Shown: piece by piece, positions 1-64,000 of the stretch | How positions within the stretch are numbered: position 1 is the first letter of the stretch | How the letters are laid out: every line of letters begins with the position of its first letter | Origin: Anaeromyxobacter sp. Fw109-5 | GTDB taxonomy: Bacteria; Myxococcota; Myxococcia; Myxococcales; Anaeromyxobacteraceae | DNA length: 64,000 nucleotides | NCBI RefSeq assembly: GCF_000017505.1 | Contig: NC_009675.1 | Span: 2,542,001 to 2,606,000, forward strand | Reading direction: 5' to 3' | Position numbers and translations under genes: made by a program | Notes under the pieces: generated by a model | Seen by the model: only the letters and a program-made list of their open reading frames with translations | Told to the model about the DNA's origin: nothing | Databases searched by the model: none

Positions 1-3000
1 TTCGCCGCGGAGGTGACCCGCGTCGCGAAGGAGGTCGGCACGGAGGGGAAGCTCGGCGGCCAGGCCGAGGTGCGCGGCGTCAGCGGCACCTGGAAGGACC
101 TCACCGACAACGTGAACGGCCTCGCCGCGAACCTGACCACCCAGGTGCGCAACATCGCCAAGGTGACGACCGCCGTCGCGAAGGGCGATCTGTCCCAGAA
201 GATCACCGTCGAGGCGAAGGGCGAGATCCTCGAGCTGAAGAACACCATCAACGTGATGGTGGACCAGCTGAACTCGTTCGCCGCGGAGGTGACCCGCGTC
301 GCGAAGGAGGTCGGCACGGAGGGCAAGCTCGGCGGCCAGGCCGAGGTGAGCGGCGTCAGCGGCACGTGGAAGGACCTCACCGACAACGTGAACGCGATGG
401 CCTCCAACCTGACCGTCCAGCTGCGGGACGTGTCCAAGGTGGCGACCGCGATCGCCAACGGAGACCTCACCCAGAAGATCACGGTCGACGTGAAGGGGGA
501 GATCCTCCAGATCAAGGACGTCATCAACAAGATGGTCGACCAGCTGAACTCGTTCGCCGCGGAGGTGACGCGCGTCGCGCGCGAGGTCGGCACGGAGGGG
601 AAGCTGGGCGGTCAGGCGAACGTGCGCGGCGTCAGCGGCACGTGGAAGGACCTCACCGACAACGTGAACTTCATGGCCTCGAACCTCACCACCCAGGTGC
701 GGGGCATCGTGAAGGTCGTCACCGCCATCGCGAACGGCGACCTGTCGCAGAAGTTCGTGCTCGAGGCGAAGGGCGAGGTGGCCGCCCTCGCCGAGACCAT
801 CAACTCGATGACCGACACCCTCCGCACCTTCGCGGATCAGGTGTCGACGGTGGCGCGCGAGGTCGGCGTGGAGGGCAAGCTGGGCGCGCAGGCGCGGGTG
901 CCGGGCGTCGCCGGCACGTGGAAGGACCTCACCGACAACGTGAACTTCATGGCCTCGAACCTGACCACGCAGGTGCGCGGCATCGTGAAGGTCGTGACGG
1001 CGGTGGCGAACGGCGACCTGTCGCAGAAGTTCGTGCTCGAGGCGAAGGGCGAGGTGGCCGCCCTCGCCGAGACCATCAACTCGATGACCGACACCCTCCG
1101 CATCTTCGCGGACGAGGTGACCGGGGTCGCGCGAGAGGTCGGCATCGAGGGGAAGCTCGGCGGTCAGGCGAAGGTGCCCGGCGCCGCGGGCACCTGGCGC
1201 GACCTCACGGACAACGTGAACCAGCTCGCCGGGAACCTCACCTCGCAGGTGCGCGCCATCGCGGAGGTCTCGACGGCGGTGACGAAGGGCGATCTCACCC
1301 GCTCCATCACGGTCGAGGCGCAGGGCGAGGTGGCCGCCCTGAAGGACAACATCAACCAGATGATCTCCACCCTGAAGGAGACGACGCAGAAGAACACCGA
1401 GCAGGACTGGCTCAAGACGAACCTCGCGAACTTCTCCAACATGATGCAGGGGCAGCGGAACATCGTCTCCGTGGCCCAGGCGATCATCTCGAAGCTCACG
1501 CCGCTCGTGAACGCCGCGCACGGCGCCTTCTTCCTGATGGACCGCGACGACGAGAGCGGCGCTCCGTCCCTGAACCTCATCGCGAGCTACGGCTTCGGCG
1601 GCAGGAAGACCCTCGCGTCCTCGTACCGCCTGAAGGAGACGCTCATCGGGCAGTGCGCGTTCGAGAAGCAGCGCATCCTGCTCTCGCATGTGCCGGCGGA
1701 CTTCATCTACATCGCGACCGGGATGGGGGAGGCGCCGCCGCGCTCCGTGGTGGTCCTGCCGGTGCTGTTCGAGGGCGAGACGAAGGCGGTGATCGAGCTC
1801 GCCGCGTTCAAGGAGTTCAGCCCGAACCACCTGGCCTTCTTCGATCAGCTCATGGAGAACGTCGGCGTCATCCTCAACATGATCGGCTCGAGCATGCGGA
1901 CCGAGGAGCTCCTGCAGGAGCTGAAGCGGTCCAACGCCGAGCTCGAGGCGCAGGCGGGCGAGCTGAACGAGAAGGCCAAGCTGCTCGAGCAGAAGAACAG
2001 CGAGGTCGAGCTCGCGAGCCGCAGCCTGGAGGAGAAGGCGGAGCAGCTCCAGCTCATCTCCAAGTACAAGTCGGAGTTCCTCGCGAACATGTCGCACGAG
2101 CTCCGCACGCCGCTCAACAGCCTGCTCATCCTGTCGAAGATGCTCGCCGAGAACAGGGAGGGGAACCTGACCTCGGAGCAGGTCAAGTTCGCGAGCACGG
2201 TGTACACCTCGGGCAACGAGCTGCTCGGGCTCATCAACGAGATCCTCGACCTCTCCAAGGTGGAGGCGGGGAAGATGCAGATCGACGCGCGCGAGGCGCC
2301 GCTCGAGACGGTGCGCGAGTACCTCGAGCAGAACTTCCGCCACGTCGCCGAGCAGAAGTCGCTCTCCTTCTCGGTCACGCTCGACGCCGAGCTGCCGAGG
2401 ACCATCTTCACCGACGTCTCCCGCCTGCAGCAGATCCTCAAGAACCTGCTCTCCAACGCGGTGAAGTTCACCGCCAGGGGCGCCGTCGCGGTGTCGGTGG
2501 TCGCGCGGCGGGCGGGGCCGGGCGCCGAGGGCGACGCGATCGCGTTCGCGGTGACGGACACGGGCATCGGCATCCCGGCGGACAAGCAGCGGCTCATCTT
2601 CGAGGCGTTCCAGCAGGCCGACGGCACCACGAGCCGCAAGTACGGCGGGACCGGCCTGGGGCTGACCATCAGCCGCGAGATCGCGCGGTTGCTGGGCGGG
2701 ACGATCGAGGTCGAGAGCAAGCCCGGCGAGGGGAGCACCTTCACGCTGCTGCTGCCCCTGCGGTACGGCGGCGCGGACGCCGCGCCGCGGCCGCCCGCCA
2801 GCGTCGAGGACAACCAGGCGGTCGGTCCCCTCCCCCGCGACGCCGACTTCTCGGGCCGGACCGTGCTCCTCGCGGACGACGACATCCGCAACGTGTTCGC
2901 GATCAACAGCGTGCTCGAGGCGCAGAGGATGCGCGTGCTCCACGCGGAGAACGGGCGGGACGCGATCCGGCTCCTGCGGGAGAACCCGGCGGTGGACCTC

Positions 3001-3231
3001 GTCCTCATGGACACGATGATGCCGGAGATGGACGGGCTCACCGCCATCCAGGAGATCCGGAAGATGGAGACGCACCGGGACCTGCCCATCATCTCCCTCA
3101 CCGCCAAGGCGATGAAGGGCGACCGGGAGAAGGCGCTCGCGGCGGGCGCCTCCGACTACGTGGCGAAGCCGGTCGACCCGGACCGGCTGCTCGCGGTGAT
3201 GCACGGCTGGCTGCAGGGGGAGGACGCGTGA
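1..3231 (+). CDS. Multi-HAMP hybrid sensor histidine kinase (5' end outside window)
   Basis: Cytoplasmic-type hybrid kinase whose beginning lies before the window; the frame is open from base 1. Window residues 1-460 are five near-identical 92-residue HAMP units, each carrying [10 protein letters not shown] and GDLSQK-like motifs. A GAF domain follows (about 485-625), then a coiled coil rich in E, L and K (about 640-690). HisKA has its phospho-acceptor His at residue 699 in the HELRTPLN box. HATPase_c carries DTGIGIP and GGTGLGL. The C-terminal receiver has its phospho-Asp at residue 1004 ([11 protein letters not shown]). The HAMP ladder resembles the Nik1/group III type of kinase, so signalling through HAMP conformational relay is likely. 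The ligand is unknown. The next gene starts on the stop codon. Confidence 0.95.
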
Positions 3232-3833
3232 CGAAGCCCGTGAAGAACGAGCCCTCCGCGCTGGTCGCGGCGGCGACGGCGCTCGAGGAGGAGCTCGCCC
3301 GGATCTCGAGCGTCGCGCGCGAGGCGCAGCGCCTCCCGCTCGACTCGCAGCGCAACGTCGAGCGCACCGCCGAGAAGCTCGCGGAGCTCGGCGCGGTCGA
3401 CGAGCGGCTCGGTCCGCTCGTGCAGCAGCTCATGGGCGCGGTGAGCGCCCTCGTGCAGGGGCAGCAGGAGCAGGCGGTGGCGCTCGCGGCGCGCGCGGAG
3501 GAGGTGCGCGCCCGGCGCGAGGTGCTGCGCGACCTCCTCGCCCGCTACGCGGGGCTCGGCCGGGCCGCCCAGGAGCTGAACGCGATGGTGCAGGCGTTCG
3601 CTGGCGGGGCGCAGCCGGGGACCGGCGGCGCGGAGCCGCCGTCGTTCCAGGCGGTGCGCGAGACCATGACGCGGCTCATCGGCGACGCGGAGGCCGTCGC
3701 GCGGGTCTCCGTCGAGCAGGGCTTCGAGGACCTGTCACGCCAGGCGGACGGGCTGCGCCAGAGCCTCCAGTCCGCGCGCAACAAGCTGAACCTGCTCGAC
3801 GCCAGGGTCGAGCGCGGGGGCCCGCCCCAGTAG
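3228..3833 (+). CDS. Coiled-coil protein coupled to the hybrid kinase
   Basis: 201 residues, GTG start overlapping the kinase stop codon (GTGA), so it is probably translationally coupled to it. The sequence is almost wholly helical, rich in Ala, Glu, Arg and Leu with heptad-like spacing, and has no signal peptide or membrane segment. No domain was recognised. Position and coupling suggest an accessory or scaffold protein for the upstream kinase; this is inference only. The gene ends 24 bases before a convergent gene. Confidence 0.8.
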
Positions 3834-3857
3834 CGCGCCCGCGGCGGGAGCGTCGCG

Positions 3858-4145
3858 TCACAGGTAGTAGATGACGCGCTCGTCCTCCCAGAGGACCTGG
3901 TACACGGCGCGCCGCTGCGTCTCGGACTCGAGGCGCACGGCGACCGAGACGGAGTGGTACTTGCCTCCGGCGCTCGCGCGGACCCGGACCCGCTCGGCCG
4001 GCGCCTCGCCCACGATGCGCGCCACCAGCCGCCGCGCGTGCTCGGCGAAATCGTCCGCCGCCTGCCCCATGATCTTGAAGGTGTAGTCGAGCGGATAGTC
4101 GAGCGCCGGGGTGGGCGTCTGGTTCGATCCTGAGCGGTCCTGCAT
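3858..4145 (-). CDS. DUF493 (YbeD-like) family protein
   Basis: 95 residues, close to the family's usual length of 85-100. It shows the YbeD/DUF493 pattern: DYTFKIMG near the start, VRASAGGKYHSVSVAV in the middle and a YxVLWEDERVIYYL ending, as expected for the small ACT-like fold. The family is widespread and its function is poorly defined; a regulatory ligand-binding role is often assumed. No close operon partner: phoH lies 166 bases upstream on the same strand with a hairpin between. Confidence 0.88.
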   Translation of the reverse strand: MQDRSGSNQTPTPALDYPLDYTFKIMGQAADDFAEHARRLVARIVGEAPAERVRVRASAGGKYHSVSVAVRLESETQRRAVYQVLWEDERVIYYL

Positions 4146-4235
4146 GCACGTACCCTAGTGAAGGGGGAGCGCCCGGGCCACCGAGGGCGGCAGGGCGAGC
4201 GGTTCCCTCTGCCCACCCTGCGCGCCGGGGCCCGT

Positions 4236-4273
4236 GACCTCGCGCGCCCGCTTGCGCGGGCACGCGCGAGGTC
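4236..4273 (-). terminator. Strong hairpin downstream of the PhoH gene
   Basis: GACCTCGCGCG at 4236-4246 pairs perfectly with CGCGCGAGGTC at 4263-4273. A further CCCGC/GCGGG pair inside is offset by a two-base bulge, and the loop is TTGC. It lies 39 bases after the PhoH stop codon on the minus strand. There is no T tract, so it may be a terminator or an mRNA 3'-end stabiliser. Confidence 0.5.
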
Positions 4274-4311
4274 CCCGGCGGCGCCGCACGGCGGCGCGGG
4301 CGAGCTGCGCT

Positions 4312-5637
4312 TCACAGCAGGTTCGCCGCGAGCTCCGCGAGCGGGCTGCGCTCGCCCTTCGACATCGTGATGTGGCCCGCCAGGCGCTCGCTCTTGAACC
4401 GGTTCACCACGTGGATGAGGCCGTTGTTCGTCTGGTCCACGTAGGGGTTGTCGATCTGGTACGGATCGCCGGTGAGGACGATCTTCGTCCCGTCGCCGAC
4501 GCGCGTGATGATCGTCTTCACCTCGTGCGGCGTCAGGTTCTGGGCCTCGTCGACGATGATGAACTGGTTCGGGATCGAGCGGCCGCGGATGTACGTCAGC
4601 GGCTCGATCTCCAGGATGCCCAGGTCGAGGAGCTCGTGATAGCCGCGCCCCGCCTTCTTCTCGGAGCGCGACAGGTTCATGAGGTACTCGACGTTGTCGA
4701 AGATCGGCTGCATCCAGGGGTTGAGCTTCTCCTCGACCGAGCCCGGCAGGTACCCGATGTCGCGCCCGAGCGGGAAGATGGGCCGCGAGACCAGGAGCTT
4801 CTGGTAGACGCCCTCCTCCATCGTCTTCTGCAGGCCCGCCGCGATGGCGAGCAGCGTCTTGCCGGTGCCCGCCTTGCCGACGATGGTGACGAGCCGGATG
4901 TCGTCGTTGAGGAGCAGGTCCAGCGCGAAGGACTGCTCCTTGTTCCGCGGCCGGATGCCCCAGACGCCCTCCTTCGGCGTCTTGATGAGCTGCACGAACG
5001 CCTGCCGCGGGGCGCTGTACTTCCCGACCGCCGAGTGCTGGGGGTTCGCGCGATCGCGGAGGACCACGAACTCGTTGGGGGGAGGCGGATCGGCCTCCGC
5101 CTGCCAGGGGAGCGAGCCGTTCGCGTAGAACTCGTTCACCGCGTCCGGCGAGACCTCCAGCTCGTCGACGCCGCTCCAGAGCTCGTCCAGCTCGACGCCC
5201 TCGACGTCGTAGTCCTCGGCGTGCAGCCCGAGCGCGTCCGCGCGGATGCGCAGGTTCGTGTCCTTGGTGACGAACACGGTCGGGAAACCGCGATCGCGGT
5301 CGAGGAGCTCGAGGGCGACGGCGAGGATCTTGTCGTCGACCGAGTGGCCGTCGACGGCGACGGTGGGGGGCAGCTTCCGCTCCGCGACGAGCACGCGGAT
5401 GCGCCCCTTGCCCTCTCCGATCGGTACGCCATCGCGCAGCTTGCCCTGTACGCGGAACTCGTCCAGGTAGCGCGAGACCTGACGGGCGTTGCGACCGAGC
5501 GTCGAGAGGTCGCGCTTGAAGTTGTCGATCTCCTCGATGACGTAGATCGGGATGATGACGTCGTTGTCGCCGAACCCGAAGATGCTGCGCGGATCGTGGA
5601 GCAGGACGTTGGTGTCGAGGACGAAGTTCTTTTTCAA
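4312..5637 (-). CDS. PIN-domain PhoH family ATPase (PhoH2/YlaK type)
   Basis: 441 residues. The N-terminal PIN nuclease domain (about 3-140) begins with LDTNVLLHD and carries the acidic residues of the family (VIEEIDNFK and later DTNLRIRAD). The C-terminal PhoH P-loop ATPase has Walker A GKAGTGKTLLAI, Walker B FIIVDEAQN and sensor motif LTGDPYQID. Two-domain proteins of this kind are described as RNA helicase/RNase enzymes; the action on RNA here is inferred from family. ATG start. Transcribed towards DUF493, and separated from the diguanylate cyclase upstream by about 90 bases. Confidence 0.93.
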   Translation of the reverse strand: MKKNFVLDTNVLLHDPRSIFGFGDNDVIIPIYVIEEIDNFKRDLSTLGRNARQVSRYLDEFRVQGKLRDGVPIGEGKGRIRVLVAERKLPPTVAVDGHSVDDKILAVALELLDRDRGFPTVFVTKDTNLRIRADALGLHAEDYDVEGVELDELWSGVDELEVSPDAVNEFYANGSLPWQAEADPPPPNEFVVLRDRANPQHSAVGKYSAPRQAFVQLIKTPKEGVWGIRPRNKEQSFALDLLLNDDIRLVTIVGKAGTGKTLLAIAAGLQKTMEEGVYQKLLVSRPIFPLGRDIGYLPGSVEEKLNPWMQPIFDNVEYLMNLSRSEKKAGRGYHELLDLGILEIEPLTYIRGRSIPNQFIIVDEAQNLTPHEVKTIITRVGDGTKIVLTGDPYQIDNPYVDQTNNGLIHVVNRFKSERLAGHITMSKGERSPLAELAANLL

Positions 5638-5730
5638 GCCGGGCCGGCCCCCCGCGGCAATCCCTCTCGCCGCGCCGTCAGTCTAACCCGGCGCGGGGGC
5701 GAGCGGCCACCGGCGGCGTGCCGGCCCCTC

Positions 5731-8007
5731 CTACCCCGCCGCGCGCCGGGGCGCACGCAGCGCGGCGGCGAGCACGGTCTGGTTACGGCCGTGGCGCTTG
5801 GCGTGGTAAAGGCACGCGTCCGCACGCTCCACCAGCTCCGGCTTCCTCGCGCCGTCCTCGGGCCAGGTGGCGACCCCGAGCGACATGGTCACGCGCAGCG
5901 GCCCCTGCTCGGTCTGGAACGTGACCGCCGCGAGCCGCTCGCGGATCCGCTCCGCGATGACGACCGCGCTCGCGCCGTCCGTCGCGGGCATCACGATCGC
6001 GAACTCCTCGCCTCCGTAACGCGCCACCACGTCCGTCTGCCGCGCGTCGCCGGCCAGCACGCGCGCGACGCCCCGCAGCACCTCGTCGCCGACCGGGTGT
6101 CCGTAGGTGTCGTTCACCGACTTGAAGTGATCCACGTCGCAGAGCAGCAGCGAGACCTTCTGGCCGCTGCGCGCAGCGAGCGCGAGGTGCTCGTCCAGGC
6201 GCGCCTGGAACGTGCGGTGGTTCGTGAGGCCGGTGAGGCCGTCGGTGGTGGCGAGCCGCTCGGCCTCCTCGTACAGCCGCGCCCGCAGGATGGACTGCGC
6301 CGCCTGGCCGGCGATGACCTCCAGCTGGCGCACGTGGTCGCCCGTGGGCGCGTGCTCTCGCGCCGCCCCGGCGAGCACCACGGTGCCGAGCACCTCCCCG
6401 GCGGCGCGCAGGGGCAGCACGCGGAACCAGCCGACGCCCTTGAGCGGCGTGGAGGCGTCGAGCAGCGTCGTGCGCGCGGGGTCGACGCCCGGCGCGGGCA
6501 GCGTCGCGTCGAGCTCGACCGCCTTCTGCACGAACCCGTCCCCGCCCGCCACGCGCTTCCCCTCGATCGCCCTCCAGCGCTCGCCGTGCACGGCGGCGAC
6601 GCGGTGCGCGCGCTGCTTGCCGTCCTGCTGGACGAGGGTGACGGCCGCGTCCTGGAAGGAGACGATCTCGCGCGCGACCTCGACGATCGCCTGGAAGACC
6701 TCGTCGGGCGTCTTGGTGCGGTTCAGGCGGTCGATGGCCGAGTAGAAGCGCTCCTTCTCGTCGCGCGTGCTCTTGATGTCGCCCATCACGCGCTCGGCCT
6801 CGAGCGCGCGGAAGATCTCGGCGCACAGGGTTCGCACCAGCTTCTCGTCCTCGTCGGAGAACGGGAGCGGCTCGCGGCGATCCGCGACGATGACGCCGCG
6901 GACGTGCCCGCCGCGGCGGTCGACGAGCGGGACGACCAGCAGCGCGCCGGGGCGGGTCGCGTCGCGGTAGTAGGTCGCGACCTTCACCTCCCCGTGGAGG
7001 CGCACGGAGGTGAGGCGCGCGATGGCGGCGCCCAGCGCTCCCTCGCGGGCGGAGACCGCGCGCGCGATGGAGTCGCTCGAGGATCTGCACTCGCGCAGCG
7101 ACAGCCGCTCGCCGGCGGCGTCCAGGAGGTACACGGCGCAGGTGTGGCTGCGGAGCGCCACCTCGGCGACCTCGAGGGCGCCTCGCATCGCGTTCTCCAC
7201 CTCGGCGACCGACGCCGCCGTCCAGCGCGCGTCTCCGTCGGGTGCGGAGGCGTCAGCCCCGGAGGCGGTGAGCCGGAACTCGCGCGCCCGATCCGCGATC
7301 TCCTTGAGCCGCCGCTCCACGGCGCGCTCCTCCGCGCGGCGGGCGGCGCCGACCGGACCCGCGAGCACCGCGTGGTAGAGCACCGCGAAGAGCATCACGA
7401 ACCCGGAGTGCATCACGGCCTCCGGCAGCTCGCCCGGACGGGCGCCGCGGCCCTGCCAGATCGCCACCTCGATCGCGACGGCGACGATCACCAGGGCCAG
7501 GCCCACCGGCCGCGCCATGAACGCGACGAGGAACGCCATCACGAGGTACACGAGCGGCTGCAGCGGGGAGTCCGCCCGCCCGCCGCTCACCGCCTGCGTC
7601 ATGGCGTGGGCCGCGACGACGAACAGTCCTCCGAGCTCCAGCTGCTCCCGCCAGGTCGCCGCCTCTCCGGCGACGGCCCGCGCGGTGCGCCGCCAGACGG
7701 CCACCCCGAGCGTCGCCGCGAGCGCAGCCGTCGCGAGGGTCTGCGGCCAGCCGGGCGCGGCGGCGTCGAACGCGCCGAGCGCCACGAGCGTGCCCGTGCC
7801 GACCACCACCGTCGGCGTCAGGCTGCGCAGCGCGAGCCGCGCCGTGCGCCTGCGAGCGAGCGCGCCGAACGTCCCGCCGTCGCTGAAGAGGACGGCGTAC
7901 AGGCGGACGAGCAGCGGCCGGGGGCGCTGGAGCGCCAGCCGGCGGCGCACCGTGGGCGTGGCTCCGATCGGCGCCCGCTGGGGCGCGCCGGGCGGCCGCG
8001 CCGTCAC
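5731..8007 (-). CDS. Membrane-anchored GAF-GAF-GGDEF diguanylate cyclase
   Basis: 758 residues, GTG start overlapping the stop of the upstream FtsB-like gene (GTGA), so the two are probably co-translated. The N-terminal third (about 45-200) has several hydrophobic helices, followed by two GAF-like sensor domains (roughly 230-390 and 410-560). The C-terminal GGDEF domain has the active-site signature RYGGEEF and an RQTD sequence five residues upstream that matches the allosteric inhibitory I-site. It should synthesise cyclic di-GMP from two GTP at the inner membrane, with product feedback. The sensed signal is not evident. Confidence 0.92.
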   Translation of the reverse strand: MTARPPGAPQRAPIGATPTVRRRLALQRPRPLLVRLYAVLFSDGGTFGALARRRTARLALRSLTPTVVVGTGTLVALGAFDAAAPGWPQTLATAALAATLGVAVWRRTARAVAGEAATWREQLELGGLFVVAAHAMTQAVSGGRADSPLQPLVYLVMAFLVAFMARPVGLALVIVAVAIEVAIWQGRGARPGELPEAVMHSGFVMLFAVLYHAVLAGPVGAARRAEERAVERRLKEIADRAREFRLTASGADASAPDGDARWTAASVAEVENAMRGALEVAEVALRSHTCAVYLLDAAGERLSLRECRSSSDSIARAVSAREGALGAAIARLTSVRLHGEVKVATYYRDATRPGALLVVPLVDRRGGHVRGVIVADRREPLPFSDEDEKLVRTLCAEIFRALEAERVMGDIKSTRDEKERFYSAIDRLNRTKTPDEVFQAIVEVAREIVSFQDAAVTLVQQDGKQRAHRVAAVHGERWRAIEGKRVAGGDGFVQKAVELDATLPAPGVDPARTTLLDASTPLKGVGWFRVLPLRAAGEVLGTVVLAGAAREHAPTGDHVRQLEVIAGQAAQSILRARLYEEAERLATTDGLTGLTNHRTFQARLDEHLALAARSGQKVSLLLCDVDHFKSVNDTYGHPVGDEVLRGVARVLAGDARQTDVVARYGGEEFAIVMPATDGASAVVIAERIRERLAAVTFQTEQGPLRVTMSLGVATWPEDGARKPELVERADACLYHAKRHGRNQTVLAAALRAPRRAAG

Positions 8008-8309
8008 GGCCCGGCCTCCGGCGCGTCGCCCACCCAGTAGACCCGCTCGCCGGGTCGGACGAAGCGGAGCTCCTCGCGCGCAGCGCGCTCGAGGGCCGAG
8101 GGATCCGTGCGCAGCGCCCGGACCTCGCGCGAGAGCCGGGCGTTCTCGGCCGCGAGCCGGGCGTTCTCCTGCTCCATCCGGCGGGTGTCCTCCGCCAGGC
8201 GCAGGTACCTGCGCAGCCCGTCGGGATCGAGCGCGGAGAGCGCCGCGAGCAGCGCGAGCGCGCCGGCGAACCCCCTCCAGCCCCATCCTCGACCGCGTCT
8301 CCCGGACAT
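8004..8309 (-). CDS. FtsB/DivIC-like septum formation initiator
   Basis: 101 residues, the usual size for FtsB/DivIC. One N-terminal membrane segment (about 12-28) is followed by a coiled coil (MEQENARLAAENARLSREVRAL) and a short conserved end (AREELRFVRPGERVYW) typical of the family. These bitopic proteins belong to the FtsQLB divisome complex. The gene overlaps the diguanylate cyclase by four bases, an unusual partner for a division gene. Identification rests on architecture and the conserved end motif. Confidence 0.8.
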   Translation of the reverse strand: MSGRRGRGWGWRGFAGALALLAALSALDPDGLRRYLRLAEDTRRMEQENARLAAENARLSREVRALRTDPSALERAAREELRFVRPGERVYWVGDAPEAGP

Positions 8310-8399
8310 CCCCCGAGGACGCTAGCAGCCGCCCCGGCGCCGTCCAGAAATCGGCCGGTAGCGCCCTGGGACCTGCGCCCACACGCAGCGCGGGCGGAG

Positions 8400-8870
8400 C
8401 TACTTCTTCAGCTGCTCGGCGAGGTAGTTCTGCGCGCCGACCTGATCGATCGCGGTGAGCTGGGTCTCGAGCCAGTCGGCGTGCTCCTCCTCGCCCTCCA
8501 GGATCTCCTCGAGCAGCTCCGCGGACCCGTTGTCGCCCTTCTCGCGGGAGAGGGCGATCCCCGCGTTCAGCGCGGCGATGGCGTCCTTCTCGAGCTGGAG
8601 GTCGAGCTGGAACATCTCGGGGACGCTCTCCCCGACGTTGACCTTGTTGTACCGCTGCACGTTCGGAAGCCCCTCGAGGTAGAGGATGCGCGCGATGAGC
8701 TCGTCGGCGTCCTTCATCTCGTCGATGGACTCGTGGCGGAACTTCTCGTACAGCCGCTCGTAGCCCCAGTTCTCGCAGATGCGCGCGTGGAGGAAGTACT
8801 GATTCACCGCGGTGAGCTCGTTGGTGAGCACCTGGTTCAGCAGGTCGATGATCGCGGGATCGCCCTTCAC
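8400..8870 (-). CDS. bfr: Bacterioferritin with an altered ferroxidase ligand
   Basis: 156 residues; the numbering aligns directly with E. coli Bfr. GTG start with a GAGAGGAGAG ribosome site. Four-helix ferritin that stores iron as a ferric mineral in a 24-mer cage. Ferroxidase ligands E18, E51, E94, E127 and H130 are present, as is heme-ligating M52, but the usual H54 is D54 (EMKDADEL instead of EMKHAD). This may change di-iron site chemistry. It diverges from apbE and sits beside the fur-feoB operon, fitting an iron-storage role; the Bfd-like ferredoxin at 9920-10168 is the likely partner for iron release. Confidence 0.95.
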
Positions 8871-8939
8871 GTCGCTCTCCTCTCTCTCGTGGCGCCGCGC
8901 GCGCACGGCGAAGGCGCCTGATATAGGAGCCCCGATCGC

Positions 8940-9923
8940 ATGCCGGCAATCGCCCTGCTGCTCCTCGCGCTCGCCCAACCCACCGGGGGCATCGTCTCGG
9001 AGACGCGCCCCGCGATGGGCGGGGTCGCGACCGTGACCCTCGCCGGGACGACGCCGGAGCGCGCGGCGCCCGCCATCGAGGCGGCGTTCGCGATCTTCGA
9101 GCGCGTCGAGTGGTCCATGAACGAGTGGCGCGCCGGCTCCCCGCTCGCGCAGCTCAACGCGGAGGCGGGCCGGGGCTGGGTCGCGCTGCCCGGCGATCTC
9201 TGCGAGGTCCTCTCCATCGCCAGGGCCGGAGCGGGCCGCACCGGCGGGCGCTTCGACCCGACCTGGGCAGCCCTCTCCGACGTGTGGCGGTTCGACGGGA
9301 GCGCGACCGCGCCGCCTCCCGACGACGCCGTGCGCTCCCGCTGCGCGCTCGTGGATCATCGGCTGCTCGAGCTCCGCCCCCGGGGCACCGCCTGCGAGGC
9401 GAGACTCGCGCGCGCCGGCATGCGGCTCGGGCTCGGCGGGCTGGCCAAGGGTTGGGCGCTCGACTCCGCGGCCCGCGCGCTCCGCGCGCTCGGCCACGCC
9501 GACTTCCTCCTCCAGGCGGGAGGCGACCTCTACGCGGCGGGGACACGGGGCGGAGCGCCGTGGCGCGTCGGCGTGCGCGATCCCCGCGGGGGACCGCTCG
9601 AGGAGCTCGCGGAGGTCGACGTCCGCGATCGGGCGTTCTCCACCAGCGGCGACTACGAGCACGCCTACGTCGTGGGCGGCAGGCGCTACCACCACCTCAT
9701 CGATCCTCGCACGTGCCGTCCGGCCACCGCGTCGCGCTCCGTGACGGTGCTGGCTCGAAGCGCCGTGGACGCGGAGATCCTCGGCAAGGCGCTCTTCGTC
9801 CTCGGTGGAGCGCCGGCGCTCCGCGAGGCGGCGCGCTGGGGCGCGGAGGCGCTGGTCGTGGCCGCCGACGGGGCAGTGCTCGCGAGCCCCGGCCTCCGCG
9901 TCCTTCCCCCGGCGAAGCCCTAG
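8940..9923 (+). CDS. apbE: ApbE FAD:protein FMN transferase
   Basis: 327 residues with a hydrophobic exported N-terminus ([10 protein letters not shown]). ApbE signatures include ETRPAMGG, the [10 protein letters not shown] nucleotide-binding loop and the SGDYEHAYV...YHHLIDPRT metal-site region. The enzyme transfers FMN from FAD to a Thr/Ser in a D-x4-SGA(T/S) motif of extracytoplasmic proteins. The obvious substrate is the FMN-binding protein at 11167-11730. The gene points towards the end of that operon, and its stop overlaps the stop of the Bfd-like gene in a shared CTAG. A GATATAG stretch just upstream could be a -10 element. Confidence 0.94.
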
Positions 9924-10168
9924 GGCGTCTTCAGCCGGTCCGCCGCCGCGCGGAGGGGTACCGTCTCCGACGGCGCGTCCGCTCGGGACGCCTCGCGCGC
10001 CGGGACCGGACGAGGCTCGGCGAGGATCCGGGCGATGCTGCCGCGGCAGCACCCGCAGCACGTGCCGGCGCCGGTCGCGACGCCGATCGCTTCGACCGAG
10101 CGGGCGCCGCCGTCCCGCGCGGCGCGGATGGCTCGATCGGACACCGCACGGCAGATGCACACGATCAC
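9920..10168 (-). CDS. Bfd-like [2Fe-2S] ferredoxin
   Basis: 82 residues, GTG start overlapping the upstream membrane gene's stop (GTGA). The first 50 residues match the BFD/Fer2_BFD fold: VCICRAVSD at the start and a later TCCGCC cluster provide the C-x-C ... C-x2-C ligands. The C-terminal 30 residues are a low-complexity tail. Bfd proteins reduce the heme of bacterioferritin to release Fe(II), which fits bfr about 1 kb away. As the last gene of the FMN/porin operon it could instead feed electrons to the membrane pair; both roles are inferred. Confidence 0.88.
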
Positions 10169-10701
10169 TCGACCATCTCCTGGGCCGCCGCGGCGGCCGA
10201 GTCCGTCCGGAGCGGGGCCTCGCGTCGAGCGCGCGCCCCGCCGCGGGCGGGAAGGAACACGGCGCCGAGCAGCGCCGCCCAGGCCAGGAGCGTCAGCTCG
10301 AGCAGCGCGAACGCGGCCACCTTCGCCGGCGCGAGCGCGGCTCCGAGGTAGCGCACCCCGAACGATGCGGCGATCCCGGCCAGCGCGGCCCCGAACGAGG
10401 TGGCCGCCAGGGCGCGGGCGACGCGCGCGGGGAGCGCGCGGGCGAACGAGACCACGTGCACGGCGGCGAAGAGCACGAGCGGGATCGCGGCGAGGTGCGG
10501 GACGGCCACCTCGAGCAGCCCGGCCAGGCTCTTGGGCGCCGCGAACCGCTCGGCGTCTCCCAGGTAGAACGCGCGGACGCCCGCGGCGCTTCCCCCGAGC
10601 TTCAGCGCGAACAGGGCCGCCGCGCTCCCGGCCTGCACGAGGAGGAAGGCCGCGAAGGCGAGCGCGGGGAGCCGGAACGGCGCCAGGCGGGGATCACGCA
10701 C
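10165..10701 (-). CDS. Four-helix membrane protein, paralogue B
   Basis: 178 residues with about four hydrophobic helices (near 12-32, 65-88, 98-118, 125-148) and a basic tail. No named family was recognised. It is a visible paralogue of the gene immediately upstream: both have an AFY(L/R)G motif near residue 45-50 and a histidine at residue 69 at the start of helix 2; this copy has a second histidine at 82. GTG start overlaps the upstream gene by 8 bases. The context (flavinylated protein, ferredoxin) suggests a membrane electron-transfer subunit, perhaps binding heme or quinone through H69. Confidence 0.8.
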
Positions 10702-11170
10702 GCGCGTCCCTCCCCGCCCGGACTCGCTCGACGGCGACGGCGGCGAGCAGGGCCCACATCGCCGCGGTCGCGGCTGCGAAGGTCGCGACCCGGAGGCCCC
10801 CGAGGTCCGGCCGGGCGACGATCGCGAACGGCGCGAACAGGTCGGCGAGCGTCGCGCCGAAGGCGGCGCCGATCAGGATGGCGCGCACGCCGTCCAGGCG
10901 CGGCGCCACCGCCGCGAGCGAGGCGAGCATGAAGAGCACGAACCCGTAGACGAACGCGCCGACGTGGACCTCCTCCCAGAGCGCCGCCGCGGAGAGCGGC
11001 TCGCCCCCTTCGACTCCGCGGTAGAAGGCCTCCACCTCCACCGGCGAGAGGCCGCCGGCCTGCAGCCGCTGCGCCGCCAGTCCGGCGAGCGCGAGCGCCG
11101 CGAACACCAGGAAGAGGGCGACGGGGGCGCGCGCCCGCGCGGCCGGGGAAGGCTGAACGAGCCACCTCAT
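10694..11170 (-). CDS. Four-helix membrane protein, paralogue A
   Basis: 158 residues with four predicted membrane helices (about 15-33, 68-90, 97-117, 125-148). Related to paralogue B by the FYRG motif at 49-52 and the single histidine H69 (WEEVHVGAF). The ATG overlaps the stop of the FMN-binding gene (ATGA). Tandem, unequal paralogues with one shared histidine suggest a heterodimer. Function unknown; electron transfer between the membrane pool and the flavinylated protein is my inference from the operon. Confidence 0.8.
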   Translation of the reverse strand: MRWLVQPSPAARARAPVALFLVFAALALAGLAAQRLQAGGLSPVEVEAFYRGVEGGEPLSAAALWEEVHVGAFVYGFVLFMLASLAAVAPRLDGVRAILIGAAFGATLADLFAPFAIVARPDLGGLRVATFAAATAAMWALLAAVAVERVRAGRDARA

Positions 11171-11730
11171 CGCCCCACCCCCATCGCCTCGCGCAGCGCC
11201 TGCAGGAGCCAGCGGGACTCCTCCGCCACCCCGCGTGCGGTGAGCGTCGCCCCGCTGATCGGCGCGATGTCCTGGCCCACGGCGAGGCGATCGCCTCCGC
11301 CCTTCCCGCCGAACTGCGCCAGCCAGCGATCGCTCGGCCGGTACTCCGACGGCTCGAGGAAGGCGAGCACCGTGATCTTGCGGAGGCGCCCGTCGGGCTC
11401 GAAGGCGAGGGACAGCGTCTCGCGCTTCGTCCGCACGACGTGGCTGTGGATCACCGCGTAGCCGAGCACGTCCCCGGCGCGGCGAGCCGTGTAGAACGTG
11501 ACGAGCCGCTCTCGCACCCGCGCGCGCGCCAGCCGCTCGATGCGGCCCACCATCTCGTCGGTCAGGATCACGTCCTTGGCCATGATCTCGTCCGCGGCGG
11601 GGAACACCGCGCGGATGGCGCCCTCCTCCTTCCCCGCCACGCCTGCCGCCGGGGAGGCGGTGGCGGGGAGGAGGAGGGCCACCGCGAGGAGCGTCGCGCG
11701 CCCAATCGAGGCTGGTCTCGCTCGGTGCAT
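11167..11730 (-). CDS. Exported FMN-binding (flavinylated) protein
   Basis: 187 residues from the ATG preceded by GAGGG; an in-frame GTG at 11745 is a weaker start. A signal peptide (about 6-30) is followed by an FMN_bind domain. Its end carries D154-IAPI-S159-G-A-T162, the consensus D-x4-SGAT site where ApbE attaches FMN through a phosphoester to the Thr (codon at 11245-11247). The protein should act as a one-flavin electron carrier outside the cytoplasm. It lies between a porin gene and two membrane genes in the Fur-headed operon, and apbE is about 1.2 kb away, so a role in periplasmic iron reduction is plausible. Confidence 0.9.
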   Translation of the reverse strand: MHRARPASIGRATLLAVALLLPATASPAAGVAGKEEGAIRAVFPAADEIMAKDVILTDEMVGRIERLARARVRERLVTFYTARRAGDVLGYAVIHSHVVRTKRETLSLAFEPDGRLRKITVLAFLEPSEYRPSDRWLAQFGGKGGGDRLAVGQDIAPISGATLTARGVAEESRWLLQALREAMGVGR

Positions 11731-11747
11731 GACGCCCTCGTTCACGC

Positions 11748-13049
11748 TCAGAACACGTACCCGACGCCCAGGTTCACCTGCTCGGTCGTCGAGTCCGCCT
11801 CGTCCTCGCTGCGCTGGTAGTCCGCCTTCACGACCACCGTCGGGATCGGCTTGTAGGTGAGGCCGGTGGTCCAGATGGTCTGGTCGAGCGCCGGGTTCCG
11901 GGCGAGCCCCGACGGCACCTCGTCGTGGAGGTCGAGGGCCTCGTAGCGGACGAACGGGGAGAGCGAATGACCCGAGTCCGGGAGCGCGAGCGCGAGCACG
12001 TCGTACGCCACCTCGGCGTAGCCGCCGCGGGTGCGCGAGCCGAGGACGACGCCGTCGTCCTGCAGCGCCGACAGCCGCGCCGCGTCGTCGAGCCAGCCCA
12101 TCGCGTAGAGCCCGCGGAGCTGGAGCCCGCGCCAGGAGAGCTGCGCGTGCGCCTCCGCGAGCGTCACGTCCGCGTCGATCTCACCCTGCGCGTCCTCCGC
12201 GCCCTGCCCCGCGCCCCCGCGGTAGAAGGCGCCCGCGACGGCGAGCGGCCCGGCGTCGTAGCCGACGCTCACGACCCCCGCGAAGCTCTCCGCGGGGGCC
12301 TCGCCGCCGCCGGTGCGCGCGCCGCGGAGCCAGCTGCCGGACGACAGGTCACCGCTCGCGCCGTTCAGGCCGATCAGCCCGTACGCCTTGTAACGGAACG
12401 GCCCCTTGGCGCCGTGCACGCCGACCCCGTTCTCGTTCCAGGTGGTCGGGATGAGGTTCCGCTCCACGGCCGGCCGGAACACGCCGTGGAAGAAGGGCGG
12501 CTCGTGCAGCTCGTTCACGAACCCCATCGGCACGAGCACGTTGCCGACCCGGAGCCCGATCGCGTCGGAGAGCAGGAAGTCGAGGTACGCGAACTCGACC
12601 GACAGCTCGCTCTGGTGCTCGAACTCGACCTCCGCGTTGAACAGGATCCTCGGCGTGAAGCGGTAGCCCGTGTAGAGGACGATCCGGTACAGGTCCGAGT
12701 CGGATGGGCGATCGTTCAGGAAGTTCCGGTAGAAGATCTCGCCGTAGCCGCCGATGGAGAGCCCCTTCGGCGCGAAGTAGACCTTCGACGCCGCGGGCCC
12801 CATCCCGCCGTAGGAGTCGTACTCCACGTCCCGCAGCCCCATCTCCAGCTTCAGGCGGCGGAGCTCCTCGGCCAGCGCCGCGACCTCGCTCTTCGTCGCG
12901 GCCTCCTCCTTCGTCGCCTCGTCCTTCTGCGGCCTGGTCGTCGCCTCCTGGGGGCGCTCCTCCCGCCCGGGGGCGGAGTCGTCGGCTCGCGCCGCGGACG
13001 CGGCGAGGGTGAGGGCCAGGGCTACTGTGATGTTGACTTTCATTCTCAC
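11748..13049 (-). CDS. OprO/OprP-like outer-membrane porin
   Basis: 433 residues. Signal peptide ending near SAARAD, then a charged coiled-coil stretch (about 25-75) like the periplasmic trimerisation segment of OprO/P porins. The rest alternates in the beta-barrel manner and ends in a C-terminal phenylalanine (GVGYVF), the BAM recognition signal. The family usually carries phosphate or other anions; here the iron and flavin context suggests passage of a ferric complex, which is inference. It is 70 bases downstream of the DtxR-type gene and 17 bases before the FMN-binding gene. Confidence 0.85.
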   Translation of the reverse strand: MRMKVNITVALALTLAASAARADDSAPGREERPQEATTRPQKDEATKEEAATKSEVAALAEELRRLKLEMGLRDVEYDSYGGMGPAASKVYFAPKGLSIGGYGEIFYRNFLNDRPSDSDLYRIVLYTGYRFTPRILFNAEVEFEHQSELSVEFAYLDFLLSDAIGLRVGNVLVPMGFVNELHEPPFFHGVFRPAVERNLIPTTWNENGVGVHGAKGPFRYKAYGLIGLNGASGDLSSGSWLRGARTGGGEAPAESFAGVVSVGYDAGPLAVAGAFYRGGAGQGAEDAQGEIDADVTLAEAHAQLSWRGLQLRGLYAMGWLDDAARLSALQDDGVVLGSRTRGGYAEVAYDVLALALPDSGHSLSPFVRYEALDLHDEVPSGLARNPALDQTIWTTGLTYKPIPTVVVKADYQRSEDEADSTTEQVNLGVGYVF

Positions 13050-13119
13050 GTGGGGCCCGCGCAGGGGCTCTCTCCGGTGTTCGCTGCGAGGTGCACTGCG
13101 TGCTGCGGTCAGGTGACGG

Positions 13120-13806
13120 TCAAGGCGAGCGCGCCTCGACCGGCTTCACGTAGATCTCGCCGGCGATCTCGGGATCGAGGGCGATGGTGGTCTCGCCGAT
13201 CTCGATCACGTAGGACGGCGAGCGCTGGTGGAGCCGGATCGTGCTGCCCGGGATCACCCCGAGCGCGGCGAGCCGGTCCATGCGGTCGTGGAACTTGGGC
13301 GCGATGAAGACGATGCGGCCCGAGGCCCCCAGGTCGAAGCTGCGGAGCCCGGTCACGAGCGGCCGGAGCGTCTTCTGGAAGGTGCCGCAGCACGGCCCCT
13401 GCGGGATGGGCTTCCCGTGCGGGCAGGTGGGCGGGTGGCCGAGCAGCGTGCAGACGGAGTCCGTCGCCTCCGGCGAGAGGATGTGCTCGAGCTCGCAGGC
13501 CTGCTGCTCGGTGGCGCCCTCGCCGAGCTCGAGCACGTCGCGGAAGAGGCGCTCCGCGAGCCGGTGCCGGCGCACCACGTCGCGCGCGCGAGTCTCGCCC
13601 TGCTCCGTGAGCTGAACGCGCGCCCCGTCCAGCCGGACGAGGCCGATCCGCGCGAGCTCCTCGAGGTCGGCGCTGCCCGCCCCCGGCGCGTGCTCGGCCT
13701 CCGCCGCGGCCAGGATCTGGTCCGCCGCGTCGCGGCCGGCCTCGCGCTGCGTGTAGGCGGTCTGCAGGATCTCCTCGAGCCGCCGCGTCGCCATCCCGTC
13801 ATTCAC
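13120..13806 (-). CDS. DtxR-type metalloregulator with C-terminal FeoA domain
   Basis: 228 residues, GTG start overlapping the upstream zinc-ribbon stop (GTGA); an ATG twelve bases in is the alternative. Residues 1-80 are a winged-helix region, 80-140 the dimer and metal domain with ACELEHILSPE and a CPHGKPIP...CC segment typical of iron-dependent MntR/IdeR-like proteins, and 150-225 an SH3-like FeoA domain. No separate feoA was found here, so this domain may also serve FeoB. Iron-responsive control of the downstream porin and flavin genes is likely but no operator was identified. Confidence 0.88.
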   Translation of the reverse strand: MNDGMATRRLEEILQTAYTQREAGRDAADQILAAAEAEHAPGAGSADLEELARIGLVRLDGARVQLTEQGETRARDVVRRHRLAERLFRDVLELGEGATEQQACELEHILSPEATDSVCTLLGHPPTCPHGKPIPQGPCCGTFQKTLRPLVTGLRSFDLGASGRIVFIAPKFHDRMDRLAALGVIPGSTIRLHQRSPSYVIEIGETTIALDPEIAGEIYVKPVEARSP

Positions 13807-14030
13807 GGAGAGTCGCTCCTCGCTTCCTTGTCACGCTTCAGCCGGTCGATGAGGCGCCGGAGCCCGCCGGCGAGCCCGGCCTCCTGCGGGAAGCTGTAGC
13901 CGCACGAGGGACAGCACACGACGCGGCAGCCCCGCGCCATCGGGCAGCTCGGCCGGCACCCCTGCCCCGCCGCGTCGAAGCGATCCCCGCAGAGCGGGCA
14001 GGTCTCGATCCCCGGGACGAGCGCGGCCAC
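13803..14030 (-). CDS. Small cysteine-rich zinc-ribbon protein after feoB
   Basis: 75 residues, GTG start with a perfect AGGAGG ribosome site. Eight cysteines are packed into residues 11-43: CPLC, then three spaced Cys (GC, SC, GC), then CCPSC, followed by an amphipathic basic helix. This suggests one or two zinc or iron-sulfur sites. It lies nine bases after feoB, the position often taken by FeoC-like accessory proteins, but it lacks a winged-helix FeoC fold. A metal-sensing or FeoB-interacting adaptor is an inference. Confidence 0.8.
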   Translation of the reverse strand: MAALVPGIETCPLCGDRFDAAGQGCRPSCPMARGCRVVCCPSCGYSFPQEAGLAGGLRRLIDRLKRDKEARSDSP

Positions 14031-14039
14031 GGGCGCCTC

Positions 14040-16109
14040 CTAGTACAGCCACCGCATGAGCTGGTTCACCACCGCCCCGACGCCGAACGCGAACGGCACG
14101 ATGAATCCCATCATCGCCACCCCGGTCTTCCAGCCGCGCTCCTTCAGGATCATGAAGAAGTTCGCGATGCAGGGGATGAACAGGGTGATCGTGACGAGCG
14201 CCACCACGATCTCGATCTGCATCGAGCGCGTGAGGCCGCCCGCCTCCATGAACGGCTGGTAGTGCAGGAAGAGCCCCGCGGCCGCGTAGTCGCGCCGCAG
14301 GAAGCCGAGGATGAACGCGGCCGCCGCCTCCTTGGGCAGGTTCAGCACCCCCACCACGAGCGGCGCCGCCGCGCGCTCGAGGAACCCCAGGCCACCGAAG
14401 CGATCGAGCACGTAGAGGATGAGCGTGCCCACCACGAAGAGGGGCAGCGCCTCGCGGAGGTACCACTCGATCCGGGCGAGGGTCTTCACCGCGATGTTGC
14501 CGGCCTGCGGCACGCGCAGCGGGGGAAGCTCCAGCATGAAGTCCGAGCCGCGGCCGGGCAGCACCTTCGCGGCGAGCCAGCCGACGAGGAACAGCACCAG
14601 CACGACCGTCGCGCCGAACCAGACGGTCGCAGCGACCGGGAGCTTGGAGGTCATCGCGAAGATGACCGCCATCTGCGCGCTGCACGGCACGCCGAGCGCG
14701 AGCAGGAGCGTCACGATGACGCGCTCCTTCCTCGTCTCCATGATGCGCGCGGTCATGGTCGCCATGGTGTCGCAGCCGAGCCCGAGCACCATGGGGAGGA
14801 CCGCCTTGCCGTTCAGCCCCATCCGCTTGAAGACCTTGTTCAGCATGACGGCCAGGCGCGGCAGGTAGCCGGAGTCCTCGAGGATGCTGAACGCGATGAA
14901 GAAGGTCGTCACGATCGGCAGCACGATCGCGATGCCGTAGGAGAGTCCCATCGAGACGACCCCGTACTTCCCGATGAGGATCCCGTCGTGAAGCTGAGGG
15001 TCGGGCCCGGGCGGGCCGACGAGGAAGCTCTCGAACCGCCCGTCCGGCGCGAGGAGCCGCACCGCGGCCGTGACCCACGGCACGAGGTACTCCGCGAAGA
15101 CCGTGTTCTCGAGGAAGTCGACGAGCGTGCCCGCGCCGAGCACGCCGACGAACTCGTACGCGGCGTAGAGGACCGCGGCGAGGATGGGGATGCCCCACAG
15201 CGGGTGGGTGGACCAGGCGCCGAGCTTGCGGGCGAAGCCGCTCGAGGCGGAGGCCCCGCCGCGGGTCACCACGGCGTCGTGCAGCCGGTCCGCCGCCGCG
15301 AGCCGCTGGCGCGCGACCACGAAGCGGAGCGACTCGGGGTAGCGCGCCGCGACCGATCGGCGGACGGCGTCGATCCGCGAGAGGTCCGCCTCGGACACGT
15401 GCGCCACGAGGTGCGGGCGGAGCGACTCGTCGCCCACGAGCGCCATCACCGCGAGCGCGCGCGGGCCCATGCCGCCTTTGGGCATGAGCGGCGCGAGCTC
15501 CGCGAGGGCGCCCTCGATCGCCGCGTCGTAGCGAGGCCTGAACGGCGAGGCGCGCCCGCCGGCGTCGATGCGCTGCTGCAGCGCCGCCAGCCCCTGCCGC
15601 TGCACGGCGACGGTCGGGACCACGTCGACGCCGAGCTCGCGGGAGAGCCGCTCGACGTCGATGCGGAACCCGCGGCTCGCCGCCTCGTCCGCCATGTTGA
15701 GCGCGAGCGTGAAAGGGATCTCCGCCTCGGCGAGCTGCGTCGCCAGCAGCAGGCCTCGGCGCAGGTTCTTCGCGTCGCAGACCTGGACGGCCGCGTAGCC
15801 GCGCTCGGTGAGCAGGATGTCGCGCGTGACCTGCTCGTCCTCCGACATCGGGATGAGGTTGTTCGTCCCGGGCGTGTCCATCACGTGCCAGGGGCGGCCC
15901 TCGATCGTGGCGGAGCCGCGCGTCACCTCGACGGTGGTGCCCGGGTAGTTGGAGACCGTGACGTACTTGCCCGTGAGCGCGCCGAAGAGCGCGCTCTTCC
16001 CGACGTTGGGGTTGCCGACCAGGATGATCGCGCGGCTCGCCGCGACGACTTGCTTGCGTTCGAGGTCGCCCGCGCGCGCGGAGGCGGAGGCGGGAGCGGG
16101 AGGGGTCAA
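14040..16109 (-). CDS. feoB: Ferrous iron transporter FeoB
   Basis: 689 residues from a TTG that overlaps the fur stop (TTGA); no ATG or GTG lies between it and the first domain. The N-terminal G domain has GNPNVGKS (G1), DTPGTN (G3) and NMAD (G4). The membrane part has two Gate (nucleoside-recognition) domains with conserved segments such as GLGCDTMA and GVPCSAQM. It imports Fe(II) from the periplasm, gated by GTP hydrolysis. FeoA is supplied, if at all, by the DtxR fusion two genes downstream. Co-transcription with fur makes it Fur-controlled. Confidence 0.95.
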   Translation of the reverse strand: MTPPAPASASARAGDLERKQVVAASRAIILVGNPNVGKSALFGALTGKYVTVSNYPGTTVEVTRGSATIEGRPWHVMDTPGTNNLIPMSEDEQVTRDILLTERGYAAVQVCDAKNLRRGLLLATQLAEAEIPFTLALNMADEAASRGFRIDVERLSRELGVDVVPTVAVQRQGLAALQQRIDAGGRASPFRPRYDAAIEGALAELAPLMPKGGMGPRALAVMALVGDESLRPHLVAHVSEADLSRIDAVRRSVAARYPESLRFVVARQRLAAADRLHDAVVTRGGASASSGFARKLGAWSTHPLWGIPILAAVLYAAYEFVGVLGAGTLVDFLENTVFAEYLVPWVTAAVRLLAPDGRFESFLVGPPGPDPQLHDGILIGKYGVVSMGLSYGIAIVLPIVTTFFIAFSILEDSGYLPRLAVMLNKVFKRMGLNGKAVLPMVLGLGCDTMATMTARIMETRKERVIVTLLLALGVPCSAQMAVIFAMTSKLPVAATVWFGATVVLVLFLVGWLAAKVLPGRGSDFMLELPPLRVPQAGNIAVKTLARIEWYLREALPLFVVGTLILYVLDRFGGLGFLERAAAPLVVGVLNLPKEAAAAFILGFLRRDYAAAGLFLHYQPFMEAGGLTRSMQIEIVVALVTITLFIPCIANFFMILKERGWKTGVAMMGFIVPFAFGVGAVVNQLMRWLY

Positions 16110-16636
16110 GGCTGCTCCTCGCCGCGAGCGCCCTTCCGGCACCTCGCGCAGCGGCCGTACAGCTCGAGCTTGTGGCTCTCCACCTCGAAGCCGTGGCGGC
16201 GCGCCACGATCTCCTGCAGCGACTCGATCTTCTCGTTCGCGAACTCGACGATGTCGCCGCACCCCACGCAGATGAGGTGGTCGTGGTGCGCGCGACCGGC
16301 GGACGGCTCGTAGCGGGTCTGGCCCTCGCCGAACTGCCTCGCCGACGCGAGGCCGCACTCGACGAGCAGCTTCATGGTCCGGTAGACGGTCGCCACGCTC
16401 ACGCGCGGGTCGTCGCGCCGGGCCCTCGTCACCAGCTCTTCCACGGTGACGTGCCCCGAGAGGCCGAAGAAGGTCCGCACGATCCGCTCGCGCTGGCGCG
16501 AGTGCTTCAGGCCCTTCGCCTCGATGTACGCGGTGAGCGCCGCCGTCGCGGCGCCGGCGTCGAGCGGACGGTGCTGGTGCCCGCGCGCGGCGTCGCGCGG
16601 CTTGCTGCCCCGGAGGTCGTGGTCGGCCTGGTTCAT
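16106..16636 (-). CDS. fur: Fur family ferric uptake regulator
   Basis: 176 residues, longer than typical Fur (about 140) because of a 25-residue N-terminal extension. Winged helix with DPRVSVATVYRTMKLL, then the metal-binding region HHDHLICVGCGDIVEF and a second CARCRK pair near the end. With Fe(II) it should repress its own operon through the Fur box lying directly against the ATG. It is the first gene of the fur-feoB-zinc ribbon-dtxR-porin-FMN run. A peroxide (PerR) or zinc (Zur) role is possible, but feoB linkage favours Fur. Confidence 0.92.
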   Translation of the reverse strand: MNQADHDLRGSKPRDAARGHQHRPLDAGAATAALTAYIEAKGLKHSRQRERIVRTFFGLSGHVTVEELVTRARRDDPRVSVATVYRTMKLLVECGLASARQFGEGQTRYEPSAGRAHHDHLICVGCGDIVEFANEKIESLQEIVARRHGFEVESHKLELYGRCARCRKGARGEEQP

Positions 16637-16638
16637 TC

Positions 16639-16679
16639 TGATAACGATTCTCAGTATCAGACCGCCGCGTCCCAGGCAA
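16639..16679 (-). promoter_or_regulatory. Fur box and promoter of the fur-feoB operon
   Basis: Bases 16639-16659 read TGATAACGATTCTCAGTATCA, an imperfect 21-base palindrome resembling the Fur consensus (TGATAAtgATaaTCATTATCA), starting 3 bases upstream of the fur ATG. On the minus strand a TTGCCT (-35, 16674-16679) and GATACT (-10, 16653-16658) are separated by 15 bases, short but plausible, with the -10 inside the box. Fe-Fur binding would block this promoter, giving autoregulation and iron control of feoB. Confidence 0.7.
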
Positions 16680-16695
16680 GCCCCTGGTGGTGAGC

Positions 16696-17316
16696 TCAGC
16701 GCCGCGCCGCGCCGCCCCAGTGGCGCCGCCAGCGCTCCGCCGCCTCCGGGCCTTCTGCACCGAGATCCCTGCCGGCCAGCGCGACCAGGGAGGCGTGCGC
16801 CTCGCGCCGGACCGACGGGGAGGGATCATCGAGCAGCTCGATCAGCCGGGGGACCAGGCGCACGGCCGACTCCCTCGGCCGGTGGCGTGCGAGCTCGGCG
16901 GCGATGGCGCGGACCTCGGGCGCCTCCGAGCGGAGCGGCGCCGTGAGATCGATCGGCGTCCCCGCCCGATCCACGCGGTAGGCCTGGGCGAGCTCGATCA
17001 CCACCCCGGCGATGACCCCCAGGACGAGGACCATCAGCCCGACCTGCACCAGCGCCTTCCCCGCCGAGTAACGTCCGGCCCGTACGAGGACGAACCGGTA
17101 CCCGGCGTACCCGGCGATGAACAGGGCCAGGATGGCGAGCGGGACCGCGATGGTGGCGCGGGGCCAGCCGCCCATGGCCACCGATCGGGCGAGCTCCGGC
17201 ACGCCGACGAGGGTCAGCACCGCGGCGGCGAACAGCAGCGCGAACAGGATCCAGCGGAGGGAGCGGATGGAGGCGGGTATCCGGCCGTTCCCGCCGTCCT
17301 TCGTCCCGGTTGCCAT
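16696..17316 (-). CDS. Membrane protein with C-terminal HEAT-like repeat
   Basis: 206 residues. Three hydrophobic helices (about 20-42, 52-72, 82-108) are followed by a soluble helical domain in which LVPRLIELLDDPSPSVRREAH matches a HEAT repeat. It ends in an Arg-rich tail. Function unknown; HEAT repeats usually mediate protein contacts. Its 3' end lies 37 bases from the fur box and its start faces the next gene head to head, so it seems to stand alone. Confidence 0.8.
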   Translation of the reverse strand: MATGTKDGGNGRIPASIRSLRWILFALLFAAAVLTLVGVPELARSVAMGGWPRATIAVPLAILALFIAGYAGYRFVLVRAGRYSAGKALVQVGLMVLVLGVIAGVVIELAQAYRVDRAGTPIDLTAPLRSEAPEVRAIAAELARHRPRESAVRLVPRLIELLDDPSPSVRREAHASLVALAGRDLGAEGPEAAERWRRHWGGAARR

Positions 17317-17411
17317 GCGCGGCAGTGAACCACGCGCGCCGGCGAGCGGCAACCGCGATCGCCTTGCGATGCTTGACTCGCGAGGCGGCCCGGCGCAGGT
17401 TCCGCCGGGCC

Positions 17412-19013
17412 ATGGCCGAGATCGATCCCGAGCTGCTCGAACGCGTCGCCCGCTGGTGCGCCGACGCCGGCCGCCATGCTGGCGCGCGCGAGATCCGCGC
17501 TGCCCTCTCACCGCTCTCCTGGGACGAGCTCCTCGCCGCGCGGGCGCTCCTCGCCGATCCGCCGCCCGCGACGCCGCTCGGACCGTACGCCCTCGCCGAC
17601 ATGGCGCGCGGCGCGTCCGCGGACGCGGCCGCTGAGCGCGAGCGTGGCGCGCAATACCCGCGGGAAGAGGCGGACGAGCCCGTCACTGCCGCCCCGGCGG
17701 CGGCGCCGTCGGCGCCCGCGGGGAGCCGAGGCAAGGGCAAGAAGAAGCGCGCCGCGGCCGTCGTGGTCCACCGCGCGCGCGACCGCGTCGTCGCCGCGAC
17801 CCCGGAGCCGCCCGCGCCGCCGCCTTCGCTCGACGAGCTGCGCCGCGACGAGGGGCGCACCGTCCTCGAGCGGATGCTCCGCCGCCACGGGGGCCGACGC
17901 GCGGCGATCCTGTCGGAGGTCCAGGCGGGGTGGCGCGCCCCGGGGGATGCGCCGCCGACCGAGACCCATCTCGACGCGCTCCTCGACCACCACGGCCTGA
18001 GGCGTGCGTTCGACCGGCGCGAGCACGACGAGCTCTTGCACGCGCTCCGCGCCTCCGGCGGCTCGCGCGCCGCCGCCGCCGCTGGCCTCGGGCTCGACGA
18101 GCGCGGACTCGACGCCGCCCTCGCTCGGCTCGGCGCCGTCGCCGACGCGGAGCGAATCCGCGAGGAGCGACGCACCGATCTTCGCGCGCGCGCGACCCTC
18201 TCCGAGCGCGTCCACCTGCTGCTCGGGCAGGAGGACCGGTTGCGTGACCTCGGCCTCCTCGGCGAGTTCGAGGCGGACCTGGGCGCACGCCTGCCGGAGC
18301 ATCTGCGCGCGCTCCGCACCGGCGGCGAACCCCTCGCGCAGGCTCTCTCTCGCAGCCTCTCGTTGCCGCCGGCCGCGGTCGCCGCGCTGTCGTCCCGGTT
18401 CGGCCTCGGCGTGGATGGGGCGAGCGCCCACTCGCCCGGCCGGGAGGGCGCGCGCGAGGAGCGCCGGCTGGGAGCCCCGCGACGTGAGTTCCGCCCGGCG
18501 GGCGCCCGCCCGCCAGGCCGCCCAGCAGGCGGATCGCGCGGGGCGGGCTCCTCGTCCCCGGCAGGCAAGCCGTCGCGATTCGGCGGCACCTCGCGCCGTG
18601 CGCCAGGTGCCTCGGCGGAACGGTCCGGCACGCGCGCGGGCGCACGCGCCGAAGCGCCTCGCAGCGGTCCTGGCCCTCGCAGCGGTCCCGGCCCTCGCAG
18701 CGGTCCCGGCCCTCGCAGCGGTCCCGGCCCTCGCACCGGCCCCGGCCCTCGCAGCGGTCCCGGCCCTCGCAGCGGTCCCGGCCCTCGCACCGGCCCCGGA
18801 CCTCGCACCGGCCCCGGACCTCGCACCGGCCCCGGACCTCGCACCGGCCCTGGCCCTCGCACCGGCCCTGGCCCCCGCACCGGCCCTGGCCCCCGCGCCG
18901 GTCCCGGACCTCGCACCGGCGGCGGACCTCGCACCGGCCGGCACGGAGGACCGCCCAGAAACTCCCCTGGACCAGGGTCGCGGGGGCGCGGGCGGCCCCC
19001 TCGGCGGACGTGA
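17412..19013 (+). CDS. Unknown protein with PRSGPG tandem-repeat tail
   Basis: 533 residues from ATG 17412; the reading frame is open further upstream but that part overlaps the divergent gene's promoter region. The N-terminal half is helical with many Arg, Asp and Leu and includes a Lys/Arg-rich patch (GKGKKKRA). From about residue 350 it becomes disordered and Gly/Arg/Pro-rich, and residues 416-511 are 16 consecutive six-residue units PR(S/T/A)GPG. No family was recognised. The cationic, RGG-like tail suggests nucleic-acid or polyanion binding. Confidence 0.75.
   Translation: MAEIDPELLERVARWCADAGRHAGAREIRAALSPLSWDELLAARALLADPPPATPLGPYALADMARGASADAAAERERGAQYPREEADEPVTAAPAAAPSAPAGSRGKGKKKRAAAVVVHRARDRVVAATPEPPAPPPSLDELRRDEGRTVLERMLRRHGGRRAAILSEVQAGWRAPGDAPPTETHLDALLDHHGLRRAFDRREHDELLHALRASGGSRAAAAAGLGLDERGLDAALARLGAVADAERIREERRTDLRARATLSERVHLLLGQEDRLRDLGLLGEFEADLGARLPEHLRALRTGGEPLAQALSRSLSLPPAAVAALSSRFGLGVDGASAHSPGREGAREERRLGAPRREFRPAGARPPGRPAGGSRGAGSSSPAGKPSRFGGTSRRAPGASAERSGTRAGARAEAPRSGPGPRSGPGPRSGPGPRSGPGPRTGPGPRSGPGPRSGPGPRTGPGPRTGPGPRTGPGPRTGPGPRTGPGPRTGPGPRAGPGPRTGGGPRTGRHGGPPRNSPGPGSRGRGRPPRRT
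18657..18944 (+). repeat. 18-bp coding tandem repeat, 16 units
   Basis: Sixteen head-to-tail 18-base units of the type CCTCGCAGCGGTCCCGGC, encoding PRSGPG or PRTGPG. Units 1-4, 6 and 7 have AGC (Ser); 5 and 8-13 have ACC (Thr); 14 has GCC (Ala); 15-16 diverge. The unit length is a multiple of three, so copy number can change without a frameshift. There are no spacers, so this is not CRISPR. Confidence 0.95.
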
Positions 19014-19069
19014 TCGTCGCGGAGCGGAGCGCCCGGACGAACGACGCTCGCGCGCGCCCGGCGGTTCGC

Positions 19070-19435
19070 CTACGCCTTCGGCTTCGGCGCCGGCTTGCCC
19101 TTCTCGAACACCACGCCGTCGCCGAACTTGGCGACGATCTGCTTCTTCGTCTTCAGGCCGGTCATGTCGATGACGAAGTTCGGGACCCGCCGCGCGCGCC
19201 GATCGGCGGCCCAGCGGGTGATCTCGCCGCGCGGGCGCGTCGCCGCGCCGTTCACGCCCCGGCGACGCCGCCCGCGGCCCTTGCGAGCGATCTCCGCGTC
19301 GAGCTCGCTCTCGAGCCGCGCGGCGGCCATCTCGGCGACCGCGCGCGCGATCGCGGCGGAGGCGCGCTTCACGACGGGCTCCATCGCTGCGCGCACGGCG
19401 GCGTCGAGCGTGGTGTGAACAGGCGGGCGGGGCAT
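19070..19435 (-). CDS. Small basic protein, conserved-looking, unknown function
   Basis: 121 residues with an AGGAG ribosome site. The first 60 residues are an Ala-rich helix bundle; the middle is very basic (GRGRRRRG); the end (VPNFVIDMTGLKTKKQIVAKFGDGVVFEKGKPAPKPKA) looks structured with a Lys/Pro tail. It resembles small nucleoid-type or ribosome-associated basic proteins but I cannot name a family. It converges on the PRSGPG gene and lies upstream of tRNA-Leu on the opposite strand. Confidence 0.7.
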   Translation of the reverse strand: MPRPPVHTTLDAAVRAAMEPVVKRASAAIARAVAEMAAARLESELDAEIARKGRGRRRRGVNGAATRPRGEITRWAADRRARRVPNFVIDMTGLKTKKQIVAKFGDGVVFEKGKPAPKPKA

Positions 19436-19559
19436 CGGGCGTCTCCTTCGCGGCCGATTGCGCAGGTTTTGCTCGGCGCGGAAATGGACCTTTGCCGGGC
19501 ATTATAGACTCGGCGCCGAGCGCCCAATCCATTTTTCTGCTAGGGTCCGCGGCGCGTCT

Positions 19560-19643
19560 GGCCCTCTGGCGGAACGGTAGACGCGCTCGACTCAAAATCG
19601 AGTGGGGTGATCCCCCGTCCCGGTTCGAGTCCGGGGAGGGCCA
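19560..19643 (+). tRNA. tRNA-Leu (anticodon CAA)
   Basis: Acceptor GGCCCTC pairs with GAGGGCC (19636-19642) with discriminator A. The anticodon stem CTCGA/TCGAG encloses loop CTCAAAA, giving anticodon CAA. The long variable arm (GGGG-TGAT-CCCC) is diagnostic of Leu, and the T arm is CCCGG-TTCGAGT-CCGGG. It reads UUG codons. CCA is not encoded. A TGCTAGGGT stretch about 18 bases upstream may be an extended -10 element. Confidence 0.95.
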
Positions 19644-19732
19644 TTTCTCGGCGAGCGATCCCGTCCGCGTTTTCCCTTGCCGCACGGGCTCGGCCGCGTG
19701 TATCCGTACCCCGCACCTCCACCAGGAACGCC

Positions 19733-20464
19733 ATGTACAACCTCCTCATCAGCCTGGGGATCGGGCTCGCAATCGGGGCCGCGATCGCGCTCGGGACCGA
19801 GTTCGGCTGGGCCGCCGCCGTCTTTCCCGCCCTGCTCGCCGCGACGATCGCCTACTTCCTCCTGGCGCGCCGGACCTGGAAGCAGCTCGAGGCGGTGTTC
19901 GAGGGGATGCAGGCGGACGTTCGAGCGCAGAAGCTCGACAAGGCGGTGCAGACCCTCCAGGGCGGCTTCAGGCTCGCCCCCTGGCAGTTCCTCGTCGCGG
20001 CCCAGCTCCACTCGAACATCGGGATCCTCCTGTTCATCCGTCAGGATCTGGACGCCGCCCTCCCCCACCTCGAGAAGAGCTTCTCGCGCAACTGGATTGC
20101 CCGCGGGATGCTGGGCGTCGCCCGTTACAAGCGGCGCGACCTCGACGGCATGAAGCGCGTGTTCGAGGACGCGGTGAAGACGAACAAGAAGGAGGGCGTG
20201 CTCTGGTCGGCGTACGCCTGGATCCTCGAGGAGCTGAACCGCCACGCGGACGCCATCGCCGTGCTCGGTCGCGCGGTGCAGGCGAACCCGTCGGACGAGA
20301 AGCTGAAGGGCTCGCTCCAGCTCCTGCAGAACGGCAAGAAGCTCAAGCTCGGCAAGGTCTACGGCGAGCAGTGGTTCCAGTTCATGCTGGAGCGCCCGCC
20401 CCCGCAGTTCGTCGGCGGGCCTGGCTTTCGCGGCGGCAAGCGCGCCATCTACGGCCGCGGCTAG
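19733..20464 (+). CDS. Membrane-anchored TPR-like protein
   Basis: 243 residues, ATG preceded by AGGAACGCC. Two adjacent N-terminal hydrophobic helices (about 4-22 and 25-44), then helical pairs with TPR character (for example SNIGILLFIRQDLDAALPHLEKSF and LEELNRHADAIAVLGRAVQANPSDEKL). It ends in an aromatic/Gly-rich segment. Likely a cytoplasm-facing scaffold on the inner membrane; function unknown. It starts about 90 bases after tRNA-Leu and may share its promoter. Confidence 0.82.
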   Translation: MYNLLISLGIGLAIGAAIALGTEFGWAAAVFPALLAATIAYFLLARRTWKQLEAVFEGMQADVRAQKLDKAVQTLQGGFRLAPWQFLVAAQLHSNIGILLFIRQDLDAALPHLEKSFSRNWIARGMLGVARYKRRDLDGMKRVFEDAVKTNKKEGVLWSAYAWILEELNRHADAIAVLGRAVQANPSDEKLKGSLQLLQNGKKLKLGKVYGEQWFQFMLERPPPQFVGGPGFRGGKRAIYGRG

Positions 20465-20500
20465 CGCTCTGGTCGCTCCCGACCGGGAGCGTCAGACGCC

Positions 20501-20719
20501 TCACGATCCGCCGAAGCCGATCGAGACGCGGCCCTGATCGTCCACGACGAGGGGCACGCGCCGCTCCCCGCCGGAGAGCGCCAGGAAGCGCTTCATGGCC
20601 GCGGGGTCGGCCTTCACGTCGTGGTAGGTGAACTCCACACCTCGGGCGCCGAGATCCTCACGGGCGGCGTTGGTGTAGGGTCAGCCGTGCTTGCCGTAGA
20701 TCTCGACGCCTCGGGACAT
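20501..20719 (-). CDS. Uxx-star family glutaredoxin-like selenoprotein (in-frame UGA = Sec13)
   Basis: 72 residues when the TGA at 20681-20683 is read as selenocysteine. The ATG follows a strong AGGAGG. The start reads MSRGVEIYGKHG-U-PYTNAARED, matching the glutaredoxin redox loop with U in place of the first Cys and T in place of the second. The frame then continues as a clear thioredoxin-fold sequence with the cis-Pro motif RRVPLVVDD and a GFGGS end. A stem-loop lies just after the UGA. It fits the small Uxx-star glutaredoxin-like family and is probably a thiol/selenol oxidoreductase. Ordinary gene callers would stop at residue 12. Confidence 0.85.
20635..20678 (-). promoter_or_regulatory. 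Candidate bacterial SECIS stem-loop
   Basis: Three bases after the UGA on the minus strand, CTACACC (20678-20672) pairs with GGTGTGG (20641-20635; six Watson-Crick pairs and one wobble). CGCCG (20669-20665) pairs with CGGCG (20651-20647) around a 13-base loop containing GAGGATC. Position and size suit a bacterial SECIS element bound by SelB. The pairing was found by eye and not folded by program. Confidence 0.55.
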
Positions 20720-20907
20720 CCGGCGCTCCTCCTCAGGGAGCAGATATTCCGGATCGCTCCCGCGTGTGGGGGGAAAATGTACCGGAGCGCGCGGCGCGCC
20801 GGACACGCGGCGTCCACGGGCCCGGACGAACGGCCTGCAATCGCGCGAGCTTCGAGCCGCCCACCCCGTTCGCGTGAGCGGCACCGCGATTGCTCTCCTC
20901 GCCCGGC

Positions 20908-21051
20908 GTGACCGCCCGCGCCGCCTTCGACTTTCCCGGTACCGCTCACCTCTCCCCCCGCGGCCGCCGCGCGCTGAAGATCGCGGTGGCAGCCCTCGTG
21001 GGGATCCCGTGGATCCCCCTCGCCGCTGCGCTGTACGCTTGGATGCGCTGA
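20908..21051 (+). CDS. Possible 47-residue single-pass membrane peptide
   Basis: GTG start, ending in TGA overlapped by ATG (21051). The second half is strongly hydrophobic (IAVAALVGIPWIPLAAALYAWM) after a charged stretch (SPRGRRALK), consistent with a small membrane protein. There is no convincing ribosome site and no recognisable family. In GC-rich DNA such frames occur by chance, so this is a weak call. The surrounding non-coding stretch (20720-21188) shows nothing else I can support. Confidence 0.3.
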   Translation: MTARAAFDFPGTAHLSPRGRRALKIAVAALVGIPWIPLAAALYAWMR

Positions 21052-21188
21052 TGGCGGTAGGCCCTCGAGCCCCCGCCGATCGGGCGAGCGCGCGCCGGGG
21101 GGGCGGGCGTCGCCCGATCGTCCCGCCCAGCGGTAAGCCCTGCCGTTCGGCTCCGCCCCCACTAGATTTGGACGACCCGAACGGACGG

Positions 21189-22538
21189 ATGCCCGGGACG
21201 ACGCCATATCCTCCGCGACCCCCCGACGTCGCGGACACCGCGCGAGACCCGCTCGCGCCGCTGCTCGCGGCGATCGATGCGGCCTCGACGCTGCCGCCCG
21301 AGGAGCGCACGCGCCGGCTCCGGGAGGCGCTGCCGACCGGGCTGGCCGACCTGGCCGACGCGAACCGCCGGCTGCGCGAGACCACCCACCGTCGCGACGC
21401 GCTGCTCGCCTCGGCGGCGGCCGAGCTCCGCGCGGCCGCGGACCTGCTCGCCGCCGACCCGGCCGAGGCCGAGGCGCGCCGAGGAGACATCTCGCGGCTG
21501 CGGCGCGTCGCCGAGGATCTGGACCGCACCCTGCGAACGACGCCCGACGCCCCCGCCAAGCGCCGCTCCCGCCCGACCGGCACGCGGCCGCGCCTCCTGG
21601 TCGTCGACGACGAGGCGGACGCACGCGAGGTGCTCACCGAGGTCCTCGAGCCCGAGTACGAGGTCATGCTCGCCGAGGACGGCGAGGCGGCCGTCGACCT
21701 CGCGCGCGAGGAGCACCCCGACGTCGTGCTGATGGACCTGTTCATGCCGCGGCTGGACGGGCTCCAGGCGCTCGAGCGGCTCCGCTCCGATGCCTCCACG
21801 AGCGACATCCCGGTCATCTTCGTGTCCGGCCACGGGGACGACGCGGTGAAGGTGCGCAGCCTCGATCTCGGCGCGGTGGATTATCTACAGAAGCCCTTCT
21901 CCGAGCGCGAGCTGCGCGCGCGCGTGGAGCGGACGTTGCGGCTCGTCAGGAGCCACGTCGCCCTCCGGGAGCTCGCCCAGACCGACGCGCTCACCGGCCT
22001 CGCGAACCTGCGCGCCTTCCGCGCGCGGGTGGAGGAGGAGGTGAAGCGCGCTCGCCGCTACCACACGCCGCTCACCTGCGTGATGGCGGACATGGACCAG
22101 CTGAAGCCGATCAACGACGAGCTCGGTCACGCCGCCGGCGATCGCGCCATCGCGGCGGTGGCGGCCGTGATCCGCGAGGAGCTCCGCGAGACGGACTTCG
22201 GCGCCCGCTACGGCGGCGACGAGTTCGTGATCCTCCTGCCGCACACCGCCGCCGAGGAGGGGCGCGTGTTCGCCGAGCGCGTCTGCGCGCGGCTGCGCGA
22301 GCTCGAGCTCGAGATCGGCGGTCGACGCATCCACGTGGGCGCGTCCTTCGGGGTCGCCTGCCTCTGCGACGATCTGCGCGAGGACGCGGCCGAGGCCCTG
22401 GTCGGCGCGGCGGACACCGCGCTCTACGCCGCCAAGCGAGAGGGGCGCGGGCGGGTGGCGTCGACCGAGCTGCCCGAGCCCCCCCGGCTGCCGCCGGACG
22501 TCGGCACCGGCGCGGCGCAGTCCGCGCCCGCGCACTGA
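21189..22538 (+). CDS. REC-GGDEF response regulator diguanylate cyclase
   Basis: 449 residues from ATG 21189; the frame is open upstream, so the start is uncertain. A helical N-terminal part (about 20-130) precedes a receiver domain (about 135-255: DDEADAR, phospho-site VVLMDLFMPRLDG, Lys in LQKPFSE). A GGDEF domain follows with RYGGDEFVILL and an RETD I-site five residues upstream. Phosphorylation should activate cyclic di-GMP synthesis, as in WspR or PleD. No cognate kinase is adjacent. It converges on the NtrC-type gene. Confidence 0.9.
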   Translation: MPGTTPYPPRPPDVADTARDPLAPLLAAIDAASTLPPEERTRRLREALPTGLADLADANRRLRETTHRRDALLASAAAELRAAADLLAADPAEAEARRGDISRLRRVAEDLDRTLRTTPDAPAKRRSRPTGTRPRLLVVDDEADAREVLTEVLEPEYEVMLAEDGEAAVDLAREEHPDVVLMDLFMPRLDGLQALERLRSDASTSDIPVIFVSGHGDDAVKVRSLDLGAVDYLQKPFSERELRARVERTLRLVRSHVALRELAQTDALTGLANLRAFRARVEEEVKRARRYHTPLTCVMADMDQLKPINDELGHAAGDRAIAAVAAVIREELRETDFGARYGGDEFVILLPHTAAEEGRVFAERVCARLRELELEIGGRRIHVGASFGVACLCDDLREDAAEALVGAADTALYAAKREGRGRVASTELPEPPRLPPDVGTGAAQSAPAH

Positions 22539-22614
22539 GCGACGGTTCGCGACGGCGGCGATCCGCCATCACCGGCGGGTCGCGAATCGCGTTGCCGTTC
22601 AGTCTCCTCGTGAG

Positions 22615-22630
22615 GGGGGCTTGCGCCCCC
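22615..22630. terminator. Hairpin between convergent genes
   Basis: GGGGGC-TTGC-GCCCCC lies in the 140-base gap between the REC-GGDEF gene and the convergent NtrC-type gene. It is short, GC-only and without a T run. It could help termination in either direction, but the case is modest. Confidence 0.35.
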
Positions 22631-22679
22631 GCCCGGCGACGGGTGACCGACGTACCCGAAGCGGCGCCGTCGTGCGCGC

Positions 22680-24086
22680 TCAGGCCTTGGCGCCGCTCGC
22701 CGGGAGCTCGCCTTCCGTCTCTCCGGCGCGCGTGCGAGCCTCGGCGGCGTACCTGTTCAGCTTGTTGTAGAGCGTCTTCTCGCTGATGCCGAGGATCTCC
22801 GCGGTCCGCGCCTTGTTCCCGCCGTTCTTCTGGAGCGACGCGAGGATGTACTCCTTCTCGACCTTGTCGAGCGGGATCCCCAGCGGCACCCGCAGCGTCG
22901 CCGCCTCGGGCCGGGAGGCCTGCATGTCGGGCGGGAGGTGCTCCTCGCCGATGACCTCGCCGTCGACCAGGATCATGGCGCGCTCCACGGTGTTGCGGAG
23001 CTCGCGGATGTTCCCGGGCCAGGCGTAGCCCTGCAGGATCCCGAGCGCGCCGGGCGACACCCCTTGCACGTGCTTGCCGGTCTCTCCGTTGAACTTCTCG
23101 ATGAAGTGGTGCACGAGGAGCGGCACGTCCTCCCGCCGCTCCTTCAGGGGCGGGAGCTGGATCGTGAAGACGTGGAGGCGGAAGAAGAGATCCTCGCGGA
23201 ACCGGCCCTTCCGGATCTCCTCCTTGAGATCGCGGTTCGTCGCGCAGATCACGCGCACGTCCACCTCGACCTCGGAGCGGCCGCCCAGCCGGCGGAATCG
23301 CCGCTCCTCGAGGACGCGGAGGAACTTCGCCTGCAGCTCCAGCGGCAGCTCCCCGATCTCGTCGAGGAACAGCGTGCCGTTGTGCGCCAGCTCGAAGTTG
23401 CCGAGCCGCCGCTGGTCCGCGCCCGTGAACGCGCCCCGCTCGTAGCCGAACAGCTCCGACTCGATGAGCGTCGCGGGGATCGCGCCGCAGTTCACCGCGA
23501 CGAAGGGCTTCTCCTTGCGAGGCGACAGGTTGTGGATCGCGCGCGCGACCACCTCCTTGCCCGTCCCGCTCTCGCCGTCGATGACCACGCTCGCGTTCGA
23601 GGGCGCGACCTTCTTCACGAGCTCGAAGACCCGCGCCATCGCGGGCCCCGAGCCGATCATGTCGGTGCCGGGCGCCAGCGCGGCGAGGCGCCGCCGGAGC
23701 AGCTGCACCTCGCGCATCGTCTCCTTCTTCTCGAGCGCGCGTTCGAGCACCAGCCGCAGGCGCGGCACCTCGAGCGGCTTCTCGATGAAGTCGTACGCGC
23801 CCTCCTTGATGGCCTGGACCGCCGTCTGGATGGTGCCGCGGCCGGTGAGGAGCACGACGGGGCACTCCGGCAGCTCGGCGCGGAGCGCGCGCAGCAGCCA
23901 GAGGCCGTCCATGTTGGGCATGACGAGATCGGTGAGGATCACGTCGGGGTGTCCCTCGATCGCCCGCCGGAGCGCCTCGGTGCCGTCGCTCGCGGTCTGG
24001 ACGTCGTAGCCCCAACGCTGCGTCAGCTCCGCGAGCGCGTCGCGGCTGTCGGCCTCGTCGTCGACGATGAGGACGCGGTATTTCAT
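22680..24086 (-). CDS. NtrC-family sigma-54-dependent response regulator
   Basis: 468 residues. Receiver domain (1-120) with DDEADSRD, phospho-site VILTDLVMPNMDG and Lys in IEKPLEV. AAA+ domain (about 145-380) with Walker A GESGTGKE, the sigma-54 contact loop GAFTGA and Walker B LFLDEIGEL. Fis-type helix-turn-helix at the end (NKARTAEILGISEKTLYNKL). It should activate sigma-54 promoters when phosphorylated. Its ATG overlaps the stop of the kinase gene upstream. Targets are unknown; no clear sigma-54 promoter was seen nearby. Confidence 0.95.
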   Translation of the reverse strand: MKYRVLIVDDEADSRDALAELTQRWGYDVQTASDGTEALRRAIEGHPDVILTDLVMPNMDGLWLLRALRAELPECPVVLLTGRGTIQTAVQAIKEGAYDFIEKPLEVPRLRLVLERALEKKETMREVQLLRRRLAALAPGTDMIGSGPAMARVFELVKKVAPSNASVVIDGESGTGKEVVARAIHNLSPRKEKPFVAVNCGAIPATLIESELFGYERGAFTGADQRRLGNFELAHNGTLFLDEIGELPLELQAKFLRVLEERRFRRLGGRSEVEVDVRVICATNRDLKEEIRKGRFREDLFFRLHVFTIQLPPLKERREDVPLLVHHFIEKFNGETGKHVQGVSPGALGILQGYAWPGNIRELRNTVERAMILVDGEVIGEEHLPPDMQASRPEAATLRVPLGIPLDKVEKEYILASLQKNGGNKARTAEILGISEKTLYNKLNRYAAEARTRAGETEGELPASGAKA

Positions 24087-25003
24087 TCGCGATCGTTCCT
24101 CGGCAGATACAGGACGAGACGCTCGAGCGCGCCCTCGCGGGCGATCGTCAGGCCGCCGCCGAGCGCCTCAGCGCCGTCGGCGGCGACCTCCGTGTAATAG
24201 GCGAGCTCCGGGTCCGGATCTCCCAGCGCGTGCTCGATCGTGACGCGGAGGTTTCCCCCGTCCGGCTCCACGCGCAGGGACATGCGGCCACCCTCCGGCG
24301 TCTCCACGAGCGCGCGCGACACGAGCCCGAGGACGAGCCGCGACACCCGGCCCGGATCGCAGCGCGTGCGCGCCGCGCCGGAGGCGGCGTCGACGTGCAG
24401 CTCGATGCGGCGGCGGCGGGCGTCGTGGCCGAACAGGCTCGCCGTGTCCGCCGCGAGCGCGCCGACATCCGTGTAGCCGAGCGGCGCGGACGGATCCGTG
24501 ACGTCGAGGAAGCGGCGCACGACCTCGTTCACCCGCCCGATCTGATCGCGGAGCGCGCCCAGGTGCGTCGCCGAGGCGGCGCCGGCGTCGCCGGCCGAGG
24601 AGAGCTTGTCCGCGAGCAACGCCAGCTGGAGCGCCATCGCGTTCAGCGGGTTCTTGATGTCGTGGGCGACGCCCGCGGCGAGGCGGGTGAGCCCCTGGGA
24701 ACGCATGGAGTGCTCGAGGCACTCGGAGTCGCTCGGGGCGCGGGCCAGGAGCAGCACCCCCTCCCCGCTCGGGACGCGCTGGAGCTCGACCACCTCGCCG
24801 TTGAGCCCGGGAACCCGCGCGACCTCCGGTCCCTCTCCCGCGAGGAGCGCGCGCAGCTCGGGCGCACCCTCCGCCCGTGCACGGACCGCTCCGGTCAGGT
24901 CGCCGCCGGGCTCGAGCCCGAGCTGCGCCAGGAAGCCCGGATCGGCGGCGAGGACCGCTCCTGAGCGGTCGACGAATGCAGCGCCTCTCGCGAATGGGTG
25001 CAT
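24083..25003 (-). CDS. Histidine kinase with degenerate ATP-binding domain
   Basis: 306 residues. A short PAS-like N-terminus (about 8-110) is followed by a HisKA-type dimerisation helix with an intact H box (AAGVAHDIKNPLNAM). The region corresponding to HATPase_c has lost its N box (GLVSRALVETPEGG where an Asn is expected) and has no DxGxG motif, keeping only a weak GGGLTIA. It may therefore be unable to bind ATP normally. It overlaps the NtrC-type regulator by four bases and is its evident partner, perhaps as phosphatase or as an acceptor for another kinase. Confidence 0.85.
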   Translation of the reverse strand: MHPFARGAAFVDRSGAVLAADPGFLAQLGLEPGGDLTGAVRARAEGAPELRALLAGEGPEVARVPGLNGEVVELQRVPSGEGVLLLARAPSDSECLEHSMRSQGLTRLAAGVAHDIKNPLNAMALQLALLADKLSSAGDAGAASATHLGALRDQIGRVNEVVRRFLDVTDPSAPLGYTDVGALAADTASLFGHDARRRRIELHVDAASGAARTRCDPGRVSRLVLGLVSRALVETPEGGRMSLRVEPDGGNLRVTIEHALGDPDPELAYYTEVAADGAEALGGGLTIAREGALERLVLYLPRNDRE

Positions 25004-25094
25004 GGTGTGACCTGGAGGTCGGGCCCAGAGATGCGTCGTGACCTTCCTTTTTTCAAGCCCGCGCGGATGATACCGGTAAAGTTCGGAGCATCCA

Positions 25095-26519
25095 TTGCGC
25101 GCGTCCCGACCCGCCCCATTCGTCGCAGCCGTCCTCACCCTGGCCCTCTCCGCCTGCGCCTCCGGCGCGCGGGGGGCCTCAGCCCCGCGGCCACGGGAGC
25201 CGGCGGCGGCGCCCACCGGGGCCCCCCTCCCCGCGCGCGGAGGAGTCGTCGCGCCGGCGGCTCCCGCCGAGGAGCAGGTCCGGACGGTGGCGCAGGCGAC
25301 CCTGGGCGCGGTCGGCGACGTCCTCATGCACGACGCGGTGAAGCAGAGCGCCGCCACCCACGGACGCGGCTCCGCGGACGCGGGCTACTCATGGCTCTAC
25401 GCGCCCCTCGCGGACCTCCTCGCGGCCCCGGACGTCACCTTCGCCAACCTCGAGACCCCGATCGCGCCGGGCACGACCCAGGGGACGCGCCCGTTCGTCT
25501 TCAACGCCCCGCCCGAAGCCGTCACCGCCCTGCAGCGGGCGGGGGTGGACCTCGTGTCGTTCGCGAACAACCACGTCTTCGATCAGGGGCGCTCCGGGTT
25601 CGAGGAGACGATCCGCCGGCTCGACGGGCTGGGGATGCGCTACGTCGGAGCGGGTCCGTCCGGACGCGCGGCGGGCCCGGTCACGGTGGAGGCCGGAGGC
25701 CTGAGGATCGCGTTCCTCGGCTACGCCCACTTCTTCAACCAGGACGGGAACGCCTGCCCCACCACGAAGCCGTGCCTCCAGGCGTCTCAGCTCGACCGAA
25801 AGGCCGCCGTGGAGGACGTCCGCAGGGCGGCGGCCTCCGCGGACGCGGTCGTGGTCTCGCTGCACTGGGGCGACGAGTACGTGACGCAGCCTCGCCCCGC
25901 GGACGTCGAGCTCGCGCACCAGCTGGCCGACGCGGGTGCGCTCGTCGTGCTCGGCCACCACCCGCACGTGCTGCAGCCGGTCGAGCTGTACCGGCGCGCG
26001 GACGGGCGCACGGCGCTGATCGCGTACTCTCTCGGGAACTTCGTCTCGAACCAGTCGCGCCTCTACGTGCCGGGGGTGACCCCCGCGGCGGTCGCCGCGA
26101 CGCGCGACGGCGCGCTGCTGCGCGTGACGCTCGCCCGCCGCGATTACGGACGCGGCGTCGTGCGCGTCGAGCTCGGAGGAGCGGACTTCCTGCCGCTCTG
26201 GACGGAGAACGACACGGCCGAGCTCGATCGCCGCGCGGAGCCTCGGCGCCGCCCCGCGATCCGCGTCGTCAGCGTCGATCGCGCCCTCGCGCAGGTGCGC
26301 GCCGAGCTGGCGGCCTTCCCCGATCCCGTCCCGGCCGAGCGGGCGGAGGCGTGGGTGCGCCTGCGTCGCCGCGAGCAGCTCCTCTCGGACCGCCGCGCGG
26401 CCGTGGCGCAGGTGCTCGGCGAGGACCTGCTCAGGACGCTCGGGCCGGCGGAGCTCTCCCCGGCTGTGGCAGAGTCTCCGGCGGGCGGCCCCGCGCCCTT
26501 GCCCGCGGCTATCCCTTGA
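25095..26519 (+). CDS. CapA family lipoprotein (metallophosphatase-like)
   Basis: 474 residues from TTG 25095, which has GGAG eight bases upstream. N-terminal lipoprotein signal with lipobox LSAC, then an Ala/Pro-rich linker. The CapA/PgsA domain carries the calcineurin-like metal motifs GDVLMHD, FANLETPI, FANNHVFDQG, HWGDEY and GHHPHVLQP. Members act in poly-gamma-glutamate or surface polymer metabolism; the exact substrate here is unknown. No capB/capC neighbours. The gene end overlaps the convergent dCMP deaminase by eleven bases. Confidence 0.9.
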   Translation: MRASRPAPFVAAVLTLALSACASGARGASAPRPREPAAAPTGAPLPARGGVVAPAAPAEEQVRTVAQATLGAVGDVLMHDAVKQSAATHGRGSADAGYSWLYAPLADLLAAPDVTFANLETPIAPGTTQGTRPFVFNAPPEAVTALQRAGVDLVSFANNHVFDQGRSGFEETIRRLDGLGMRYVGAGPSGRAAGPVTVEAGGLRIAFLGYAHFFNQDGNACPTTKPCLQASQLDRKAAVEDVRRAAASADAVVVSLHWGDEYVTQPRPADVELAHQLADAGALVVLGHHPHVLQPVELYRRADGRTALIAYSLGNFVSNQSRLYVPGVTPAAVAATRDGALLRVTLARRDYGRGVVRVELGGADFLPLWTENDTAELDRRAEPRRRPAIRVVSVDRALAQVRAELAAFPDPVPAERAEAWVRLRRREQLLSDRRAAVAQVLGEDLLRTLGPAELSPAVAESPAGGPAPLPAAIP

Positions 26520-27003
26520 CCCCTGCGCTGACCGTCCTCGCGTGACCGGTGTCGGCCGGGAGCACGTCGGGGCGCTCCGGGACCTTCAGCTCGACGAGCT
26601 CGATCCCGAGGCGCTGGGCGTACTCGAAGATCCGCTCGTCGCGGTAGAACTCGCCGAAGACGATCCGCCGGCACCCGGCGTTGCCGATGAGCTTGAAGCA
26701 CGGCCAGCACGGGGACGCGGTCGTGTAGATCGTGGCGCCGTCGATCGCGACGCCGTTCTTGGCGGCCTGGATGATCGCGTTCGCCTCGGCGTGAACCGTC
26801 GCCACGCAGTGGCCGTCCTCCATCATGTGCCCCGCCTCGCTGCAGTGCGGGAGGCCTCGGATCGAGCCGTTGTATCCGGTCGAGAGGATCGTCTTGTCGC
26901 GCACGAGCACGGCGCCGACGTGCTTGCGATCGCAGGTGGCGCGGGACGCGACGACGCGCGCCACGTTCATGAAGTACTCGTCCCAGCTGACGCGATTGTC
27001 CAT
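26509..27003 (-). CDS. dCMP deaminase (ComEB-like zinc deaminase)
   Basis: 164 residues; the ATG at 27003 is preceded by GGAGG, which is better than the in-frame GTG 15 bases further up. Zinc deaminase motifs: HAEANAI with the catalytic Glu, and PCWPC with the two zinc cysteines. An N-terminal GAVLVRD...STGYNGSIRGLPHC segment is typical of dCMP deaminases. It should convert dCMP to dUMP for dTTP synthesis. It stands alone on the minus strand. Confidence 0.92.
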   Translation of the reverse strand: MDNRVSWDEYFMNVARVVASRATCDRKHVGAVLVRDKTILSTGYNGSIRGLPHCSEAGHMMEDGHCVATVHAEANAIIQAAKNGVAIDGATIYTTASPCWPCFKLIGNAGCRRIVFGEFYRDERIFEYAQRLGIELVELKVPERPDVLPADTGHARTVSAGVKG

Positions 27004-27084
27004 CCGCCCTCCGTTCACGCGAGGGAGGGATCCTACCCCAGGGGGCCGACTTTCGGCGGCGGTGGATGGTTAACATCGGACGGC

Positions 27085-27669
27085 ATGCTCCGGACCGCCG
27101 CCGCGCTCGCCGCGCTGCTCTACGCCAGCCACCCTGCCGCCGACCAGTCGCCCACGCTTCCCCCTACCGTGCCGCCCGGGAACCCCGCGCCCTCCGCCGG
27201 CGGGCCGGCAGGGCCCCCGGAGCCCGGAGCGGCGGCGCGTCCGACGTCGCCGGCACGGCCCACCCACGAGCCGGTTCCGCGAGGCGCCGTGCTCGAGGAG
27301 GTGTCCGGCACGCTCGCGCGCGTCGATCGCCAGACCCATCGGATCACGGTCTCGACGCCGGAGGGGCCGGTGACGCTCTCCATCGACCGGAACACGATGG
27401 TCTACACCGCCGCCGGGCTCGGCAGCGTCGCCGACCTGATGCCGGGATCGCAGCTGCGCGCCGGCCGGAACGCCGACGCGCTCGCCTACTGGGTCCAGGT
27501 CCGAAGGTCGGCGAAGGACGAGCCGCCCTCGACACCGGGCCAGGGGACGGGTCCGGGGGGCGGGAGCGGTCCGCCCGCGGAGGGTGAGGCTTCGGGCGCC
27601 GGTGCGGCGCCGCCCACGGGCGTGGGGCCGGGCGGGCTCGCGCCGGGCACCGCCCCGCCCGGAGGCTGA
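27085..27669 (+). CDS. Exported Pro/Gly-rich protein with small beta domain
   Basis: 194 residues. The N-terminal signal-like segment (LRTAAALAALLYASHPAA) is followed by a Pro/Ala linker. A compact domain (about 68-145: VLEEVSGTLARVDRQTHRITVSTPEGPVTLSID) resembles DUF5666-type beta folds, and a Gly/Pro-rich tail ends the protein. Probably periplasmic or outer-membrane associated. Function unknown. It converges on the trypsin-like protease. Confidence 0.72.
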   Translation: MLRTAAALAALLYASHPAADQSPTLPPTVPPGNPAPSAGGPAGPPEPGAAARPTSPARPTHEPVPRGAVLEEVSGTLARVDRQTHRITVSTPEGPVTLSIDRNTMVYTAAGLGSVADLMPGSQLRAGRNADALAYWVQVRRSAKDEPPSTPGQGTGPGGGSGPPAEGEASGAGAAPPTGVGPGGLAPGTAPPGG

Positions 27670-27723
27670 GCGGGGGGATCCTGACGACCGGCGCCCGCCC
27701 CCGAGCCGCTCGCGGCGAGGCGC

Positions 27724-28641
27724 CTACATGCCCGCGGGCGCGGCCGGCAGCGCGACCGGTTGAGCGCGCGCGGCCACCTCGCCCTGCTTCGAGGCGAGCT
27801 CTCCCTGCGAAAGGTCCTTCTCGCGCGCGGCGACCTCGTCCGGACGGCCATCGGCGAGATGCGCGAACCCCTTGTCCGCGAGGAAGCGCCGGATCTTCGC
27901 GGCCGGGGCGACGAACGTCTCGCCCGGCATGGGCACGTCGAACGCGTACTGGTTCGCGTCCTTGCCGAACTCGACGCGCGCGGTGCGATAGCCCTCGACC
28001 AGGCCGATGAGCCGGCCGCGCGGCACGTCGAACACGCCGCCCCCGGAGCTGCCGTAGCCGATGGCGGCGTCCGTCTTGAGCGACTTGGCGCGCCGCGGCG
28101 CCGCTGCGTTCTCGAGGAACTCGTACTCCACCTGCGAGACGATCCCCGCCGCGACGGAGAGCCCCTTCCCGAACGGCGCGCCGATCACGACGAGGTCGTC
28201 GCCGAGCTCCAGCTCGTCGTCGGGCCCGAGCGGCGTCACGGGGAGCGAGCCCTGCACCTCCAGCACGGCGATGTCGGTGTCCGGCAGGGCACCCGTCGCG
28301 ACCACCTTCGCGAGGACCCGGCCCTGGCCCTCGCTGGGCAGCACCTCGACGCGCACCGGGTCCTTCCAGGTCCGCTTGTTCGCGACGACGTGGGCGTTCG
28401 TCAGGACGTACGTCCGCTCGCCGCTCCGCGCGAAGGCGATGCCGGAGGCGCTGCGGACCACCTCGCCCGCCGCGGAGATCTGGATGCGCACCGCGCTCGG
28501 GAACACCTTGTGGACCGTGTCCGCGCGCGGATTGGTGGCGCGCTCGGCGGGCGACAGCCCGAGCAGCGGAGAGGCGGCGAAGAAGAGGCCGGCGACGGCG
28601 GCGGCCCCGCCGAGGCTCGACAGGAGTCGGGTCTTGAGCAC
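27724..28641 (-). CDS. Membrane-anchored trypsin-like serine protease
   Basis: 305 residues from GTG 28641, the first start before the N-terminal hydrophobic anchor (about 10-30). The catalytic triad is visible: His in LTNAHVVAN, Asp in DTDIAVLEV and Ser in GYGSSGGGVFD. No PDZ domain follows; instead there is a charged Gln/Glu-rich tail. It resembles a shortened DegP/DegS-like periplasmic protease. It diverges from an Hsp70-like gene with about 150 bases between, so both may answer to envelope or protein-folding stress. Confidence 0.88.
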   Translation of the reverse strand: MLKTRLLSSLGGAAAVAGLFFAASPLLGLSPAERATNPRADTVHKVFPSAVRIQISAAGEVVRSASGIAFARSGERTYVLTNAHVVANKRTWKDPVRVEVLPSEGQGRVLAKVVATGALPDTDIAVLEVQGSLPVTPLGPDDELELGDDLVVIGAPFGKGLSVAAGIVSQVEYEFLENAAAPRRAKSLKTDAAIGYGSSGGGVFDVPRGRLIGLVEGYRTARVEFGKDANQYAFDVPMPGETFVAPAAKIRRFLADKGFAHLADGRPDEVAAREKDLSQGELASKQGEVAARAQPVALPAAPAGM

Positions 28642-28789
28642 GATCGGTCCAACGGGGGTGACGACCCCCGAATTCCCTGGGCGGCGGGCGCGGCCGCCCT
28701 TCGAGCGCGTGTGGGTGCAAGCCCCCGCTCGCACGACCGGAGGGCGGGGACTCCACCCGGCCCCACCTCCGTAGTACCCTCGCCGCGGC

Positions 28790-30319
28790 ATGGAGCCCCT
28801 CGCAGCCGACCCGATCATCGGGATCGACCTCGGTACGACCAACTCGTGCGGAGCGGTGGCGTACGGTGACGGGCAGGTGAAGCTCATCCCGTACAAGGGC
28901 GGGGACTACACCATCCCGTCCATCTTCGCCATCGACGACAAGGGCAACGAGCTCATCGGCCACGAGGCGAAGCGCCAGTGGCAGCTCAACCCCCGGAACA
29001 CCCTGTACGCCACCAAGCGGCTCATCGGCCGCGCCCCGCGCGACGAGGTGGTGGACTCGATGCAGCGGTCGGTCCAGTACCAGCTCCACGCCGGCGCGAA
29101 CCACGACGTCGAGGTCGACTGCCACGGCCGCAGCTTCTCGATCCAGCAGATCGGCTCGCGCATCCTGGGGAAGATCCGCGACGTCGCCTCGGACCACCTC
29201 GGCTTCAAGGTGCGCCGCGCGGTCGTGACCGTGCCGGCGTACTTCACCGACCGGCAGCGCCAGGCCGTCAAGGAGGCGGGGGCGCTCGTGGACCTCGAGG
29301 TGGTCCGCATCATCAACGAGCCCACCGCGGCGGCGCTCGCGTACGGGATCGGCAAGCGGCTCGAGGAGCGCGTCCTCGTGTACGACCTCGGGGGCGGGAC
29401 GTTCGACGTCTCCATCATCGAGATCCGCGACCGCGTCTTCGAGGTGAAGGCCACCGGGGGCGACATCTTCCTGGGCGGGATCGACTTCGACGACGCGATC
29501 ATCCGCCACGTGCTGGACGACTTCCGCGCCAAGCACGGGATCGACCTCTCGTCCGATCCCGTCGCGATGCAGCGGATCAAGGATCTCGCCGAGCGCACGA
29601 AGATGGATCTCTCGGCGCGGAACGAGGCGCCCTTCTCGATCCCGTTCATCACCATGACGCCGCAGGGGCAGCCGCTCAACCTGGACGTGCGGTTCGACCG
29701 CAAGCTCCTCGAGGCGCTCACGCAGCACCTCGTGGACCGCTCCCTCAAGATCATGGGCGGCGTGATGGTCGACGCGGGCATCACCGCGAAGGACATCGAC
29801 GAGATCATGCTCGTCGGCGGCCAGACGCGGATGCCCATCATCCAGGAGCGGCTCGCCCGCTTCTTCGGCAAGCCGCCGTCGAAGGGCGTCCACCCCGACG
29901 AGGCGGTCGCGATCGGCGCCGCGCTCTACGGCTGGTCGCTTCAGGAGAGCTCGGATCTGAAGCTGCAGCTGCTCGACGTCATCCCGATGGCGATCGGCAT
30001 CGAGCAGGCCGGCGGCGCGATGCACGTGGTGTTCCCGCGGAACGCGGCGATCCCCAACGCGCGCACCATCGCCGCGACGAACGCCTTCGACGGCCAGAGC
30101 CAGCTCGCGATGCGGATCCACCAGGGCGATCACCCCTTCTCGGTGGAGAACGAGCTGCTCGGGGAGTTCACCTTCAGCGGCGTGAGGCCGGGCCGCGCGG
30201 GCGACGTCCGGCTCGAGATCCTCTTCGAGGTGAACGTCGAGGGCATCCTCACGATGTCCGCCCGCGACCTCGACACCGGGCGACAGATGAAGACCACGGT
30301 GCGGGTCGCGACGCGCTGA
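28790..30319 (+). CDS. Lidless Hsp70/DnaK-like chaperone
   Basis: 509 residues against about 640 for DnaK. The nucleotide-binding domain is complete (GIDLGTTNS, phosphate loop VYDLGGGTFDVS, LVGGQTRMP). The linker has LLDVIPMAIGIE where DnaK has LLDVTPLSLGIE. The substrate-binding beta domain is present but the C-terminal helical lid and acidic tail are missing. Such paralogues are common in myxobacteria. It could hold substrates without tight trapping. No DnaJ or GrpE gene lies near; the neighbour is a serine protease. Confidence 0.92.
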   Translation: MEPLAADPIIGIDLGTTNSCGAVAYGDGQVKLIPYKGGDYTIPSIFAIDDKGNELIGHEAKRQWQLNPRNTLYATKRLIGRAPRDEVVDSMQRSVQYQLHAGANHDVEVDCHGRSFSIQQIGSRILGKIRDVASDHLGFKVRRAVVTVPAYFTDRQRQAVKEAGALVDLEVVRIINEPTAAALAYGIGKRLEERVLVYDLGGGTFDVSIIEIRDRVFEVKATGGDIFLGGIDFDDAIIRHVLDDFRAKHGIDLSSDPVAMQRIKDLAERTKMDLSARNEAPFSIPFITMTPQGQPLNLDVRFDRKLLEALTQHLVDRSLKIMGGVMVDAGITAKDIDEIMLVGGQTRMPIIQERLARFFGKPPSKGVHPDEAVAIGAALYGWSLQESSDLKLQLLDVIPMAIGIEQAGGAMHVVFPRNAAIPNARTIAATNAFDGQSQLAMRIHQGDHPFSVENELLGEFTFSGVRPGRAGDVRLEILFEVNVEGILTMSARDLDTGRQMKTTVRVATR

Positions 30320-30344
30320 GCTCCGCGCGGCGCGGCCCCCTGCC

Positions 30345-31652
30345 TCAGCGGTGGTGCGGCGCAGGCACGGGCCTCCGCCCTTCCCCCTGCGAGTGGGAGG
30401 ACCGCGGCGCCGGGGCGCCGCCTCCGCCACCGCGGCCGCCGCCCCTCGGGGCGGAGGGCGCGGTCATCCGGCCACCGCCGGAGCCGCCGCGCGACTCTCG
30501 CTGGTAGGACGGCGGCGCGGCGCCCTCGGTGCGTTCGCGCTCGGTGCGCTGTGGTCGCGTCCAGCCTCGCGGAGAGGGCGTCCCCCCGTCGTCGTCACGC
30601 GGGGCGCTCGTCCTGTCGCCCCGCTGGGAAGGCGCAGGCGCCGCGCGCTCGGGGCGAGACCAGCCGCGCGGACCCGCGGCCTGGCCCCCGGAACGAGGCG
30701 CAGGGGCGCCGAACGCATTGCCCCGCTCCTCGCGGCGCCCAGGCGCCGGCGCGAACGCGCTTCCACGCCCATCGCGAGGCTCCGGCGCCGGACCGGCCGC
30801 CCTCCCCCGCCCCTCAGCTCGCTCCGACGGACCGACCGCCGTTCCCCGGCCGCGTGCGCCGGGGCGATAGACGGCGATCTCTCCGGCGCGCGCTCGCCCG
30901 GCGGCGGGCGAGGGGGCCGACACCACCCGCGCCGGCCGGAGCGGACGCCCGATCCGCGCCTCGATCGCCCGGGGGGCCGGGCCTCCCCACGCCGGAGCGG
31001 GTGCAGGCCGGACGCCGCCGGGGCCCGGACGCGGCGCGGGACGCGCGGGAGCCGGCGCGGTGTTGTGGAAGTAGTGGCGCGTGTAGCGCGGGGCGTAGGC
31101 CACGGAGTAGACGGGCACGGAGACGAAGCTCACGCTCGGAACGAACGTCCACCACGCGTCGTAGAAGGGGTACGCCGTCACGTAGACGGACAGCCCCGGC
31201 GCGAGCGGGGCCCAGCCGACGACGTCGCCGGACCAGCGCCACGAGACCCACGCGGGCGCCCACTGATACCCGGGGATCCACACCCAGCCGTGGAAGCCGT
31301 CGTACGCCCAGCGCCCGTAGTGATACGCGGCCCAGCCCCAGGGCTCGTCGGACACCCAGAACCAGCCCTCGCTCGTCCACTCCCAGTGACCGTAGTAGTA
31401 CGGGCGCCACCCGCTGGCGACGTGGGGGCGCCACACCCGCCCGTACGCCCCGGCGGAGACCCACTCGCCGTGGGCCGCGAGCGGGCCGTAGAACGTGTCG
31501 AAGGTGACGTCGGCGGAGACGCCGACGTCCACGTCCACGTCGTAGTCGGGCGGGCCCTCGTCCGCCCACTCGCCCTCGTAATCCTGCCCGCGCGCGAACG
31601 CGGGGACGAGCGAGGTCGCGACGAGGACGGCGACGAGCGTGCGGCGAAGCAT
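30345..31652 (-). CDS. Exported YXWGXW/DUF6600-type protein
   Basis: 435 residues, ATG with a GAGGAG site. A signal peptide (LVAVLVATSLVPAFARG) precedes an aromatic domain (about 50-190) packed with Trp, Tyr and Gly: repeats such as GEWVS, WRPYYYGHWEW, GWFWVSDEPWGWAAYHYGRW and GWVWIPGYQW. The second half is disordered and rich in Pro, Arg and Gly. Proteins of this kind are exported and poorly understood; an envelope or surface role is likely. Not linked to clpX, which is 263 bases upstream. Confidence 0.85.
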   Translation of the reverse strand: MLRRTLVAVLVATSLVPAFARGQDYEGEWADEGPPDYDVDVDVGVSADVTFDTFYGPLAAHGEWVSAGAYGRVWRPHVASGWRPYYYGHWEWTSEGWFWVSDEPWGWAAYHYGRWAYDGFHGWVWIPGYQWAPAWVSWRWSGDVVGWAPLAPGLSVYVTAYPFYDAWWTFVPSVSFVSVPVYSVAYAPRYTRHYFHNTAPAPARPAPRPGPGGVRPAPAPAWGGPAPRAIEARIGRPLRPARVVSAPSPAAGRARAGEIAVYRPGARGRGTAVGPSERAEGRGRAAGPAPEPRDGRGSAFAPAPGRREERGNAFGAPAPRSGGQAAGPRGWSRPERAAPAPSQRGDRTSAPRDDDGGTPSPRGWTRPQRTERERTEGAAPPSYQRESRGGSGGGRMTAPSAPRGGGRGGGGGAPAPRSSHSQGEGRRPVPAPHHR

Positions 31653-31867
31653 GACGTTCTCCTCGGGATGGGCTCGGTGGACCGCGGAAGCCGTGCGCCG
31701 GGGCCCCTCCCCCGGAGACCAAGCAATCGGGATGCCGCGGAAATTCCCCGCCGTCACGGGCACTTGGCGAGTTCCGCCCGCTGGGGCGGCGGCACAGTGT
31801 GCTGCGGCGTCACCCCGGGGGCCGCACCCCGGCGCAGGCAGCGAGTGGGCGCCGTCCAGAAACGCGA

Positions 31868-31891
31868 ACGCCCCGGCGGTGGCCGGGGCGT
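31868..31891 (-). terminator. Terminator hairpin after clpX
   Basis: Perfect ten-pair stem ACGCCCCGGC (31868-31877) with GCCGGGGCGT (31882-31891) and a four-base loop, 25 bases after the clpX stop on the minus strand. A modest T-containing stretch (TTCGCGTTTCT) follows in the direction of transcription. The rest of the 263-base gap (31653-31915) shows nothing else I recognise. Confidence 0.65.
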
Positions 31892-31915
31892 CGTTACGTC
31901 GAGGGGTGAGGCGCG

Positions 31916-33196
<1,281 letters not shown>

Positions 33197-33314
33197 GCGA
33201 TCCCTCGGTCCAGCGATGGTACCACCAACCCCCGCCCCCCGGAATTTGGGGCCCGGTTCGAATATAGCCAGGTGCGGAGCGCACCGCCCCACGAACTCCT
33301 TCGGGGCGTCGAGC

Positions 33315-33935
33315 TCAGCGACGGAGCAGCGCGTCGATCTCCCCGGCGAGGGCCCCCGCGCGCTCCGCGACGGGGCGGGGCACGGCCGCCTCCTCGCGGC
33401 ACGCCTCCGCCAGGCGTCGTGCCATGGCGGCGAGCCGTTCGAGGCGGTCCGCCTCGGGTGGCTCGGGCGCGGGTGGGCGCGGGCCGAACCTCTCGGCGAG
33501 CTTGCGGTTCACCGCGGCGGGCGTGGGCGGGCGCTCGACGAGCACCTCGTCGCGCAGCTCGCGCCAGCCCGAGTCCGAGAGCCGGCCCGCGGCCTCCGCG
33601 CGCGAGAGCACCTCGATGACCTCGAAGGGCGGCGCGCGCCCCTCGCCGCGCGGCCGCGCGAGCTCGGGCTCGTGCCGCTCGAGGAACCCGTAGCTCGCGG
33701 TGAGCTTCTCCGCGGTCGCGCTGCGGATGAACAGCTCTCGCGAGCAGTAACGCTCGAAGCTCGGGTGGCCCCAGGCGCGCCAGTGCTCCTTGCGCTTCAC
33801 CTCGGCGAGTAGGCGGGCGAGCTCGACCCAGGCGGACTTGAAGCGGCGAGCGCCCTCGAGCACCTCGCGGCGGAAGGAGCCCTCCGGCAGATCCTCCGCG
33901 CGCTCTGCCAGCTTCTCGGCGGTCCGGGTGGTCAT
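33315..33935 (-). CDS. Conserved helical protein, unknown function
   Basis: 206 residues, ATG overlapping the stop of the GYF-AgmX gene (ATGA), so the two are coupled. Almost entirely helical. A central segment with [27 protein letters not shown] looks well ordered and resembles DNA-binding or plasmid-partition type helices. A proline-rich hinge ([17 protein letters not shown]) precedes a final helix. No family was identified. Confidence 0.75.
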
Positions 33936-34840
33936 TTCCCGATCCGGAAGGCGAGCGAGACGGTGGGCCGCTGGCCGGGGAACGCGTCGAAGCGCCAGCC
34001 CGCGAGCGCCTTCACGAGGCACTGCTGGAGCGCGCCGGCCCGGAAGCGGGGCTCGTCGATCCAGAGCGCCGCGACGCGTCCGTCGTTTCCGATGGCGAAC
34101 TCGATCGGCACGTCGCCGTGGAAGTCGGGCGAGCGCGCCGCCTCGGCCCGGAAGCAGGGCACGAGCGAGCGCTGCTCGCGCGAGACCACCGACTGGATCT
34201 TGCCCTCGTCGAACTGGGCGGCGACGAGCTCCCCGCCGTCCACCGCGCCGCCGGGCGCGCGGCGGGTCGACGCGGCGAGACCCCCGCCCTTGTCCGGCAC
34301 TGCCCTCGAGCGCCCGGCGCCCGCGGCCGGTGCGTCGGGCGCGTCCATGGGGACCTCCACCATGTCGTCCCCCTCCGCCGCGCGGTGGCCCACGCCGACC
34401 CGGGCGGCCGAGGCGATGGAGATCCCGGCGCCGAAGTCCTCGAGCAGCGCGCTGGTCTCGGTGGGGCGCCGGGCGAGGAGGAACCCGATCACGCCGGCGC
34501 CGCCGACCAGGAGCGCGATCGCGAGGACCCACACGAGCGCCCTCCTCCGCCCCCGGCGCGCCGCGAGCAGCCGCGCCCCGGTCACCTCGCGCTCGACCCG
34601 GTGCGCCGCCTCCGCGCGCTTCGCGTGCAGGAGGAAGAGCGGGACCTGGCCGGCGGCGCGCCAGGCGCCGTCGCCGGCGGAGATCGGGGTCGAGGCGTCG
34701 AGCTCGCCGCGATACAGCATGGCCGCGAGGCCGCGCGAGTCGACGGGGCCGAACACCTGGCCGCCCTTGCGGAACAACCACTCCCCACCCTCGAGGCGGG
34801 GGTCGTCGAGGAGGAGCGTCTCGTCTGTGCCGGGCGCCAT
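33932..34840 (-). CDS. GYF-TM-AgmX/PglI-type protein
   Basis: 302 residues. The N-terminal GYF_2 domain (about 15-75: GEWLFRKGGQVFGPVDSRGLAAML) is followed by one membrane helix (about 102-122) and a flexible Ala/Pro linker. The C-terminal domain (about 205-300) has the AgmX/PglI C-terminal pattern (QSVVSREQRSLVPCFRAEA...VPIEFAIGNDGRVAAL...QCLVKALAGWRFDAFPG). Related domains occur in myxobacterial gliding-motility proteins and resemble TonB-like envelope domains. Probably spans the inner membrane with its C-terminus in the periplasm. It diverges from truA. Confidence 0.85.
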   Translation of the reverse strand: MAPGTDETLLLDDPRLEGGEWLFRKGGQVFGPVDSRGLAAMLYRGELDASTPISAGDGAWRAAGQVPLFLLHAKRAEAAHRVEREVTGARLLAARRGRRRALVWVLAIALLVGGAGVIGFLLARRPTETSALLEDFGAGISIASAARVGVGHRAAEGDDMVEVPMDAPDAPAAGAGRSRAVPDKGGGLAASTRRAPGGAVDGGELVAAQFDEGKIQSVVSREQRSLVPCFRAEAARSPDFHGDVPIEFAIGNDGRVAALWIDEPRFRAGALQQCLVKALAGWRFDAFPGQRPTVSLAFRIGK

Positions 34841-34926
34841 CGGGTGCGGGACTCGGACGTGAAGGGGTGGGTGCGGCCCGCGCGGCGCGTGACGGGGCGC
34901 GGCGGGCGTGGTGAACTTAGCACGAG

Positions 34927-35724
34927 GTGGAAAGGCGCTTCTACGCTCTGCGCGTCGCCTATGAAGGCGGGCGGTTCCGAGGCTTCCAGCGGCAGCCCGG
35001 CCTCCCCACCGTGCAGGACGCGCTCGAGGGCGCGCTCCTCGCCGCCGGAGTCCGGGCGACGCTCGCCGTCGCGGCGCGAACCGACGCCGGCGTCCACGCG
35101 CTCGATCAGGTGGTCAGCTTCTCCGCGCGCGCCGCGCTCGACCCGGCGGCGCTCCGCGGCGCGCTCAACGCGGCGCTGCCGGAGGGCGTCGCCGTGCTCG
35201 AGGTGCTGCGCGTCGCGCCGTCCTTCCACGCACGAAACACCGCGCGCGCGCGCCGCTACGTGTATCTCGTCGGCGCTCCTCCCCCGGAGTCGCTCGCGGC
35301 CTACGCGTGGACGCTCCCCGACCCACGGGCCTTCCCGGACGGCGAGGCTCGGCTCGACGTGGCGGCCATGAGCGCCGCGCTGGCGCACGCGGTCGGGACG
35401 CACGACTTCACCGCCTTCGCGCGACCCGGCGAGCAGCGCGGAACGGTGCGAACCGTGACGCGCGCCGAGGTGGTCTCCGCGACCTGGGCGCCGCTCCACG
35501 CCCTCGTGTTCGAGGGGCACGGCTTCCTGCGCGCGATGATCCGCAACCTCGCTGGAACGGCGGTGACGGTCGGGGTCGGGCGGGCCGCCCCCGAGATCGT
35601 CCGCGAGCTGCTGCTCGCCCGCGGACGGTACCGCGGCGTCCGCGCGCCCGGCTGGGGGCTCACGCTCGCCTCGGTCGTCTATCCCGACGGGGCCCTTCGA
35701 CCGCCGCGCGGTACAGCTCCATGA
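34927..35724 (+). CDS. truA: tRNA pseudouridine(38-40) synthase TruA
   Basis: 265 residues, GTG start directly before the conserved RFYALRVAYEGGRFRGFQRQ. The catalytic Asp is D53 in AARTDAGVHALDQ. Other family motifs: FHARNTARARRYVY and FEGHGFLRAMIRNLAGT. It modifies uridines 38-40 in the anticodon arm of many tRNAs. It appears monocistronic. Confidence 0.95.
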   Translation: MERRFYALRVAYEGGRFRGFQRQPGLPTVQDALEGALLAAGVRATLAVAARTDAGVHALDQVVSFSARAALDPAALRGALNAALPEGVAVLEVLRVAPSFHARNTARARRYVYLVGAPPPESLAAYAWTLPDPRAFPDGEARLDVAAMSAALAHAVGTHDFTAFARPGEQRGTVRTVTRAEVVSATWAPLHALVFEGHGFLRAMIRNLAGTAVTVGVGRAAPEIVRELLLARGRYRGVRAPGWGLTLASVVYPDGALRPPRGTAP

Positions 35725-35838
35725 ACACCCCGAACACCGGCGCGCGCGCGCCGGTCAGGGCGCGCACCGGCCCGCTCGGCAGGCGCGGCGCCTCGGGAGG
35801 GGTGGCACGCGGGTCCCGCGTCTCGCCCGGCTGCGGTG

Positions 35839-36054
35839 TCACATCTCCCCCTGCTCGGGGGGAAGCTGGCCGTACTTCGCGAGGAGGTCGGCGACAGCCT
35901 CCCGCAGGTAGTCCGACTGGCGGACGCGCGTGCGGCGCGCGAGGTTCCGGAGCTCTGCGGCGAACTGAGGGGGCAGCCGGACCAGCATGGGCTCGAGACG
36001 GGCGGACGGATTCGAATCGGAGGCGACGACGGTCAGCTCGATCGACGTGGTCAT
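35839..36054 (-). CDS. Ribbon-helix-helix (CopG/Arc-type) regulator
   Basis: 71 residues. An N-terminal beta-strand segment (SIELTVVAS, then PMLVRLPPQFAAELRNLA) and two helices (RTRVRQSDYLREAVADLLAKYG) form a typical RHH DNA-binding fold. It could be an antitoxin or a self-standing repressor; no convincing toxin gene follows. An inverted repeat covers its start region, suggesting autoregulation. Confidence 0.8.
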   Translation of the reverse strand: MTTSIELTVVASDSNPSARLEPMLVRLPPQFAAELRNLARRTRVRQSDYLREAVADLLAKYGQLPPEQGEM

Positions 36055-36094
36055 GTGTAGGCTCCTTGCGACAGCGGCTTACGTTTGCCTACAC
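36055..36094. promoter_or_regulatory. Inverted repeat at the RHH gene start (putative operator)
   Basis: GTGTAGGC (36055-36062) and GCCTACAC (36087-36094) are a perfect 8-base inverted repeat with centres 32 bases apart, about three helical turns, immediately upstream of the RHH ATG. Same-face spacing suits two RHH dimers. This is a structural inference only. Confidence 0.45.
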
Positions 36095-36185
36095 GCTACC
36101 ACTCGATAGCCGCCTCGCAAGAAAGCGCACGCCCGGAAGGTTTCTTGACAGATCCGCCTGTTTTCGACGGCCGCGAGCCCGCCCC

Positions 36186-37040
36186 CTACCCCGGCACGAC
36201 GGGCAACGGCACGCCCGCGAGCGCGTTCATCCGCCCCGACCGGAAGGGCTCGAGGTCGAGCACGGCGAGCTTGAAGCCGGCGGCCTTCACCGCCCGCGCG
36301 ATCTCCGCACGCTGCTCGAAGCCGCGGGCCAGCTCCTCCTCCCCGAGCTCCACCCGCCCGATGTCGCCGTGGTGGCGGACGCGCAGGTCGTGGAATCCGA
36401 GGACGCGCAGGGCGGCCTCGGCGCGCTCGACCTCGCCGAGCCGCTCCGGGGTGACGGGGGTGCCGTACGGGATCCGCGAGGCGAGGCAAGCCATCTGCGG
36501 CTTCGCCCACGTCGGCAGCCCGTACGCCTCGCTCCAGGCGCGGACCTCGTCCTTGCTCAGCTCGGCCTCGGCCAGCGGCGAGCGGACGCGCCGCTCCTGC
36601 GCGGCGCGGTGCCCCGGCCGGTGATCGCCGAGGTCGTCCGCGTTGAAGCCGTCGAGGACGACCGCGAGCCCCTCGGCGCGCGCCGTCTCCTCGCAGAGGC
36701 GGAACAGCTCCCGCTTGCAGTAGTAGCAGCGGTCGGAGGCGTTCGCGACGTAGCCCGGGTCGTCCTGCTCGTGGCTCTCCCGCTCCAGGTGGCGGACACC
36801 GATGCGCGCCGCGAGCGCGCGCGCCTCCTCGCGCTCGGCGTGCGGGACGGACGGCGAGTGCGCCGTCAGGGCCACGGCGCGAGCGCCCAGCACCTCGTGG
36901 GCGACCGCGACGACGAAGGTGGAGTCCACCCCGCCCGAGAACGCCACGAGGACGCTGCCGCAGCCGCGCAGCGCCTCCTTCAGGCGCGCGAGCTTCGGCG
37001 CGGATGCACGGCGGAGGTCTTCGAGGGCGTTCGGCGACAT
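36186..37040 (-). CDS. larE: ATP-dependent sacrificial sulfur transferase LarE
   Basis: 284 residues. PP-loop ATPase motif SGGVDS (35-40) with a RCYYCKRELF segment. The conserved C185 in KPQMACLASRIPYG corresponds to the sacrificial Cys of LarE, which donates its sulfur to the nickel-pincer cofactor of lactate racemase. Neither larB, larC nor lactate racemase was found in this window. Its neighbours are APS kinase and sulfur-carrier genes, so a broader sulfur-transfer role is possible. Confidence 0.9.
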   Translation of the reverse strand: MSPNALEDLRRASAPKLARLKEALRGCGSVLVAFSGGVDSTFVVAVAHEVLGARAVALTAHSPSVPHAEREEARALAARIGVRHLERESHEQDDPGYVANASDRCYYCKRELFRLCEETARAEGLAVVLDGFNADDLGDHRPGHRAAQERRVRSPLAEAELSKDEVRAWSEAYGLPTWAKPQMACLASRIPYGTPVTPERLGEVERAEAALRVLGFHDLRVRHHGDIGRVELGEEELARGFEQRAEIARAVKAAGFKLAVLDLEPFRSGRMNALAGVPLPVVPG

Positions 37041-37131
37041 GGCGCGGGACTAATACCCGCTCGCGCCAGTCCGCGCAAAGCTCCCCCGCACGAGCTGGAG
37101 AAGGCGCGAGGCAGGCAGCGCGCGCCGCGGC

Positions 37132-37833
37132 TCAGCGGCGCCGCTTGGCGGTCTTCGTGGCCCGCCCCGCGACCTTCTTCGGCGCCTGGCGTGCCGCCGC
37201 CTTCGCGACGAGCTTGCGCCGTGCCCCGCCGCGCGTGGCCCGAGCGGGCTTCCCGCGGCGCGGCCGCAGGCCGCCGGTGATCCGCCCGAACTCCGCCGGC
37301 CCGACGAGGCGCTGATCGACGAGGGCCTGGAAGACGCGCGTCCCGGCCTCCTCGACGGAGATCTCGTCCGTGTGGACGGTCAGGTCGGCGTGCGTCGGCG
37401 GCTCGTACGGCACGTCGACGCCGGGGACCTGCTTCAGCTCGCCCGCCAGGGCGCGCCGGTAGATGCCCTGCGGGTCGCGCTGCTGGAGCTTCTCCATCGA
37501 GCAGTCGACGAAGACCTCCACGAACCGGCGCGCCTCCTTGCGGAGCGCCTCCCGGGCGTCCCGGTACGGCGACAGCGCCGCGCAGACGGCGATCCCGCCC
37601 GCCCGCGCTACGGCCTTCGCGACCAGCCCGAGCCGCGCCACCGCCCTGGCGTGGTCGTCCTTGCCGGCGCCGAGCCCCTCGAGCAGCACGGCTGCGTCGC
37701 CGTCCTCGTCGAGCAGCTCCACGGTCCGTCCGGCCGCGGCGAGTCGCTTGGCGAGGTGCGCGGCGAGCGTGCTCTTGCCCGCGCGGTTCATCCCCGTCAG
37801 CCAGATGACGAAGCCGGTGGTCTGCGAGTCCAT
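37132..37833 (-). CDS. cysC: Divergent adenylylsulfate kinase with basic tail
   Basis: 233 residues, ATG with a GGAGG site. P-loop GMNRAGKST, and the APS-kinase region FVEVFVDCSMEKLQQRDPQGIYRRALAGELKQVPGVDVPYEPP is well conserved. The usual DGDNVR substrate loop is replaced by LDEDGDAAVLLEGLGAGKDD. After residue 175 a 55-residue Lys/Arg/Ala tail follows, unlike normal CysC. It would make PAPS from APS and ATP, though no ATP sulfurylase is nearby and the altered loop leaves the substrate open. A good sigma-70 promoter lies upstream. Confidence 0.8.
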   Translation of the reverse strand: MDSQTTGFVIWLTGMNRAGKSTLAAHLAKRLAAAGRTVELLDEDGDAAVLLEGLGAGKDDHARAVARLGLVAKAVARAGGIAVCAALSPYRDAREALRKEARRFVEVFVDCSMEKLQQRDPQGIYRRALAGELKQVPGVDVPYEPPTHADLTVHTDEISVEEAGTRVFQALVDQRLVGPAEFGRITGGLRPRRGKPARATRGGARRKLVAKAAARQAPKKVAGRATKTAKRRR

Positions 37834-38173
37834 GCGTCCTCCGGCGTCTCGACGGTCGCCGTCGCACCGCGTGCGCGGGACAGGTCCGTTCGAGCGCAGT
37901 TTTCCGAGTATACCCCGCCGGATCGTGTTGTGCCAAAGGGGGATTTGTCGCGAGCGCAAACAAATTTCCGAAGGGGTTGCGCCGAGTTGCGCGATGGTCC
38001 GGGGGCGGGAGGCGTTCTCGGAGGGTCAATCCGCTCGGACCGGGCCCCACGAGCGCTCATTCGGCGACGAGAATCCGCCGGTCCCCGCGAGGCGTGCGCC
38101 CCCCCTCCCTCCGGGCAGGCAGACCACGACGCCTGGGCCCTGCCGGCAGGTGAGTGCGCGATCGCGCCGCCCG
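37834..38173. other. 340-base intergenic region upstream of cysC
   Basis: Gap between the degenerate E1 gene stop and cysC. The half next to cysC is locally A/T-richer and holds its promoter. The half next to the E1 gene is GC-rich with no ORF, repeat or hairpin I can defend. Confidence 0.6.
37907..37936 (-). promoter_or_regulatory. Sigma-70-type promoter of cysC
   Basis: On the minus strand TTGGCA (-35, 37931-37936) and TATACT (-10, 37907-37912) are 18 bases apart, near consensus, in an otherwise GC-rich region. Transcription would start about 70 bases before the cysC ATG. Confidence 0.65.
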
Positions 38174-38872
38174 TCAGCCGGCGGAGACCGGCCCTTCGGC
38201 GGCGGGTCCGCCACACGCGCAGCCGGGCAGCCGGCTCGTGGGGCGCGCCGTGGCCACACCGCGGACGAGGTCGACGCGCCGTCCGGGAACGGAACCCGGG
38301 TTCGCGATCATGAGGACGAGCTCCTGGGCGGCGAGCGCTGAGAGCGCGGCGATCCCGGCCTGCGGCGGGCGACCCACCCCGCTCGTGGAGCGGGCGCACG
38401 CGAAGCACGGCGCGCCTGGCGGCACGACGACGAGCGCCCCGCCGTCGGCGTCCGGCTCCACGACGACGTGCGGGATCCCCGCGCGCCGGGCGGCTTCGGC
38501 GGAGGCGAGCGCCTGCGGCGCGGAGGCCGCGAACACGAGCGTCGCGCTCGGCACTCCGCCGGTCGGGTAGCGCTCGACCGCGACGAAGCGCGAGAGCGGC
38601 GCGAGCACCGCGCGCGCCGCCTCGACGCGGGGCGTCCCCACCGCCGAAGGGGCGAAGAGCCAGCCCGTCACGTCGGCGGGCGCCACGTCCTCGGCGTCCT
38701 CGAGCCAGAGCTTGCCGATCCCCGCCTGCACGAGGTAGGTGAGCGCGGCGGAGGCGACCGCGTCGGCGCCGACCACGCGCACGCGCGCGCGCCCGAGCCG
38801 CTCCTGCGCCTCCTCTCCGAAGCCGGGAACGAGGAGCTGGCGTGCGTACCGCTCGATGCGATCGTCGTTCAC
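38174..38872 (-). CDS. Degenerate ThiF/MoeB-like E1 protein
   Basis: 232 residues beginning with the ThiF-family opening (RIERYARQLLVPGFGEEAQERLGRARV), but the nucleotide-binding GxGGLG loop reads GADAVASAA, so ATP binding is probably lost. The domain outline is kept (LTYLVQAGIGKLWLEDAEDV). Cys pairs CFAC and CAC remain as a likely zinc site. It lies 76 bases downstream of the TusA-like gene. It may serve as the inactive half of a heterodimeric E1 with the intact ThiF/MoeB protein at 39212-39964. Confidence 0.82.
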   Translation of the reverse strand: MNDDRIERYARQLLVPGFGEEAQERLGRARVRVVGADAVASAALTYLVQAGIGKLWLEDAEDVAPADVTGWLFAPSAVGTPRVEAARAVLAPLSRFVAVERYPTGGVPSATLVFAASAPQALASAEAARRAGIPHVVVEPDADGGALVVVPPGAPCFACARSTSGVGRPPQAGIAALSALAAQELVLMIANPGSVPGRRVDLVRGVATARPTSRLPGCACGGPAAEGPVSAG

Positions 38873-38948
38873 CTTCTCGCCTCCGTTCCACGGGGTCGCG
38901 CCCCCGGCGCGGCGGACTCGCGTCGCCGCCTCGCGACTTTTACCCCGC

Positions 38949-39215
38949 TCAGGGCCACTCGCGCGCGCCCCCCTCGCCCTTCTCGACCACCACGCAGAAG
39001 GATCCCGGCGCTCCCGCGAGCGGCTCCACCGACACCACGCGGTGACCGTCCTCGGCTGCGCTCCTCGGCAGGTTCTCCAGCGGCTCGCCGCCGGCGAGCC
39101 AGACCTCGAGCCGGTCTCCCGCGGCGAGCCGGTCGAGGGCGATCTTCGCCTTCACGTAGGTCATGGGACAGGCGTACGCGCGCACGTCGACGCGAGCCGG
39201 GGCGCCCGCGATCAC
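38949..39215 (-). CDS. TusA/SirA-family sulfur carrier
   Basis: 88 residues, GTG start overlapping the stop of the ThiF/MoeB gene (GTGA), so it is translationally coupled to it. The TusA motif is CPMTYVKAKIAL, with the sulfur-binding Cys at the usual place near the N-terminus and then LAAGDRLEVWLAGGEPLENLP. It should carry persulfide sulfur between partners. The CPMT form rather than CPxP marks the subset commonly found beside E1-like genes. Confidence 0.88.
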   Translation of the reverse strand: MIAGAPARVDVRAYACPMTYVKAKIALDRLAAGDRLEVWLAGGEPLENLPRSAAEDGHRVVSVEPLAGAPGSFCVVVEKGEGGAREWP

Positions 39216-39964
39216 GCGGCGTCCCCGGAGCCCGCGGAGCCCGCGATCGCGGCGCAGGCGGCCGGCGCGGAGGACTCGAGCGGCTGCGTCCCGACGCACG
39301 CGGCGCAGCCGGGGCGCCTGCGCACGAGCACCAGGCGGCCGCGCGCGGAGCGGGCCTCGTAGGTGAAGAGCCTGCCCTCGTAGGCGCCCCGCTCGCCGGC
39401 GAGGAGCCGCAGCGCCTCCGCCCCCATGAGCGCGCCCGCGAAGCCCGCGGTCGCGCCGAGCACGCCCGCCTCGGCGCAGGACGGCACCGCCCCGGTGGGC
39501 GGTGGCTCCTCGAAGAGGCAGCGCAGGCAGCCGCCGATCCCGGCCGGCGCGACGGTGAGCAGCTGCGCGGTGGTGCGCAGGATCCCGCCGTGGACGAGCG
39601 GCTTGTGCGCGCGCAGCGCGGCGTCGTTCGCGAGGAACTTGGTCGCGAAGTTGTCGGACCCGTCCACGACCACGTCCGCGGCGCCGACCAGCTCGAGGGC
39701 GTTGTCCGCGTCGAAGCGGAGATCGCGGGCGTCCACCGCGATCGAGGGGAAGAGCGCGCGCAGGCGGGCCGCCGCGGCGCCGGCCTTGCGCTGTCCGAGG
39801 TCGGCCTCCTTGAAGAGAGGCTGCCGGTTGAGGTTCGAGGTCTCGACCGCGTCGTCCTCGACGAGGAGGAGCTTCCCGACGCCGGCGGCGGCGAGGGTGA
39901 GCAGGGCCGGGCCGCCGAGGCCTCCCGCGCCGATGACGAGCGCGGTCTTGCCGGAGAGGCTCAT
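39212..39964 (-). CDS. ThiF/MoeB/HesA-family E1 adenylyltransferase
   Basis: 250 residues. Intact nucleotide loop VIGAGGLGG, the adenylation segment SNLNRQPLF, DGSDNFATKFLANDAA, and zinc pairs CLRC and CAAC. The CAEAGVLG motif contains the usual active-site Cys position. It activates the C-terminal Gly-Gly of a ThiS/MoaD-like sulfur carrier by adenylation. No such carrier is encoded nearby, so the substrate lies elsewhere or is the TusA protein. First solid enzyme of the coupled sulfur group. Confidence 0.9.
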   Translation of the reverse strand: MSLSGKTALVIGAGGLGGPALLTLAAAGVGKLLLVEDDAVETSNLNRQPLFKEADLGQRKAGAAAARLRALFPSIAVDARDLRFDADNALELVGAADVVVDGSDNFATKFLANDAALRAHKPLVHGGILRTTAQLLTVAPAGIGGCLRCLFEEPPPTGAVPSCAEAGVLGATAGFAGALMGAEALRLLAGERGAYEGRLFTYEARSARGRLVLVRRRPGCAACVGTQPLESSAPAACAAIAGSAGSGDAA

Positions 39965-40055
39965 GATCGTCCGCGTATATCTCGCGCCGGACGGGGGGGC
40001 AACCTCGGGGAGAGGCTACGGGCGACGGGCTGCAGGGGTGCTGGAACCCGAAGCC

Positions 40056-40445
40056 TCAGAAGACGAGCGCCCTCCCCGCCTGCGCCGCCCGCCAGAGCGA
40101 GGGGAGCGTCGCGATCCCGTCCACGTGCTGACGGAGGTCTTCCGGGATGAACCCGGCGAGCCGCACCGCGGTGTCGCAGGCGACGACGCGCAGCCCGAGC
40201 TCGCGCCGCGCCTCCTCCAGGCTCTCTCTCAGTCCGGCGACGCGGGCCGCCCCGGCCTCCGGCGGCGCCCCCTCGTCGAAGCGGCCCTGGGCCCACAGCC
40301 GGAGCGGCTCGAAGAAGAGCGCCACCGTCACCTCGTCCCCGAGGGCGGCGGCGGTCACGGCGAGCGTCGTCGCCTGGTAGCGATCCTGCCAGCCGCCCCG
40401 GTGAACGAAGAGGACGACCGGCGCGCTCGCGGCGCTCCCGGACAT
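40056..40445 (-). CDS. DsrE-like sulfur-relay protein
   Basis: 129 residues; the ATG has GGAGGG about twelve bases upstream. DsrE/DsrF/YchN-type fold: VVLFVHRGGWQDRYQATTLAVTAAALGDEVTVALFFEPLRLW, followed by ELGLRVVACDTAVRLAGF, where the Cys matches the common persulfide position. Likely a sulfurtransferase acting with the TusA-like and E1-like proteins downstream (92 bases to the ThiF gene). Confidence 0.82.
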   Translation of the reverse strand: MSGSAASAPVVLFVHRGGWQDRYQATTLAVTAAALGDEVTVALFFEPLRLWAQGRFDEGAPPEAGAARVAGLRESLEEARRELGLRVVACDTAVRLAGFIPEDLRQHVDGIATLPSLWRAAQAGRALVF

Positions 40446-40600
40446 GGGCGCATCGTACCCTCCGAGGGGAGAACCCGCCAGCCCGCCCCCTGCGAGCCTC
40501 GGGCGCGGAATCATTCGTCCGCCACGCTCCCGGAGGGCTTGCCTGGAGACCGGGCTCCGGAAGATCTTGCCAGCACCACCCACACACCGAGGAACGCTCC

Positions 40601-41917
<1,317 letters not shown>

Positions 41918-41949
41918 GTTAGGACCCTCAGCAGGACAGGAGGTCGTCG

Positions 41950-42276
41950 ATGGCTTACGTGGTTGCCGAGCCCTGCATCAAGTGCAAGTACACCGACTGC
42001 GTCGAGGTCTGCCCCGTCGACTGCTTCTACGAGGGGCCGAACTTCCTCGTCATCCATCCCGACGAGTGCATCGACTGCGGGGCCTGTGAGCCCGCTTGCC
42101 CGACGAAGGCGATCTTCCCGGAGGAGAGCCTGCCGGCCAAGTGGAAGGAGTACACGCAGCTCAACGCCGACCTCTGCAAGACCTGGCCGAACATCTCCGA
42201 GAAGAAGGATCCGCTGCCGGACGCCGACCAGTGGAAGGACGTCGAGGAGAAGCGGCAGTATCTCGAGGGCACCTAG
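41950..42276 (+). CDS. fdxA: Seven-iron ferredoxin FdxA
   Basis: 108 residues, AGGAGG site. Starts with [28 protein letters not shown] (the [3Fe-4S]/[4Fe-4S] set) followed by [12 protein letters not shown], then a C-terminal extension. The standard 7Fe FdxA type is a low-potential cytoplasmic electron carrier. Linkage with inositol synthase seems incidental. Confidence 0.95.
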
Positions 42277-42325
42277 CCGGTCTGGACGGCCGCCCGGGCG
42301 CTCGGTGCGATCGTGAACTGCGCTA

Positions 42326-42354
42326 TTGCGCGCCGGGCGACCCTTTGCTAGAAA
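42326..42354 (+). promoter_or_regulatory. Promoter of tRNA-Leu(GAG)
   Basis: TTGCGC (42326-42331), a 17-base spacer and TAGAAA (42349-42354) preceded by TGC give a good sigma-70-type promoter 18 bases before the tRNA 5' end. Confidence 0.65.
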
Positions 42355-42371
42355 CCCGTCCGCTTCGAGAC

Positions 42372-42453
42372 GCCCAGGTGGTGGAACTGGTAGACACACC
42401 ATCTTGAGGGGGTGGCGCCGTAAGGCGTGCGAGTTCGAATCTCGCCCTGGGCA
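42372..42453 (+). tRNA. tRNA-Leu (anticodon GAG)
   Basis: Acceptor GCCCAGG pairs with CCTGGGC (42446-42452), discriminator A. The anticodon stem CCATC/GGTGG has loop TTGAGGG, giving anticodon GAG. Long variable arm (CGCC-GTAA-GGCG) and T arm GCGAG-TTCGAAT-CTCGC. Reads CUC and CUU. CCA is not encoded. Confidence 0.96.
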
Positions 42454-42465
42454 CTGCGAAGGAAC

Positions 42466-42493
42466 GAGGGGATCCGGGAGACCGGATCCCCTC
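42466..42493 (+). terminator. Terminator of tRNA-Leu(GAG)
   Basis: Perfect 12-pair stem GAGGGGATCCGG (42466-42477) with CCGGATCCCCTC (42482-42493), loop GAGA, followed by TCTGCTTTC. It starts 13 bases after the tRNA. Confidence 0.8.
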
Positions 42494-42557
42494 TCTGCTT
42501 TCGGACGCGCGCGGGGCGGTGGAAGCCGGACATCCGCCTGGCGACGCCCCTCCCCTC

Positions 42558-42581
42558 GAGACGCAGAGACGCAGAGACGCA
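42558..42581. repeat. Three tandem GAGACGCA octamers
   Basis: GAGACGCA occurs three times head to tail at 42558-42565, 42566-42573 and 42574-42581, between two related GGATCC hairpins. Non-coding. Confidence 0.85.
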
Positions 42582-42585
42582 GGAA

Positions 42586-42610
42586 GGGGGACCCGGAAGC
42601 CGGATCCCCC
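42586..42610 (-). terminator. Terminator-like hairpin downstream of secG
   Basis: GGGGGACCCGG (42586-42596) pairs with CCGGATCCCCC (42600-42610) with one mismatch and a three-base loop. It lies 26 bases after the secG stop on the minus strand and resembles the tRNA terminator about 100 bases away. Confidence 0.6.
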
Positions 42611-42636
42611 TCGCACCGCGCGGATGTCGCCTCGAG

Positions 42637-43020
42637 CTACTGGCCCGGGGCCGGCTTCGCCGGGGCGCCACCCTGAGGCGCCGGCGGCGTCGACTCGGGG
42701 GCGTTGGGAGGCGGCGACAGGGGGCTCTGCGACGGCGACGCCGGGAGCTGAGTCGAGGGGGCGGCGGACTGGCGCTGCACCACCGAGCTCGAGCGGGAGG
42801 CGTTGTAGGCGAGCGTGACGGACGTGATCATGAAGATCGCGGCCGAGACGCTCGTGACCTTGCCGAGCAGCGTCTGCGCCCCGCGGCCGCCGAACACGGT
42901 CTGCGCTCCGGCCCCTCCGAACGCCGCGCCCATCCCGCCGCCCTTACCGGCCTGGAGCAGGATCACGAGGATGAGGATGAGGCAGACGAGGACGTGCAGG
43001 ATGGTGACGAGGGTGATCAA
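42637..43020 (-). CDS. secG: Preprotein translocase subunit SecG
   Basis: 127 residues from a TTG overlapping the tpiA stop (TTGA). Two membrane helices (about 2-20 and 55-75) flank the conserved cytoplasmic loop [14 protein letters not shown]...[15 protein letters not shown], diagnostic of SecG. A Pro/Ser/Gln-rich tail of about 45 residues is longer than in E. coli. It assists SecYE in protein export. Last gene of the glycolytic operon, a common arrangement. Confidence 0.93.
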
Positions 43021-43778
43021 CGGAGTGCACCTTTCACGATGGCGATGAAGTCCGCCGCCTTGAGGCTCGCGCCGCCGACCAGCGCCCCGTCCACATCGGG
43101 CTGCGCCATCAGCTCCGCGGCGTTCTCGGGCTTGACCGAGCCGCCGTACTGTACCCGGATCTGGTCCGCGACGGGAGCCCCGACGTCCCGGAGGATGCGC
43201 CGGATGGCGGCGTGGACCTCCTGCGCCTGGGCTGAAGTGGCCGTCTTGCCGGTGCCGATCGCCCACACCGGCTCGTAGGCGATGGTGAGCCGGCCGAGCT
43301 CGTCGACGGACAGCCCGGCGAGCCCCTGGCGGACCTGACGGTCGACCACCTCCAGCGTCCGCCCCGCCTCGCGCTCGGCGAGCGTCTCACCGACGCAGAC
43401 GATCGGCCTCACGCCCGCCGCGAGGAGCGCCCCGACCTTCTTGCGCACCGCCTCGTCGGTCTCTCCGAACAGCTGGCGCCGCTCGCTGTGGCCCACGATG
43501 CCGTGCCGGCACCCCACGTCCGCGAGCATGGGCGCGGACACCTCGCCGGTGAACGCCCCCTGCTTCTCCCAGTGGACGTCCTGCGCCGCGATCTCGATGG
43601 CGGAGCCGCGCGCCGCCTCGACGGCGGCGGCGAGCGCCGTGAACGGCGGCGCGACCGCCACCTGGACCTCGCCGGCTGCGTCGCCGAGGGCCGACCGCAG
43701 CTCGCGGACGAGGGCGGCCGTCTCGGCGACGGTCTTGTGCATCTTCCAGTTTCCGCAGACGAACTTCTGGCGAGCCAC
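43017..43778 (-). CDS. tpiA: Triosephosphate isomerase
   Basis: 253 residues. Starts with [12 protein letters not shown] (catalytic Lys), catalytic His in GIVGHSERR, catalytic Glu in [14 protein letters not shown], and phosphate loop [11 protein letters not shown]. Interconverts dihydroxyacetone phosphate and glyceraldehyde 3-phosphate. Three bases after pgk; overlaps secG. Confidence 0.97.
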
Positions 43779-43781
43779 GGG

Positions 43782-44972
43782 TCAGCCCTCGAGGACCTGG
43801 ATGCCGGGGAGGACGCGCCCCTCGATGAACTCGAGGCTCGCGCCACCGCCCGTGGAGACGTGCTTCATCTTCGAGACGAGCCCCGCCTCCTCCACCGCCG
43901 CGGCGCTGTCGCCTCCGCCGACCACGGTGACGGCCGGGCTCTGCGCCATCGCCTGGGCGACGCCGAAGGTACCCTCCGCCCAGGGCTTCTGCTCGAACAG
44001 GCCCATGGGCCCGTTCCAGAAGACCGTCTTCGCGTCGACGATGCGCTGGCGGTAGCGATCGAGCGTCTTCGGGCCGATGTCGAGGCCCATGAGCCCGTCG
44101 GGGATCGCGCGGTCGTTCACGACGACGCGCTCCGCGGTGTCCTTCGGCTCGGCGCCGCACACGTGATCGACGGGCAGGAGCAGGTCCACCTTGCGCGCCT
44201 GGGCGCGCTCCAGGATCTGCCGCGCGAGCTCGAGCTTGTCCTCCTCGACGAGGCTCTTGCCGACCGCCACGCCCTGCGCCTTCAGGAACGTGTACGCCAT
44301 CGCGCCGCCGATGCAGATGGCGTCGGCCTTGGCGATGAGGTTCTCGAGCACCTTGATCTTGTCGGAGACCTTGGCGCCGCCGATGAGCGCCACGAACGGC
44401 CGCTCGGGGCTGCCGAGCGCCTTGCCGAGGTACTCGACCTCCTTCTGGATGAGGAAGCCCGCCGCCTTCTCCTTCACGAAGGCGGCCATACCGGCGGTGG
44501 AGGCGTGGGCGCGGTGGGCGGTGCCGAAGGCGTCGTTCACCCACACGTCGCAGAGGGTCGCGAGCTCGCGCGCGAAGCCCTCGTCGTTCTTCTCCTCCTG
44601 CGGGTGGAAGCGGAGGTTCTCGAGGAGGAGGACCTGCCCCTCCTTGAGATCCCGGACGAGCTTCTTCACGCCGTCGCCGATGCAGTCGTCGGCGAGGATC
44701 ACGTCCTGCTTGAGGAGCTCGGAGAGCCGCTGCGCTGCGGGCTCGAGCGAGAACTTCTCGCGGTCGTCCGGCTTCCCCTTCGGGCGGCCGAGGTGCGAGC
44801 CCAGGATGACCTTGGCCCGCGCCTGGATGGCGTGCTTGATGGTGGGGAGCGCCGCGCGGATGCGGGCGTCGTCGGTCACCCGCCGCTGCTCGTCGAGGGG
44901 GACGTTGAAGTCGACGCGGATGAAGACCCGCTTGCCGGCGAGATCCAGCGCGTCGATGGTCTTGAGCGCCAC
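43782..44972 (-). CDS. pgk: Phosphoglycerate kinase
   Basis: 396 residues. Substrate motifs RVDFNVPLD, SHLGRPKG and DAFGTAHRAHAST; nucleotide-binding GGAKVSDKI and GGGDSAAAVE. Generates ATP from 1,3-bisphosphoglycerate. It follows gap by seven bases and shares its promoter. Confidence 0.97.
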   Translation of the reverse strand: MALKTIDALDLAGKRVFIRVDFNVPLDEQRRVTDDARIRAALPTIKHAIQARAKVILGSHLGRPKGKPDDREKFSLEPAAQRLSELLKQDVILADDCIGDGVKKLVRDLKEGQVLLLENLRFHPQEEKNDEGFARELATLCDVWVNDAFGTAHRAHASTAGMAAFVKEKAAGFLIQKEVEYLGKALGSPERPFVALIGGAKVSDKIKVLENLIAKADAICIGGAMAYTFLKAQGVAVGKSLVEEDKLELARQILERAQARKVDLLLPVDHVCGAEPKDTAERVVVNDRAIPDGLMGLDIGPKTLDRYRQRIVDAKTVFWNGPMGLFEQKPWAEGTFGVAQAMAQSPAVTVVGGGDSAAAVEEAGLVSKMKHVSTGGGASLEFIEGRVLPGIQVLEG

Positions 44973-44979
44973 GGCGACC

Positions 44980-45981
44980 TCACTTCGTGAGGAGCTTCGC
45001 CACGTCGACCATGCGGTTCGAGAAGCCCCACTCGTTGTCGTACCAGGCGAAGACCTTCGCGAACGTGCCGTCGACGACGAACGTGCTCGTGGCGTCGAAG
45101 ATCGAGGACGCCGGGTTGTGGTTGAAGTCCACCGAGACGAGCGGGCCGTCCGAGTACTCCAGCACGCCCTTCAGGCTACCCTCCGCCGCCTTCTTGAACG
45201 CCGCGTTGATCTCCTCGGCGGTGGCAGGCCGGTCCATCTCGACGGTCAGATCGACCAGCGAGACGTTCGGGGTCGGCACGCGCACCGACGTCCCGTGCAG
45301 CTTGCCCTTCAGCTCCGGGATGACCTCGGCGACCGCCTTCGCGGCGCCCGTCGTCGAGGGGATCATCGACAGCGCCGCCGCGCGCGCGCGGCGCAGGTCC
45401 TTGTGCGGCAGGTCGAGGAGGTTCTGATCGTTCGTGTAGGAGTGGATCGTCGTCATCAGGCCGCGCTTGATGCCGAAGCTCTCCAGCAGGACCTTCGCGA
45501 CGGGCGTCAGGCAGTTCGTCGTGCAGGACGCGTTCGAGATGATCTTGTGCTTCGCCCGGTCGAGCTTCTCGTGGTTGATGCCGAAGGCCACGGTGATGTC
45601 CGGGCCCTTCGCCGGCGCGGAGATGAGCACGCGCGGGGCGCCCGCCTTGAGGTGACCCTCGGCCTTCTCGCGCTCGGTGAAGAGGCCGGTGCACTCGAGG
45701 ACGAGGTCGACCTGGTTCTTCTGGTGGGGGAGATCGGCCGGCGACTTGATCGCCGTCACCTCGATCTCCTTGCCGTTCACGACGATGCCCTTGTCCGTCG
45801 CCTTCACGTCGGCGGCCAGGGTGCCGTGCACGGAGTCGTACTTCAGGAGGTGCGCGAGGGTCTTCGTGTCCGTGAGGTCGTTGATCGAGACGAACTCGAG
45901 GTCCTTCTCACCCCGCTCGATCGCCGCCCTGAGCACGCACCGACCGATCCGACCGAACCCATTGACCGCAATCCGTGCCAT
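44980..45981 (-). CDS. gap: Glyceraldehyde-3-phosphate dehydrogenase
   Basis: 333 residues. NAD-binding INGFGRIGR, catalytic Cys in SNASCTTNCLTP and the following His region SYTNDQN, and a C-terminal WYDNEWGFSNRMVD. First gene of gap-pgk-tpiA-secG. The missing Asp after the second strand is not evident from reading, so NAD specificity is presumed from family. Confidence 0.97.
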   Translation of the reverse strand: MARIAVNGFGRIGRCVLRAAIERGEKDLEFVSINDLTDTKTLAHLLKYDSVHGTLAADVKATDKGIVVNGKEIEVTAIKSPADLPHQKNQVDLVLECTGLFTEREKAEGHLKAGAPRVLISAPAKGPDITVAFGINHEKLDRAKHKIISNASCTTNCLTPVAKVLLESFGIKRGLMTTIHSYTNDQNLLDLPHKDLRRARAAALSMIPSTTGAAKAVAEVIPELKGKLHGTSVRVPTPNVSLVDLTVEMDRPATAEEINAAFKKAAEGSLKGVLEYSDGPLVSVDFNHNPASSIFDATSTFVVDGTFAKVFAWYDNEWGFSNRMVDVAKLLTK

Positions 45982-46019
45982 CCCGCTGCCCTCCTCGCAA
46001 GGGGTTGAAAAGCGGCGGT

Positions 46020-46048
46020 AACCTACAGACGAGGATCCGGAGCGTCAA
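46020..46048 (-). promoter_or_regulatory. Promoter of the gap-pgk-tpiA-secG operon
   Basis: On the minus strand TTGACG (-35, 46043-46048), a 17-base spacer and TAGGTT (-10, 46020-46025), about 40 bases before the gap ATG. Close to the sigma-70 consensus. Confidence 0.7.
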
Positions 46049-46080
46049 TGGGAAACGATGGGGAGAGCGGCGGCGAAGGT

Positions 46081-46115
46081 GAAAGAAACGAAACGGCGCC
46101 GATCGCTCGGCGCCG
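46081..46115 (-). terminator. Rho-independent terminator of the small minus-strand gene
   Basis: Stem CGGCGCCGA (46094-46102)/TCGGCGCCG (46107-46115) with loop TCGC. In the minus direction it is followed by GTTTCGTTTCTTTC, a T-rich tail. It separates the 70-residue gene from the gap promoter. Confidence 0.75.
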
Positions 46116-46168
46116 CCCGGTCCTGCGCGCTCGACTCGTGCGTGGCGCGGTCGTGCCGCGCACGCGGA

Positions 46169-46381
46169 CTAGAGGGCCCGCGCCTCGCCTGCGCTCTGCT
46201 GCGCGGCGGCCGCCTGCGCGGCGGCAGCGTGCTCGCCCTTGAGATCCTGCGTGACGAGATCGATGAGCTCGGTCGAGAGGCTCAGGATCTGGTTCGTCGA
46301 GTAGCCGTTGCCACGCAGCTCCTTGAAGAGCGACTTCGCGAGGATCTTGGTTCCCTTCACGTCCAGCATGCCTGGCACCAT
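46169..46381 (-). CDS. Small conserved-looking protein, unknown function
   Basis: 70 residues from ATG 46381 with GGGGAG upstream; a GTG nine bases earlier is possible. The sequence MLDVKGTKILAKSLFKELRGNGYSTNQILSLSTELIDLVTQDLKGE reads as a compact helical domain, followed by an Ala/Gln-rich tail. It has its own terminator. No function can be assigned. Confidence 0.72.
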   Translation of the reverse strand: MVPGMLDVKGTKILAKSLFKELRGNGYSTNQILSLSTELIDLVTQDLKGEHAAAAQAAAAQQSAGEARAL

Positions 46382-46605
46382 TGCATTCACTCCCCACCGG
46401 AGATACGAAACCGCGCCGTGTCGCGTGTCCGGATCGTGAGCAAGTCACGGGCCAGCGCGCGGCAACCGGAGCATGTCTCGCTATTCCGGGTACTTGCACG
46501 AGGCGAGGCCCTGCCAGCTGGCCCGTCGCGGTGCGTAGACTCCTTCGCACGCCCTGCCTCGTGGGGCGGGCTCCCGCGTAGCGCGCTTCGCGCTCAGAGG
46601 ATCTG

Positions 46606-48201
46606 ATGCGGTACAGGATCTCGAACCTCCCCCTCTGGCTCGACGAGGACGAATCCCTCCTGACGCGCCGCGCCGCGGAGCGGCTGGGGCTCTCGGCGGA
46701 GCACCTGCGCGACGCCACGGTGGTCCGCCGCTCGCTCGACGCGCGGCGCAAGGGGCACCCGCGCTGGCTCGTGAACCTCGAGGTGGAGGTCGAGGGCCGG
46801 ATCCGCGGCGCACCCGCCGACGTCGCCCCGGTCCCGTCGCCCGACCCCGCTCCCGGCCCGGTGCGCAGGCCAGCCGCTCCGCCGATCATCCTCGGCGCCG
46901 GTCCGGCGGGGCTCTTCTGCGCGTGGGCGCTGCTCGAGCGCGGCGTGCCGTCCGTGGTGGTCGATCGCGGCAAGACGGTGGGCCCGCGCCGGCGCGACGT
47001 GGCGTCGCTCATGCGCGCCGGGGAGCTCGATCCCGAGTCGAACATGAACTACGGCGAGGGCGGCGCCGGCGCGTACACCGACGGAAAGCTCGGCACCCGC
47101 ATCCACCACCCGGCGGTGCGGAAGGTCGTCGAGCTGTTCGCCCGCTTCGGGAACGTGGGGCGCATCGTGGTGGAGGGCAAGCCACACGTCGGCTCGGACG
47201 TCCTGCCCGCCGCGATCTCGGCGATGCGCGAGGAGCTGGAGCGCGGCGGCTGCACGTTCCTGTGGGGAGCGCGCGCGATCGACCTCGAGCTGCGCGGCGG
47301 GCGGTTCGCGGGGCTCCGGCTCGCCGACGGGCGGACGCTCGACTCCGACCGGCTCGTCCTCGCGCCCGGCAACAGCGCGCGCGAGCTGTTCGAGCTGTTC
47401 GCGGCGCGCGGCTGGCCCATCGAGGCGAAGCCGTTCGCCGTGGGGTTCCGCGCCGAGCACCCGCAGCCTCTCATCGATCGCATCCAGTACGGCACGGCCC
47501 GGCGCCACCCCCAGCTCCCCCCCGCCGACTACAAGCTCGCCGACAACCCCAAGGTCGCCGGCGCCGCGCGCGGGGTGTTCTCGTTCTGCATGTGCCCGGG
47601 CGGCGTGGTCGTCCCGACGCCCACCGAGCCCGAGATGCAGTGCACGAACGGCATGTCGAACTCCCGCCGCTCCTCGCCGCTCGCCAACGCGGGGATCGTG
47701 GTGGCGGTCTCCCCGGCCGACTTCGCCGCCGAGGGCTTCGAGGGGCCGCTCGCGGGCCTCGCCTGGCAGCGCAAGTGGGAGCGCGCCGCCTACGCGCTCG
47801 GCGGCGGAGGGTACCAGGCGCCGGCCCAGCGGCTCGCGGCGTACCTCGCGCGCCGCCCCGGCGAAGCGCCCTCGCGGACGTCGTACCGTCCCGGTGTCAC
47901 GCAGGCCGATCTGTCCCGCCTGTACCCGCCGCAGGTCCAGGACGCGCTGCGTGCCGGGCTGCGGGCGTTCGAGCGGCGCATGCACGGCTTCGTGACCGAC
48001 GAGGCGGTGCTCATCGGGATAGAGTCGCGGACGAGCGCGCCGTGCCGGCTCGTCCGCGGGACCGATCTCCAGTGCCCCGCGATCCGCGGGCTCTACCCCG
48101 CCGGCGAGGGGGCCGGGTACGCGGGCGGGATCGTGTCCTCCGCGGTGGATGGCCTCAAGGTGGCCGAGGCCATCTGCGCCGAGCTCGGGCCCGCGGCGTG
48201 A
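46606..48201 (+). CDS. FAD-dependent dehydrogenase (COG2509-type)
   Basis: 531 residues. An N-terminal 80-residue domain (RYRISNLPLWLDEDESLL) precedes the Rossmann FAD site ILGAGPAGLFCAWALLERG. Family segments: NMNYGEGGAGAYTDGKLGTR, FSFCMCPGGVVVPTPTEP and LYPAGEGAGYAGGIVSSAVDGL. Such proteins are annotated as uncharacterised FAD-dependent oxidoreductases; the substrate is unknown. Followed ten bases later by a small GYF-like gene, possibly co-transcribed. Confidence 0.92.
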   Translation: MRYRISNLPLWLDEDESLLTRRAAERLGLSAEHLRDATVVRRSLDARRKGHPRWLVNLEVEVEGRIRGAPADVAPVPSPDPAPGPVRRPAAPPIILGAGPAGLFCAWALLERGVPSVVVDRGKTVGPRRRDVASLMRAGELDPESNMNYGEGGAGAYTDGKLGTRIHHPAVRKVVELFARFGNVGRIVVEGKPHVGSDVLPAAISAMREELERGGCTFLWGARAIDLELRGGRFAGLRLADGRTLDSDRLVLAPGNSARELFELFAARGWPIEAKPFAVGFRAEHPQPLIDRIQYGTARRHPQLPPADYKLADNPKVAGAARGVFSFCMCPGGVVVPTPTEPEMQCTNGMSNSRRSSPLANAGIVVAVSPADFAAEGFEGPLAGLAWQRKWERAAYALGGGGYQAPAQRLAAYLARRPGEAPSRTSYRPGVTQADLSRLYPPQVQDALRAGLRAFERRMHGFVTDEAVLIGIESRTSAPCRLVRGTDLQCPAIRGLYPAGEGAGYAGGIVSSAVDGLKVAEAICAELGPAA

Positions 48202-48211
48202 GGGAGGCCGG

Positions 48212-48484
48212 ATGGCGGAGCGGATGAAGTACCGGGTGCGGAACGGCGAGGGCGAGGAGCTGGTCGTCCCATCGCTCGCAGTCCTGCACGATCTCTACAC
48301 GCACGGCTTCCTCGCCGACGACGACCTCGTCCGGGCGGAGACGTCCCCGAGGTGGGTGCGCGTCAGCGCGATGCCCGCGCTGCATGGCGTGCGCGAGCGA
48401 CGCGGGGATCCGCGACGAGTCGGCCTCGTCGTCGCCGCCGCCGTGGCGCTCGCCGTGGGGCTCGGCCTCCTGCTCGCGCGCTAG
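48212..48484 (+). CDS. Small GYF-like protein with C-terminal membrane helix
   Basis: 90 residues, ATG after GGGAGGCCGG. Residues 5-60 resemble a GYF_2-type or DUF4339 module (KYRVRNGEGEELVVPSLAVLHDLYTHGFLADDDLVRAETSPRWVRVSAM), and 70-89 form a membrane helix. A tail-anchored adaptor is likely; function unknown. Confidence 0.75.
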   Translation: MAERMKYRVRNGEGEELVVPSLAVLHDLYTHGFLADDDLVRAETSPRWVRVSAMPALHGVRERRGDPRRVGLVVAAAVALAVGLGLLLAR

Positions 48485-48578
48485 AGGACAACGCGCCGCG
48501 CCGCGGTTCGCACCGCGTAGCGGCCTTCGCGCCCCGACTCGGGTGGCGCCCAGGCGCGAACCGCGATGGGCCGGGCCG

Positions 48579-48941
48579 CTACCCCGTGCGGCCGTAGTCG
48601 TCCTGCACGCGGACGACGTCGTCGACCTCGGGCGTCGAGACCTCGAGCACGTCGCAGTCGCTCACGGCGCGCATGCGGTGCACGGTGCCGGGCTTCACGT
48701 GGAAGCTGTCGCCCGGCTGCATGCGGTGATCGACGAGGCGATCGCCGTCCTGGAGCACGAGGATCATCTCGCCGCTCCAGAGGTGGATCGTCTCGTCCTT
48801 CTTCACGTGATACTGCAGCGAGAGCTGCGATCCCGCCTTCACGTGCAGGAGCTTGCCGACGTAGCGGTCGGTCTGCGCCCACCAGAGCTCGTGGCCCCAG
48901 GGCTTCTCGACGCGTTTCGGCCTGTCGAAGGTCGTGGCCAT
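48579..48941 (-). CDS. Mannose-6-phosphate isomerase-like cupin
   Basis: 120 residues. Type II phosphomannose isomerase cupin: KPWGHELWWAQTDRYVGKLLHVKAGSQLSLQYHVKKDETIHLWSGEM, then PGDSFHVKPGTVHRM with the metal-binding His set. Equivalent to the C-terminal domain of ManC standing alone. Likely a sugar-phosphate isomerase for polysaccharide precursors. ATG chosen over a GTG twelve bases upstream. Confidence 0.9.
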   Translation of the reverse strand: MATTFDRPKRVEKPWGHELWWAQTDRYVGKLLHVKAGSQLSLQYHVKKDETIHLWSGEMILVLQDGDRLVDHRMQPGDSFHVKPGTVHRMRAVSDCDVLEVSTPEVDDVVRVQDDYGRTG

Positions 48942-48956
48942 GCGATGGGACACTAG

Positions 48957-49610
48957 CTAGCGGCTGGCGGTGACGTAGCCCGCCACCCCGGTTTCCCGCG
49001 CGACGTCGCGCCGGTAGCGCTCGGCCGCCTCGCGCGTGTCGAAGCTCCCGACCCGCACGCGGTACCAGCGCCCCTTCCCGTCCACCTCGGCGGCCTCGAC
49101 CCGAGGGCGGAGGGACCGGTGTCGGGCTGCGATGCGGTCGGCCTCGGCGCGCTGCTGCGAGGCGCCGATCTGGATCGTGAACGCGCCCGCGGTCGCCGGC
49201 TCCGCTCGCTCGGCGGAGGCGGGGGCCGCCTTCGCGGGGGCCGCGACGGTGGGGGCCGCGCTGGGGGCGGGGGCCGGGAGCGCGGCGGGGACCGCGGGCG
49301 GGGGGGCGGTCCGGCTCGGGGTCGCGACCGCCGGCATGGGGGGCGCCTTCTCCTTCACCAGGCTGTCGTGGAACGTGAGCGACGCCCCGTCGACGGCCGG
49401 AGCGGCGGCGCTCGGCGCGCGGTCGAGCGCCTCGAGGTCTCCCGCGCGGGCGACGTCCGCCTGGCGCGTCGCGATCTGCCTCCCCACGTTGAGGCCGAGG
49501 ACGAACACCACCCCGAGGATGACGAGCGCGCCGACCACGATGGACGCGATCTGACGGCCGTCGAGGGAGAGGTCGAACTTCTCGCGGACGCGGGAGTTGT
49601 CATCGCGCAT
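48957..49610 (-). CDS. SPOR-domain membrane protein
   Basis: 217 residues. Short cytoplasmic N-terminus, one membrane helix (about 20-42), long Pro/Ala-rich periplasmic linker and a C-terminal SPOR domain (about 140-215: FTIQIGASQQRAEADRIAARH...WYRVRVGSFDTREAAERYRRDV). SPOR domains bind denuded septal peptidoglycan, so a division-site role is expected. It lies twelve bases after argS. Confidence 0.9.
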   Translation of the reverse strand: MRDDNSRVREKFDLSLDGRQIASIVVGALVILGVVFVLGLNVGRQIATRQADVARAGDLEALDRAPSAAAPAVDGASLTFHDSLVKEKAPPMPAVATPSRTAPPPAVPAALPAPAPSAAPTVAAPAKAAPASAERAEPATAGAFTIQIGASQQRAEADRIAARHRSLRPRVEAAEVDGKGRWYRVRVGSFDTREAAERYRRDVARETGVAGYVTASR

Positions 49611-49622
49611 GACGACCGGATT

Positions 49623-51440
49623 CTAGACGTCGTCCGCCAGGTCGCGAGTTTCCGGACTCTCCATCCGCTCGGGGGCCGCCACGCCGAGGAGGCCCAGGCC
49701 GTTCGCGAGCACCTGCTTGAGGGCCCGGCACAGGAAGAGCCGCCCCGCGGTCTTGCGGGCGTCCGCGGAGATGACCCGCTCTCCCGTCCGCTTCCCCTGC
49801 GTGTAGTAGGAGTGGAACGCCGCGATGGTCTCCTGGAGGTAGAAGGCGACGCGGTGCGGCTCGTAGGCGAGCGCCGCGGCGGCGAGCATGTCCGGGAAGG
49901 CGACGATGCGCCGGATGAGGTCCTGCTCCTCCGCCGAGGTCAGCGTGCGCGCCGCCTCCAGATCGAACTCCGGCACGGGCGCGCCGGCCTCCCGCGCCTT
50001 CGCGAAGATCTGGGCGAGCCGCGCGTGGCCGTACTGCACGTAGAAGACCGGGTTGTCGAGGGTCTGGCGCTTGGCGAGCTCGATGTCGAAGTCGAGCTGC
50101 GCGTCGGAGCGGCGGGTGAGGAAGATGAAGCGCGTGGCGTCCCGCCCGACCTCGTCCACCACCTCGCGCAGCGAGACCACCGTCCCCGCGCGCTTCGACA
50201 TCTTCACCGCCTCGCCGCCGCGGGTGAGGTTCACCATCTGGATGAGGACCACGTGCAGGTCCTTGCGCGAGGCCCCGAGCGCCTCGAGGGCCGCCTCGAG
50301 GCGGGGCACGTACCCTCCGTGATCGGCGCCGAGGACGTCGACCAGCGCGTCGGCGCGCTGACGCTTGTCCCAGTGATAGGCGATGTCCGCGCAGAAGTAG
50401 GTGGTCGTGCCGTCCGCCTTCTTCACCGGACGATCGACCTCGTCGCCGTACTGAGACGAGCGGAAGAGCGTGAGGTCGTCGGACGCGGCGATCCCCTCCT
50501 CCCCCAGGTCGTGCGCGCTGTTGCTCGCCGCCTGGGCGGGGGCGGGCTGGCCCTTCTTCGACTTGGGCGGCGGGAGCTTGCCGACGTAGACGAGGTCCTT
50601 CTCCGCCAGGAAGCGCAGGAAGCGATCGACGGTGCCCGACTCGTAGAGCGCCTTCTCCGAGTACCAGCGGTCGAACTCGATGTTGACGGCGCGGAGATCC
50701 TCGCGGATGAGGCCGAGCACGTGCTCCACCGCGCGATCGCGGAAGAGGGCGAGCCACTCCGCCTCGGGCGCGTCGAGCCAGCGGTCGCCGTGCTCGGCCT
50801 TCAGCGCCGCCGCGACGTCCTTCACGTACTCGCCGGGATAGCTCTTCGGCGGCATGGTGACCTGCCGCCCGAACAGCTCCTGGTAGCGCAGGTGGACCGA
50901 GCGCGCGAGGGTCTGCACCTGCGCGCCGTAGTCGTTCACGTAGTACTCGCGGGTGACCTCGAAGCCCGCCCAGCGCAGCAGGCTCTGCACGCCGTCGCCC
51001 ACGACGGCGTTCCTCCCGTGGCCGACGTGCATCGGGCCGGTGGGGTTCGCCGAGACGTACTCCACGATGACCTTCTTCCCGCGGCCGACCTCGGTGCGTC
51101 CGTACGCGGTCCCCTCGGCCACCACGCGCCCGAGGGCGCGCAGCCACACGTCCGGCGCGAGCCGGACGTTGATGAAGCCGGGGCCTGCCACCTCGAGGCC
51201 GGCGATCTCGTGCTGCGCGTCCACCGCGCGCACCTCGGCGGCGATGGCCTGGGCGAGGTCGCGCGGCGGCTTCCCCGCCGCCTTCGCGAGCACCATCGCG
51301 GCGTTCACCGCGAAGTCCCCGTGCTTCGGGTCGCGAGGCGCCTCGACCGAGAACGACGCCTCGAGGGCGGGCCAGCGACCCTCGGCGGCCCCCTTCGCGA
51401 GCGCCTGCCGGAACAGCTCGATGACGCGATCTTTCACCAT
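49623..51440 (-). CDS. argS: Arginyl-tRNA synthetase
   Basis: 605 residues. Arg-tRNA synthetase N-terminal domain, HIGH signature NPTGPMHVGHGRNAVVGD, KMSK motif as KMSKRAGTVV, and a C-terminal DALR anticodon-binding domain. A Gln/Ala-rich insertion sits near residue 300-315. Charges tRNA-Arg. Confidence 0.97.
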   Translation of the reverse strand: MVKDRVIELFRQALAKGAAEGRWPALEASFSVEAPRDPKHGDFAVNAAMVLAKAAGKPPRDLAQAIAAEVRAVDAQHEIAGLEVAGPGFINVRLAPDVWLRALGRVVAEGTAYGRTEVGRGKKVIVEYVSANPTGPMHVGHGRNAVVGDGVQSLLRWAGFEVTREYYVNDYGAQVQTLARSVHLRYQELFGRQVTMPPKSYPGEYVKDVAAALKAEHGDRWLDAPEAEWLALFRDRAVEHVLGLIREDLRAVNIEFDRWYSEKALYESGTVDRFLRFLAEKDLVYVGKLPPPKSKKGQPAPAQAASNSAHDLGEEGIAASDDLTLFRSSQYGDEVDRPVKKADGTTTYFCADIAYHWDKRQRADALVDVLGADHGGYVPRLEAALEALGASRKDLHVVLIQMVNLTRGGEAVKMSKRAGTVVSLREVVDEVGRDATRFIFLTRRSDAQLDFDIELAKRQTLDNPVFYVQYGHARLAQIFAKAREAGAPVPEFDLEAARTLTSAEEQDLIRRIVAFPDMLAAAALAYEPHRVAFYLQETIAAFHSYYTQGKRTGERVISADARKTAGRLFLCRALKQVLANGLGLLGVAAPERMESPETRDLADDV

Positions 51441-51527
51441 GGCGCGCTGTCTCTACCGGGCGCGCGCGGCGGGCGCAAGCGGGCAGTCGCGCGGCGGCGC
51501 GATCGCCGCGCCGCCGGAGTGCACGAC

Positions 51528-52628
51528 TCAGGGGTACGCGTCGAAGGCGCCGCAGCGGCGGCAGCGCCACGCGCGGGAGGGCGCGTCGGCTCCGCAGCGG
51601 ACGCAGCGGGGCGCGCGGCCGCGGCGCAGCAGCGCGGCGACGAGCAGATCGTGCCGCGCCGCGAGCTCGCCCGGGCCGGGCGCGTCCGCGTGGCGGAGGA
51701 GCTCGCGCATCTCCCAGATCGCCTCCCCTCGCCGGTCGCGCTCCAGCGCGCGCCGCAGCGCCGCGAGCGCGTCGCCCGTCCGGCCAATCCGATGGAGGGC
51801 CCGTCCGAGCAGGAGGTGCAGCGCCGCCTCGTCGCCGCGTGCGGCGAGGCGGGTCTCCAGGAACTTCGCCACGGCCGCGGGATCCGCGACGGCCGACAGC
51901 GCGGGCCAGGCGAGGAGCGCGACGGACGGCGCGGCGTCGAGGGCGCGCCCGGCGTGATCGAGCGCCCTCTCCGCGTCTCCCTCCACGGCGGCCACCTCGG
52001 CCGCGGCGAGGAGCGCGTCGGCGCTCGCCGCGTCGGCGCGCAGCGCCGCTCCGGCGAGCGCCGCGGCCTCGCCGGGCGCGCCCGCCAGCGCCTCCCGCGC
52101 AGCGGCCGCGAGGAGGTGCGCGAGCACCGGATCCGATCCCTCCACCGCCAGCGCCCGCTGCGCCTCGATCGCCCCGGCGAGATCGCCGGCGTCGACGAGC
52201 ACGTCGCGGAGCCCCTCCCCCGCCGCGCGGTCGCCCGGGGCGAGGCGGCGGTAGATCTCGGCGGCCTCGGCGAGCATCCCGCTGCGCCGGTAGTCCTCGG
52301 CGAGCTCGCGCTCGACCTCGCCCCGGCGCGCGGGATCGAGCGCCGGACCGAGGAGCATGTTCCGGTGGAGCCTCACCGCGCGGGAGAGATCGCCGGTGCG
52401 GCGGAAGAGCTGGCCGAGCGCGAGGTAGGTCTCGACGGCCTCCGGGCTGCCGAGCCGCGCGGCGTCGGAGAGCGCCTCGATGGCGGCGTCCGGGTCACCC
52501 GAGATCACCGAGCGGACGCCGCGGAGATACGCCTGCGCCTCGTCGCGGCGGCGCCGCAGCCGGTCCCACAGCAGGACCGCGACGACGGCGAACGAGACCG
52601 CGGCGATGGCGACCCAGGCGTCCGACAC
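51528..52628 (-). CDS. LapB (YciM)-like TPR protein with rubredoxin-type end
   Basis: 366 residues. One N-terminal membrane helix (about 4-20), six or more TPR units (for example AIEALSDAARLGSPEAVETYLALGQLFRRTGDLSRAVRLH), and a C-terminal CVRCGADAPSRAWRCRRCGAF metal-binding module. This is exactly the layout of LapB, which controls LpxC turnover in LPS synthesis. Overall sequence identity could not be tested. Four bases downstream of the HIT gene. Confidence 0.82.
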   Translation of the reverse strand: MSDAWVAIAAVSFAVVAVLLWDRLRRRRDEAQAYLRGVRSVISGDPDAAIEALSDAARLGSPEAVETYLALGQLFRRTGDLSRAVRLHRNMLLGPALDPARRGEVERELAEDYRRSGMLAEAAEIYRRLAPGDRAAGEGLRDVLVDAGDLAGAIEAQRALAVEGSDPVLAHLLAAAAREALAGAPGEAAALAGAALRADAASADALLAAAEVAAVEGDAERALDHAGRALDAAPSVALLAWPALSAVADPAAVAKFLETRLAARGDEAALHLLLGRALHRIGRTGDALAALRRALERDRRGEAIWEMRELLRHADAPGPGELAARHDLLVAALLRRGRAPRCVRCGADAPSRAWRCRRCGAFDAYP

Positions 52629-52632
52629 CGCG

Positions 52633-53127
52633 TCAGCCCAGGCGGGCGAAGCCGGCGCGCAGCCGTTCCCAGGCGGCGTCGAGCGCCTCGACCACCACGC
52701 GCTGATCGGCGAGGACGGGCATGAAGTTGTTGTCGCCCGCCCAGCGGGGCACCACGTGCCAGTGCAGGTGGTCGACGATGCCCGCGCCGGCGGACCGCCC
52801 GAGGTTCATGCCGACGTTCATCCCGTCGGGGCGGTACACCTCTCGCACCACCTCCACGGCGCGCCGGAGCTCGTCCTGCAGGTCCGTCCACTCCTCCGGC
52901 GCGAGCGCCCCGAGCTCCGCCACGTGAGCGCGCGGGATCACCATCACGTGCCCGGAGTTGTACGGGTAGCGGTTGAGGCAGGTGAACGCGCGCCCGCTCC
53001 GGTGCACGAGCAGGTTCTGCCGGTCGCTCGCCTCGGGCGCGGCGGGGAAGTCGCAGAAGATGCAGCCCTTCGGCTTCTCGGCGCGGATGAACTCCATCCG
53101 CCAGGGGGCCCAGAGCGGCTGTTCCAT
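52633..53127 (-). CDS. HIT-family nucleotide hydrolase/phosphorylase
   Basis: 164 residues. HIT motif HLHWHVVPR; N-terminal CIFCDFP pair probably binds zinc; LNRYPYNSGHVMVIPRAHV is typical of the Ap4A phosphorylase-like branch. Hydrolyses or phosphorolyses dinucleoside polyphosphates. Clustered with sppA and the LapB-like gene. Confidence 0.93.
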   Translation of the reverse strand: MEQPLWAPWRMEFIRAEKPKGCIFCDFPAAPEASDRQNLLVHRSGRAFTCLNRYPYNSGHVMVIPRAHVAELGALAPEEWTDLQDELRRAVEVVREVYRPDGMNVGMNLGRSAGAGIVDHLHWHVVPRWAGDNNFMPVLADQRVVVEALDAAWERLRAGFARLG

Positions 53128-53147
53128 GGGGTTCCTTTGCGCGGCGG

Positions 53148-54248
53148 TCAGCGAGCGAGGAAGTAGACGCCCGGCTCCTGGGCGGCGGTGGCCTCTGCGC
53201 GGAGCCGGGAGGCGACCGCGTCGGCGGCCGCGCCCGCTGCGCTGCCCATGAGCTGCTCGAGGAACCTCCCGCGCTCGTCGGCGGGGTAGACGAGGTGGGG
53301 CTCGCCGGAGAGCTTCGCCTCCTGCTTCGCGAGCTCGACCGCGTCGTAGAAGTTCCCGAGGGCGTCCACGAGCTTCAGCTCCTTCGCCTCCTCGCCCGTG
53401 ATCACGCGGCCGTCGGCGAACTTGCGGACGGCGGCCTCCTCGAGCCCGCGCCCCTGGGCGACCGCGCGCACGAACTGGCCGTAGACGCGATCGATGAGGG
53501 ACTGCCAGTAGGCGCGCTCCTCCGCGCTCATGTCCGCGAAGGGGTTCCCCGCGTCCTTGAGCGCGCCGCTCTTCACGGTCTCCATCTTGACGTCCCAGCG
53601 CTCGAGGAGCCCTTTCACCTTCGGAAACTGGGTGATCACGCCGATGGAGCCGGTGAGCGTGCCGGGCTCCGCCACCACCTTCGGGCAGGCGACCGCGACG
53701 TAGAACCCGCCCGACGCGGCGAGGTTCCCCATGGAGCAGACGACGGTCTTCTTCTGCGCGAGCTTCTTCACCTCGTCGTGCAGCTCCTGCGAAGGCGCGA
53801 CCGCGCCGCCCGGCGAGTCGATCCGGACGACCACCGCCTTGAGGCCGTCGTCCTGCGCGACCTTGCGGAGCTGCTTGAGGATCCGATCCGCGTCGGCACC
53901 GCCCGCGCCGGTGCCGATGGGTCCCTTCACCTCGATGATCGCGACGCGCGGGCCGGTGGCGATCGCCGGCCCCTCACCCTTCACGACGCTGTAGGCCAGG
54001 ACCAGGAAGCCGAAGAACACCAGGAAGAGGCCGCCGAAGATGAAGGCCACGATCGCGACGGCGAGACGGTCGCGCCGCGGCGGCGGGGGCGGCGGCATGG
54101 AGGGCGGCGTGGGTCCCCAGCCCCCCCCACCCCCCCACGCCGGCGGGGGCGCCGCCGGCCCGCCCCATTGCGTCGGTCCCCCGGGCGCGCTCGGGCCGGT
54201 GCCGATGGGCGTCGTCGGGAGGGGCTCGTTCGGGTCGGTCGGGCTCAT
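53148..54248 (-). CDS. sppA: Signal peptide peptidase SppA (36K type)
   Basis: 366 residues. A long Pro/Gly-rich cytoplasmic N-terminus (about 1-58) precedes one membrane helix (about 63-90) and the S49 peptidase domain. Catalytic Ser lies in GNLAASGGFYVA and the Lys in SGALKDAGNPF. Degrades signal peptides in the membrane. The Pro/Gly/Trp-rich N-terminus is unusual for the family and may be an adaptor segment. Confidence 0.93.
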   Translation of the reverse strand: MSPTDPNEPLPTTPIGTGPSAPGGPTQWGGPAAPPPAWGGGGGWGPTPPSMPPPPPPRRDRLAVAIVAFIFGGLFLVFFGFLVLAYSVVKGEGPAIATGPRVAIIEVKGPIGTGAGGADADRILKQLRKVAQDDGLKAVVVRIDSPGGAVAPSQELHDEVKKLAQKKTVVCSMGNLAASGGFYVAVACPKVVAEPGTLTGSIGVITQFPKVKGLLERWDVKMETVKSGALKDAGNPFADMSAEERAYWQSLIDRVYGQFVRAVAQGRGLEEAAVRKFADGRVITGEEAKELKLVDALGNFYDAVELAKQEAKLSGEPHLVYPADERGRFLEQLMGSAAGAAADAVASRLRAEATAAQEPGVYFLAR

Positions 54249-54321
54249 GGCCGGTCAGGTAAGCACGCAGCCCGCGGCGCCGCAACTGATCGCGAGCGGC
54301 CGATCGAAGCGAGCTCGCCCG

Positions 54322-54342
54322 GGCGAGGGCGCAGCCCTCGCC
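54322..54342 (-). terminator. Hairpin after the SLC13 gene
   Basis: GGCGAGGGC (54322-54330)/GCCCTCGCC (54334-54342), loop GCA, three bases after the stop codon of the SLC13 gene on the minus strand. No T tract. Confidence 0.45.
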
Positions 54343-54345
54343 GGA

Positions 54346-56136
54346 TCAGAACGGCCAGAACACCGGCACGAGGAGGACGAGCAGCACGAGCAGCACCGCG
54401 GTGATCGGCGCGCCCATCCGCATGAAGTCGAGGAAGCGGTAGCGGCCCGGCCCGTAGACGAGCACGCACGACGGCTCGAGGGGGGTCACGAACGAGATGG
54501 AGGCCGCGAGGCAGATCCCGATCGCGAACGGTCGAGGCGCGAGGCCGAGCTGCGCGGCCACGCCGGCGGCGACGGGGAGGAGCACCAGGGCCGCCGCCTG
54601 GTTCGACATCGGGGCCGAGAGCACGATGGTGAAGACCATCAGCGCGGCGAGGACGCCGCGCGCGCCCACGTGCTCGGCGAGGGGGACGAGGAGCCCGCCG
54701 AGCCAGCGCCCCGCGCCGCTCACCTCCATGGCGGTCCCGAGCGCCATCATCGCGCCGATGAGGAGCACGACCCGCCAGTCCACCCGGAACGCCATCCGCG
54801 GGTCCACGCAGCGCGTGGCGATCATGAGGAGCATGCCGGCGAGGCCCGCCACCGCGAGGGGCAGCACGCCGAGCACTCCCACGGCGAGGACGCCGGCGAA
54901 GATGGCCACCGCGATGAGCGCCTTGCGGGTGCGGATGGGCTGGTACTCCACGCTGCCGAGCAGCGTGAGCGTCGTGCCGTCCGCGAGCGCGCGGACCCGG
55001 TGGCGTGGACCGCGGACGAGGAGCACGTCGCCGGCCGCGAGCGGCAGCGTCGTCAGCGAGTGCGCGCCGAACAGGCCGTGCAGGAGCTGGACGCGGGTGA
55101 GCCGCTGGATCGCGGGCCGGCGCGCGATGGCGAGCGCGACGAGCCCGAAGTGCTCGCCGAAGAAGGCCTCCTTGAGGGAGCGGCCGACGAGGCTCGAGCC
55201 GATGGGGACCGCCGCCTCCATGAGCACCACGTCCTCGCCCTGGGGCGCCGGGGCCTTCGCGTCGGCGCGCATCTCCAGGCCGTGGAGATCCTTGACCCGG
55301 AGGAGATCGAGCCGGTCCTCCTCGAGCAGGAGCGCGTCTCCCTCCGCGAGCTCGAGCTCCGGCGCCGCCTCGAGCGCGGCGCCTCCGCGGGTGACCGCGA
55401 GCACGCGCAGGCCCAGCCCGTGCGTCACGTCCTCGAGGCGCTTGCCGGCGAAGCGCGAGCCGGGGACCACCACCACCTCCGCGAGGTACTCGCGCGCCGG
55501 CAGCACGTCGTCCTCCTCGACGGTGCGCTCCGGGAGGAGGAAGCGCGACAGCACGAGGATGAGGAGGATCCCGACGATCGCGAGCGGCAGCCCGACGGGC
55601 GCGAGCTCGGAGAAGCCGATCGCGCCGAGGCCGGTCTTCGCCATCATCGCGCTCACGACCAGGTTGGTGCTGGTCCCGATGAGGAAGATCGTGCCGCCGA
55701 GCATCGACGCGTACGCGAGCGGCATGAGCACGCGGCTGCGCGGGAGCTTGGCGCGATCGGCCGCGCCGATGACGACCGGCAGGAACGCCGCGGTCGTGAC
55801 GGTGTTCGAGACGACCGAGGAGAGCGCCGCGACCACGGCCATGATCGACCCCACGAACACGGTCGGCCCGAAGCGGCTCACCCCCGCCATGCGTTGCCCG
55901 ATGGCCTGCACGACCCCGGTCGACACGAGCCCCTGCGTCATCGAGAGGAGCGTGAAGATGAGGATGACGGTCTCGTTGGCGAACCCCGCGAACGCCTGCT
56001 CCGGGGTGAGGACCCGGGTCACGGCGAGGAGCGCCACGACCGTGAGGGCGCTCACCTCGAGCGGGATCCTCTCGAAGGCGAAGAGCACGACCGCGACGGC
56101 GACGACGGCGAGGACGAACCCGATCGCGACGGTCAT
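54346..56136 (-). CDS. SLC13-family transporter with TrkA-C domains
   Basis: 596 residues from ATG 56136. An N-terminal membrane half (about 1-190) is followed by two RCK/TrkA-C-like soluble domains (about 200-370: VVVPGSRFAGKRLEDV and PIGSSLVGRSLKEAFFGEHFG). A second membrane half contains the conserved SNQAAALVLLPVAAG motif. Arrangement typical of the DASS/SLC13 Na+-coupled permeases for sulfate, dicarboxylate or similar anions; the substrate is not predictable by reading. Confidence 0.9.
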   Translation of the reverse strand: MTVAIGFVLAVVAVAVVLFAFERIPLEVSALTVVALLAVTRVLTPEQAFAGFANETVILIFTLLSMTQGLVSTGVVQAIGQRMAGVSRFGPTVFVGSIMAVVAALSSVVSNTVTTAAFLPVVIGAADRAKLPRSRVLMPLAYASMLGGTIFLIGTSTNLVVSAMMAKTGLGAIGFSELAPVGLPLAIVGILLILVLSRFLLPERTVEEDDVLPAREYLAEVVVVPGSRFAGKRLEDVTHGLGLRVLAVTRGGAALEAAPELELAEGDALLLEEDRLDLLRVKDLHGLEMRADAKAPAPQGEDVVLMEAAVPIGSSLVGRSLKEAFFGEHFGLVALAIARRPAIQRLTRVQLLHGLFGAHSLTTLPLAAGDVLLVRGPRHRVRALADGTTLTLLGSVEYQPIRTRKALIAVAIFAGVLAVGVLGVLPLAVAGLAGMLLMIATRCVDPRMAFRVDWRVVLLIGAMMALGTAMEVSGAGRWLGGLLVPLAEHVGARGVLAALMVFTIVLSAPMSNQAAALVLLPVAAGVAAQLGLAPRPFAIGICLAASISFVTPLEPSCVLVYGPGRYRFLDFMRMGAPITAVLLVLLVLLVPVFWPF

Positions 56137-56283
56137 CGCGCGGCCGCCTCCCCGCCCGCCCACCGGCCGGCCCCCGCCCCGTCACACGCCCCCCTGCCCG
56201 CGGGTGGGCGCCGGGCGAGCCCGGGTGCACCTTGCAGTGAACGGCCCGGTCGCGCCGGCGGGCCCCGGATGCTCGAGCAGGTC

Positions 56284-56721
56284 ATGGCGGCCTTCGTCCT
56301 CTTCACGGCTGCGTCCCAAACGTTCGCACTCCCGGCGTCGTGCGCGCTGCAGGTGCTCCGAATGGCCGCGCCCACGCCGGTGCCGGGCGCGCCGCCGCAC
56401 CTGCGAGGAGTGCTCGACGTGCACGGCACCCTCGTACCCGTAGTCGACGTCGCCGCGCGGCTGGGGGCGCCCGGGCGCCCGGCGCGGCCCGAGGATCAGC
56501 TGCTCCTCGCGGAGGCCGGCGGGCGACGCGTGGCGCTGCAGGTCGACCGAGTCCTCGAAGTCCGCGAGGTGACCGAGGAGTCGGTCGAGACTCACCCCGA
56601 GTGGATCTCGACCTCTCCCCTCTCCGCCGGCGCGGTGCGCCTGCCGGAGGGCGTGGTCGTGGTCCAGTCGCTCGAGTCCTGGCTGGCGGATCCCGCCCTC
56701 GGGGCCGTCCCCACGCCGTGA
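56284..56721 (+). CDS. cheW: CheW-like coupling protein (first of the operon)
   Basis: 145 residues from ATG 56284; an ATG fifteen bases earlier is equally possible. CheW fold: FVLFTAASQTFALPASCALQVLR, RGVLDVHGTLVPVVDVAARLG, LLLAEAGGRRVALQVDRVLEV. It should link receptor to CheA. First gene of a six-gene chemosensory operon; its stop overlaps cheR. Confidence 0.88.
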   Translation: MAAFVLFTAASQTFALPASCALQVLRMAAPTPVPGAPPHLRGVLDVHGTLVPVVDVAARLGAPGRPARPEDQLLLAEAGGRRVALQVDRVLEVREVTEESVETHPEWISTSPLSAGAVRLPEGVVVVQSLESWLADPALGAVPTP

Positions 56722-58124
56722 CGCTCCGTCCGGCACAGGCCCCCGCGACGGAGCGCCTTCGCGCGCTCGTGCGGGAGCAGGCAGGCCTCGATCTCTCCGG
56801 CGTTCGCGGCACCCTGCTCGCGGCGGCGCTCACGCGGGAGGCCCACGCAGGCGGCCTCCCGGACGGCGAAGCGGTCGCGAGAGCCCTGCTCGAAGGCGCG
56901 CGCCCGCTCGCCCCTTTCATCGAGGAGCTCACGGTGGGTGAGACCTGGTTCTTCCGGGAGCCCGCGCAGTGGGCGTTCATCGAGGAGGTCGTCCTGCCGG
57001 AGGGGCTCCGCCGCCGCGAGGGGGGCGTCGAGCGATTCCGGGCGTGGAGCGCGGGGTGCTCGACGGGCGAGGAGCCGTACACCCTCGCCATCGTGCTGCA
57101 CGACCGGGGCGTGCGGGAGCGCGTCCACCTCGTGGGGACGGACCTGAACGAGACCGCGCTCGCCCGGGCGCGCCGCGGCGAGTACTCGCTCTGGTCGCTG
57201 CGCGGCGCCGCAGACGGGCGGGCGCGGCGGCACCTCACCGAGCGCGATGGGCGCTTCCTCGTCGCGCCGGAGATCGCGGCGCGGGTCCGCTTCTTCCCGC
57301 TGAACCTGGCGCGGCCCGAGTACCCGTCGGCGGCCCGCGGGCTGTCGGACCTGGACCTCGTGCTCTGCCGCAACGTCCTCATGTACCTCGACCGGGCGCA
57401 CGTCGCCGAGGCGGCGGGCCGGCTCTTCGAGACGCTGACCCCGGGCGGGTGGCTCCTGACCGGCGCCGCCGATCCGCCGCTGGGCGCGCTGACGGGCTTC
57501 ACGGTTCGAGCGGGGCCCTTCGGCGTCGCCTATCAGCGTCCCGTCGCGCCCAGCTCCCGCACGGCGTCCGTCCGCCCGACCTCCGCCCGCCGGGTCGCGC
57601 CCCGTGACGCGGCGGCGCGCACGCTCCGGCCACCGCCTCCTCCGGGCCACGTGCCCCCGATCCGGTCGCACCGGGCCGCCCCGCCCGGTCCCCCCACGAC
57701 GCTCTCTCGCGATCCCGAGCTCGCGGCGGCCCACCTGCTCGTGGACGCCGCTCACCTGACCGAGGCGCTCGCCGCGGTCGACGACGCGCTCGCGCGCCGT
57801 CCGCTCGACGCGGAGGCCCACTTCGAGAAGGCGGTGGTGCTCACCGAGCTCGGGCGCCTCGAGGAGGCGGCGGACGCATGCCGTCGCGCGCGCTACCTCT
57901 CCCGCGGGCAGCCGTTCGTGCACTTCTTCACGGGCTTGCTGCGCCTGAGGCGCGGGGACACGGCCGGCGCATCCCGCGCGCTGCGCACGGCGGCGTCGCT
58001 CGCCCAGCGGATGCCGGCGGCCGCGCCCGTGCGGCTGTCGCACGGGATGACCGCCGGAGCGCTCGTGGAAGGGGCGCGATTTCACCTGTCGCGCCTCGCG
58101 GGGGATGGCCCCTCGCGACCCTGA
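56718..58124 (+). CDS. cheR: CheR methyltransferase with TPR domain (FrzF/WspC type)
   Basis: 468 residues, GTG start on the cheW stop (GTGA). CheR catalytic domain with [12 protein letters not shown] motif [12 protein letters not shown] and [10 protein letters not shown] (about 60-275). A Pro/Arg-rich linker is followed by TPR units (about 330-440: [26 protein letters not shown]). Methylates receptor glutamates. CheR-TPR fusions mark Frz/Wsp-like systems. Confidence 0.92.
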
Positions 58125-58162
58125 CGCTACGTTGAACGTGGAGCGAGGAGGCGAGTCCAAGC

Positions 58163-58675
58163 GTGCCTGGAGGGGCGAGGGAGACCGACGACCAGCGCGC
58201 CCGCCGCGTGCTCGCGCAGCGCGCCCGCGCGCTCGCCGTCCCGCCCGCGGCGCCCCCGGGCGAGTCGCTCGACCTGGTGGCGTTCGAGGCAGGGCCCGAG
58301 CGCTTCGCGGTCGCCGTCGGGGCGGTCCTCCGGGTGGAGCGAGTGACCGCGCTCGCGCGCGTGCCCGGGGCGGCGCCCGACGTGATCGGCGTGCTGAGCG
58401 TGGACGGGCGCCCCTGCGCGCTCGTCGACGCCCCCGCGCTCCTGGGCGCGGCGCGCGCGAGCGCCCCGCGGCGCTGGGCGATCGTCCTCGGGGAGCGCTC
58501 CCCGGAGGTGGCCCTCGCCGCCGATACCGTCGATCTCCTGCGCGTGCTGCGCGGCGAGCTGAGCGCCGCGGCTCCACCGCGGCTCGGCATCACCGCGGAC
58601 GCGCGGGTCGTCCTCGACGGCGCCGTGCTGACGGGCGGAGCGGACCGACCGCCCGCCGGAGACGACCGCCCGTGA
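58163..58675 (+). CDS. Second CheW-like protein
   Basis: 170 residues, GTG start with GAGGAGG about twelve bases before it. An Arg/Ala-rich N-terminus precedes a CheW domain ([54 protein letters not shown]). More divergent than the first CheW; corresponds in position to WspD/FrzB-type partners. Its stop overlaps the MCP gene. Confidence 0.85.
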
Positions 58676-60306
58676 CGAGCGAGCTCCCCTTCCACCGATC
58701 CCTGCTGTTCCGGCTCTCGGCGCTCGGCCTCTCGCTGTTCGTCCTCGCCGCGATCGTGCTCTGGGGGAGCATCCGGATCGTGCGGCGCGTCACCTCGGAC
58801 GTGGCGCTCCTCAACGAGTCCTCCGACGGCGCCGTTCACTACGCCCACCTCGTCGCGCTCGCGCACCTGCGCGCAGCGGCCCCGCCGGAAGAGGCGTCCG
58901 CGCTGCAGGCGCGGATCGAGGAGCGGATCGCCGCGCAGGACAGGCGGTTCGAGGCGCTCCGGCGCGGAGACCGGGCCGCGGGCATCGCCCGGATCGACGA
59001 CGCGCGCCTGGTCGCGGCGCTCGACGAGCCGGAGCGCGCCTGGCGCGAGGGCGTGCGGCCCATCGTCCTCCGGATCGCGGCGGCAGGGTCCGCGGCGGCC
59101 GGGGAGCTCGCCACGCTGGACCGCCGCGTGCTCGACGCGGTCACCGCGCTGGAGCGCTGGAGCCTCGCCGCGCAGGAGCAGCTCGCGGCGTCCGCCGAGC
59201 GGGGCAGGCGGTGGTCGTATTCCCTCATCGCCGCGCTCCTCGCCGGGGTCGCCGGCACGCTCCTGGCGGCGCGGAGGGTGGCGCGGCGGCTCGCCGGCCT
59301 CTCCCAGTCGGCGCAGCGCATCGCGGCGGGCGAGGAGAGCGTGGCGATCGCGGTGGGCGGCCGCGACGAGGTGGGGCTCCTCGGGCGCGCGTTCGAGGAC
59401 ATGACCCAGAAGCTCCGGCGCAACTTCGCGCTGGAGCGCGACGCGCGGGCGAAGCTCGAGGAGATGTTCCGCGCCGTCGGCGAGACGGCGGCCAGGCTCG
59501 CCACGGCGGCGAACGAGATCCTGGCCAGCACGGCCCAGCAGACCTCCGGCGCCCAGCAACAGCTCGCGGCCGTGTCGCAGACCATGACCTCCCTCGACGA
59601 GATCGCGCGATCGTCGGAGCGCGCCGCGGACCGGTCCCGCGAGGCCGCCGACATCGCGCGCCACTCGGACGAGCTGTCTCGCACCGGCCACGGCGCCGTG
59701 GACGAGGCGGTGGAGGTGATCGGTCGCGCCAAGGACCAGGCCGACGGCGTCGCCCGCAACATCCTCGAGCTCGCCGAGCAGGCCAACGCGGTGGGGGACA
59801 TCACCGCGCTCATCGACGACCTCGCCGAGCAGACGAACGTGCTCGCGCTCAACGCGGCCATCGAGGCGACCCGCGCCGGCGAGCACGGGAAGGGGTTCTC
59901 GGTCGTCGCCGCGGAGGTGAAGTCGCTCGCGGAGCAGTCGCGCCGCGCCACCGCGGAGGCGCGGCAGGTGCTCGGCGACGTGCAGAAGCGTGCGAACCGC
60001 TCCGTGCTCTCCACCGAGGAGAGCACCCGGAGCCTGGAGGCCGCGGTCCGCGCGGCGCAGCACGCCGGCGCGGTGATCCGGGAGCTCGCCGAGCTGGGCG
60101 CCCGGCTCTCCGGCGCGGTGCAGGAGATCGCCGACTCGAGCGCGCAGCAGGCGACCGGCATCGGCCAGATCACCCAGGCGGTGCGCGACATCAGTAACGT
60201 CGCGAGCCAGTACGTCACGTCGACGAAGCAGTCGGAGCTCGCCGTGCGCGACCTCACCACGCTGGGCGAGAAGCTGCGGCAGCTGCTCGTCACCACCTCG
60301 CGGTGA
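58672..60306 (+). CDS. Methyl-accepting chemotaxis protein
   Basis: 544 residues, GTG start on the upstream stop codon. Two membrane helices (about 12-32 and 183-203) enclose a short helical periplasmic domain, then HAMP (about 205-258) and the signalling domain, whose tip reads [38 protein letters not shown]. No C-terminal CheR-tethering pentapeptide. Ligand unknown. Confidence 0.93.
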
Positions 60307-60309
60307 TCC

Positions 60310-62709
60310 ATGGACCGCGACGCCCTGCTCCAGTCGCTGCGCAACGCGCTGGCGTCCGATCTCGGCGAGCAGGTGCGCGTGCTCGAGGAGGGGGTCGTCG
60401 CCCTCGAGAAGGCCGAGCCCGGGCCCGAGCGGGACGCTCTGCTCGCGGACGTCTTCCGCGCGGCCCACGGGCTGAAGGGCTCCGCGCGAGCGGCCGGGGT
60501 CGCGCCGATGGAGGCGACCTGCCACGCGATGGAGTCGCTGCTCGGGGCGGCCCGCGACCACGCCCGCACGCTCGGGCGCGAGGACTTCGCCGCGCTGCTC
60601 GCGGCGGTGGACGCGCTCTCGGAGGTCCAGAAGCGGCTCTCCGAGGAGCCGGCGGCGGAGGTGGAGGAGGCGCTCTTCGCGAGCGCGAGGGAGCTCCTGC
60701 GCTCGCGGATCGAGGGAACGCCGCCCGCGACGTCGAGCGCGGCTCCTCGGGCCGGTCATCCCGAGCGTAGCGTCTCCGCACCAGCGGAGACGCGGAGTGG
60801 AGGGACCCCGGCCCCGCCCGCGGCTCCTGGGGCCGGTCATCCCGAGTCCTTCGACTCCGCGGCCTCCGGCCGCTACGCTCAGGACAAGCGGAGTCGAGGG
60901 ACCCCGACGACCTCGCCCGCCTCGGCGCCCTCCCCTCCCCGCCCCGACGCCGGCCGCTCCGAGCGGCCGCGCCGGAGCGGCGCGCTGCGGCTCGCCCCCG
61001 AGCGGCTCGACGCCATCGCCGTCGCCGGCGGCGGGCTCCTCGCGTCTGCGTTCCAGGCCGAGGCGCGGGCGACGCGCGCGGACGAGCTCGCCCGCGACGC
61101 CCGGAAGCTCCGCGCGGCCTTGCGCGCAGCGCGGCCGATCCTGGCCCGCGCGGCCGCGGTCCGCCACGGTCGTGCCGCGGTGGAGGCCACCGCCGCGCGC
61201 GCGGCGCTCGCGGTCGAGGACGACCTCGGTCGCCTGGAGCGCGGCCTCTCCGCGCTGCGCGGCCAGCTCGCCGTCGAGGCGCGCGCCCTCGAGCGGCGGA
61301 CGCGCCGGCTGGCCTCGGACGTGCGGGCGCTCCGGCTCACGCCGTGGCTCGAGGCGACCGCGGGGCTCGAGCGCGCCGCGCGCGACGTGGCAGCGGCCCG
61401 GGCCCGCGACGTCGAGGTCGTGGTCGGGGGCGAGGGTCTCGAGCTCGACCGCTCGGTCGTCGACGCGCTCCGGGAGCCGCTCGGGCAGCTCGTCCGGAAC
61501 GCGGTCGACCACGGCATCGAGGACGTCGCCGAGCGCCGCGCGGCCGGCAAGCCGGAGCGAGGGCGTATCGAGGTCGACGCGCGCATCGAGGGCGAGCGCG
61601 TGTTCGTGCGAGTACGCGACGACGGCCGCGGGCTCGACCCCGAGCGCCTCCGCGAGGAGGCGCGCCGGCGGGGCCTCCCCGTCCCCGCGGACCGCCGGCG
61701 CGCGCTCGAGCTGGTGTTCGTGCCGGGCTTCTCGACCGCGACGCAGGTGACGGAGCTCTCCGGCCGGGGCGTGGGGCTGGACGTCGTCGCCAGCGCCGTG
61801 CGTGCGATGCGCGGCACGGTGGGCCTCTCGTCCTCCCGGGGCCACGGGACCTGCTTCGAGCTGGCGGTGCCGACGACGCTCTACGGCCTGCGGGCGGTCG
61901 TGGTGCGCGACGCGGGTCAGGTCTTCGCGATCCCCGCGCTCGACGTCGAGCGGGTGTTCCGGCTGCGCCCGGAGCAGGTGGCCACGAGCGGCGGGCGCCC
62001 CATGCTGCTCGCCGGCGAGCCGGCCCCCCTCGCGCCGCTGGCGCCTGCGCTCGGGCTCTCCTCTGAGACGTGGCGCGTCGAGGACCGGCGCATGGCGGTG
62101 CTGGTGGAGGCGAACGGGCAGCGCGCTGCCTTCGCGGTGGACGAGGTCCTGGCCGAGCGCGAGCTGTCGCTCGAGCCGCTCTCCGGGAGGCTGGAGGGGC
62201 TGACCCTCGCGAGCGCCGTGGCGGTCCTCCCCGGGGGCGACCTGGCGGTGGTGCTGGCGAGCCGGGAGCTGGTCGAGCTCGCCCACGGCGCCCAGGCCCC
62301 TTCCCCCGCGCCGCCGCGGGAGGCCGCTCCAGCCCGACGCCGCGTGCTGCTCGCCGACGACGCCGCGACCACCCGCGCCCTGGCGCGGAGCCTCCTCGAG
62401 GCGTCCGGGTTCGAGGTGATCCCCGCCGGCGACGGAGAGCAGGCCTGGTCGCTGCTCCAGCAGCACGGCGCGGACGTCGTGGTCTCGGACGTGGAGATGC
62501 CGCGGATGAGCGGCTTCGAGCTGACCCGGGCGATCCGGCAGAGCCCCCGCTTCGCCAGGCTGCCCGTCGTGCTCCTCACCGCGCTGGAGAGCGAGGGGGA
62601 CCGGCGCCGCGGCCTGGAGGCCGGCGCGGACGCATACCTCGTGAAGGCCACGTTCGATCAGCGCGTGCTCCTCGACACCATCGCGGAGCTGCTCGAGGAG
62701 GTCCCATGA
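60310..62709 (+). CDS. cheA: Hybrid CheA histidine kinase with receiver domain (FrzE/WspE type)
   Basis: 799 residues. HPt domain with phospho-His H53 (FRAAHGLKGSA), then a long linker that includes two repeat-derived peptides. The kinase core has N box NAVDHGIED, G1 DDGRGLDP and G2 GRGVGLDVV. A CheW-like domain (about 520-665) and a C-terminal receiver (about 675-795, DVVVSDVEMPRMSG) complete it. No P2 domain is obvious. Phosphotransfer to its own receiver is expected, as in FrzE. Confidence 0.94.
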   Translation: MDRDALLQSLRNALASDLGEQVRVLEEGVVALEKAEPGPERDALLADVFRAAHGLKGSARAAGVAPMEATCHAMESLLGAARDHARTLGREDFAALLAAVDALSEVQKRLSEEPAAEVEEALFASARELLRSRIEGTPPATSSAAPRAGHPERSVSAPAETRSGGTPAPPAAPGAGHPESFDSAASGRYAQDKRSRGTPTTSPASAPSPPRPDAGRSERPRRSGALRLAPERLDAIAVAGGGLLASAFQAEARATRADELARDARKLRAALRAARPILARAAAVRHGRAAVEATAARAALAVEDDLGRLERGLSALRGQLAVEARALERRTRRLASDVRALRLTPWLEATAGLERAARDVAAARARDVEVVVGGEGLELDRSVVDALREPLGQLVRNAVDHGIEDVAERRAAGKPERGRIEVDARIEGERVFVRVRDDGRGLDPERLREEARRRGLPVPADRRRALELVFVPGFSTATQVTELSGRGVGLDVVASAVRAMRGTVGLSSSRGHGTCFELAVPTTLYGLRAVVVRDAGQVFAIPALDVERVFRLRPEQVATSGGRPMLLAGEPAPLAPLAPALGLSSETWRVEDRRMAVLVEANGQRAAFAVDEVLAERELSLEPLSGRLEGLTLASAVAVLPGGDLAVVLASRELVELAHGAQAPSPAPPREAAPARRRVLLADDAATTRALARSLLEASGFEVIPAGDGEQAWSLLQQHGADVVVSDVEMPRMSGFELTRAIRQSPRFARLPVVLLTALESEGDRRRGLEAGADAYLVKATFDQRVLLDTIAELLEEVP
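60751..60808. repeat. Palindromic repeat element inside cheA, copy 1
   Basis: Begins GCCGGTCATCCCGAGCG and ends GAGTGGAGGGACCCCG, with a perfect internal palindrome GTCTCCGC-ACCA-GCGGAGAC (60772-60791). It is read through in frame in the cheA linker. Ends match copy 2. Confidence 0.75.
60832..60906. repeat. Palindromic repeat element inside cheA, copy 2
   Basis: Begins GCCGGTCATCCCGAGTCC and ends GAGTCGAGGGACCCCG, with inverted repeats TCGACTCCGC (60851-60860) and GCGGAGTCGA (60888-60897) around a longer core. Same terminal sequences as copy 1, 24 bases apart. In frame in the linker. Confidence 0.75.
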
Positions 62710-63722
62710 TCCGGGTCGTCGTCGCGGACGACATGCAGGCGTCGCTGCAGCTGCTGGAGGCGATCTTCGCGCTCGAGCCCGGCTTCGAGATCGCCGGCCG
62801 GGCGAGGGACGGGCGCGACGCCGTCGAGCTCACGCAGCGGCTGAAGCCCGACCTCGTCACGATGGACATCCAGATGCCGGTCATGAACGGCTTCGACGCG
62901 ACCCTCCGGATCATGACCGACTGTCCCACCCCCATCATCGTCGTCTCGGGGCAGGACGTGAGCTCGGTGGGCTTCGCGCTGAACGCCATGAAGGCAGGCG
63001 CGCTCGCCGTGGTCCCGAAGCCGGTCGCGCCGGGCGCTCCGGGGTTCGAGGAGCAGGCCCGGCACCTGCTCACCATGGCGCGCGCCATGGCGGGGGTGAA
63101 GCTCCTGCCGCGCGTGCAGCCCACCCGGCCCGGCGAGACGGCGCCCGGCGCGCGCGCGCAGCGTACCCGCGCGCGGGTGGTGGCCATCGCCGCCTCGACG
63201 GGCGGGCCGCCCGCGCTGTCGCGGATCCTCTCCGAGCTGCCGGCCGACTTCCGCGCGCCGCTGCTGGTCGTCCAGCACATCGCCGAGGGCTTCGCGGAAG
63301 GGCTCGCGAAGTGGCTCGGCGAGGCGTCGCCGCTCCGCGTGAAGGTCGGCGAGGACGGCGAGCCGCTCGCGCCGGGGACCGTGTACCTCGCCCCCGACCG
63401 CCGCCACCTCGGGGTGAAGGGCGACCAGGTGGAGGTCTCCGACGCCGCGCCGATCGACGGCTTCAAGCCGTCGGGGACCTACCTGTTCGAGTCGGTCGCG
63501 CGCTCCTTCGGCCCCGCCGCGCTCGGCCTCATCCTGACCGGGATGGGCCGCGACGGCGTCCAGGGGCTCGCGGCCCTGCGCGCCGCGGGCGGCACGGTGG
63601 TCGCGCAGGACAAGGACTCCTCCGTCATCTTCGGCATGAACGGCGAGGCGGTGCTCGGCGGCCTCACCGACGAGGTCCTGCCGCTCGACGCGATCGCGTA
63701 CCTGCTCATGCAGGCGGTGTGA
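62706..63722 (+). CDS. cheB: CheB-type protein-glutamate methylesterase
   Basis: 338 residues, ATG overlapping the cheA stop. Receiver domain (1-120) with phospho-site LVTMDIQMPVMNG and Lys in VPKPVAPG. The methylesterase domain (about 160-338) has the catalytic Ser in IAASTGGP, His in QHIAEGFAEG and Asp in GMGRDGVQG. Removes receptor methyl groups, opposing CheR. Last gene of the operon in view. Confidence 0.95.
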   Translation: MIRVVVADDMQASLQLLEAIFALEPGFEIAGRARDGRDAVELTQRLKPDLVTMDIQMPVMNGFDATLRIMTDCPTPIIVVSGQDVSSVGFALNAMKAGALAVVPKPVAPGAPGFEEQARHLLTMARAMAGVKLLPRVQPTRPGETAPGARAQRTRARVVAIAASTGGPPALSRILSELPADFRAPLLVVQHIAEGFAEGLAKWLGEASPLRVKVGEDGEPLAPGTVYLAPDRRHLGVKGDQVEVSDAAPIDGFKPSGTYLFESVARSFGPAALGLILTGMGRDGVQGLAALRAAGGTVVAQDKDSSVIFGMNGEAVLGGLTDEVLPLDAIAYLLMQAV

Positions 63723-63771
63723 TCGCGTGCACTTTCCGTGAGACAGTCCCAGGCGACCGCAGGAGGTTCCC

Positions 63772-64000
63772 GTGAGACTGGACGGCAGCGTCACGCGCGT
63801 CGCCGCGGCCGCGATCGTCGCGATGCTCCTCGCCTGCACCGGCGAGGACGATCCTGCGGGCACGTGCGACGTGTTCGCCTCCGCGGTGTGCCTCGACGGC
63901 GGGCGGATGATGTCCGACGTCGAGACGCTCGCCGGGGCACAGTACGCGGGGCGCCGGGCCGGGACGCCGGACGCCGACGGCGCCGCGGCGCTCGTCGAGT
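63772..64000 (+). CDS. Lipoprotein, probable M28-type peptidase (3' end outside window)
   Basis: GTG start with AGGAGG eight bases upstream; 76 residues visible. Lipoprotein signal with lipobox-like MLLACTGED. The following DVETLAGAQYAGRRAGTPDADGAAALVE resembles the N-terminal boundary of M28 aminopeptidases (YxGRxxGTxG). Too little is visible to see metal ligands. It lies 49 bases after cheB, possibly the same transcript. Confidence 0.7.
   Translation, partial: MRLDGSVTRVAAAAIVAMLLACTGEDDPAGTCDVFASAVCLDGGRMMSDVETLAGAQYAGRRAGTPDADGAAALVE

Follow-up and report, generated by a model that had tools for sequence, protein, structure and literature searches.

The genome of Anaeromyxobacter sp. Fw109-5 carried, directly behind a Fur-controlled operon for ferrous iron uptake (feo operon), a block of genes encoding a porin, an exported FMN-binding protein (hereafter FMN protein) and two paired membrane proteins (TM1 and TM2), accompanied by the convergent gene of the flavin transferase ApbE. 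On balance, we favor the reading that the porin, the FMN protein, TM1/TM2, and ApbE make up a self-contained, Fur-repressed iron-acquisition cassette, which would act as a flavin ferric reductase. The locus consists of three units of different origin: the feo operon; porin–FMN protein–TM1–TM2 together with apbE; and bfd with bfr. The second unit was most likely inserted behind the first one in the Anaeromyxobacter lineage.

Organization of the locus

The analyzed window was a stretch of 64,000 bp, corresponding to positions 2,542,001–2,606,000 of the complete 5,277,990-bp genome; all coordinates below are those of the window. The nearest relatives by protein comparison were Anaeromyxobacter soli and A. 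terrae (85% identity). The locus comprised the following features:

8400–8870, minus strand: bfr, bacterioferritin (TIGR00754, 211 bits)
8940–9923, plus strand, convergent to the run: apbE, FMN transferase with a signal peptide (PF02424, E 3e-67)
9920–10168, minus strand: Bfd, [2Fe-2S] ferredoxin (PF04324, E 1e-11)
10165–10701, minus strand: TM2, paralogue of TM1, histidines H2 (H69) and H3 (H82) kept
10694–11170, minus strand: TM1, four-helix membrane protein, histidine H1 alone kept
11167–11730, minus strand: FMN-binding protein, RnfG/NqrC-like, exported, predicted to be flavinylated at Thr162 (SGAT)
11748–13043, minus strand: outer-membrane porin, an N-terminal coiled stretch followed by beta-strands (family profile)
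13029–13047, minus strand: Fur box 2, over the porin start, at the head of the most likely inserted module (14/19)
13120–13806, minus strand: DtxR C-terminal domain fused to FeoA (PF02742, E 1e-25; PF04023, E 2e-13)
13803–14030, minus strand: Cys-rich ribbon protein of the feo operon, 75 amino acids, kept in place across the family
14040–16109, minus strand: feoB, Fe(II) transporter, the Fur-boxed second copy (TIGR00437, 381 bits)
16106–16636, minus strand: fur, ferric uptake regulator (PF01475, E 2e-34)
16640–16658, minus strand: Fur box 1, upstream of fur, GATACTGAGAATCGTTATC (16/19)

The original prediction, made from the letters of this DNA, had described these genes as one minus-strand run with almost no gaps, and all of them were present on the strand and with the tight spacing it gave. 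The fur and feoB genes overlapped by 4 bp, 9 bp separated feoB from the gene of the Cys-rich protein, the latter overlapped the DtxR-FeoA gene, and the genes of the FMN protein, TM1, TM2, and Bfd overlapped in series. The gene order thus agreed with a single run, but the only sizeable gap (76 bp, separating DtxR-FeoA from the porin), the second Fur box, and the division into three units by synteny did not. No promoter was revealed by a sigma-70 scan, and the terminator scan gave results at chance level.

Synteny and distribution

The feo operon is older than the block, Fur-boxed, and syntenic family-wide. The arrangement fur–feoB–Cys–DtxR/FeoA with a Fur box and the same flanking genes was found without the block in genera g2–g6 (loci L145–L149 and L151), and a related feo operon was encoded in another family (L152). 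FeoB contained the domains PF02421, PF07670, and PF07664 (G domain, Gate, and FeoB_C) over the cut-off, and the FeoA domain was PF04023. The Cys-rich protein had no family match above the cut-off and occupied the same position in every family member checked. The genome's other FeoB was encoded by a canonical feoA-feoA-feoB cluster at 4.80 Mb, where no Fur box of at least 14/19 was present within the 14-kb stretch examined.

The FMN protein was searched against 146 Myxococcota genomes and the porin profile against 195, and about 60 loci were read. A block with the same four-part logic was found in at least 14 genera of Myxococcota: the FMN protein was accompanied by four-helix membrane proteins, single or paired, or by a DUF4405-like protein in their place; the porin and apbE were also present in nearly all of these loci. 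The module was also present in Ideonella, Bradyrhizobium, and Methylocystis. All eight Anaeromyxobacter genomes that were examined, the one with the window among them, had it behind fur–feoB–Cys–DtxR/FeoA, whereas all other genera examined had it at different sites; for instance, obg and pfkA-like genes flanked it in the sister genus g3 (L042–L044; gene names assigned by eye). Placement behind the syntenic feo operon was unique to Anaeromyxobacter. Since the block lies away from the feo operon in the other genera examined and the feo operons of g2–g6 are free of it, an insertion in the Anaeromyxobacter lineage is most likely. A long operon of single origin, which the gene order alone suggests, was ruled out by synteny.

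Fur boxes

Searching the genome (5.28 Mb) with a 19-bp consensus and up to 3 mismatches gave a single site of at least 16/19, and the reversed pattern, used as a control, gave none. This site was Fur box 1, the one that had been predicted at the start of the run. Fur box 2, missing from that prediction, overlapped the porin start codon, and the same position scored 13–15/19 in most other Anaeromyxobacter species; since the box is weak and lies over the start codon, coding constraint could contribute.

Flavin-type porin operons were scored by the best consensus match near the start of the porin gene or of an upstream operon gene. A Fur box of at least 14/19 stood at the module head in 22 of 28 loci and at none of the 437 starts of other genes taken from these loci, a comparison in which taking the best of several starts favors operons slightly and species of the same genus are not independent. 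Among the background gene starts, 1.1% reached 13/19. Outside Anaeromyxobacter, such a box was found in 15 of 18 Myxococcota loci from about 11 genera, far from feoB, while no such box was present in three plasmid loci of alpha- and betaproteobacteria. Judging by these boxes, Fur control follows the block, not feoB.

The link to iron drawn by the original prediction was thus supported by genera in which the module is far from feoB. Of the two associations which it proposed to look for in relatives, adjacency to feoB was confined to Anaeromyxobacter and the Fur boxes were kept. It had further named, as the case against its reading, modules located away from iron genes and next to another substrate system; the modules do lie away from feoB but not from putative Fur control, and feoB was not replaced by a different substrate system.

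The same data bear on the reading that a Fur-regulated ferrous operon and a flavin module came to stand side by side by chance and share no substrate. Adjacency in one genus only and the module's own Fur box would fit it; however, the adjacency was kept in 8/8 Anaeromyxobacter genomes examined, and the products of the two units are complementary. We consider chance neighborhood not very likely.

FMN protein and ApbE

The FMN_bind domain (PF04205) was matched by 11 of 12 members of the FMN protein family; the protein of the window taken alone remained sub-threshold (17.4 bits against the Pfam cut-off of 22). The family profile matched RnfG chains of solved Rnf complexes (9eri_G) with an E value of 2e-14, and an export signal peptide was recognized by eye. 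The [S/T]GAT motif was present in nearly all homologues; in the window it reads SGAT, and the flavinylation site had been correctly placed at Thr162, counting from the ATG at 11730.

Among 26 genomes, 17 encoded the FMN protein, and all but one of these (16/17) also had apbE, the lone exception being a fragmented assembly; none of the 9 genomes lacking the FMN protein had apbE. In the genome under study, which has this apbE only, both genes were single-copy, which makes it very probable that this ApbE has no FMN_bind substrate other than the FMN protein. The conserved motif and the co-occurrence of two single-copy genes are in line with the ApbE-dependent flavinylation that had been predicted.

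The TM1/TM2 pair

Neither TM1 and TM2 nor their single and fused homologues had Pfam or NCBIfam matches above the cut-off, and by Pfam the pair belonged to none of the known flavinylation partner families (NapH-, MsrQ-, PepSY-, DsbD-, and NQR/RNF-like, DUF4405). TM1 and TM2 are paralogues: TM1 aligned to TM2 in locus L043, and in locus L046 the two were fused into a protein of 332 residues and eight helices. Many genomes encoded a single-copy relative instead of the pair. Helix II of the single-copy proteins contained the pattern E-x2-H1-x-H2-x12-H3 in 10/10 cases, whereas in 14/14 pairs TM1 kept H1 and lost H2 and H3, and TM2 kept H2 and H3 and lost H1. In the tree, TM1 and TM2, the fused halves included, formed separate clades, which is consistent with one duplication. 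The complementary partition of the histidines predicts an obligate heterodimer; the simple reading would be an ancestral homodimer, with ligands shared across the interface, which turned into such a heterodimer. The pair is a clean case of subfunctionalization of paralogues.

The AlphaFold2 model of TM2 was a four-helix bundle with His69 and His82 on helix 59–86 (pLDDT 69). A structure search with this model gave no match at E ≤ 0.001; only generic four-helix bundles were retrieved, with no known cytochrome among them, an outcome that does not argue against a cytochrome. By the positive-inside rule, H1 and H2 would face the periplasmic side and H3 the cytosolic side. Other loci had, in the same slot, a small membrane protein with weak similarity to DUF4405 or cytochrome b561. 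One member of the DUF4405 family has been shown to bind heme b, and the genes of the family are found clustered with apbE (PMC11334425); together with these slot occupants, this favors a heme-b carrier, and TM1/TM2 is probably a heme-b cytochrome or electron carrier by analogy. The three histidines per pair do not simply fit two bis-His hemes. Homology of the four-helix protein to DUF4405 was not supported (hhalign probability of 2.7% with the DUF4405-like set used here), and TM1/TM2 had no sequence match to any known cytochrome.

We tentatively propose, with slightly less than even confidence, that TM1/TM2 represents a new class of flavinylation-linked carrier derived from a split homodimeric heme-b protein, which with ApbE, the RnfG-like protein, and the porin would form a Fur-controlled ferric reductase cassette, located beside the Fe(II) importer that each host happens to have and alternative to imelysin/di-heme systems behind the same porin.

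Porin

The porin had no Pfam family match; its family profile was found in 74 of 195 Myxococcota genomes. The AlphaFold2 model was poor (pLDDT 46) and matched OmpC-type porins with E 1e-6, which informs on the barrel type only. In most Myxococcaceae-like loci that were examined, and likewise in Parabacteroides, Prevotella, and Pseudoalteromonas plasmid records, the same family headed a second type of operon, porin–imelysin–di-heme oxidoreductase (DHOR). Imelysins have been tied to Fur and iron uptake (PMC3143127), and a porin/thiol oxidoreductase/peptidase M75 locus of Bacteroides thetaiotaomicron was 63–324-fold up on iron depletion (PMC10434189). The porin had been read as the entry for ferric complexes, and an iron-linked role in the outer membrane agrees with its family heading these iron operons. 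Imelysin itself (M75, PF09375) had no match in the genome under study. The lipoproteins lip342, lip234, and lip183 of Myxococcaceae-type loci were considered as divergent imelysin, ApbE, or DHOR, which was unsupported in the pairs compared.

Anaeromyxobacter respires Fe(III), and the combination of a porin with a redox protein resembles porin–cytochrome conduits; the block could in principle serve extracellular (dissimilatory) metal reduction as a flavin analogue of MtrCAB. Fur repression, however, suits assimilation and not respiration, the module is present in many Myxococcota as well as in Ideonella, Bradyrhizobium, and Methylocystis, and the porin family occurs in imelysin operons. We regard such a conduit as highly improbable.

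Proposed function and iron import

In the favored assimilatory reading, low iron would lift Fur repression, and Thr162 of the exported protein would receive a covalently bound FMN from ApbE. TM1–TM2, as an obligate heterodimer in the inner membrane whose heme b would probably be ligated by H1 (TM1) and H2/H3 (TM2), would take electrons from quinol or from the cytosolic side and pass them to the periplasmic flavin. The flavin would then reduce ferric iron or ferric complexes entering via the dedicated porin, and the resulting Fe(II) would be imported by Fur-controlled FeoB in Anaeromyxobacter and by the host's own Fe(II) importer elsewhere.

FeoB was not detected, by profile or by BLAST with the FeoB of the window, in seven genomes with the module, indicating that the block does not depend on FeoB. 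Of these seven, Nramp was clear in two, distant in one, and absent from four. No Nramp was found in Anaeromyxobacter, which together with the neighboring feoB makes FeoB the natural importer in this genus. The proposal that the module feeds FeoB is accordingly plausible for Anaeromyxobacter but not general, since the adjacency occurs in one genus and seven module genomes lack detectable FeoB.

An alternative is that TM1/TM2 is itself an inner-membrane Fe(II) permease, in which iron, handed over by the flavin protein, would be bound by the conserved Glu and His residues of helix II at its periplasmic end. The conserved E-x2-H-x-H motif at that helix end, as placed by the predicted topology, and the seven genomes without FeoB (four also without Nramp and one with a distant Nramp) are compatible with this role. 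FeoB is present in Anaeromyxobacter, however, and a DUF4405/b561-like protein fills the slot elsewhere, known heme-b proteins holding this slot beside apbE (PMC11334425); a permease is thus distinctly unlikely.

It may also be supposed that the Fur-induced flavin protein spares iron by replacing a c-type heme carrier in a periplasmic redox task other than iron import. The exchange of iron for flavin is established (flavodoxin/ferredoxin) and has been proposed for flavinylation (PMC8238504), and in g2 and g4 the slot behind dtxR-feoA was occupied by an outer-membrane protein and a small c-type cytochrome. The dedicated porin, however, moves with the module and is common to imelysin iron operons, and the close relatives L148 and L151 contained neither the module nor a heme counterpart in the same order. 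An iron-sparing chain is unlikely in our view.

To return to the ferric reductase cassette, the block provides a compact, single-copy, and genetically separable candidate for the reduction of Fe(III) ahead of FeoB, in an iron-reducing genus and with a prediction for each part. To our knowledge, this reduction step is unexplained in most bacteria.

Comparison with known systems

Flavinylation beside iron transporters is an established theme, known for VIT1, P19/FTR1, PepSY-like, and MsrQ-like proteins (Meheust et al. 2021, PMC8238504). The clusters described there share with the block ApbE, an exported FMN-binding protein, an inner-membrane electron donor, co-location with iron genes and, in some cases, Fur control. 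The membrane part found here falls into none of the classes named there, the block is porin-headed, and any iron transporter next to it is FeoB; PMC8238504 does not use the word "porin". DUF4405/FezC cytochromes are likewise small His-bearing membrane proteins adjoining apbE, and the heme site of FezC was proposed to form by homodimerization (PMC11334425). TM1/TM2, in contrast, is a degenerated heteropair without sequence homology to the DUF4405-like set used.

The porin–imelysin–di-heme operons of Bacteroidota and Myxococcaceae (PMC3143127, PMC10434189) are iron-regulated periplasmic redox operons headed by the same porin family, whereas here the places of imelysin and DHOR are taken by a predicted flavinylated protein together with a putative electron carrier in the membrane. 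Fur-boxed orphan psp porins and fur-feoB1-R operons were reported in Geobacter/Desulfuromonas (PMC545781); this Fur regulon resembles the locus in its Fur-boxed hypothetical porins, likened by description and not by sequence, and in its fur-feoB operon, while flavin proteins were not noted there.

Our literature search retrieved no description of the porin/FMN protein/twin membrane protein gene set. As far as we found in the literature searched, the porin-headed flavin block and its independent Fur control across genera are new, as are the membrane pair with split histidines and the alternation, within a single porin family, between this block and imelysin/DHOR. The block joins three separately described lines: flavinylation with iron assimilation, Fur-controlled orphan porins, and imelysin/di-heme operons.

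Bfd and bacterioferritin

Bfd contained the Fer2_BFD domain (PF04324), and bfr was located nearby (8400–8870). In the sister genus g2 (L146), the region behind DtxR-FeoA encoded an outer-membrane-like protein and a small c-type cytochrome together with the bfd–bfr pair, with no module there. As this pair occupies the L146 site without the flavin block, Bfd was assigned to bacterioferritin: it probably belongs with bfr and not to the electron chain, and would serve the adjoining bacterioferritin. The bfd gene was missing from five of the seven other module-bearing Anaeromyxobacter loci; among the block-bearing relatives, it was present in the three closest genomes (the window's included) and at locus L052 only. 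The placement of Bfd in the electron-transfer module by the original prediction was thus not upheld, and Bfd as the module's electron donor was rejected as the default, given L146 and the lack of bfd in most modules. As in the usual bfd-bfr pair, Bfd lies beside bfr and is linked to iron; here, in contrast to that pair, apbE and the flavin module are located around and between them. At L052, the order was Fur box–bfd–porin, which leaves a small door open for Bfd in the module.

Fe(II) Import

FeoB was not detected in seven Myxococcota genomes bearing the flavin module (G144, G099, G094, G105, G138, G112, and G142); a clear Nramp transporter was found in two of these seven. A second, canonical feoA-feoA-feoB set was encoded in the genome of strain Fw109-5 (L138, genome positions 4797000-4811000). 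No Fur box with at least 14 of 19 consensus matches was found for this set, whereas the copy in the window has one.

Variants and Neighbors of the Flavin Block

Behind dtxR-feoA, loci from sister genera carried the following genes:

L146 (genus g2 of the same family), 8646-9729: outer-membrane-like protein and small c-type cytochrome
L147, 4174-5260: outer-membrane-like protein and small c-type cytochrome

The outer-membrane-like protein was 244-248 residues long, and the arrangement looks as if a haem version stood at the place of the Anaeromyxobacter flavin block. On a plasmid of Ideonella, the block genes came after a gene annotated as cytochrome c peroxidase:

L056, 5460-9847: cytochrome c peroxidase, then porin, FMN-binding protein, apbE, and membrane protein

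This gene set is possibly a hybrid of the di-haem (porin-imelysin-di-haem oxidoreductase) and flavin versions. Lipoprotein-like families of approximately 183, 234, and 342 residues accompanied the block in Myxococcaceae-type loci (L050, L053, L054, L123, L127, and L131); they had no similarity to imelysin in the pairs compared, and those of L050, which were searched, had no Pfam match.

Loci from three genera had an exporter set, consisting of a TetR-like regulator, an MFS pump, and an HlyD-type protein (names assigned by eye), close to either the bfd-bfr pair or the flavin block:

L039, 4195-7438: exporter set
L051, 118-5072: exporter set and TolC-like protein (also named by eye)
L146, 10904-13999: exporter set

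It may be a linked chelator exporter or a chance neighbor.

In the window, an open frame ended in a repeat array:

17310-19013, plus strand: 567-residue open frame
18657-18939: 18-bp repeat, approximately 16 copies, coding for the C-terminal end of this frame

The encoded tail was Pro-Gly-Pro-Arg-[Thr/Ser]-Gly-like, and long spurious frames arose from the repeat on both strands.
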